Below are positions 1 through 29,112 of a stretch of 29,112 bases of DNA, piece after piece. Location of the stretch: positions 1 through 29,112 of IMG/VR virus record IMGVR_UViG_3300025326_001007, one strand, 5' to 3'. The DNA comes from a virus. A program made the translations under genes and the position numbers. The notes under the pieces were generated by a model. That model ran no database searches and was not told where the DNA came from. It was given only the letters and a program-made list of their open reading frames with translations. Each line of letters opens with the position of its first letter. Position 1 is the first letter of the stretch.

Positions 1-186
1 CTGCTCCGTCGCCAGTGCATCGTTCCGGTCATGGCGAGCCTCCATCGAGCTGAGGGTGTTGCGGATGTCCGTGAGGTGCTTGCACCACTCGCGCCGTTCT
101 TTCTCCCAATCAAGGCGCAGGGACTTGACCTCGGCCTCGACGGCACCCACGGCCCGCGCCAGCATCGATACCTGCTCGCCCGTCAT
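1..186 (-). CDS. Partial coiled-coil protein, 3' end off the window
   Basis: An open frame of 62 codons runs from an ATG at 186 to the left edge without a stop, so the C-terminus is missing. The visible part is highly charged and heptad-like (residues about 12-50, rich in Glu, Lys, Arg and Leu, with Trp-Glu-Lys-Glu-Arg-Arg-Glu-Trp in the middle), which suggests a coiled coil. A GGAG ribosome site lies about 8 bases upstream inside the previous gene, and the start overlaps that gene's stop (ATGA). I do not recognise the family. Its place after fibre-like genes would fit a small tail accessory, a spanin-like or a trimerisation protein, but nothing visible (no signal peptide, no membrane segment) decides this. 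Confidence 0.6.
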   Translation of the reverse strand, partial: MTGEQVSMLARAVGAVEAEVKSLRLDWEKERREWCKHLTDIRNTLSSMEARHDRNDALATEQ

Positions 187-305
187 CGTGGAGCTCTCCA
201 GATTTCGACGCAGTTTACGAAGGCCGGGTACATGGAGCCCAGGAGCCGCTTCAGGCGCCGGATGCCCATCGGCCGGAAGGGGTAGGTGTGCCGCGTCCTC
301 GTCAT
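183..305 (-). CDS. 40-aa basic hypothetical protein
   Basis: This small frame lies between two coupled genes. Its ATG at 305 overlaps the stop of the upstream 80-aa gene (ATGA), and its TGA overlaps the ATG of the downstream gene in the same way. The peptide is rich in Arg and aromatic residues (start MTRTRHTYPF, then PMGIRRLKRLLGSMYP) and has no recognisable domain. Coupling on both sides and the exact fill of the gap between two genes are the main support. No function can be given. Confidence 0.5.
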   Translation of the reverse strand: MTRTRHTYPFRPMGIRRLKRLLGSMYPAFVNCVEIWRAPR

Positions 306-544
306 GCCGGCGTTACCTCCGGGACCGAGATGGCCCGCTCTGCCAGCTCTCTCCGTAAGTTTCGCGCATGGATGCGGTAGAACGCCATGGTGCAGGCCCG
401 GAGCTTCTGGCGGTCAGCGAGGGCATCGTAGGCCGCTTCTGTCCCTATCAGATTGATAGCGTCCTTGTGCCAGGTACGTTCGACCCCCGCGAGCACGTCT
501 AGAAGGTCGGTGTCAGGGATGGTGATTGCAGGGATGGTAGCCAT
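302..544 (-). CDS. 80-aa hypothetical protein
   Basis: I place the start at the ATG at 544, which overlaps the stop of the upstream fibre-like gene (TAATG). A longer in-frame reading to 622 would run into that gene and has an Arg/Cys-rich, non-native-looking N-terminus. The product is probably all-helical, with a short Ile/Thr/Pro-rich N-terminus and then helices with Trp-His-Lys and Arg-Lys-Leu-Arg patches. No domain is recognised. It is coupled to the genes on both sides within the tail-fibre end of the virion operon, so a chaperone or accessory role in fibre assembly is possible but only inferred from position. Confidence 0.65.
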   Translation of the reverse strand: MATIPAITIPDTDLLDVLAGVERTWHKDAINLIGTEAAYDALADRQKLRACTMAFYRIHARNLRRELAERAISVPEVTPA

Positions 545-1593
545 TATGTCTCTGCCTGCCACTTGATATAGGAGCCTGCCAATACTTTTGTATCCTCTAC
601 GGCAGCACTGTTTTGTGCCCACTGTAGCGTAAGGTTTCCAGCATTGGCCCCATTGTGAATACCTCCCCAGAAGTAAACTGCTCTTCCAACGCCTGCCGAC
701 ATGCTAATACTTGTGCCAAGGTTTCCCGAATCTGAGTCGATAGCCCCAACACTCGTGTAGCGGATTGCAGAGAATGAGCCAACTGCACCTGAAGGGCCAG
801 TAAATGTCATCTTGAAGGAGGTGGTGTCTGTTATAACACTGATGTTTAATACCCCTTCGAATTGCCAAACTTCGTTAGCCGCAACGGCGAACAGAATCTC
901 GTTATCATCTTGCAAGACGCTAGAGTTGTTTACAGTCTCGTCAGCTTCCTTGACTAATAGGTTCATACCGCCTCCCGCATGGCTGTGTAGCGTCGTGGCC
1001 CCGCCGTCTGTCAGGTCTGTCCAGTTAGCTCCAAGAGGGACAAAGGCGCCACTAACCCAGCCCTCCATTGCGAAGTTGTCGGTGGCGCCGTTGGCACGCC
1101 CTCGGAACTTGTCGGTGGTGGTGAGATACCAAACCCAACTATCCTGTAAAGTAGCTGGATCACCAGTTACAGGGTTGACAGAAAATGGGCCATCACTAAA
1201 CGTATAATATAGAGAGGTGGCATCTTCTGCGAATACACCTAAGCGGGCATAATCTGATACCGTCTTAGCACGTAGGAATACCTGTGCGCTGCCATTATCC
1301 TGAGATACTGACCCGGATAGGGAACCATACGACACTGTGCTTGGCACAGGATGAAAACGACTCAGAAACCAGATGGCAAACTGTTCGTCCGGGTAAGCAA
1401 GCGCCTGTATCCCCGTCGGGTCAATCCGCGCTTTGTTCCCCATGTACCGCTGGTTTCCTGTACCGCTCACCAAATCCTTCAGCCCGTGATTGTCCCGGTT
1501 CACCGCCCAGCGCTTTAGCAGGTCAAGCTCCGCCCGCAACCTGTCCAATTCGTCGGCCATCTCCCGAATCAGAACCTCTGGCGGGGTACTCAC
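544..1593 (-). CDS. Putative tail fibre or receptor-binding protein (349 aa)
   Basis: The N-terminus (residues about 5-35) is a predicted coiled coil (EMADELDRLRAELDLLKRW), a usual trimerisation element of phage fibres. The middle is Gly/Ser/Thr/Asn-rich beta structure. The last 140 residues form a beta-sandwich-like domain with the pattern VNNSSVLQDDNEILFAVAAN, then VWQFEGVL, and ending in TLQWAQNSAAVEDTKVLAGSY. I recognise that pattern from the C-termini of many environmental phage fibre and collagen-like proteins. Such domains are usually exposed and may bind host surface structures. The ATG overlaps the upstream stop by four bases. Assignment as fibre is inference from the architecture and the position at the end of the virion operon. 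I saw no catalytic motif. Confidence 0.6.
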   Translation of the reverse strand: MSTPPEVLIREMADELDRLRAELDLLKRWAVNRDNHGLKDLVSGTGNQRYMGNKARIDPTGIQALAYPDEQFAIWFLSRFHPVPSTVSYGSLSGSVSQDNGSAQVFLRAKTVSDYARLGVFAEDATSLYYTFSDGPFSVNPVTGDPATLQDSWVWYLTTTDKFRGRANGATDNFAMEGWVSGAFVPLGANWTDLTDGGATTLHSHAGGGMNLLVKEADETVNNSSVLQDDNEILFAVAANEVWQFEGVLNISVITDTTSFKMTFTGPSGAVGSFSAIRYTSVGAIDSDSGNLGTSISMSAGVGRAVYFWGGIHNGANAGNLTLQWAQNSAAVEDTKVLAGSYIKWQAET

Positions 1594-3215
1594 GGCGGAG
1601 CCTCGTTAGGCAGCCTGCCGTCAATGGCCAGCTCCTCCAGCTCGTAGGCAATCCTCAAGATCCCCTCCGGCGCCACTTTCGGGCTCGTTGTCGTCGTGCC
1701 CCCCCGCGCGAACACCAGCCGGGGCCGGAAAGAAACGCTCAGCCAGGGGTCGCCTTCCTTCGCCCAGATTCGCGTCGTCCCGTTCTTGCTGATCGCCGCC
1801 CCACATGTCTGCGTGCTCGTCACCCCCGTGTCCGGGTTCACCATGTCGATTTGCAGCGTGATCGTCTCGGTGCTTGTCATGTCCGAAAGTCCGTCGATCT
1901 CGATGTACTTGATCCTCTTCTTCCAATGAGGCTGACGGAGCAGCTTCGTGCCATACCACGTCCCGCTTGCCGCGAAGTCGTAAGCGGTGTCGTCGTACCA
2001 GCGGGCCACCCTACCATACTTGCACCAGGCAACGTTGCCCGGCGCCGCCGCCGTGTCATGCCCCATCAACACCCGTGGCGAGGTCGCGCCTCCCAGCGTG
2101 CCTATGTCCTTGCAGAACCGGCTCTCCGTGTTCGTCAGCGTCGCCAACGTATAGAAGGAAAGGGGCTGGTTGTGCCCATCCCCCGATTGCCGGGGTCGGG
2201 CCGCCAGGACGTACGTCTCCCCCGTGATGACGTTGTACTCGTTCCAGATGAGCCAGCGCTCCAACCCGGCCGCCCCGGTGCAGCGCCCCTGCACGGGCGA
2301 GCTGTTCCGGGGAAACAGCCCTGGCCCGACACTCTCGCCGGAAAGCGAGGTGCTGTACCGCGTCCCCGTGGCGTTGCAGATCAGAACGTTCATGCCGTAC
2401 CAGTCGATCTGGATCACCTTGTTGGCCGCGTTCTGGGAGATCGAGCCGATGAGAGGCCGGAACTCCGTAAACCGGGCCTCCACGAAGAGCGGTCCCCGAT
2501 CCGTGCCCGGCAGCCAGAAATCGTCGTCCATTGCCCAGCTTGTCGGCGACAGACTATCCGTCACCGTCGCCACTGTGCTCCACGCCGAGGCGTCCATTGT
2601 CACGACACCCGAAAGGATGTTCTCGCGGATTGTGTTCATGGCGGTCCCCGCCGCCCCGGAACGCCCGAACCCCCCGTAAAACCCGACCTGGTTCTTGCTG
2701 CCCCCGAAGCCGAGAATGCGGCAGATTGTCCCCTCGTTGTTCGCGCTGGCCGTGTCCGCGCTGCCTGCGTTCGCCACCGTCGTAATGTTGTGGTAGGCCG
2801 TATTGTCCATGGGGAACGAGATCATCTGCGTCCCGTTGGCCGACCGGGAGTAGACCGGCGGCCCCGATGCCGCTTCGGTCAGGTCAATGATGACACTCGG
2901 GTCCGCCAGCGCCAGCGTCGAGGCCGTGATCTTGGCGATGCCCCTTCCCCGCGCCACGTAGAGGAACACCGTCGCGTTCATCGTCCCCGAGTCTGCCGCG
3001 CCAAGAGCGTTCGTGGGGGTGATGCCCCCTGTGTCGTAGGTGCTACACGTGACGACGTTGATCAGGGGGCCTAATGTGAGTCCCCATCGTCCGTCGCAAT
3101 TGTCGGTAAAGTCAGTCCCGAGTTCACCCTGCCCGTACTGGATGTCTTCATAGGAGTTGAAGGCGGGGGTGGCAACGCGCCATTCCGCGAAGTAGAGCTT
3201 CTTCCCCTCAGCCAT
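1590..3215 (-). CDS. Large beta-rich virion protein of unknown role (541 aa)
   Basis: This is a Gly/Ser/Thr/Asp-rich protein with many aromatic residues, no membrane segment and no signal peptide. Short repeated Gly-Asp-Trp or Gly-x-Tyr turns, and blades such as ARWYDDTAYDF and ERWLIWNEYNVITGETYV, look like beta-propeller or beta-helix strands. The C-terminal 130 residues are a separate jelly-roll-like part (KKRIKYIEIDGLSDM, then TRIWAKEGDPWLSVSFRPRL). Such proteins are common among baseplate, tail-hub and tailspike components. I cannot name a family. Its ATG at 3215 lies eight bases inside the 35-codon gene upstream, and its stop overlaps the fibre-like gene downstream, so the three are probably translated together. 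Confidence 0.6.
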   Translation of the reverse strand: MAEGKKLYFAEWRVATPAFNSYEDIQYGQGELGTDFTDNCDGRWGLTLGPLINVVTCSTYDTGGITPTNALGAADSGTMNATVFLYVARGRGIAKITASTLALADPSVIIDLTEAASGPPVYSRSANGTQMISFPMDNTAYHNITTVANAGSADTASANNEGTICRILGFGGSKNQVGFYGGFGRSGAAGTAMNTIRENILSGVVTMDASAWSTVATVTDSLSPTSWAMDDDFWLPGTDRGPLFVEARFTEFRPLIGSISQNAANKVIQIDWYGMNVLICNATGTRYSTSLSGESVGPGLFPRNSSPVQGRCTGAAGLERWLIWNEYNVITGETYVLAARPRQSGDGHNQPLSFYTLATLTNTESRFCKDIGTLGGATSPRVLMGHDTAAAPGNVAWCKYGRVARWYDDTAYDFAASGTWYGTKLLRQPHWKKRIKYIEIDGLSDMTSTETITLQIDMVNPDTGVTSTQTCGAAISKNGTTRIWAKEGDPWLSVSFRPRLVFARGGTTTTSPKVAPEGILRIAYELEELAIDGRLPNEAPP

Positions 3216-3315
3216 TCCGCCACTTCCCTAGCAACCGGGCAATTGCCCGGTCTATGGCCGAAGGCTCATAAGGGAGCACCTCCACCGCCTCGACGGTCGC
3301 TGTCGTCGTATCCAC
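3208..3315 (-). CDS. 35-aa protein resembling an internal segment of its upstream neighbour
   Basis: I choose the GTG at 3315, four bases after the upstream stop, with a GAGGG ribosome site about 10 bases before it. The same frame is open to 3408, but that part lies inside the neighbour and is Arg-rich non-native sequence. The peptide (DTTTATVEAVEVLPYEPSAI, then DRAIARLLGKWRNG) resembles residues about 86-113 of the 461-aa protein immediately upstream (DTTATSETLEVLRYEPFMID, then NAIDLAIQRL); about 16 of 26 positions match by eye. It may be a real mini-protein or the remnant of a decayed second copy. A +/-1 frameshift could also fuse it to the upstream protein. Confidence 0.4.
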   Translation of the reverse strand: MDTTTATVEAVEVLPYEPSAIDRAIARLLGKWRNG

Positions 3316-3319
3316 AGCC

Positions 3320-4705
3320 CTATACCCTCGCCGGCCAGGCAGTTGTCCTTCGCGGGAACGGGAACGAGCCGCCCGCCGCCGGTCCTGAAGGCACCCCCAG
3401 GTGCTCAAGGGCGAGCTGTTCGAATTGGCGGTTCCAGTAGCTCCAGAGCCCCGTGTAGCGCACCCTGTCCTCCGCCCCCGCGTCCTTGTGTCCCGCGAGC
3501 GCCCGGAATAGCTCCGCCATCGCCCCGACGGCTACCGGCGTAAGCGGGGCGTCGAGGATGTCCGCGTCAGACGAGCCCGCCGTCAGCCGGGTGGCGTCGA
3601 AGCCGGGATAGGCGCGCTTCGTCCGCAAGACGATCTGCGAGCCCTGCCCCCTCACCGGCGCGTAAAGCTGCATGTAGGCGGTGGACTGGTCGAAACTCCA
3701 CTCGTCACGCCCCAGCCAGTCAACGGCGTAATTGTCGCGGCGAACGGAATCGTTCAGTGTCCCGAAGATGAGGTAGAGCTGCCCTCCGTAGACGACGGCG
3801 TTGTCCGTGTCCACCGCCAGCCGGCAGATCAATGTCGTGGCGGTGCTCGCCAGCGTCCGCTCGGCGCTCAGCTCTTCCCAGCCGGAGCCGCCCGTATGCC
3901 AGCTACTGTTGGTGGTGCCGTCGCCGGTGGCGACAAGCTGGACGCGCACCTGCGAGGCTACAGAGCTCCAGCCGCGGGCCACAGCCGTAACCGTCTGTGT
4001 GCCCCCTGCTAGCGACTCGGCGCTTACTCCGGTGTCCAGTAGCCCCACGGTCTGCGAGAGCGTCAGGTTCGTCCCCGAGCGCGTCAGGGCGATACTGTAC
4101 GGCCCGCCAGCAGGGTCTACCTGCGTGGTGGAGCGCACCATCGTCCCGGCGGCGCCCGCCAGCGTCCAACTGTCCGGCTGCAACACCCCGGAAGTGTTCA
4201 CCGTGTTGAACTTATTGAGGTAGCGGTCCCGTGAGAGCACGGGCGACGAACAGAGCCCCACGTCCACGATGTCGCCGGGTTCCTGTATCCAGGTGTAGTT
4301 GCCCAGCCAGTAGCGATTCACGCCCGTGCGCGCGGGCACGATGTCAATGTCGAGCCGGTGGAGCCGCTGAATCGCCAGGTCGATGGCGTTGTCGATCATG
4401 AAGGGTTCGTAACGCAACACCTCAAGGGTTTCGCTGGTGGCGGTGGTATCGGCGTAGTTCGTGCCGGTATGGCTGAAGGTTCCAGATGCGGCGGTGAAGC
4501 TGGAACAGCGGCGCTGGCGGTCGGCCGCCTGGGACGTGTCCCGCCGGAGCATGTACTGGCCCTCATACTTCTGCGTCGAGAGAGATCCAATCGCACGGCC
4601 GGAGACGACGGCGCTGCCTACCGCGAGGGACGCGATCGCCCATGCCTCCCCCGCGTCGGGGAAGCGCTTTACGATCTCGCGGGAGTACGCGGCCAGCGTT
4701 GGCAT
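3320..4705 (-). CDS. Virion structural protein, possible adaptor with lectin-like middle (461 aa)
   Basis: Three parts are visible. Residues 1-150 are helical with the motif LEVLRYEPFMIDNAIDLAIQ and a Tyr/Trp-rich stretch (VNRYWLGNYTWIQEPGDIVD). Residues about 165-320 look like a beta-sandwich carbohydrate-binding-type fold (QPDSWTLAGAAGTMVRSTTQ through DTDNAVVYGGQLYL). The C-terminal 120 residues return to helices (FDATRLTAGSSDADILDAPL and then FRALAGHKDAG). The mixture suits a head-tail adaptor or a tail accessory that bears a surface-binding domain. I do not recognise a named family. The ATG overlaps the downstream end of the 77-aa gene (TAATG). It lies in the late virion operon. Confidence 0.6.
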   Translation of the reverse strand: MPTLAAYSREIVKRFPDAGEAWAIASLAVGSAVVSGRAIGSLSTQKYEGQYMLRRDTSQAADRQRRCSSFTAASGTFSHTGTNYADTTATSETLEVLRYEPFMIDNAIDLAIQRLHRLDIDIVPARTGVNRYWLGNYTWIQEPGDIVDVGLCSSPVLSRDRYLNKFNTVNTSGVLQPDSWTLAGAAGTMVRSTTQVDPAGGPYSIALTRSGTNLTLSQTVGLLDTGVSAESLAGGTQTVTAVARGWSSVASQVRVQLVATGDGTTNSSWHTGGSGWEELSAERTLASTATTLICRLAVDTDNAVVYGGQLYLIFGTLNDSVRRDNYAVDWLGRDEWSFDQSTAYMQLYAPVRGQGSQIVLRTKRAYPGFDATRLTAGSSDADILDAPLTPVAVGAMAELFRALAGHKDAGAEDRVRYTGLWSYWNRQFEQLALEHLGVPSGPAAGGSFPFPRRTTAWPARV

Positions 4706-4938
4706 TAGTGTTTCTCCCTCGCCAGCCAGGCAATGACGGCGTTCGTGACATTCGGCGGCGTGTGACCAAACCGCTTCAGCATCCCGTTATGCATCACCTT
4801 GATTTCGGAGTTTGTGTCGCCCGTGATGAGAAGCGAGCAGGCTTCGCCGCACCCGGCCTTCCTGCGAAGGTTGGCCAGGTTGAATTGCTCCGCTGACACA
4901 AAGGTGACAGCGTTCTCGTCGGGCGCCCCGGAGGTCAT
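4705..4938 (-). CDS. 77-aa hypothetical protein
   Basis: The ATG at 4938 overlaps the stop of the basic 59-aa gene (ATGA), and its TAA overlaps the next ATG (TAATG). The sequence has an N-terminal Thr/Ala/Asp part and a short Cys-Gly-Glu-Ala-Cys element (residues about 30-34). It ends in a helical tail (NVTNAVIAWLAREKH). The two nearby cysteines could bind metal or form a disulphide, but no second pair is present. No family is recognised. Coupling on both sides makes translation likely. Confidence 0.65.
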   Translation of the reverse strand: MTSGAPDENAVTFVSAEQFNLANLRRKAGCGEACSLLITGDTNSEIKVMHNGMLKRFGHTPPNVTNAVIAWLAREKH

Positions 4939-5114
4939 TTCTTCCTCTTTGCCATCCCTTGCCCTTTGCCGAGCCGGCCAGCGCCCTTCATTGCCATGCC
5001 CATCTCCTTACCGGGCATCGCGGGCTTGCCGGGCGCCTGTTTCGGCGGGACTGGCATTCGAGGCATGCCTGCCGGCATCTTCTTCGGTTTCATGTGTTTT
5101 TCGTGAATGGCCAT
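4935..5114 (-). CDS. 59-aa Lys/Met/Pro-rich basic protein
   Basis: A frame of 60 codons runs from the ATG at 5114 to a TGA that overlaps the next start (ATGA). The composition is extreme: Lys, Met, Pro and Gly make up most of the peptide, in a loose repeat (KPKKMPAGMPRMPVPPKQAP, later KEMGMAMKGAGRLGKGQGM), and there are almost no acidic residues. It is probably disordered and nucleic-acid-binding, or packed against DNA in the head. Small Met/Pro/Lys-rich proteins of this kind occur in late gene clusters of other phages, but I know of no assigned function. The start follows the TAG of the preceding 46-aa gene immediately. Confidence 0.6.
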   Translation of the reverse strand: MAIHEKHMKPKKMPAGMPRMPVPPKQAPGKPAMPGKEMGMAMKGAGRLGKGQGMAKRKK

Positions 5115-5255
5115 CTACTTCTTCCTCTCGTCAATCATTCTGTTGGCAGTTTCCAGTGCCTGGCTCACAGAATGGGCTTGCTTGGGAGTCAGTTGATCGG
5201 GGAATTGCAGAGCAACGCCCCAACCGTCTTGAACGACGCTTATCGTCACTTCCAT
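5115..5255 (-). CDS. 46-aa hypothetical protein
   Basis: An ATG at 5255 opens 46 codons ending in TAG directly before the next ATG. The N-terminal half alternates like a small beta-sheet (MEVTISVVQDGWGVALQF). The C-terminal half is an amphipathic helix (PKQAHSVSQALETANRMIDE, then Arg-Lys-Lys). The composition is normal for a folded protein, which argues against a chance frame. The start lies three bases after the stop of the 37-aa gene. No family is recognised. Confidence 0.6.
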   Translation of the reverse strand: MEVTISVVQDGWGVALQFPDQLTPKQAHSVSQALETANRMIDERKK

Positions 5256-5258
5256 GAT

Positions 5259-5372
5259 CTACTTCTTCCCTTTCCTGCCCGCGTTCGTGATGCGGGCCGC
5301 TGATTCCTTGCTGTGGCCCTTCTTGCGGAGGGCCTCATATTTCGGCCAGTCTTTTACTTGCTTGCCAGGCAT
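5259..5372 (-). CDS. 37-aa KD..YE.LR..G.SKE.AARI motif protein (DUF7218-like N-terminus)
   Basis: The ATG at 5372 directly follows the stop of the upstream gene (TGAATG). The peptide carries KDWPKYEALRKKGHSKESAA, then RITNAGRKGKK. That is the N-terminal signature I know from bacterial DUF7218 proteins (KD..-YE-LR--G-SKEKAARI-NA), which normally continue for 40-60 residues into a Rho-N-like DNA-binding segment. Here only the signature and a basic Lys/Gly tail remain. The family's biochemical role is not established. The motif match strongly supports a real gene despite its size. The family name is from memory and should be checked by profile search. Confidence 0.7.
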   Translation of the reverse strand: MPGKQVKDWPKYEALRKKGHSKESAARITNAGRKGKK

Positions 5373-6572
5373 TCACCTTCCTCCTATCTTCAAGAGCATC
5401 GAGCCCCTTGTCGAGGGGCCTTCCCCTCCTGGCGTCTCAATCTCGATATTCGGCAGGTTCGACACCCCGGCTATCGATTGCAGCGTTACAAGCGGCGTGC
5501 CAATCTCGGCGTTCGCAAGACTGGATATAGCGTCGATTTGCTGAAGCGTTAGCGATGCGGGTGAGGCCAGTGTCAGGTTGGGCAAGCTGGACACCGCGTC
5601 CACGGTTTGCAGCGTGATCGGTGCCGGAGTGGACAGCGCTATGTTGGGAAGGTTTGATACACCATCGACGGCCTGGCAGGCAATGTACGCGTTCGCCTTG
5701 ATCAGAAGGTTGTCTACCAGCGACACCGCTCCTATAGCCTGGAGATCAAGGTAGGCATTGGCCTTGATGAGCACGTTATCGAGAAGAGACACCACATTGA
5801 CAGGATCAAGGGTGACAAGCGGTGTCCCAATTGTGACATTGGACAGGGAGGATACAGCGTCTACCGATTGGAGAACAAGGTTAGCGGCAACCGGCGCTGC
5901 CTCTAGCCCGAAGAGGCAGCCGATGTTGATGGCGTCCGCGTTCGAACTTGTGGTGTGTGAGCGTGCTCCCGTGGCTGCCCCGTCCGAATCGCCCGAGTAG
6001 CCGAAGATCGAACCGTCCGAGCCGGTCGGTGTTTCTTCGTCCCAGCGGTTCGTCAGTGTAGGATTTGTCCCGCTGATGCCGTTCGCCGTTGTCAGGTTCT
6101 CGTTGTAAACGCCCACGGCCACCACGTGGCAGGCGATCGTTGGATCGAAGGTCGCGTAGGTAACTGTGTCAGAGAGTGCGTTCGCGCTGGTTGTTGGCGT
6201 CCCCGCGCCCGTCGTTGGATCGCCGGTTAGCTTGCAGTCAATCCAGGCTGACGCCACACCACAGAAGAGGACGTTGTTGTCGGTCGGCTTCGTGACGTTG
6301 ACTGTGTTGCCGGACGCGTTCGCGCCGTTTGTCACCCGTGCCCAGGCAAGCGTCAGCATCTCGGCAGTCGTGTTGTTGACCTCGACGAACTTCGTCCACG
6401 CCGAGATGCCGTCCGCCTCGGCAGAGGGAAACGTGCAGACCTGGTTATCTTTGTTGAGGACGGAGATGACAAGGATGTCGTTGGTTACAAGCGAGGCAGG
6501 CACTACCACAGCAAGAGTCGTGGTGGTCGCGTTGGCGCCGATCGCGCCAGCCGAACGAAACGTTACTGCCAC
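5373..6572 (-). CDS. Virion protein with seven tandem 22-residue repeats (399 aa)
   Basis: The start is a GTG at 6572, one base after the upstream TAA, and the end abuts the next ATG. Residues 1-225 form an Ig- or jelly-roll-like beta domain (VPASLVTNDILVISVLN, then AEMLTLAWARVT). Residues about 234-380 are seven repeats of 21-22 residues with the core LQ.VDAVSSLPN..I.TP..T; two copies carry LIKANAY instead of the TP turn. A short Gly-rich tail ends in SMLLKIGGR. The repeats would suit a beta-solenoid shaft or stacked strands of a fibre or decoration protein. No enzyme motif is visible. Repeat number may vary between relatives, as it does in other phage fibres. Confidence 0.65.
   Translation of the reverse strand: MAVTFRSAGAIGANATTTTLAVVVPASLVTNDILVISVLNKDNQVCTFPSAEADGISAWTKFVEVNNTTAEMLTLAWARVTNGANASGNTVNVTKPTDNNVLFCGVASAWIDCKLTGDPTTGAGTPTTSANALSDTVTYATFDPTIACHVVAVGVYNENLTTANGISGTNPTLTNRWDEETPTGSDGSIFGYSGDSDGAATGARSHTTSSNADAINIGCLFGLEAAPVAANLVLQSVDAVSSLSNVTIGTPLVTLDPVNVVSLLDNVLIKANAYLDLQAIGAVSLVDNLLIKANAYIACQAVDGVSNLPNIALSTPAPITLQTVDAVSSLPNLTLASPASLTLQQIDAISSLANAEIGTPLVTLQSIAGVSNLPNIEIETPGGEGPSTRGSMLLKIGGR
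5433..5873 (-). repeat. Seven tandem coding repeats of 63-66 bp
   Basis: This is the coding stretch for the 22-residue repeats of the 399-aa virion protein. Units start at residues about 234, 255, 277, 299, 321, 343 and 364. The protein pattern is clearer than the DNA pattern, so the array is old or under amino-acid selection rather than a recent expansion. Copies 2 and 3 are closest to each other (both LLDN/LVDN then LLIKANAY). Confidence 0.7.
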
Positions 6573-6573
6573 G

Positions 6574-7038
6574 TTAGCGGTTCCACCAGTGCTTCGCCGC
6601 TACCTCTGGAACAGCCGTTTCCTCTGCAATCGCCGCCGCTACAGCCGCCTCAACCTCTGGCGTGAACTCCGCAACCGCTATCCGAGCGGCCTCGACAGCA
6701 TCCTGTCCTTTCTCCAGCGCCCTCTTCTCAGCATGAGCCTTCCTTGCCTCCCAGGCGTCGCTGTATATCTGGGCAACGTAGCTGGCTGGCCAGATCCAAA
6801 GAAAACACGCGGCATGTTCGGCCAGCCGGAAGTTCAAGCGCTCCACTCCCTGGAACTCAGGCTTGAGTTCGTAAGGGATAGGAATCCAGGCGCCGTGCTC
6901 GGGGTCGAACCGCAGGAATCCCTCACCCGCTTCCCTCCATGATTGCGTGGTCATCCGCCTCACGCGAGAGAACCAATGCCCGCTCTCTTCGACGTAATCG
7001 TAGCTTCGGAGTGCGTGTCGTGCTTCTTCCATCTTCAT
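6574..7038 (-). CDS. 154-aa helical hypothetical protein
   Basis: The ATG at 7038 overlaps the upstream stop (ATGA). The N-terminal 100 residues are aromatic-rich (SYDYVEESGHWFSRV, then AACFLWIWPASYVAQIYSDA). The C-terminal 50 residues form a long Ala/Glu-rich helix (ARIAVAEFTPEVEAAVAAAI). The start MKMEEARHALRSYDYVEESG looks like a small folded domain. The hydrophobic stretch around residues 76-90 is short and interrupted, so I do not call it a transmembrane segment. The family is unknown. Its position among short beta-rich virion genes suggests an assembly factor or minor component. Confidence 0.6.
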   Translation of the reverse strand: MKMEEARHALRSYDYVEESGHWFSRVRRMTTQSWREAGEGFLRFDPEHGAWIPIPYELKPEFQGVERLNFRLAEHAACFLWIWPASYVAQIYSDAWEARKAHAEKRALEKGQDAVEAARIAVAEFTPEVEAAVAAAIAEETAVPEVAAKHWWNR

Positions 7039-7448
7039 CAGTCCAATGTTATTACAAGGATTCCGACGCCAATCGTAGGCGGCGTGTTGCTGGTGTCGAT
7101 GACCTTGCTGGTACAGGTGCCCCAGCAGATGATGTTGCCCGTTCCTGTGGCACTGGCGTCACAGATAGCAAAGCCAACAATCGTGCTGGTACCGGCGGTG
7201 CAGGCTGCGAACGTAATGGCGGCAGAGTTGGTCTTGCCACTTCCGGTTGCTGCTGACAGGTCGGTTGCAAGGATCTCCTTCCGGGCATATCCGGTATAGG
7301 TGGCCTCAACGATGTTGGTCCCGAGACTGGCGTCCGTGGGGATGGTGGTGCAGAGAGCCATGTAGATGTTGGCAGGCTCAGTGAACGCGCCATCGCTCCA
7401 TATATGGTCAAGGACGAGGGGTTCAGCGTAGTCAGAAAGTGAGGCCAT
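7038..7448 (-). CDS. Phage tail fibre-like protein, 'LSDYAE..LLDHI' family (136 aa)
   Basis: I set the start at the ATG at 7448 (MASLSDYAEPLVLDHIWSDG), which overlaps the upstream stop (TAATG). An earlier in-frame ATG at 7490 would add 14 residues unlike the family. The N-terminus and the pattern ANIYMALCTTIPTDASLG, YARKEI and AAITFAACTAG are typical of the small 'phage tail fiber protein' family found in many siphophages and prophages, where it is a beta-rich virion component. The length is near the usual 120-140 residues. A role in the tail or head surface is inferred from the family. The exact site in the particle is unknown. Confidence 0.7.
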   Translation of the reverse strand: MASLSDYAEPLVLDHIWSDGAFTEPANIYMALCTTIPTDASLGTNIVEATYTGYARKEILATDLSAATGSGKTNSAAITFAACTAGTSTIVGFAICDASATGTGNIICWGTCTSKVIDTSNTPPTIGVGILVITLD

Positions 7449-7906
7449 TATGCTGCCACCAGGTTTCCGTCTGAAGTAATTGGGAACCAAACCACCCGGA
7501 ACTCGATCTCTCCGCCGTTCACGAGCTGGGTTCCCGAGCTTGTCACCGCCGCCACGATGTTCTGAGAGATGTCGATGTCCTGCTGCGTTGCGGCCTGAGC
7601 GATGCCGTTTGCGGTCGGTGTTATGGACTGCCAGTGCTTATTCGTGCTGGTAAGGCCCACGGCAGAAATGGCCGCCCCATTGAACAGCGTCGTTGAGTTG
7701 ACGATGCCCAGCGAGAGGCTGGCCGTGCCGGTGCCCCCATCCACCGCCACGCTCACCTTCACTACGGAATCGATCGAGACGACGTGAACTGCACCGGTGA
7801 CGGTAAAGACGGTGCAGTTGCCGATCGCCCCAAACCCAGCAGCACCGGTAAAGGTGAAGAGCTTATAGTTGTTGCGGGTGAAACCTCCGGAAGAGATTTT
7901 CGGCAT
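7448..7906 (-). CDS. 152-aa beta-rich virion protein
   Basis: The start is the ATG at 7906 (MPKISSGGFTRNNYKLFTFT), which overlaps the stop of the upstream 100-aa gene (ATGA). A start three codons earlier is possible. The sequence is Gly/Thr/Ser/Val-rich with regular strand alternation (TVFTVTGAVHVVSIDSVVKV) and ends in IEFRVVWFPITSDGNLVAA. The composition matches phage surface or tail proteins with jelly-roll folds. No named family is recognised. Confidence 0.65.
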   Translation of the reverse strand: MPKISSGGFTRNNYKLFTFTGAAGFGAIGNCTVFTVTGAVHVVSIDSVVKVSVAVDGGTGTASLSLGIVNSTTLFNGAAISAVGLTSTNKHWQSITPTANGIAQAATQQDIDISQNIVAAVTSSGTQLVNGGEIEFRVVWFPITSDGNLVAA

Positions 7907-8208
7907 CAGTCCCACTCCTCGAGATAGTGAACCGTAGCCGTGCCCGACGCCGTGACTCCGTAGATCGCCGCGTTCGCACTGATTGTGACGCTCTCCCCCA
8001 CAAGCAACTCAAACCCCGTTGTGGTCGTTACCCGCGCCGTCCCGACGTACACGGTCACGCTCGTTGAAAGGTTCTTGATGAGAACCTCACGCCGGGCATT
8101 ACGCGCAGCCCCAATCTCCGTGACAGCCGTCGTCACCGACACCTGCCCCGTCGCAATCTGTCTCTGAAGTATGATGTCCTCTTCGTCACTCAAAGCTGGC
8201 AGTCTCAT
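7906..8208 (-). CDS. 100-aa small beta-sandwich virion protein
   Basis: After an N-terminal helix (ALSDEEDIILQRQIATG) comes a beta-sandwich pattern: REVLIKNLSTSVTVYVGTAR, TGFELLVGESVTI, AAIYGVTASGTATVHYLEEW. I recognise this layout (ligand-neutral 'N-L-x-x-x-V-x-V-Y-V-G' followed by 'L-x-x-G-x-S' and 'YG-x-x-A') from many phage head-decoration or minor structural proteins. The SD is GGAAGG, seven bases before the ATG. It is immediately followed by three further beta-rich genes in the same polycistron. Confidence 0.65.
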   Translation of the reverse strand: MRLPALSDEEDIILQRQIATGQVSVTTAVTEIGAARNARREVLIKNLSTSVTVYVGTARVTTTTGFELLVGESVTISANAAIYGVTASGTATVHYLEEWD

Positions 8209-8211
8209 GAG

Positions 8212-8265
8212 CTACCTTCCTTTTCCGTTGCCTGGCAATACCATCTTCACGAGGGAGATCTCCAT
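8212..8265 (-). CDS. Possible 17-aa micro-ORF
   Basis: An ATG at 8265 overlaps the stop of the zinc-finger gene (ATGA) and opens 17 codons (MEISLVKMVLPGNGKGR). They end in TAG just before the next gene, whose ribosome site GGAAGG forms the last codons. Translation would couple the two flanking genes. It is too short to judge by composition; it may be only a coupling leader. Confidence 0.25.
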   Translation of the reverse strand: MEISLVKMVLPGNGKGR

Positions 8266-8960
8266 CAGGAATGCTCCTTTGTCTGGTGCAACCGCAACCC
8301 CTGCGGCGAATCGAAGAATCGCGTGCAGCCCTCGGTTCGGCAGTAATGGATGACTTCGGCCGCCGGCGGGGCAATTGCACCACCTGCCATCGCCTGCATC
8401 GCTTCCAACTGCTTGCGGGTCATCTCCTCCGCGCGCGCCTTCTCCTGCTTCTCGATCTCAGCCTCGATCGTCGCGTGCTCCTGCTTGTGCTTCCGGCGCA
8501 TGTGCATCCCCGCCTGGAAGTTGTTGGGAAGGTTGTCCACGCTGCATTCCTGACCCTCAAGGCCAATCTCGTTTAGCCAGGCCCGGTCTGGATGATCCGG
8601 GTGCAACCGGCAAAGCTGGCGATGGGCGGGCACGAGCTTCGGCATGTGTGTGACGGAATCGATGACGTACTCTTTGCCGGGCAACGGGGTACGCGTGAAC
8701 ACAAGTTGTCCCCGGCTATCGCGTTCGGTCAGCTTCTTCTTTGCCCTGTCAGGCGTGACATGAGAAGTCAACCCCGTCTGCCGGTGGTAGATCGTTACCC
8801 AAACAGATGTGCTCTTGCCCTTCATGCCCCGAATCAGGCCATCTTCCTCTCCGACCAGCTCGCCGGCGTCGAAGTTGTGAGTCTCCGAATGCTGACGGCG
8901 CATTTCCGAGATCGCTACGTCCAGGTCGATCTCGTCTTCAAAGGTTGCAGGTGATGTCAT
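8265..8960 (-). CDS. Protein with C-terminal C2H2 zinc finger (231 aa)
   Basis: I start at the ATG at 8960, which overlaps the upstream stop (ATGA). The frame stays open to 9056, but that part is inside the neighbour. Residues 1-30 are acidic. Residues 45-110 form a beta-rich domain (SVWVTIYHRQTGLTSHVTP). Residues 117-158 contain C117, C139, H153 and H158 in a finger-like arrangement with an overlong first loop. Residues 160-190 form a charged helix. Residues 207-230 are a classical finger, C207-x4-C212-x12-H225-x4-H230, with the hydrophobic core F-x5-L expected of C2H2 domains. Such fingers bind DNA, RNA or protein through zinc. A virion-operon protein with this finger could bind packaged DNA or a partner protein; the role is inference. 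Confidence 0.6.
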   Translation of the reverse strand: MTSPATFEDEIDLDVAISEMRRQHSETHNFDAGELVGEEDGLIRGMKGKSTSVWVTIYHRQTGLTSHVTPDRAKKKLTERDSRGQLVFTRTPLPGKEYVIDSVTHMPKLVPAHRQLCRLHPDHPDRAWLNEIGLEGQECSVDNLPNNFQAGMHMRRKHKQEHATIEAEIEKQEKARAEEMTRKQLEAMQAMAGGAIAPPAAEVIHYCRTEGCTRFFDSPQGLRLHQTKEHS

Positions 8961-9403
8961 GTCGTTGCCTTTCTGAGGAACAAATTTCGTTGCTTTGTGA
9001 ATCCCGGCCCGAAGGTGGATGCGTTCCGCCGCTGTTTCTGGCGCTCGTGCGCCCATGCCAGCGTGTCAGGGATAAGGGTGCTGGTCCGTTGATGCTCGAA
9101 TAGCATCTCGTGAAACAGTCGAGATCCGTTTCTCATGTCCTCTGCCTGGTCGATGAGCGCTTGCACCTCGTCTTGAAACAGGCTGAAGATGCGTAGCTCC
9201 GAGGAGTCCGGGAAATCGGATGCGGGCCCAAGATCGCGCACCCACTCCGCGATCTCGTCGTCGCGGAGCACGTAGATGAACTGCCAGCGGCGGAGGGACT
9301 TGTAATCACGGGTGAGGTGATTCGTCTCACGCAACTCCCACGCCTTTTCCCAGGGCTGCACGAACGTTGTCTGCGGGACCTTTTCCTCAGTTCGCGGCTT
9401 CAT
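8957..9403 (-). CDS. 148-aa hypothetical protein
   Basis: The ATG at 9403 overlaps the upstream stop (ATGA) and the end overlaps the zinc-finger gene. The protein is helical and charged, with Trp-rich positions near residues 18-45 (PWEKAWELRETNHLTRDYKS then LRRWQFIYVL) and an acidic middle (FSLFQDEVQALIDQAEDMRN). The tail is basic (RQKQRRNAS). No domain is recognised. Two successive overlapping helical genes between beta-rich virion genes resemble the position of tail-assembly chaperones, but no slippery sequence or shared N-terminus is visible to support that. Confidence 0.6.
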   Translation of the reverse strand: MKPRTEEKVPQTTFVQPWEKAWELRETNHLTRDYKSLRRWQFIYVLRDDEIAEWVRDLGPASDFPDSSELRIFSLFQDEVQALIDQAEDMRNGSRLFHEMLFEHQRTSTLIPDTLAWAHERQKQRRNASTFGPGFTKQRNLFLRKATT

Positions 9404-9897
9404 GCTGGCTCCTTCAATGCCGCTATCTCCTGAGCCAGGCCATTGATCATGTCGAACAGCACGCCGATCACATCTACTGTCTCTTCAGCCGGTTCCTGTG
9501 GCCGGGGAATCCCTCGCGGTCGTTCACCATCCCGGAACCGATATTCCTCGCGTACGTCAATCACTGAGCGGCCTGTCCTGCGAGCAATCTGTCGGTACCA
9601 GAGTGCAGGGGGCATGTCGAACTCACCGTTCCACTCCGCCGGCTCCGTCACCCACTCGCCCGTATTGTAATTGTGGTAAGCCGGAGTAACTCGCACGAGT
9701 CCGGGAAACAGCTTGTACATCTCCTTCCAGATGCAGCACATCCGCACCTCCAGCGTTTCCGCGAGGTAGGGATTTGTCCACATTCCAATCCGCTGATAGA
9801 CGCAGTCGCAGAGATCGTCGTCCACCTCCCAGAATGTTTCAGGAAGTAAGGCCGCCATGATGTCGGCGGTCGCCCTCTCGGAAAGCGCAGCGGTCAC
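9400..9897 (-). CDS. 165-aa hypothetical protein, GTG start
   Basis: The frame opens with GTG at 9897, preceded by GGAG about eight bases upstream. An ATG 13 codons in (9858) is an alternative start but has no better ribosome site. The protein has two Cys pairs in a helical region (LCDCVYQRI and MCCIWKEMYKLFPGL), Trp/Tyr-rich loops, and ends with a helix (VDVIGVLFDMINGLAQEIAA). Proteins with the order Trp-Asp/Glu..., Pro-x-x-L-W-Y-R, and R-F-R-D-G-E are unknown to me. It lies between the tandem 131-aa pair and a coupled 148-aa gene. Confidence 0.6.
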   Translation of the reverse strand: MTAALSERATADIMAALLPETFWEVDDDLCDCVYQRIGMWTNPYLAETLEVRMCCIWKEMYKLFPGLVRVTPAYHNYNTGEWVTEPAEWNGEFDMPPALWYRQIARRTGRSVIDVREEYRFRDGERPRGIPRPQEPAEETVDVIGVLFDMINGLAQEIAALKEPA

Positions 9898-9908
9898 TTG
9901 CTTATCTC

Positions 9909-10304
9909 CTACGCCTGGATATTGGACACGGTAGAGCCCGCGATGATCTTGCGCATCACGGTAGCCGACGAGAACACCGCTCCCGACGTGGCGATGGCCC
10001 CCGCCGGAGCTGTCCCTTCCTTCATTACTGCCGCACTCGTCGGCTCAGTTGTCAGGAACGCTGATACGACGCCAAGCCGAAGGTTCCCCGCAGTGATCCG
10101 CTCGTCGCCTGCGGTGTTCACGTTGTTTCCAGTGGTCGTGGTCGCCCCGGTCCCCGCCGTAATTGTTGTAGCTGCGTTCAGGAGCAGCGCGCTATAAAGC
10201 CCGTCCGCGTTGATATGCCCCACTCTCGTCCCGCGATAGTAGAAATCGAGCCGGGAGTTGGAAGGGTCCCAACGCCAGCCATTGTGAATCGAGGAAACTG
10301 CCAT
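9909..10304 (-). CDS. Virion surface protein, tandem copy 2 (131 aa)
   Basis: This protein is the same length as the next gene upstream and roughly three-quarters identical to it by eye. Shared blocks are RLDFYYRGTRVGHIN, LLNA.TTITAGTG, RLGVVSAF.TTEPTSA and IATSGA. The N-terminal WRWD..NSRLDFYYRGTRVG pattern is known to me from head-fibre or head-surface proteins of environmental phages. The rest is a Thr/Ala/Gly-rich beta repeat region. The ribosome site GGAG sits at the end of copy 1, one base before which the TAA ends. The pair probably arose by gene duplication, and the two may form hetero-oligomers. Confidence 0.65.
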   Translation of the reverse strand: MAVSSIHNGWRWDPSNSRLDFYYRGTRVGHINADGLYSALLLNAATTITAGTGATTTTGNNVNTAGDERITAGNLRLGVVSAFLTTEPTSAAVMKEGTAPAGAIATSGAVFSSATVMRKIIAGSTVSNIQA

Positions 10305-10305
10305 C

Positions 10306-10701
10306 TTACGTCTCCACGTTCGACGCGGTCCCGGCAGCGATGATCTTCATCACATTGGTCCCGTCTGTATAGAGCGCCCCCGACGTGGCAATCGCACCCT
10401 CCGGCGCCGTCCCTGCCTTGAAGACAATCGCACTCGTTGGCTCAGTTGTCGCGAACGCTGATACCACACCCAGGCGGACATTCCCGGCCGTGACACGCAC
10501 GTCGCCGGCCGTGTTCGTGGTATTTCCGGTCGTGACGGTTAGCCCCGTGCCAGCGGTGATTGTCGTCGTCGCATTGAGCAGCGCTGCTGTGTAGAGCCCG
10601 GCTGTATTGATGTGGCCGACTCGCGTTCCACGGTAGTAGAAGTCGAGACGCGAATTGGCCCGATCCCAGCGCCAACTGTTATGAATCGCGGAGACTGCCA
10701 T
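10306..10701 (-). CDS. Virion surface protein, tandem copy 1 (131 aa)
   Basis: I place the start at the ATG at 10701 (MAVSAIHNSWRWDRANSRLD), which gives exactly the length of its paralogue downstream. The frame is open for another 58 codons upstream, but that stretch is Arg/Ser/Pro-rich, lies over a hairpin and enters the previous gene. A strong ribosome site (GGAGGAAC) precedes the ATG. Differences from copy 2 cluster in the last 40 residues and around residues 33-65, as expected for a pair that keeps a shared core but diverges on the surface. Confidence 0.7.
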   Translation of the reverse strand: MAVSAIHNSWRWDRANSRLDFYYRGTRVGHINTAGLYTAALLNATTTITAGTGLTVTTGNTTNTAGDVRVTAGNVRLGVVSAFATTEPTSAIVFKAGTAPEGAIATSGALYTDGTNVMKIIAAGTASNVET

Positions 10702-10712
10702 ATCGTTCCTCC

Positions 10713-10758
10713 ACCTGCAAAGGCAGGACTTGATGGAGGGGGCTGACTGGCAGCCCCC
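10713..10758 (-). other. Two adjacent hairpins between virion genes
   Basis: The 64-base gap between the 220-aa gene and the tandem pair holds an 8-bp perfect stem, GGGGGCTG/CAGCCCCC (10738-10745 with 10751-10758, five-base loop), and a weaker CCTGC/GCAGG stem (10713-10726). No T-run follows on the minus strand, so this is more likely a processing, stability or partial-termination element than a full terminator. It would set a different mRNA level for the abundant surface proteins downstream. Confidence 0.5.
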
Positions 10759-10765
10759 GAATTCG

Positions 10766-11428
10766 TTACTCGGCCGAAATGTCGGCCCAGAACCACGACG
10801 CCCCGCAATGGAACGCCGAGGCAGTGTTAACCGATGCCGTGACGGTGACGTGCAACGCCATCGTCGGCGGGACAATCAGTCTGCCGTCCACCTGGCCGAT
10901 ACAGGCACCGCCCGGCGTCGCCGCCGCAAGCCCGAAGTTCATCGTGCTTCCGGGGAAGGGCCGCCAGCCGTTGGCAACAACCGTCTGGTCGACGGCCGTC
11001 CGCGCCGGGCTCCCGGTTGCACTTGTAATCGAGGCGCGACCGTTCGCGCTGTACATCACGAGTGCGGTGTTCGCTGAGTACACAGGCGTTCCCACCTGCG
11101 CCCAGGGCGTGTGCGACCACACAACCGCTGTTCCGAGGAGCTGCCAGCTCCAGATGGTGTCGATGACCATGCACCGGGTGGCATGGTTGTTGTCGATCTC
11201 CAGCTTCGCAAGTGTCGTGGGCAACGCCACCACACCGGCAAAAGCGGTAGCCGTCGAGACTGACCAGCCTTCGCCGACGCGGGTCAGCTCCGCATACGGA
11301 GGCAACCCCTGAGCAACAAACAGCTCGTTGAGTTCGTTGCTCTCGATGCGAAATTCCTTGCCCTTGGACGCTCCACCACGGCGAACGCCGCGCTGGACAG
11401 TGTCGATCAATTCAAATGTTGCTGGCAT
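10766..11428 (-). CDS. Virion structural protein (220 aa)
   Basis: The ATG at 11428 overlaps the stop of the 264-aa gene (ATGA). Residues 1-45 are polar and helical (DTVQRGVRRGGASKGKEFRI, then NELNELFVAQGLPPYAELTR). The rest is beta-rich with many Trp/Val/Thr strands (WSWQLLGTAVVWSHTPWAQV, and GGACIGQVDGRLIVPPTMAL) and ends in ASWFWADISAE. This N-terminal turn followed by a sandwich resembles small phage capsid decoration or vertex proteins, which often lie within a few genes of the capsid gene. I do not recognise the exact family. Confidence 0.65.
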   Translation of the reverse strand: MPATFELIDTVQRGVRRGGASKGKEFRIESNELNELFVAQGLPPYAELTRVGEGWSVSTATAFAGVVALPTTLAKLEIDNNHATRCMVIDTIWSWQLLGTAVVWSHTPWAQVGTPVYSANTALVMYSANGRASITSATGSPARTAVDQTVVANGWRPFPGSTMNFGLAAATPGGACIGQVDGRLIVPPTMALHVTVTASVNTASAFHCGASWFWADISAE

Positions 11429-12222
11429 CAGAACGTCTCGTCTCTGCCGCCCTCGGCGCCAAAGTAATCCACTTCCCAGGTCGGGTCCGTCGTTGACGGG
11501 TCAACGAGAATCACAACCGGGTGATAGAGTGCCGCGGTGTCAAGGTTGCCGGCGGCGAGGGTCGCCACCAGCTTCGGCCCGGTGTTCTGCGGCGTCGTGG
11601 AAATGTCGCCGTAGTAGACGCGTCCCGCACCATCGGGATCAATCTCGACCCGGATATACATAAACGAGTCGGCCACCGGGACAGCGTTGGCCCGAATACC
11701 AAGCGTGCCCAGGGTCGTGACCGAACCGGTTGACGTGGTAACTGCGGCCGTCGTCAGCTCCGTGCCGTCGAGCGACGCATGGACGCGCCAATCGTCGGTC
11801 GTGGCAGTGGTGTCGTAGTAGATGCCAAAGACATTGCCGCCGTCGTTGCTGGTAAGCGTCCCGCCCGAAAGCGTAAACGGATTCACGATCTCGGCCAGGT
11901 TGACAGTCTCCTGCCAGCCAACGAACGCGCCCCAGGTTGTCAGGACGCTCAACTTGAACCGAACCTCCATCGAGATCATCCCGTTCAGGGAGGGGCACAT
12001 AGGCATCGACGCCAGGCCGATGCCGTCAGCAGCTCCCGCCGCTCCCGAGAATGCCGCGATGCCGTTCGGTTCGTCCACCGTCGCCGACATCGCCACGTCG
12101 CCGCTGATGGCGATCAGGCGAATGTCATTGAAGCGGTACTGCGTCGCGTCCGACAGCGTCTGCACGATGGTAGACTGGAAGTCTTCGAAGAAGCCAATGT
12201 TTCCGTGACCAGTGCCTCGCAT
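11428..12222 (-). CDS. Lectin-fold-like virion protein (264 aa)
   Basis: An AAGGAGC ribosome site precedes the ATG at 12222. After an N-terminal segment (GHGNIGFFEDF) the sequence follows a concanavalin-like strand order: ISMEVRFKLSVLTTWGAFVG, FGIYYDTTATTDDWRVHASL, FMYIRVEIDPDGAGRVYYGD, and ALYHPVVILVDP. Pairs such as M-E-V-R-F, F-G-I-Y-Y-D and Y-I-R-V-E-I-D-x-D-G-x-x-x-Y-Y match the laminin-G or ConA-type domains of phage surface proteins. It is the first gene after the major capsid protein, which suggests a capsid-associated protein. Ligand and site are not known. Confidence 0.65.
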   Translation of the reverse strand: MRGTGHGNIGFFEDFQSTIVQTLSDATQYRFNDIRLIAISGDVAMSATVDEPNGIAAFSGAAGAADGIGLASMPMCPSLNGMISMEVRFKLSVLTTWGAFVGWQETVNLAEIVNPFTLSGGTLTSNDGGNVFGIYYDTTATTDDWRVHASLDGTELTTAAVTTSTGSVTTLGTLGIRANAVPVADSFMYIRVEIDPDGAGRVYYGDISTTPQNTGPKLVATLAAGNLDTAALYHPVVILVDPSTTDPTWEVDYFGAEGGRDETF

Positions 12223-12237
12223 GTTCTGGCTCCTTTC

Positions 12238-13110
12238 TTACGTCGTCGGCGCGGTGGTATTCGAGTACACTTCGTAGAGCCAGTTTCCTGGACTACGTTC
12301 CCCGAACACCCACTCGTCGTAGTGAAAAACGTCGGTCGCGCCGCCGCCCTTTTCAGGGAGGAACTTTTCATAGTTCCATGGCGAACGCCCTTGAACGAAC
12401 ACGGCCGCTTCCCGTGAGTGAACGCCGCCCTTCGAGTCCGTGGACCCATCGATGGCGATGTTCCCGTCTTCAAAGAGATTTGTGCCAGCAACTCCGCCCA
12501 TGAAGCCCTTGCGGAAAATCTCTTCGGTCATGCCGTTCGGGATCGTGTACGTGCCGATACCGGCCAGTACCTCATCCCAGATATCTCTCACCTGGAAGGG
12601 GTGCAGGACGGTGAACAGATCTCCGGTAGAGGGCTCGGTTGTGTTGCCCTTGATCCGTGACGCAGCCGCCCCGATGACGCCAGACACAAGCGTGGTGCCA
12701 GTGCCCGAAAGCGAAGTTGTGGCACCGTCGAGCCATGACAGATACGACTCATCCTTGAGCCGCGTGATCGCGTTCTGTGAAAGCACGCCCATCTTGGCCG
12801 CCACCTTCTTGTCGATGCGGATCTTGGCGCGGTTGGTGATCCGCGTCTGAATTCCGCCGACAACAGGAGTGAGTTGCAAGAGCGTGTCGGACAGTTGCTG
12901 GGGGTTATTGAGATCCTGATCCTCACCGATATTGTTCATGCCAGTGAGTTGGGCCAGGGAAATCTCGTCCCAGGTCGTGCCGGTGCCTTCCGGAAGTTTC
13001 TGGTGATCGGTTGCCCGCATAAACACTCCGTCGTGTTCGCGGACAATCCGAGCCGCATCAATCATCGTGGGAAGGCTATCGGCAAGGGACCCGGTTGTGG
13101 TCGTTGGCAT
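12238..13110 (-). CDS. Major capsid protein (290 aa)
   Basis: It follows the scaffold-like gene, with a GGAGACCCCC ribosome region before the ATG at 13110. The sequence has HK97-type features. There is an N-terminal polar arm (SLADSLPTMIDAARIVREHD), then a long helix region (RAKIRIDKKVAAKMGVLSQN). A beta-hairpin or P-domain-like middle follows (GDLFTVLHPFQVRDIWDEVL), and the A-domain part ends with EKFLPEKGGGATDVFHYDEW. It would build the icosahedral shell around the DNA. The assignment rests on order (portal, scaffold, capsid) and on overall resemblance to MCPs of environmental phages. I see no protease domain nearby, so maturation by cleavage is not indicated. Confidence 0.75.
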   Translation of the reverse strand: MPTTTTGSLADSLPTMIDAARIVREHDGVFMRATDHQKLPEGTGTTWDEISLAQLTGMNNIGEDQDLNNPQQLSDTLLQLTPVVGGIQTRITNRAKIRIDKKVAAKMGVLSQNAITRLKDESYLSWLDGATTSLSGTGTTLVSGVIGAAASRIKGNTTEPSTGDLFTVLHPFQVRDIWDEVLAGIGTYTIPNGMTEEIFRKGFMGGVAGTNLFEDGNIAIDGSTDSKGGVHSREAAVFVQGRSPWNYEKFLPEKGGGATDVFHYDEWVFGERSPGNWLYEVYSNTTAPTT

Positions 13111-13119
13111 GGGGGTCTC

Positions 13120-13980
13120 CTACATTTGGTAGCCGGTCTCCGCGAAGAGCGCCTTCTTACGGGCCTCGATCGAGGAGTTAGGGTCGTCAAGGATCTGGCG
13201 AGCCGTCCGCGAGCCCATGGGTGTCTCGCCCCCGCCCGTGGGCGAGGGCTCGACCTTGCGCCGCTCTTCGGCCGCCTTGATCTGCCGCTCTTTGTCTTTC
13301 TCCGCAGACTCGGCTTCGATCTCGGCCCGCAGCTCCTCCCGGAGCGACTCTTTCAGTCCCGCGCGCACACCGTCGGCCAAAGCCTGGAAATAGCCGGCCG
13401 GGTTGCGCGTCGCAACCTTGCGCGCCCGCGTGATCGCCATCGTTTCCTTCGCGGGGATCGTGATGCCGTCACGCGTGAGCTGGCTGAGAAGCCCCTCCGA
13501 CGCGAGGTCCGTGTGGACCGCGACAAGGGATGAGGAAAGGGTGTTCGAGAGTTGAGCCCACCAGCCGGCAAGCGCCTGCCGATCGATCTTCTCGCCCTTC
13601 TCCGTCTGCTCCACGAGCCAGACACTGAGCCTGTCGAAGCTGTCGTAGGCGCCGCGAGCGAGATTCTGTTGAGCTGCGGAAAGCTCGGTCGCGTATTGCT
13701 GCGACTCAAGCTGCTCCTGTGCCTCGGAAATCTCTTTCTTGCGAGCCTCTTCGTTCTTGCGGCGCTCGGACTCACGGACGCGGGCTTCGATGTCCTTGGA
13801 TCGCTTTTGGAGTTCGGCGTCGATCTCTTCGGGGGTCTTGCCCTCCCATGGGGAAGGGGGCTTCGCTTCCGTTTCTGGCGGGGTCGTGACTACGTCCTGA
13901 GTTTCCGTTTCCGGTCCTTCTATTGGAAGGAGCGGTGGCGGCTCAGGGGGAGCCTCGACAACGGCAGTGCCTTCAGCCAT
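13120..13980 (-). CDS. Scaffold-like protein (286 aa)
   Basis: A GGGAGGA ribosome site before the ATG at 13980 sets the start; an in-frame ATG eight codons earlier is less well placed. The protein has a Pro/Glu/Thr-rich acidic N-terminus (residues 1-60), and a long charged helix or coiled coil (KTPEEIDAELQKRSKDIEAR and onward to about residue 110). A helical core follows, then a second highly charged helix (LKESLREELRAEIEAESAEK) and a short C-terminal helix that would bind the capsid protein (EARKKALFAETGYQM). This is the typical build of phage scaffolds, which guide procapsid assembly and then leave. It lies directly before the capsid gene. Confidence 0.7.
   Translation of the reverse strand: MAEGTAVVEAPPEPPPLLPIEGPETETQDVVTTPPETEAKPPSPWEGKTPEEIDAELQKRSKDIEARVRESERRKNEEARKKEISEAQEQLESQQYATELSAAQQNLARGAYDSFDRLSVWLVEQTEKGEKIDRQALAGWWAQLSNTLSSSLVAVHTDLASEGLLSQLTRDGITIPAKETMAITRARKVATRNPAGYFQALADGVRAGLKESLREELRAEIEAESAEKDKERQIKAAEERRKVEPSPTGGGETPMGSRTARQILDDPNSSIEARKKALFAETGYQM
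13915..13931. repeat. Dispersed hairpin repeat, copy in scaffold gene
   Basis: TCCTTC and GAAGGA flank a five-base loop within the Pro-rich N-terminal coding part of the scaffold gene. On the minus strand the context reads CCGCTCCTTCCAATAGAAGG, which closely matches the tandem copies at 25250-25312. Confidence 0.6.
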
Positions 13981-14010
13981 GTGACCTGTCCTCCCGGCAC
14001 GCAAGGCAAC

Positions 14011-14045
14011 AAAAAAGGCCGGCCCTTCCGGAGAAGGATCGGCCT
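14011..14045 (-). terminator. Rho-independent terminator before scaffold gene
   Basis: On the minus strand AGGCCG (14045-14040) pairs with CGGCCT (14021-14016), with a second inner stem CCTTC/GAAGG (the hairpin repeat, 14023-14038), followed by six T residues (14016-14011). It ends the transcript of the 85-aa gene and its upstream operon, or attenuates it, before scaffold and capsid. On the plus strand no T-run follows, so it is one-directional. Confidence 0.75.
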
Positions 14046-14061
14046 ACGTTGAGGCACTCGC

Positions 14062-14096
14062 GTGCGTTACTACGCGGGCTCTACCCGCTTACGCAC
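14062..14096 (-). other. Nested hairpin in scaffold leader
   Basis: Two nested inverted repeats share one centre: outer GTGCGT/ACGCAC (14062-14067 with 14091-14096) and inner GCGGG/CCCGC (14074-14078 with 14084-14088). It lies between the candidate promoter and the terminator, so the leader RNA would carry two successive stem-loops, as in attenuators or stable small RNAs. Confidence 0.5.
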
Positions 14097-14097
14097 A

Positions 14098-14126
14098 GTT
14101 TCGATGGGGATTGGCAAGTCTGTCAA
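14098..14126 (-). promoter_or_regulatory. Candidate sigma70-like promoter before scaffold and capsid
   Basis: TTGACA (14126-14121), 17 bases, then CGAAAC (14103-14098) on the minus strand. The -35 is perfect but overlaps the TGA of the 85-aa gene, and the -10 is weak. The same TTGACA-N17-CGAAA arrangement lies before terS. Predicted start near 14090, at the edge of the nested hairpin. Confidence 0.35.
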
Positions 14127-14380
14127 GAGACGGAGAAGTAAACCACCCCGTCGACTTCCCAGGTCTGGACACTCTTCTTCAGGCGCTTTGCGGCACGGGC
14201 AACACGAAGCGTGATGCCACGCTTTGTTTCGTCGCCCACGATGGTGAGCATTCCCACCTTACCAACGGAGATGCTCTGAATATGCTTCTCGTACTCTCGC
14301 ATCCGCCCTGCGAACCGGCCGTTGCCCTTCCGCGTTGGCGGTGGAGCCTCTTTATCAGTGATGACGGTAAATGTTGCCAT
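14123..14380 (-). CDS. 85-aa basic hypothetical protein
   Basis: A near-consensus ribosome site (AAGGAGG, seven bases before the ATG at 14380) suggests high expression. The start MATFTVITDKEAPPPTRKGN is followed by a basic central helix (RFAGRMREYEKHI). A beta-hairpin core follows (VGKVGMLTIVGDETKRGITL), and the protein ends with an Arg/Lys-rich helix and strand (RVARAAKRLKKS, then WEVDGVVYFSV). The 'E-T-K-R-x-x-x-L-R-V-x-x-A-A-K' pattern with a final short strand occurs in small phage proteins I have seen without function. DNA binding is plausible from charge. The gene ends exactly where the candidate promoter begins. Confidence 0.65.
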   Translation of the reverse strand: MATFTVITDKEAPPPTRKGNGRFAGRMREYEKHIQSISVGKVGMLTIVGDETKRGITLRVARAAKRLKKSVQTWEVDGVVYFSVS

Positions 14381-14446
14381 TGGAAACCTCCTTCAAGAAG
14401 ATTACCAAAGGCCACCATTCGAATCAACTCCCATGCCGACGCCGAT

Positions 14447-14635
14447 TCATGCCCTTCCCTCGATTCTGCCATCGCAGCGGATGCATAGGCCGGTGTAGGG
14501 CGTGCCGGAAGGAACATTTATACTTTGACGCCGCCCGCACCAGCAGCATCTTACCGCGACGAGCCGGAGCGTGAGTGTGGCCCGCGCCCCCGTCGTCACC
14601 TGGTCCTTCTGTGGAAGGGCGAGCCGCGTCATCAT
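14447..14635 (-). CDS. 62-aa zinc-ribbon-like protein
   Basis: The ATG at 14635 overlaps the stop of the 1542-aa gene (ATGA). The protein carries two CxxC knuckles, C30-x2-C33 (within RCCWCGR) and C51-x2-C54 (LCIRCDG), 17 residues apart. That is the usual layout of a small zinc ribbon. The N-terminal 28 residues are polar. Zinc ribbons of this size bind nucleic acid or act as structural partners. The gene overlaps one copy of the hairpin repeat (14604-14619). Confidence 0.55.
   Translation of the reverse strand: MMTRLALPQKDQVTTGARATLTLRLVAVRCCWCGRRQSINVPSGTPYTGLCIRCDGRIEGRA
14604..14619. repeat. Dispersed hairpin repeat, copy in zinc-ribbon gene
   Basis: TCCTTC-TGTG-GAAGGG: a five-base-pair perfect stem with one further G-T pair. 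It lies in the N-terminal coding part of the 62-aa gene. Confidence 0.55.
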
Positions 14636-17600
14636 TTCTGCCCCGCCAGCCAGTTAAGGATGTCCTTGTCCGAGGTCACGTCGTAGCCCCACTGAAGCGC
14701 CTTCTTCGCGAGCTGAGGATTGTTCGCGATCCACGGGTCGCGGGAAGTCTTCCGATACCAGTCATTGAAGCCCTGCACCGGCTTGTACGACTCGATGCCA
14801 TTGCGAAGTTGGGCAAGGACCGCCGGGTCAGTGTTGCCAGCGGCGGCCTTTTTCACCATGGAATCAACCCACTCGTAGTAGTCCATGCCGGGCGTGGGCG
14901 CCACGTAAGCCTTGGCCAGCCAACCATTCTTCACGGCCTGAGCGAAAGCGTTGTCCTTCAAATCGAAGTAACCACTGTCTGCGATGGTCTTCACGTCGGC
15001 CCGGTAGCGCTTCACCGTCTCCGTGCCGCTCTGCTTCAGCCCAAGTAGTCTATCAAGTTCGGCCTGCTTCTCTTGTGGCTGCGAGGCCAGCCATGCGTCA
15101 ACCTTGTCCCAATCGACATCCACTCCGTTTGGAGCCACATTCTTGCGGATCTCGGCATAATAGGCGTCTGCGATGTCCTCAATCTTCTGCGGTGGCTGAT
15201 TGTGGTAAACCGCGTCGAGCGCCCCCTTGATCATGTCCTGTCGCCTATGGAGGTTGTCCCTCCAGCGGTCGGGCTTCAGCGTCCTCGCAGCTAGCGCCGA
15301 GTCGTCTTCTATCTGCCCCCTCTCGACCTCATCCTTAATCTCTGTCACTACAAGAAGGCGGGCGGCCTTATCCGACCGCTGCGCTGATTCTTCCAGCCCC
15401 TGTCGTTCCAGCTTCTGCCTCTCGGCATCCTGCCCAACCCACTGATTGACAAGCGCCTTCCCATCATCCGTCTTCACGTCCGCCCAGTAGTCTCGCCCGG
15501 TCTGTTCCTTGTACTGGCGCGCGAGTTGATCGGAGGGGCCTTCCTTATACGTCTGAAAACCCGCGAACTCCAGTCCTGAACGAACAACGTCGAAACCCTC
15601 ATTCTTGATCTGAGAAGCAATCGGTGGGATTGGTAGCGTATTCCAAACGCGCTCGGCGGCACCCATCCCCTTCCCATAATCGCCCAGGCGCCAGCCGCGT
15701 TGCGGATCGTATCCGAGTCCAGCAGCAGCTTCAAAGATCCTGAATGGCGGAGAAGAACTGGAAAGCGCCAGCTTCAGCCAGGCCTCTCCCACCCCCTCGA
15801 CATCTCCCTCTGATAGCGCACGGAAGCTCCGCACTACAGCCTTGGCGACAGCAAGCTGGGGGAACACCTGCATCGTCATCCCCGGCAGTTTCATCATGCC
15901 GAACCCCGGCTTCGATGGATCAAGCTCTATCTCTCCACCGAAGTAGTCAGTGACGAGTTTCCCAGTCGCCAGCGTACTTGCTCCCCATGATGCTATCGCA
16001 GTCGCTGCAAGCATTCGTTCTGTAGGAGAAGATGCTGGGCTTACCAGCTTCCCAACCTGAAGAATTTGAGCAATTCTGGCACGCAGCATTGGCGGCGAGA
16101 GAATGGCCGCTTTTTCCGCTGCCGCGCGCTGAGCCTTAAGAGCAGGCTTCCAATAGCTAGTGTTGCTGTCCGCAAACATCGCCGCTGCATAGCGCACCTT
16201 CGGGTCCATCACATCTTGCCCAACCATCTTTGCCAGGACCAGGTTCCCTTCATGGTTCAGGTTGCGAATGCTTCCAAGCACCTTCCCAAACTGGAAGTTT
16301 GTCAGGGCACGGACAAATGGCACAATCGCCTTCTCATCAAGTGTCATACCCGCTCTACCAAAATGACGGAGGAGCGTTCCCTCACGACTCACGTCCGTGA
16401 TGCCCGTCATAACGCCTTGAGGAACGCCATCGATTGCAAAAGCAATTCGGCGAGGTAGCCCTTCTGGGACTGTCTGAATACCAGCATGAGCAAGGTTCAG
16501 CATCCGATTAACCATCCCAGCAATGATGTTTGGCCCACCGCCCTGTGCCGCATGGAGAACCTGCTGCCCAAACACAGCCATATCCCCGATGCCAAACTGC
16601 ATGTTCTTCCATTCCTGAGAGACGCTGGCCGTACCAGAGATGATGTTATCAGGGCCAAACGGGTGCAACTTTGTCTCATCAACGAACTGCCGCATATTGG
16701 CCGGAACCCCCTGCCGATATCGCAGCTTTAATTCTCGTTCGAGTAGCACGTCCGCCAACTTTCTGGCATCGTCCACTGACATTGATCCAGTATATTCCAA
16801 CGCCCGGATCAGGTCGTTACGAGAGTGAAGAATCGTAGCGAGGTAAGAATCCGCCGGGTCGCCTGCCATTTGAAGCAATCGCTTGTCGATATAATTGGTA
16901 TCGCCCTTCAAACGCGTCAACCCTTCCTGTTGAGTTGTCCAGTGCTCCACTGCTTTCTTCAGGATGACCCGCTGACCCTCATCCTCCACCGCATCATCAA
17001 TGAGCTTGTACGCTGTCGCGTTCACCCGGCTCACCGACTGCGACAGTTCTTTAGGGATGTCACCCCGCGCACCCAGCACCTGGCCAGGACTCGGCGGCGC
17101 CATCGCTTTCTCCGCCACCCTACCAGCCTGAGACTGCAAACGCTCTGCGCGAGCCGTAAGTTGCCCTTGTCCAATAGCACGCATCTCGTCCGATGTGCGA
17201 ACCATGTTATTCAGCTCATCAAGGGCAGCTTGATCAAGCTCGTTCTGAGCGGCAATGGTTTTCCATTTGGCCGCTTGTGCTGCCCGATCCGCCACTTCCT
17301 GGTTACGTGCGGCAGCGTTCGTCGCCTTCTGTAACGTTTGCTGCTCCTCGCGCTTCGCCACTACTGCTTTCTTCTCTGCCCAGCGGGTCGCCTCACGAAC
17401 CTCCAATCGATTGACTTCCGAATCGGCCTGAACTGCCCGCCGCTGGGCCTCCTCTGCCGCCTTCTTCCAGGCAGGCGTTGTTGGATGGAGCTTTGCCTGA
17501 TCATCAAGCTGACTGGCCAACTCGCGTTGTCGCTGCCCGATCAACTCCTGCTTGCGGATCAATGAATCAGCTTCGCCGCGAGCAGCTTTGATCCTGGCAA

Positions 17601-19260
17601 TGTCCGCCAAATCCTCCGGCAAAAGCCGCGCCATCCCGGTAGGGAGCTTAACGTTCTGCCGTTCCAGCAGATCCCCAACCTTCGGCCCAAAAGTCTTCCG
17701 AGCCCACTCCAATTCATTTGGCTGAAGACGGCGGCCATCGATGATTTTTTCCAGCGCGCTATCAGCTCCCGCAACACGGTAATTCTCGAACCATGGGAGC
17801 TTCCCCTGATTGATGTCTGTGAGAACACGGCCAACCACTGCATTCTTCTCGACATCAGTAAAGGCCACGCCAGGCAACACTTCCCGCTGGAAAGAGCCAA
17901 CCGCTGATGCTTGTCTGGCTGCCCCGGCTATCTCTTCTGGCGACTGTTCAAGGTTCAAACCCTTCTCAATCCGCCGCAGCGTCGCGCCTGCCTGTGCCGC
18001 ACGGCCCGCAATGTTTTCTGCCTCGGCAGTCCCGGAAAGGCGATACTTTTGTTGTGCCCTAAGTGAATCCTCGATCTTCACGACAGCGGCATCGAAAGGA
18101 TCAGTGCTCTTTGCCGCGACTTTTGGTTTGCTCCTGACCACCCCCCCCGCCTCACCACGCCGGACAATCTGCCCTCCCATCATCTCAACAGGTTCAGCTT
18201 CCCATACCCTCGCCTTCGCCAGCCCCTTCGCCCCAGCCCTGCCGATTTCCGGGCCGTACCAACCCCCAACGCCACCAGCAAGGCCTCCACCAAGCTGCCC
18301 TACCCACTCCGGCGCTCCCACCTGCTCCGCAACCGCACCACCTGCCTCAGCACCATAAGTCGCCCCCAGCGCCGCCAATCCGGTACGCCCCAACCCCTTC
18401 GCCACGCCACCCGCGAAGGTACCCCCCACCGGGATCGTCGCGATCCCCAACGGACTCGTCAACCCACCTATCACATCACGCGCCGGGAAATACCAGGGAT
18501 TCGGAGCCTTGCTCAGCAAGTCTTTCGGAATCAGCGATTGCATTGCCCACGCAAACGGATCAGGCGTTGTCCCACCGAAGCCACGGTTGTACTCGCGTTG
18601 CAACGTCGAAGCCGGGACCTGCATCTCAACTTCGCGTTGGCGCTCGATCGGTAATTCTCCCCAGGGCGTCATTCGCGGAGCCGACCCCGCTGGCAACCCC
18701 GTGTTCAGCGCCGCCCCCGGCCCGGCCCTGAACGGCGCTTCCGGCTCCGGCTTCCACATGTCGAGGATGTTTTGGTACGTCGGGTCCGTGACGCCCTGAA
18801 TGTCGAACGCCTTGCGGACGCCCTGCCCCATGTAGGGCGCGGGCTGCTGAAGCCAGTCTTGTTCCCGATAAGGCAGCCTGGTTTCGGCCAACGGCTCGGC
18901 TGCCCGAAATCGATCTTCCCAGTCACGTTCTGCCTGCGCGTACTCCGCCCCATAAGTAGCGTCAACCCCCGGCAACAATCCCCGAGGAATCTTCTCGTAA
19001 TACTCCCCGGTAGGATCAACAACGCCCTCTTCCGGAACAGGCGTGTACTTGCTCACGTCGTAGGCAGGTTGCCAGTCTGTGGGCCCGGCGGGAGTGGCGC
19101 CGTAACCCCAGTCCTTGTTAGGCCCCCAGAGCCGCCTGGAAACGGTGTCGTACCAGTCGTTCTTTCCTTCATCCCAAATCACGTTGGGATTGTTCGGGTC
19201 GCGGATCGGCTGGCGTGGGGTTTCTAGGCCCGTATACTCGTCAGTGGTGAGAAGTACCAT
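14632..19260 (-). CDS. Giant putative internal (injected) virion protein, 1542 aa
   Basis: This is the largest gene. Residues 1-230 are aromatic and Pro-rich (YTGLETPRQP, EGKNDWYDTV). Residues about 260-345 are Gly/Ala-rich and weakly hydrophobic (GGLTSPLGIATIPVGGTFAG, then AGGAVAEQVG). Residues about 540-720 are long charged helices (QRQRELASQLDDQAKL and onwards). Residues 780-1200 are helical with another mobile hydrophobic stretch near 1092 (ATAIASWGASTLATGKLV). The C-terminal 300 residues are charged helices, including one (ELDRLLGLKQSGTETVKRYR) near 1410. Long, mostly helical proteins encoded between portal and capsid genes are typical of internal core or ejection proteins of podoviruses, which travel with the DNA through the cell envelope. 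No lysozyme, protease or polymerase motif is visible. Confidence 0.6.
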   Translation of the reverse strand: MVLLTTDEYTGLETPRQPIRDPNNPNVIWDEGKNDWYDTVSRRLWGPNKDWGYGATPAGPTDWQPAYDVSKYTPVPEEGVVDPTGEYYEKIPRGLLPGVDATYGAEYAQAERDWEDRFRAAEPLAETRLPYREQDWLQQPAPYMGQGVRKAFDIQGVTDPTYQNILDMWKPEPEAPFRAGPGAALNTGLPAGSAPRMTPWGELPIERQREVEMQVPASTLQREYNRGFGGTTPDPFAWAMQSLIPKDLLSKAPNPWYFPARDVIGGLTSPLGIATIPVGGTFAGGVAKGLGRTGLAALGATYGAEAGGAVAEQVGAPEWVGQLGGGLAGGVGGWYGPEIGRAGAKGLAKARVWEAEPVEMMGGQIVRRGEAGGVVRSKPKVAAKSTDPFDAAVVKIEDSLRAQQKYRLSGTAEAENIAGRAAQAGATLRRIEKGLNLEQSPEEIAGAARQASAVGSFQREVLPGVAFTDVEKNAVVGRVLTDINQGKLPWFENYRVAGADSALEKIIDGRRLQPNELEWARKTFGPKVGDLLERQNVKLPTGMARLLPEDLADIARIKAARGEADSLIRKQELIGQRQRELASQLDDQAKLHPTTPAWKKAAEEAQRRAVQADSEVNRLEVREATRWAEKKAVVAKREEQQTLQKATNAAARNQEVADRAAQAAKWKTIAAQNELDQAALDELNNMVRTSDEMRAIGQGQLTARAERLQSQAGRVAEKAMAPPSPGQVLGARGDIPKELSQSVSRVNATAYKLIDDAVEDEGQRVILKKAVEHWTTQQEGLTRLKGDTNYIDKRLLQMAGDPADSYLATILHSRNDLIRALEYTGSMSVDDARKLADVLLERELKLRYRQGVPANMRQFVDETKLHPFGPDNIISGTASVSQEWKNMQFGIGDMAVFGQQVLHAAQGGGPNIIAGMVNRMLNLAHAGIQTVPEGLPRRIAFAIDGVPQGVMTGITDVSREGTLLRHFGRAGMTLDEKAIVPFVRALTNFQFGKVLGSIRNLNHEGNLVLAKMVGQDVMDPKVRYAAAMFADSNTSYWKPALKAQRAAAEKAAILSPPMLRARIAQILQVGKLVSPASSPTERMLAATAIASWGASTLATGKLVTDYFGGEIELDPSKPGFGMMKLPGMTMQVFPQLAVAKAVVRSFRALSEGDVEGVGEAWLKLALSSSSPPFRIFEAAAGLGYDPQRGWRLGDYGKGMGAAERVWNTLPIPPIASQIKNEGFDVVRSGLEFAGFQTYKEGPSDQLARQYKEQTGRDYWADVKTDDGKALVNQWVGQDAERQKLERQGLEESAQRSDKAARLLVVTEIKDEVERGQIEDDSALAARTLKPDRWRDNLHRRQDMIKGALDAVYHNQPPQKIEDIADAYYAEIRKNVAPNGVDVDWDKVDAWLASQPQEKQAELDRLLGLKQSGTETVKRYRADVKTIADSGYFDLKDNAFAQAVKNGWLAKAYVAPTPGMDYYEWVDSMVKKAAAGNTDPAVLAQLRNGIESYKPVQGFNDWYRKTSRDPWIANNPQLAKKALQWGYDVTSDKDILNWLAGQK

Positions 19261-19273
19261 TTTACGATCTCAC

Positions 19274-21796
19274 TCAATACCCGACCTTAACGCTGCTCTT
19301 CGACGCCTGCGGCAACCTCCACATCAACTCCTCCTGAAGCTGATCCTCTACCGGCACCCCATACTTCGTCTGGACGCCCTGGAAATAGAGCTTCTTCAGC
19401 GAGTCCAGCAACGACGAAAAGCCGATGTGCCGCGTGTTAAGTTGCGGGTACTGGACGTTCTCCCGAAGGTTACGAATCTCGTCCATGATCGACTCCAGTC
19501 CCGCCGGGACCGGTGCCTGGTATGGATTCGCAGGGATCGACTCGATGCCGGGCAGGAAGCCCGGCTGCGTGGCTGGAGGCGCAGAATGAAGACCACCTTC
19601 TGACTTCACAACCGGCGCAGGGGGGCCTAACGGGTTGTTTGGATCGACACCCCCTGGGCCGCCCTCCCACATAATTGGAAGCGAAGTGGCCGTCACCGGG
19701 GGCGGAGAGGTAACCGTTGGAGACACTACAGGAGAAGCGGGGATAGCCCCCGGTGACGGTGTGGGTTGCAGAGCCGGCACAGCCAATGACGGCGGCGGTG
19801 GCGCTGCCGTCGCTGGTGGGGCGCTCACTGTGGAAGGGGATACAGGAGCGCTCGCCACCGGCTGTTGCGCTGGGGCAGCATCGTTCGTGATCGGCTGCGT
19901 TGTGTACGTCGTTGGCGCCGGTACTGGCGCGGGAGCCGGAGCCTGGTAAGAACCCGCGAGATTGCCGTAGTAAGAGGTCAGGTTCATCGGATCGCCAAAG
20001 TAAGCCGCGATGCTGGCGTAGGGGTCAGAACCAATGTATGTCCCCCCTGCAAACCCCTTCACCCCCGTCATCCTGCGACGATCCATCATCCGCTCCGTCT
20101 GCCCGTGCGGGACTACCCCGATCGGCGCCCCCGTCGGGTTGACGTACATCTCCCGCCCGCGTTCATCCCCCAGGAACATCTGAGCCCGCGTCATCCCGCC
20201 CCTTGCCATCTTCTTGACGTATTGCCCTGTTACAGGATCGATCGTGTACTCGCCACCCATGGCTTCTTCGAACGTTGTGGCTAACGGCTTCGTGGCACTC
20301 TCGGGCGTCGGTATCGTCCCTCCCGGATTCGGCCCCTCGGCATATACCTTCGGCTTCTGCGACGCATACCACGGAGCCAGCGTCTCCGGGTCAACCATGC
20401 CCTCTACACCACCCGGCTGTGTACTGGCCCAGGCAAGCTGGCTGTCTGACAGACCACCAGGCGAAGGAATCGCCGGCGCAAGACTTGTATCGGCCCACTT
20501 CACCACGGAAGGTTGACGCCTCGCCCCTCCAGCATCGGCAGTCGCCACCGGCGATACCGCTCCGGCAGCGGCTCCTAACTCGTTGCCCGCCACCGGCGGG
20601 GGAATATCCGTCCCACTCGCCACGGGCCCAGCTCCACCTCCCGGGGCAGGCATCCCTGTTCCGCCCCCACTACTACCCATGCCTCGCTGCAACGCTAGCG
20701 TCAGCGCCGCCGGCAACATGGCGTTGCTCGACAGGGCCGTAGCCCCACCCCTCAGCGCGTTGATGATGTTCCCGCCACCCGCCGCGTAGAATGCAGGCAA
20801 CGCCGCCGGGTCGTAGCTGCCAATCACGTCGGCAAGCTGCTTCGCCGCCGAGAGGCCCAGACTGGTTTTCGACAGCCCCAGCTCCTCCGTTGTCTTCCAG
20901 AGCTGGAACGCCCGGTCGAGGTCATTCTGCCCCCCCTGAAATCCTTGCTGAGCAAGCAAGCGTTGCATCGCCGCCGCATCGCCCGCCGCCGCCTCGCCAG
21001 CGTAGTCGCGCGCTGGCCCGGAGTAACCGCCACCACCACCGCCGCCGCCGCCGCCGCCGCTACTCGGCGTGCTGGGCTTTGGCCCCCAAAGAAGATCCCA
21101 TTTCCCAGTCTTCGGGTTGAACTGGTAGGTGTTGCCGGTGGCATCCTGGCGGGTTGTGGGGGTGTCAACTTCGCCTCCCCCAGTGTAAAGCGAGCCGTCC
21201 GGATTGACGGGTCTCCCGTCAGCCAGAACATACCCCGTTGGGCTCTTGCTCGACGGGATGGCGTAGATCGAGATGCCTTGCGCGGTAATACCGCTACCGG
21301 GATAAGACTCGCCCCCTGTCGTCCCTTTCCCCTTGAAAACCAGCACCTTCTCTTTCGTCAACTCGTTGTAGTCGTACACGTCACCCGTTGCCGGGTCGGT
21401 AATCCGAGACCACGCCGACGTGGAACCTGGATTCAGGGATACAGAAACGCCCGCTTGCGACGGGGCCTGTGGATTACCAATGTATGTCCCCGGCTGGCCA
21501 TTATCGTCCAGGTAGTAAGTGCCATAGCCCTGCGGACCGTTACCCGTCCACATCTTAGCTGTAGCCGCCGGCATCTCCCACTGCTCGGTAACAAAGTTGA
21601 AAACAGCACCAGGAGTGCTGGAGTTAACTCCCCCACCGCTACCGCCACCACCACCGCCACCAGGACTTGCCGGCGCACCGTACGGCGACATGTCTGCGTT
21701 GTACCAGGAACCACCACCATCCGGGCTGTAATGCCCCACCCCGTCCGCAATCCACCCTCGACGGACCAGTTCTTGCCATTCTTGTGGACTAGGCAT
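19274..21796 (-). CDS. Low-complexity virion protein (840 aa)
   Basis: The ribosome site GGAAGGAAGAG precedes the ATG at 21796. The N-terminal 45 residues form a small WQELVRRGW-type domain. Gly-rich linkers follow at residues about 45-56, and an 11-Gly run at 247-257. Between them lie short Tyr/Asp/Gly repeats (DPATGDVYDYNELTKEKVLV; QDATGNTYQFNPKTGKWDLL). Around residues 530-575 a motif FLGDERGREMYVNPTGAPIG, then VVPHGQTERMM, resembles the 'GERGPE-x-x-x-PTG-x-x-V-x-P' element of tape-measure and internal phage proteins. Residues 610-720 are Pro/Ala/Thr-rich, and a helical C-terminus ends it. It is probably partly disordered and packed inside or at the tail of the particle together with the 1542-aa protein. 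Confidence 0.6.
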   Translation of the reverse strand: MPSPQEWQELVRRGWIADGVGHYSPDGGGSWYNADMSPYGAPASPGGGGGGGSGGGVNSSTPGAVFNFVTEQWEMPAATAKMWTGNGPQGYGTYYLDDNGQPGTYIGNPQAPSQAGVSVSLNPGSTSAWSRITDPATGDVYDYNELTKEKVLVFKGKGTTGGESYPGSGITAQGISIYAIPSSKSPTGYVLADGRPVNPDGSLYTGGGEVDTPTTRQDATGNTYQFNPKTGKWDLLWGPKPSTPSSGGGGGGGGGGGYSGPARDYAGEAAAGDAAAMQRLLAQQGFQGGQNDLDRAFQLWKTTEELGLSKTSLGLSAAKQLADVIGSYDPAALPAFYAAGGGNIINALRGGATALSSNAMLPAALTLALQRGMGSSGGGTGMPAPGGGAGPVASGTDIPPPVAGNELGAAAGAVSPVATADAGGARRQPSVVKWADTSLAPAIPSPGGLSDSQLAWASTQPGGVEGMVDPETLAPWYASQKPKVYAEGPNPGGTIPTPESATKPLATTFEEAMGGEYTIDPVTGQYVKKMARGGMTRAQMFLGDERGREMYVNPTGAPIGVVPHGQTERMMDRRRMTGVKGFAGGTYIGSDPYASIAAYFGDPMNLTSYYGNLAGSYQAPAPAPVPAPTTYTTQPITNDAAPAQQPVASAPVSPSTVSAPPATAAPPPPSLAVPALQPTPSPGAIPASPVVSPTVTSPPPVTATSLPIMWEGGPGGVDPNNPLGPPAPVVKSEGGLHSAPPATQPGFLPGIESIPANPYQAPVPAGLESIMDEIRNLRENVQYPQLNTRHIGFSSLLDSLKKLYFQGVQTKYGVPVEDQLQEELMWRLPQASKSSVKVGY
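21026..21058. repeat. GGN trinucleotide tract coding 11 glycines
   Basis: Eleven consecutive Gly codons (mostly GGC, some GGT) in the 840-aa protein form a simple repeat that can change length by slippage without shifting frame. A second shorter Gly tract lies near its N-terminus. Confidence 0.85.
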
Positions 21797-21799
21797 CTC

Positions 21800-21955
21800 T
21801 CATCTCTTCCTTCCCCAGATTTCGACCGTCTGACACAACAGACACCGCCCGCCACCATCCACAATCTCGTGACGACAACGGACAATCCCCCGCCCCCACG
21901 CCAGCCACTCAACACTGGCATACCTGTCCGCGACGTAAAGCTCCAGAATCGTCAC
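21800..21955 (-). CDS. 51-aa CxxC protein, GTG start
   Basis: I choose the GTG at 21955: it overlaps the upstream stop (GTGA), has AGGAGGGG five bases before it, and all upstream codons in this frame lie within the 133-aa gene. The peptide is VTILELYVADRYASVEWLAW then GRGIVRCRHEIVDGGGRCLL, ending CQTVEIWGRKR. C27, H29, C38 and C41 could bind one zinc ion. No family is recognised. It is one of three small metal-binding-type genes in the virion module. Confidence 0.6.
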   Translation of the reverse strand: MTILELYVADRYASVEWLAWGRGIVRCRHEIVDGGGRCLLCQTVEIWGRKR

Positions 21956-22353
21956 GGCATCCCCTCCTCTTGCATCCTTCCGGGGAAGGACTCCCGTGTC
22001 CTTAAATACCGCTTCAGCTCCTCCGGCCCATTCTCCGCCATCCCCAGATCCAACAGCCACGGCGACCCCAGTAACGTCTCCTTCCCCGGAAGGACGGCCG
22101 CAAACCCCTGGTAAACGAGCAACGCCAGCCACCCTGCCATCCTCGGATTCAGTCTCTTCGGGTCCAACGAGTGCTCCACCGGCGGACTCTTCGCCACCGT
22201 CTTCTCGAACCATTCCCTGTGTTGGACATCAGTGATGGCTTTAAGACCATACCCTGCGCCAAACGCTTTAAGTTGTTCTCGAAAACCCGTTTCTCGTTCC
22301 TTCGCGATCTCCCTCATGTGGTTCCGAAGCGAACCGATGATGTTCTCGGTCAT
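21952..22353 (-). CDS. 133-aa hypothetical protein
   Basis: The ATG at 22353 overlaps the stop of the methyltransferase gene (ATGA). The N-terminal 30 residues are a charged helix (LRNHMREIAKERETGFREQL). A hydrophobic middle (MAGWLALLVYQGFAAVLPGK) might lie in a membrane or a core, and the tail is polar. Two copies of the hairpin repeat are embedded in the second half, encoding LPGKET and FPGRMQ. I do not recognise a family. Its position suggests a minor virion or assembly protein. Confidence 0.6.
   Translation of the reverse strand: MTENIIGSLRNHMREIAKERETGFREQLKAFGAGYGLKAITDVQHREWFEKTVAKSPPVEHSLDPKRLNPRMAGWLALLVYQGFAAVLPGKETLLGSPWLLDLGMAENGPEELKRYLRTRESFPGRMQEEGMP
21975..21990. repeat. Dispersed hairpin repeat, copy near end of 133-aa gene
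   Basis: TCCTTC-CGGG-GAAGGA, a perfect 6-bp stem with a 4-base loop, in the last 15 codons of the 133-aa gene. Confidence 0.65.
22079..22094. repeat. Dispersed hairpin repeat, copy inside 133-aa gene
   Basis: TCCTTC-CCCG-GAAGGA, a perfect 6-bp stem with a 4-base loop, 104 bases upstream of the previous copy in the same gene. Confidence 0.65.
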
Positions 22354-22988
22354 GTCAGATCCCCTCTCAGTGTGAAGACCTCTTGACTCAATCTCTTGGC
22401 GGCAATCTCGCAGTACCGTTCCTCAATCTCAATTCCGATGGCCTTGCGTCCGAGATCCTTCGCAGCCCGGAGTGTTGTGCCGCTGCCCATGAAGGGATCG
22501 AGAATGGTCTTGCCCGCTAAGCGAGAGACAAGCCACTTCATGACGTTGTAGGGCTTCGGTGAGGGGTGATCCATCTTAGCTTCGGTACCGACGACGAAGC
22601 GTTTGATATCGCTGTCCTGGACATACACACTGATTCCCTCAGCGGCGTACACGACGCACGGAATCCAGTTTCCGAAACCGATCGCCCCGTTTGTCATCCC
22701 GTTGATGAGATGGGCCACCAACACCCAGCGATACCTCAACCGGCCTATCTCTTTTGGAAGGCCGCAAAGGTTCCAAACTCCGGGCATCATGCCCATTACG
22801 GGAGCAAGTCGTGCCGCTTCCGCAAACCATTCCGTCGGGAAGCTTTCATCCCATTCAGCCTTATTTACGCCATACGGCGGATCAGTAAGGACGAGATCCA
22901 CGCCCGGCAGCGTCGGCATGATCTCCCGGCAATCTCCGTGATAGATGACAATGCCCGCTTTCGAGTCCTCGTAGTATGGCCTCATCAT
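22350..22988 (-). CDS. Orphan beta-class DNA methyltransferase (212 aa)
   Basis: The order of motifs is that of beta-class N6-adenine or N4-cytosine methyltransferases. The catalytic DPPY (motif IV) is at residues 36-39 within DLVLTDPPYG. The target-recognition part follows (about 50-135), then HPSPKP (motif X) at 141-146, and the S-adenosylmethionine-binding DPFMGSGTT (motif I) at 164-172. DLGRKAIGIEIEERYCEIA comes next. All key residues are present, so the enzyme should be active, methylating adenine N6 or cytosine N4 in phage DNA. No restriction partner is visible, so protection of phage DNA from host restriction or a regulatory role in packaging is likely. The ATG at 22988 overlaps the portal stop. 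The target sequence cannot be read from the gene. Confidence 0.9.
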   Translation of the reverse strand: MMRPYYEDSKAGIVIYHGDCREIMPTLPGVDLVLTDPPYGVNKAEWDESFPTEWFAEAARLAPVMGMMPGVWNLCGLPKEIGRLRYRWVLVAHLINGMTNGAIGFGNWIPCVVYAAEGISVYVQDSDIKRFVVGTEAKMDHPSPKPYNVMKWLVSRLAGKTILDPFMGSGTTLRAAKDLGRKAIGIEIEERYCEIAAKRLSQEVFTLRGDLT

Positions 22989-25015
22989 GCGCCCGGCCCC
23001 GCTACCGGCAGCGTCCCCGGAACCGTCATCGGCCCGCTCGGCGGCATCGCCGCAGCACCGTTTGGCGGCATCCCCGGCTCAAGCCCTGGTTGCGGCACCG
23101 CCGTCACCCCGTTATCCGCTGCCGTCTTCCCCAGCTCCAATGCCAGCCCCTGAGCGTTCAACATCACCCCGTCCGGCCCCAAAAATACCTGGTGCCCAAA
23201 CTCCTCCGCCACAATCCTCTTGCTCATCCCCGGCCACACGTCCGCATTGAACGACTGATCCGCCAGCCAGCGGTGGAAGAAGTCCTGCGGATTCTCGATC
23301 CCCAGGTACTTCTCAATCAACACCTCGGCCGTGATCCCCGGCACCCCGTCCCGGTACATCGCAATCCCGTGCTGCTGCAACGTGATCTTCTCGGCCGCAC
23401 TCTCCGTCGGAATCTGCGCCTCCAGGTCCAGCGACTCCACGTCCTCCGGCGCCAACACGATCATCTTCCGCTTGTCCCCATCCCGCACGAACGTCGCCAC
23501 CGTTCCCAACACTCCCTTCGAGTGTATCTTCGCCATGAACCGAACCATCTTCGTCAACGTGTCCCGGATGGCATCACTGTAGTTCGACGGCTCAATGCTG
23601 TTGTCCGCCTGCAACATCCGCATCCCCCAGGGTTCTGGAACGCGGCCCGGAGGCGCCTCCGCCCGCCCCGTCGCCGGCTTCGCGTCCTCCATCTCCTGCC
23701 TCTGAAACTCCATGCTCTTGACAATCGCCTCGGGAAACTCCGGCGCGTACTGCTTCAGCGTGTACCCCTCGGGCACCTCCTGCGCCGCCGCAGCCGCCCC
23801 CGTCATGTACAACGGCTCCCCCTGCTCATTGAGCCGCGGCAACCCCGTCACCGTGTGCTCGTACCACCACACCGGCTCAGCCGCCGAGTGCAACAGCAAG
23901 TGCATCATCGCCACCGTGAAATCGAAAAACGGCTTCTGCTTGTAAACCCCGTCCAACGGCCCGCTTATCTGGTTCGCCGGGTCAGGGTCGTCCGCCTCCA
24001 GCGCCGCACACTTCCACCACGGCACTTCCTCGTACTCGTGCGGAAACGCCTTCACAAGCTGCCAACCACTTATCGCCAACATGTCCGCGTTAACAAACGC
24101 GCTGTCAGTGGCAAGCTCGTAATACTCCGTCCGCGTCCAAATCTCCGCGATCCCGACCATCTCCCCCCACGACCCCTCACCCCGTCCCGCCGGCGCCTCT
24201 CCCTCGACAAAAATCTGTACCTTCTTGTCTACCTGGTTGACCGACAACACAATCTTGTCCCGGTCCTTCAGCCGCTTCGAGTAATCAAGCACCCCAACCT
24301 GCTTCACCCACACCAATAGCGCCAACCCCAACTCGTCCTTGACTTCCATCACCGCACCCGCCGGCGCTACCGCCATGAACCACGGCCACCCTGCCTTCGC
24401 ACCATCCTCCACCTGGCGCCTCTCCCGACTCTCCAATATCTCCTCGTACCGATAGCCGTACTTCCCGTCCTTGTCCGCCTCCTGCCTCTTCTTGCGGTAC
24501 TTCCCCTGCTCCCCCACCCCCGGCACACTGTCGAGAATCACCGCGTCCGGCAACGGCGGGCACATGTCCTTCAACGGCCTCGCGTGCAACCAGGCACGCC
24601 CCTCCCTCACTACCCGGTCCGCCAACAACCTCTGAAGATTGATGTCCTGCCGCTGCTCCCCGTTCCGAATGCCAGACATGAAAAACATCTCGACATCCGT
24701 CGTCCGTCTTTCCTGCGTCGCCGTGGGAATCATCGGCTTGCCACTGACCGACCACTCATTCTCCGTTAGCCGCGTAACCATCTTGACCCACGTCTCTCGC
24801 AAATCATTAGACTGCCACTTCGGCCCACTGATGTATGGCCCAAGAGACGGGTCGTGCCTGGGATGATTGAAGAAATGATCCCGCCGCACCCTCAACTTCG
24901 GAAACGCCCCCACATTCCCATCGCTGCCCTGCTCATATCGGTCGATGAGCTGCTTAAGGATCGCCTGGCAATCCTTTTCCGAAAACGCCATCCCCGCGGG
25001 AATCTTAACTGACAT
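22985..25015 (-). CDS. Portal protein (676 aa)
   Basis: It is the only large gene between terminase and the virion module. The N-terminal domain has ILKQLIDRYEQGSDGNVGAF. Long Trp/Pro-rich, partly helical sections follow (KAGWPWFMAVAPAGAVMEVK; LGLALLVWVKQVGVLDYSKR). The aromatic wing VNADMLAISGWQLVKAFPHE leads into FFDFTVAMMHLLLHSAAEPV, a typical portal stem helix. The C-terminal 70 residues are Pro/Gly-rich and disordered. The length and order match portals, which form the dodecameric ring through which DNA enters and leaves. The function is inferred from order and fold pattern; no single motif proves it. It overlaps the methyltransferase start. Confidence 0.75.
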   Translation of the reverse strand: MSVKIPAGMAFSEKDCQAILKQLIDRYEQGSDGNVGAFPKLRVRRDHFFNHPRHDPSLGPYISGPKWQSNDLRETWVKMVTRLTENEWSVSGKPMIPTATQERRTTDVEMFFMSGIRNGEQRQDINLQRLLADRVVREGRAWLHARPLKDMCPPLPDAVILDSVPGVGEQGKYRKKRQEADKDGKYGYRYEEILESRERRQVEDGAKAGWPWFMAVAPAGAVMEVKDELGLALLVWVKQVGVLDYSKRLKDRDKIVLSVNQVDKKVQIFVEGEAPAGRGEGSWGEMVGIAEIWTRTEYYELATDSAFVNADMLAISGWQLVKAFPHEYEEVPWWKCAALEADDPDPANQISGPLDGVYKQKPFFDFTVAMMHLLLHSAAEPVWWYEHTVTGLPRLNEQGEPLYMTGAAAAAQEVPEGYTLKQYAPEFPEAIVKSMEFQRQEMEDAKPATGRAEAPPGRVPEPWGMRMLQADNSIEPSNYSDAIRDTLTKMVRFMAKIHSKGVLGTVATFVRDGDKRKMIVLAPEDVESLDLEAQIPTESAAEKITLQQHGIAMYRDGVPGITAEVLIEKYLGIENPQDFFHRWLADQSFNADVWPGMSKRIVAEEFGHQVFLGPDGVMLNAQGLALELGKTAADNGVTAVPQPGLEPGMPPNGAAAMPPSGPMTVPGTLPVAGPGA

Positions 25016-25017
25016 CG

Positions 25018-25227
25018 TTATCCCGCCCTCGATTTGGAACTATTCGCCAACGCTACCGGAAAGGCGACAGCCTGATACTCCGCCGCCGCTTTCTTTCCGC
25101 TAGAACGAAGCACCCTGCGGAGCTTGTGCCGGTATGTTTGGATGTACTGAGCGCTATAATGCCCAGCCCGCTGAGCTTTTTGATGCCCTTTGTGCCCCTT
25201 CGTCCTTGGGGTGGTAACTTTTGGCAA
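25018..25227 (-). CDS. 69-aa basic hypothetical protein, TTG start
   Basis: I choose the TTG at 25227, with GGGGAG five bases upstream. The frame is open to 25437, but that part overlaps the 68-aa gene in another frame and is Arg/Ser-rich. The peptide (PKVTTPRTKGHKGHQKAQRA, then YSAQYIQTYRHKLRRVLRSS and GKKAAAEYQAVAFP) is strongly basic with His/Tyr positions. 'TY-x-x-K-x-RRV-x-R' followed by 'KAA-x-EY' occurs in small genes near phage terminases. Nucleic-acid binding is plausible. The start is less sure than the frame. Confidence 0.5.
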   Translation of the reverse strand: MPKVTTPRTKGHKGHQKAQRAGHYSAQYIQTYRHKLRRVLRSSGKKAAAEYQAVAFPVALANSSKSRAG

Positions 25228-25249
25228 GTGGGCTCCCCAGGAGCCCGGC

Positions 25250-25312
25250 GGATCCTTCCCTAGAAGGAGCGGCTGGACACTACGCGGGTCCTTCCTTAGA
25301 AGGAGCGGCTGG
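25250..25312. repeat. Tandem 27-bp direct repeat carrying two hairpins
   Basis: Two 27-base copies (25250-25276 and 25286-25312) differ at two positions (GGATCC versus GGGTCC, and CCTA versus CTTA in the loop). Each contains a TCCTTC-N4-GAAGGA hairpin (25253-25268, 25289-25304). Nine bases separate them. Copy 2 encodes the last residues of the 68-aa gene and copy 1 lies between it and the 69-aa gene. Confidence 0.8.
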
Positions 25313-25486
25313 CTGTTCGACTCGCTCAATGCCTTCAGGGATGACCAGCGGCGATACCCTCCTCTTCCCAATCTCGTACTCGTACGAGTAATCCTGAAGC
25401 TCCTTCGTAGATTGCGCCTTTTCCAGCGCAGCGACAATCCCCTTCAGATGACGCAACACTTCGGCCCAGACAGCAGCGTCAGTCAT
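25280..25486 (-). CDS. 68-aa hypothetical protein
   Basis: The ATG at 25486 overlaps the terminase stop (ATGA). The N-terminal 35 residues are helical (AAVWAEVLRHLKGIVAALEK), then comes KELQDYSYEYEIGKRRVSPL. The last 12 residues are AAPSKEGPA, encoded by the hairpin repeat, which looks like an added tail. No domain is recognised. It is coupled to the terminase gene and could be an accessory of packaging. Confidence 0.65.
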   Translation of the reverse strand: MTDAAVWAEVLRHLKGIVAALEKAQSTKELQDYSYEYEIGKRRVSPLVIPEGIERVEQPAAPSKEGPA

Positions 25487-27072
25487 GCCCTCGCCGCTAC
25501 CCCCATCGTCCTCGCCCTCTCAAACTTCAACGGCTTGCTCTTCTCCCCCGGCCTGTGAGTAAACGACACCAACGCCGTCAACGCATACCTTAACGCGTCC
25601 AACGCATGGTTCGCACTCCCGTCCGGCTCCCTCCCCGGCCGCAACTCCCCCGTAACCGGATCGGCTACGAGCTTGTACCGATGCTGACTCGCCTCCTGCA
25701 ACGTGTGAACACACCCCTTGTCAATCACCAGCAACCCCTCGCCAAGCGCCCACTGCACCATCTCGATCCCCTCGTATCGGTGTAGCTTACTCCTCTCCGC
25801 CCTATACCCATAGCGCCGCAACGTCGCCGCCAACAACTCGCTCGTCCCCGGCGGCTCAACACTCACATACGCCACCGGCGCCAGCTTGTGCCACCGCTCT
25901 ACCTCACTAATGTACCAATCCATTGGCACCCCTCCCCCCGTCTTGTAGGACTCGCCCACCTGAACGATCCGCGCCGGACGCCCCTGCCTCGCAGCCAGAT
26001 ACCCCAACGGAATTACCGTCGCAGCATCACTGCCACCCCCAAGATCGATCCCCAACACCCTTACCGAGCACTCCTTCCACATTTCCGCCACTCTGCCAAG
26101 ATTGCGCTCCTTGACCTGGTAGACCAACGGACTACCGCCTGCCTCAACCTCGTGCTGACACTCCTGCAACCACGCCTGATGACCCCAACGGTCAATGAAC
26201 GCCTGACACTCCGCCAGCCCTTGACCCTCCCAGCTAGGAGTACCACTACGCAATACCGCCCTACCGGCCTCGCGGTCAATGACGGGCGAGTACAGCGTCG
26301 GTATCGGCCCACTGAGGAAACGGTCCGCCAAGAATTCCGGTATCGGCGCGGCCAGCCGCGCAAACACGCCAAATGGCGATACCAAGTTCTGGACCGCCAA
26401 TACAACCACGTCCGTTGCCCCAGCCGGCAGGATGTCTCGCGTCAACCTCTCCAGCTTCGATGCCGTCACAGGGCCCGAGTCTCGGGGCTCGTCAATGTCG
26501 TCGAGCACAATCATGTCCGGACGGTGCTCCTCAAGCTTGGCTCCCCGAATGTCCCTGTCGAGGCCAGCCGCGTCTACCGTCAGCCCAGAATCGGTAGCTA
26601 CCCGGTTGTGACGCCATGCCGCTGGCCCGTAACGATCGATGCGCCGAGCGCCCAAGACAGGATCAAGCCGGGCCACCTCCGGCGACTCCAGTAGGCGGGC
26701 AACGTTAGCCACGTGGTCGTCCGCCTTGTCCTGCGTGCCAGACACGTAGAGCACGTAGCTCCGGGATCGCCGCAGCCCCGTCACCACGACAGCCAGCTCA
26801 GCCGACGTGGACTTGGCTCCGCCTCGCGGCCAGATCCCCACGTACGGCGTCACGTAGCCCGTAGCCGGGATCGCGTAGGCCCAGTCCCAGAATTGCTCAT
26901 GATGAGGCGCAAAGGCCCGACTCACGTGCTGAGGAGCAATCATCGGCAACAGCTCACGCCAGTCACCCGGGAGAATCGGCGGCGCCCGGAGCCGCCCGCG
27001 GCTCTCGATGACGCGCCGCACACCCTCGATCGCGGCCGACCGCATCTGCTCCGGGGTCAGGGTTTTGCCCAT
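25483..27072 (-). CDS. terL: Terminase large subunit (529 aa)
   Basis: The protein has both halves of a packaging terminase. The ATPase part carries Walker A at residues 82-89 (PRGGAKST) and Walker B at 187-194 (MIVLDDID), with Asp191 as the likely catalytic-pair residue. The nuclease part has the RNase H-like acidic residues D343 (RVLGIDLGGGSD), E406 (YVSVEPPGT) and D492 (NHALDALRYAL). It pumps DNA through the portal and cuts the concatemer. All key residues are present. No good ribosome site lies close to the ATG at 27072, so translation is probably coupled to the five-codon ORF described next to it. The length is normal for the family. Confidence 0.95.
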   Translation of the reverse strand: MGKTLTPEQMRSAAIEGVRRVIESRGRLRAPPILPGDWRELLPMIAPQHVSRAFAPHHEQFWDWAYAIPATGYVTPYVGIWPRGGAKSTSAELAVVVTGLRRSRSYVLYVSGTQDKADDHVANVARLLESPEVARLDPVLGARRIDRYGPAAWRHNRVATDSGLTVDAAGLDRDIRGAKLEEHRPDMIVLDDIDEPRDSGPVTASKLERLTRDILPAGATDVVVLAVQNLVSPFGVFARLAAPIPEFLADRFLSGPIPTLYSPVIDREAGRAVLRSGTPSWEGQGLAECQAFIDRWGHQAWLQECQHEVEAGGSPLVYQVKERNLGRVAEMWKECSVRVLGIDLGGGSDAATVIPLGYLAARQGRPARIVQVGESYKTGGGVPMDWYISEVERWHKLAPVAYVSVEPPGTSELLAATLRRYGYRAERSKLHRYEGIEMVQWALGEGLLVIDKGCVHTLQEASQHRYKLVADPVTGELRPGREPDGSANHALDALRYALTALVSFTHRPGEKSKPLKFERARTMGVAARA

Positions 27073-27109
27073 CAGGTCAGGTTGCTCATTACCCTACCCT
27101 CCTAGGGTA
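27072..27109 (-). promoter_or_regulatory. Hairpin-borne ribosome site and five-codon leader ORF before terL
   Basis: AGGAGG (27103-27098) lies in a TACCCT/AGGGTA palindrome (27095-27109) eight bases before an ATG at 27089. That ORF reads MSNLT and its TGA overlaps the terL ATG (TGATG). terL itself has no ribosome site of its own, so ribosomes probably start on the short ORF and re-initiate. The stem would mask the ribosome site until opened. Separately, the terS TAA overlaps an ATG for a six-codon ORF that ends 40 bases before. Confidence 0.5.
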
Positions 27110-27132
27110 TTTTCAACTGCGCACTATATCCA

Positions 27133-27588
27133 TTATGTCCGCTTGCTCTTCGAAGGAGACATAACGGCGCCGGATCGCATCGCCTCTGCCGCGATCGCCT
27201 CTGCCTCCCGCACCGCCCGGCTCGACTCCTCCGCACTCAGGCCGAGCTCCTTGCCGAGCTTCGCAGCCAAATCCTTGACTTCCAATGCGGCGCGGTCCTG
27301 GCGACCAAAGTGTTCAGGGTAGCGTCGCTCCAGCCGCCATGCGGCAGCAGTCCACTGAGGCCCTCCAGCGTCGACGATCTTAAGCCTCGATCGGATGCCC
27401 TCTGTGACTGCGTTTTTCAGGGCGATAGCCAACTCATCGTCGCCCTGTATCCACTCAACGAGAGTTGGTTCCGAGATATTCACGCCGTCGGCGACGAATC
27501 GGAACGGCATTCCGAGGCGGAGATCCTCTATGAGCTGAGGGCGGATTGCGTCGCGATCGATGGTATACGGGCGCCCACGTTTGGCCAT
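27133..27588 (-). CDS. terS: Terminase small subunit (151 aa)
   Basis: I place the start at the ATG at 27588 (MAKRGRPYTIDRDAIRPQLI). The frame is open upstream to 27972, but that stretch overlaps the plus-strand gene and has a different composition. Residues about 28-48 form a helix-turn-helix (PFRFVADGVNISEPTLVEWI), which would bind the packaging site. WTAAAWRLERRYPEHFGRQD (79-98) is a characteristic small-terminase element. The tail (EVKDLAAKLGKELGLSAEES and onwards) is helical and would contact TerL. It recognises phage DNA and starts packaging. The ATG has only a weak GGGG nearby and a candidate -10 box just upstream, so the transcript may be leaderless. Confidence 0.85.
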   Translation of the reverse strand: MAKRGRPYTIDRDAIRPQLIEDLRLGMPFRFVADGVNISEPTLVEWIQGDDELAIALKNAVTEGIRSRLKIVDAGGPQWTAAAWRLERRYPEHFGRQDRAALEVKDLAAKLGKELGLSAEESSRAVREAEAIAAEAMRSGAVMSPSKSKRT

Positions 27589-27594
27589 GCCCCA

Positions 27595-27624
27595 ATTTTC
27601 GTCGCAAGTTCTGGAGCCTGTCAA
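27595..27624 (-). promoter_or_regulatory. Candidate promoter for terS and the virion operon
   Basis: TTGACA (27624-27619), then an 18-base spacer and GAAAAT (27600-27595) on the minus strand. The same TTGACA-N17-CGAAA form occurs before scaffold. The predicted start would fall at or within a few bases of the terS ATG (27588), which implies a leaderless or nearly leaderless message. Confidence 0.4.
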
Positions 27625-27675
27625 GCGTGGATAGGGTACCGGGGTAAGGTATCTCTTCTCTCTAATTAACACACT

Positions 27676-27691
27676 CTTTTCAGAAGAAAAG
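27676..27691. promoter_or_regulatory. Operator-like palindrome between divergent promoters
   Basis: CTTTTC-AGAA-GAAAAG is a perfect 6-bp inverted repeat in an AT-rich patch (TAATTAAC precedes it). It lies between the minus-strand candidate promoter and the plus-strand one, 11 bases from the plus TTGACA. A repressor bound here could control both directions. It could instead be a simple RNA hairpin. Confidence 0.4.
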
Positions 27692-27701
27692 GGGACAGGG
27701 C

Positions 27702-27730
27702 TTGACAGGACATGAGGGGGCGCGTAGAAC
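27702..27730 (+). promoter_or_regulatory. Candidate plus-strand promoter
   Basis: TTGACA (27702-27707), 17 bases, TAGAAC (27725-27730). Start near 27737, leaving a 38-base leader with a GCTGGC/GCCAGC hairpin (27740-27757) before the ribosome site GGAAGGA and the ATG at 27775. The rest of the intergenic stretch 27589-27774 holds the features listed here and nothing else I can see. Confidence 0.4.
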
Positions 27731-27774
27731 GAAACTGCGGCTGGCGAAACGGCCAGCGCCACGGAAGGACCACC

Positions 27775-28068
27775 ATGGCCATCGCTACCGGAACCCGAAC
27801 CCGCTACGAAATAATTCTCGAAGGGCCGTCGATCGAAACGGTACGCATTCCCCTCTGGGTCTGCTCCAAAACTCGTGATGCGATCTGCTCGGCGGTTCAG
27901 CCTTGCTATCCCCGCGTAGTCGCCTACGTTGGCAAAAAGCGTGCAAGTTTCGAATGGAGTACTAAGCTCCACGGATTCGCAACTCGTGATGGGTACGTCA
28001 TCCGTTACTCAGGTCGCACGCAGCGCGAATGTGAATCAGCCGGCTTGCTGCCCATTCTGCCGGCCTAG
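27775..28068 (+). CDS. 97-aa hypothetical protein, plus-strand module
   Basis: I choose the ATG at 27775 with GGAAGGACC upstream. An in-frame ATG at 27712 precedes it but lies within the predicted promoter and has no ribosome site. The protein starts MAIATGTRTRYEIILEGPSI and looks like a small alpha/beta fold with three Cys (WVCSKTRDAICSAVQPC). It ends GRTQRECESAGLLPILPA, and the middle is Tyr/Lys/Arg-rich (YPRVVAYVGKKRASFEW). No family is recognised. It is the first gene of the divergent module, so a regulator or an early-function protein is possible. Confidence 0.65.
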   Translation: MAIATGTRTRYEIILEGPSIETVRIPLWVCSKTRDAICSAVQPCYPRVVAYVGKKRASFEWSTKLHGFATRDGYVIRYSGRTQRECESAGLLPILPA

Positions 28069-28072
28069 CGTA

Positions 28073-28125
28073 CGGACGCCACGCCAGGGCGGATGGCGTT
28101 GGTCCGCCCGGTAGGGACTGACCGG
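28073..28125 (+). promoter_or_regulatory. Leader with competing hairpins between two plus-strand genes
   Basis: Two folds exclude each other. In one, CGGAC (28073-28077) pairs with GTCCG (28102-28106) around an inner ACGCCA/TGGCGT stem (28081-28086 with 28094-28099). In the other, GGGCGGA (28087-28093) pairs with TCCGCCC (28103-28109). A further CCGGT/ACCGG stem (28108-28112 with 28121-28125) lies just before the ribosome site GGGAAGGAAAGG. Confidence 0.4.
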
Positions 28126-28142
28126 CGGGAAGGAAAGGAACC

Positions 28143-28742
28143 ATGACAACCATTCCGTTCACAGACATCGAAGCCGAGCCATTGACGCATACAGGACGCC
28201 CAATCCCTCGCGTACCGGCAAGGGGCCGCTACCAGGGGAAAGCCATTTACTGGCGTGTCACGGACGATCGTCCAGCCACGATGATGCGTTTGGTGGAGCG
28301 TGGTTACGTTCCGCGCATCCTCACGGATCGGGACTACCAGCGGATCGGAGCCGTGGTCATTGGTACGGCGTTCGAAGTTGACGACTGTGTTCCCAAGTGT
28401 GTTGTGGCGGACCCCACGCATCGCCGCACCTACGCTTCGCCAGCGCTCCGGGACCACCTGGAAGCGGAGATTGCCGAGATCGTGGCGAAGTACGAAAAGG
28501 CTGTTGCGGCGAAGATTCCCCGCATTCGCAAAGAGGACGATTTTGACAACGGGATCATTTCCAAGGGCGCTGGGGGCAACATGTGGCACCATCATGCCGG
28601 CGGGCATTCCCAGTGTCCTGGCGACTTCGACCCTTGCTACATCTGTCCCCACTCCACTCGCCAGCTGGCCGAAGCGGCCATCAACTACGTTTCGGCTTGT
28701 CGGTGTCCCGACTCGATCAAGGCAGAAAGGATTCCATCATGA
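28143..28742 (+). CDS. 199-aa protein with Cys/His-rich C-terminus
   Basis: A strong ribosome site (GGAAGGAAAGGAACC) precedes the ATG at 28143. Residues 20-70 form an alpha/beta part (RYQGKAIYWRVTDDRPATMM then RILTDRDYQRIGAVVIG). Residues 100-130 are a charged helix. The last 60 residues are metal-site-like: HHHAGGHSQCPGDFDPCYIC (149-168), H170, and CRC (186-188). Eight or more Cys/His in this stretch could bind one or two zinc ions. I do not recognise a family. It overlaps the next start by four bases (ATGA), so the two are probably translated together. Confidence 0.65.
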   Translation: MTTIPFTDIEAEPLTHTGRPIPRVPARGRYQGKAIYWRVTDDRPATMMRLVERGYVPRILTDRDYQRIGAVVIGTAFEVDDCVPKCVVADPTHRRTYASPALRDHLEAEIAEIVAKYEKAVAAKIPRIRKEDDFDNGIISKGAGGNMWHHHAGGHSQCPGDFDPCYICPHSTRQLAEAAINYVSACRCPDSIKAERIPS

Positions 28743-29112
28743 CCACTCTTTACAAGCTGACGGATCAACAGGGGCGGACGCGGCCGGGGGGGGCCAACGA
28801 AACGCAGTGGGGCGAGGGGGTCACGCACACGGCGCCCGGCAAGGGTGCGTTGTGTACGGAGGCTTACATCCATGCCTACACTCATCCCCTTCTGGCGGTA
28901 CTCCTCAATCCGATCGGAGGGAACTACGAAGATCCTCTGATTTGGGAGAGCGAGGGGATTGTGGAGCGGGATGACCACGGGCTGAAGGTTGGCTGCACCA
29001 GCTTCACAACGCTCTGCCAGATCCCGTTGCCAGCGATCTCCGTGGAGCAGCGGGTCCGCTTTGCCATCCTCTGCGCCAAACGGGTCTGTAACGACCCGGC
29101 ATGGAACACGTG
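28739..29112 (+). CDS. Phage hypothetical protein, 5' part (LYKLTD...WGEGVTH family)
   Basis: The ATG at 28739 overlaps the upstream stop, and 124 codons are read to the right edge with no stop. The pattern MTTLYKLTD, TQWGEGVTHTAPG, CTEAYIHAYTHPLLAVLLNP, LKVGCTSFTTLCQIPLPAIS and VEQRVRFAILCAKRV matches a family of phage proteins that I know only as uncharacterised. Typical members are about 150-200 residues, so 30-80 residues are likely missing. The first part contains WGEG and AYTHP, the second RVRFAILCAK. No biochemical role is known to me. Confidence 0.75.
   Translation, partial: MTTLYKLTDQQGRTRPGGANETQWGEGVTHTAPGKGALCTEAYIHAYTHPLLAVLLNPIGGNYEDPLIWESEGIVERDDHGLKVGCTSFTTLCQIPLPAISVEQRVRFAILCAKRVCNDPAWNT

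Follow-up and report, generated by a model that had tools for sequence, protein, structure and literature searches.

The window analysed here, a 29,112-nucleotide stretch of viral DNA, encodes a 231-amino-acid protein, P0002, that ends in a eukaryote-type C2H2 fold, as confirmed by structure prediction, with predicted zinc binding. P0002 belongs to a family of phage proteins that is undescribed, although the finger fold itself is known, and the role that we favor for it, with moderate confidence, is that of an assembly factor or a minor head protein encoded in the head operon.

The C2H2 zinc finger is a small fold typical of animals and plants. The prokaryotic representation of PF00096 is scarce, amounting to 59 proteins with a genomic distribution of 0.03 in a published survey (PMC7017128). 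Within the capsid-linked phage family described here, C2H2 fingers recur in 24 members, with variants in loop length and, in a sister lineage, a CxC form, so that the family makes the origin and use of such fingers outside eukaryotes testable. The family also brings to light a conserved pair of head-operon proteins that was missed by profile libraries, in a capsid clade represented by more than 300 contigs in IMG/VR. Neither the family nor its core nor its capsid linkage yielded anything beyond weak matches in Pfam or PHROGs, and we found no description of the family in the open-access literature.

The C-terminal finger and the architecture of P0002

The gene and the parts of its product are located as follows.

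8265 to 8960, minus strand: zinc-finger protein gene P0002, 231 aa (open reading frame; ATG at 8960, stop at 8265-8267)
8271 to 8342, minus strand: C-terminal classical C2H2 finger, C207 to H230 (motif, AlphaFold2, Foldseek)
8382 to 8486, minus strand: long helix, residues 159-193, running from the core to the finger linker (AlphaFold2, pLDDT ~97)
8487 to 8612, minus strand: conserved core site, C117, H120, C139, H153 and H158 (invariance; AlphaFold2, pLDDT 93-97)
8628 to 8810, minus strand: N-terminal domain, beta hairpin and helix, residues 51-111 (AlphaFold2, conserved alignment columns)

The original prediction placed a finger with the spacing C207-x4-C212-x12-H225-x4-H230 at the C terminus of P0002, and the ORF translation bears this out. 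The segment conforms to the ligand pattern C-x2-4-C-x12-H-x3-5-H and is the sole match to it among the six-frame ORFs of the window. The core residues expected for such a finger are present in part, namely, F216 (C212+4) and L222 (H225-3), but the aromatic residue that is usual two positions ahead of the first Cys in classical C2H2 fingers is missing (this position is H205, with Y206 at -1).

A structural model was obtained with AlphaFold2 from a 49-row alignment consisting of 48 homologues and the window protein, with a mean pLDDT of 77.5, compared with 48.5 for the single sequence; the single-sequence model, in which the C terminus was all-helical (pLDDT ~48), was replaced by the alignment-based one. 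The core and the long helix are modeled with pLDDT 93-98, and the N-terminal domain with strands at 55-59 and 65-68 and a helix at 70-77 (pLDDT 81-91 over residues 51-90). In the tail, the model contains the beta-beta-alpha unit that the original prediction had asked for, with strands 205-206 and 215-216 and helix 219-229 (pLDDT of the block 84-94). Over ~28 residues, this unit superposes on fingers of KLF5, PRDM9, and GLI1 in the PDB at 0.6-0.8 A in Foldseek searches, specifically, KLF5 (2ebt) with a probability of 0.82, 0.8 A and 36% identity, PRDM9 (4ijd) with 0.7 A, and GLI1 (7t91) with 0.6 A and 42% identity. The E-values of these matches exceed 1, as expected because the match spans only ~28 residues. 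The interpretation of the tail as a classical C2H2 finger is thus supported by both the predicted fold and the matches to eukaryotic fingers in the PDB. When the whole model was compared with VIA-align, nothing scored above Z 3.3, and the only significant structural match was BFVD entry A0A1B1IR16, an unnamed viral protein of 198 aa (E 1.6e-7, 23% identity), which is probably a member of the same family.

Could the motif have arisen by chance, or be a decaying one without function? The 33-residue end of P0002 scores 15.9 bits against Pfam zf-C2H2 (PF00096), under the cut-off of 25.2, and some family members have no finger at all, as such a reading would have it. Nevertheless, shuffled P0002 tails yield the motif in only 0.05% of trials, and the motif class was observed 10 times in related tails against 0.0075 expected by shuffling. 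Given these shuffles, the recurrence in related tails, and the sole match in the window, we conclude that the motif is not a chance one. Furthermore, the finger is found in 24 members, and silent changes exceed replacements per site in finger-bearing pairs, with pS 0.46 and pN 0.00 for L037/L045 and pS 0.53 and pN 0.06 for L072/L053. The notion of a chance or decaying motif is therefore largely refuted and, in our estimate, highly improbable. The end of P0002 also matches GLI fingers at E 0.011, and that of the homologue L062 reaches 28.1 bits against the same Pfam profile, above the cut-off.

The finger is similar to PF00096 fingers of the TFIIIA/Krueppel/GLI type in ligand order, spacing, the F/L core and the predicted beta-beta-alpha fold, but differs in standing alone, on a protein from the head operon of a phage, and in the absence of the aromatic residue. 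With the Ros/MucR proteins, P0002 shares the Cys2His2 ligands and the prokaryotic setting. The Ros87 domain, however, comprises ~60 residues, with three strands, two helices, and a 15-residue core (PMC9569694), whereas the P0002 finger is modeled as a minimal unit of two short strands and one helix. The Ros/MucR profile gave no match to P0002. The Cys-to-His spacing is the classical one, as the original prediction held.

The zinc-finger family and its conserved core

No homologue of P0002 was returned by Pfam and PHROG scans with the whole protein, by tblastn against phages and plasmids, or by the initial scans of viral sequences and genomes. Two true relatives emerged from a scan with a degenerate DNA motif covering HPD..C..HM (another hit, L007, was a chance match), and the alignment of these two led to 15 loci. 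A capsid-guided scan, from which the best 80 of 333 relatives were taken, provided 78 new loci, and a final alignment scan returned 33 loci, 23 of these with new ids, a few of which duplicate contigs already represented among the earlier loci. One alignment, which served as a search query only, omitted 14 residues that form an insert in the window protein. Altogether, pattern, alignment, and capsid-guided scans identified 68 distinct family members, all on phage contigs, the closest of which is ~33% identical to P0002. Scans of genome contigs detected no family member; sister contigs encode DnaB and a family A DNA polymerase, which makes bacterial hosts likely. The gene is present in a single copy in each of the ten longer records searched, and the placement of the window protein in the trees is uncertain owing to its long branch.

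The second Cys2-His2 set of the original prediction (C117, C139, H153, H158) is indeed present, with the overlong first loop described for it; its secondary rank does not hold, given that all of the family shares it as a conserved core. A fifth core residue, H120, is likewise invariant. In the 49-row alignment, the invariant positions are C117, L119, H120, G133, C139, H153, and H158, and the five candidate ligands (C117, H120, C139, H153, and H158) are retained in every complete family member. From C139 onward, the core resembles a C2H2 finger in its second half. Its first Cys lies 20-22 residues ahead of C139 and has an invariant His behind it (C-x2-H). Judging from the alignment, the family signature is a putative metal-site core of the form C-x2-H...C...H-x4-H, more conserved than the C-terminal finger. 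P0002 combines all the features by which we define the family: this core, a P0005-type gene directly upstream, and a capsid gene of the respective clade farther upstream.

A local resemblance of the form LHxD...GL..C...N, together with weak PHROG matches in at most two members (endonuclease VII, E 0.0098; HNH endonuclease, E 0.066), raises the question of whether these proteins are HNH or endonuclease VII-type nucleases acting on branched DNA during packaging. We deem this very improbable: the invariant catalytic residues of HNH/endonuclease VII were not found in the family, the would-be catalytic residues vary (position 122 is D in 52 of 60 proteins, and the Asn that follows the second Cys is variable), and P0002 itself has no match.

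The tails are more diverse than the core. Among the 68 members, 12 carry a classical C2H2 finger (x12), 12 a long-loop C2H2 finger, 17 a CxC...H...H arrangement, and 27 none. The four finger ligands are accordingly not retained by every homologue, with C2H2 found in only 24 of the 68. The refuting condition of the original prediction, ligand loss in close homologues, does not strictly apply to relatives of which the nearest is ~33% identical. The CxC tails (for example, CGCG-x10-H-x5-H with a KKH end) presumably resemble U1-/matrin-type and jaz fingers with their long His-His gap, from which they differ in having CxC in place of C-x2-C; the CxC-tail relatives L021 and L118 have no Pfam match.

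Linkage to the major capsid protein gene

The genes that accompany P0002 in the window are the following.

8957 to 9403, minus strand: partner gene P0005, 148 aa, with a 4-base ATGA overlap with the zinc-finger gene
11428 to 12222, minus strand: P0010, 264 aa, conserved, located after the capsid gene, with homologues in 85 loci
12238 to 13110, minus strand: major capsid protein, matching the Pelagibacter phage and DSL-LC06 major capsid proteins

P0010 is a probable decoration-type protein. The capsid protein of the window shows 37-54% identity to those of the sister loci and ~25-30% identity to those of the Pelagibacter phage and DSL-LC06, and is a distant relative of the major capsid proteins of Pelagibacter phages HTVC111P/HTVC112P and phage DSL-LC06; the zinc-finger gene is absent from HTVC112P and DSL-LC06.

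The zinc-finger gene is located 2-5 kb past the major capsid gene, directly after the P0005-type partner. This partner is directly upstream in all 68 members; its stop codon overlaps the start codon of the zinc-finger gene by 4 bases in 33 of them and by 1 base in 13. Loci selected by the capsid gene contained the zinc-finger gene in 59 of 78 new cases (from the best 80 of 333 relatives), and the 19 others all end within 1.61 kb past the capsid gene. Conversely, the capsid gene was found upstream in all 15 and all 23 loci retrieved through the zinc-finger protein. In the family loci, many of which are short contigs, few reaching far upstream, no homologues were detected of the portal protein, the terminases, and the large proteins that the window encodes, with the exception of one weak terminase match and one scaffold match. 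Because these proteins are not common to the family loci, the zinc-finger protein appears to be tied to the capsid, and the capsid, P0010, P0005, and zinc-finger genes are apparently passed on together. The constant association with the capsid gene upholds the prediction that the gene is coupled to structural genes rather than to regulators.

Structural operons also hold genes of other functions. P0002 could, in principle, be a DNA-binding regulator of late genes that resides in a structural operon by happenstance, similar to the Ogr/Delta activators, which contain zinc and occur in P2-type phages, given that C2H2 fingers mostly bind nucleic acid, that a finger exchanged as described below might be a specificity module of a regulator, and that the Ogr_Delta family, listed in PMC7017128, provides a precedent for late activation by zinc proteins of phages. 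This seems unlikely to us, given that the gene is always linked to the capsid gene and P0005 even though the portal and terminase genes are different, and that there is one finger only, with no array. There is also no match to Ogr_Delta or helix-turn-helix domains in Pfam, the Ogr_Delta profile being absent up to E 10 for P0002 and up to E 0.1 for ten homologues.

Several other features of these loci were observed. In the window, P0007 and P0008 (9909-10875) are adjacent tandem paralogues, both with ...WRWD..NSRLDFYYRGTRVGHIN...; their homologues occur in 51 loci, and one matches phrog_18251 (function unknown). Two large proteins encoded between the portal and scaffold genes (14632-19260, 1542 aa, and 19274-21796, 840 aa) have no Pfam or PHROG match, and proteins of 833-2266 aa without detectable similarity occupy the same place in sister loci. 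Probable homing endonucleases were noticed by eye amid the capsid-cassette genes, LAGLIDADG-like at L070:11754-12176 and HNH-like at L055:8875-9402. The 68,370-base record G003 (L104:5214-17649, L044) seemingly contains two head operons and one zinc-finger copy, the second operon comprising a capsid-like and scaffold-like pair and large-protein, portal-like, and terminase-like ORFs; this record is possibly a joined assembly. The 12.7-kb contig L002 (IMGVR_UViG_3300025319_000864) encodes a terminase and a portal 100% identical to those of the window and is too short to reach the zinc-finger gene.

Finger exchange and the proposed role of the family

Comparison of the phages L062 and L056 indicates that the finger has been exchanged between phages: the two are >99% identical upstream of the zinc-finger gene (18 differences in 2530 bases), and yet the finger and tail differ at 43 of 99 bases (43%). 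The rest of the zinc-finger gene differs at 95 of 549 bases (17%), the final 420 bases ahead of it at 10%, and the downstream region at 38 of 844. The exchanged piece is thus larger than the finger and probably spans P0005 and the zinc-finger gene. The pair L120/L124 presents the reverse pattern, in that the finger is identical while the core has diverged (pS 0.83). Two kinds of finger, RAL..TH and GL.LH, are scattered over the core tree, and the GLRLH finger of the window, by its sequence, appears to be of the GL.LH kind. The exchange between near-identical phages suggests that the finger sets a binding specificity. Fingers of the GLRLH kind would have Gly at position 3 of the helix, unusual for base reading, which makes a protein target as likely as DNA.

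The favored role, as a factor in assembly or as a minor protein of the head, can be outlined as follows. The core would bind one structural zinc that holds the N-terminal domain and the long helix in shape, and the zinc-finger protein would work together with P0005 at the capsid. The long helix and the linker could present the C-terminal finger, which might bind either nucleic acid or a protein partner that varies, while the head is assembled or the genome packaged. The putative properties of P0002 thus include the binding of zinc and of nucleic acid and a location in the virion. The finger appears to be dispensable for the basic role, given its absence from 27 of the 68 members.

Alternatively, P0002 might be a virion protein that is delivered with the DNA, its finger engaging a host factor or masking the incoming genome. 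The position in a structural operon fits such a role, as does a variable, exchanged finger, which is reminiscent of parts under diversifying selection. We consider this quite unlikely, because the finger is missing in 27 of the 68 members. A more general proposal, which we advance tentatively and regard as rather doubtful, is that a phage head protein employs its exchangeable eukaryote-type C2H2 finger as a specificity module, be it in capsid assembly, in genome packaging, or on a delivered protein. If so, near-identical phages would differ mainly in the target of the finger.

Apart from the finger, L113 and L114, otherwise near-identical, diverge strongly in the genes between P0010 and P0005, ~1.7 to 0.4 kb ahead of the zinc-finger gene; this stretch is a second exchange hot spot adjoining the capsid gene.
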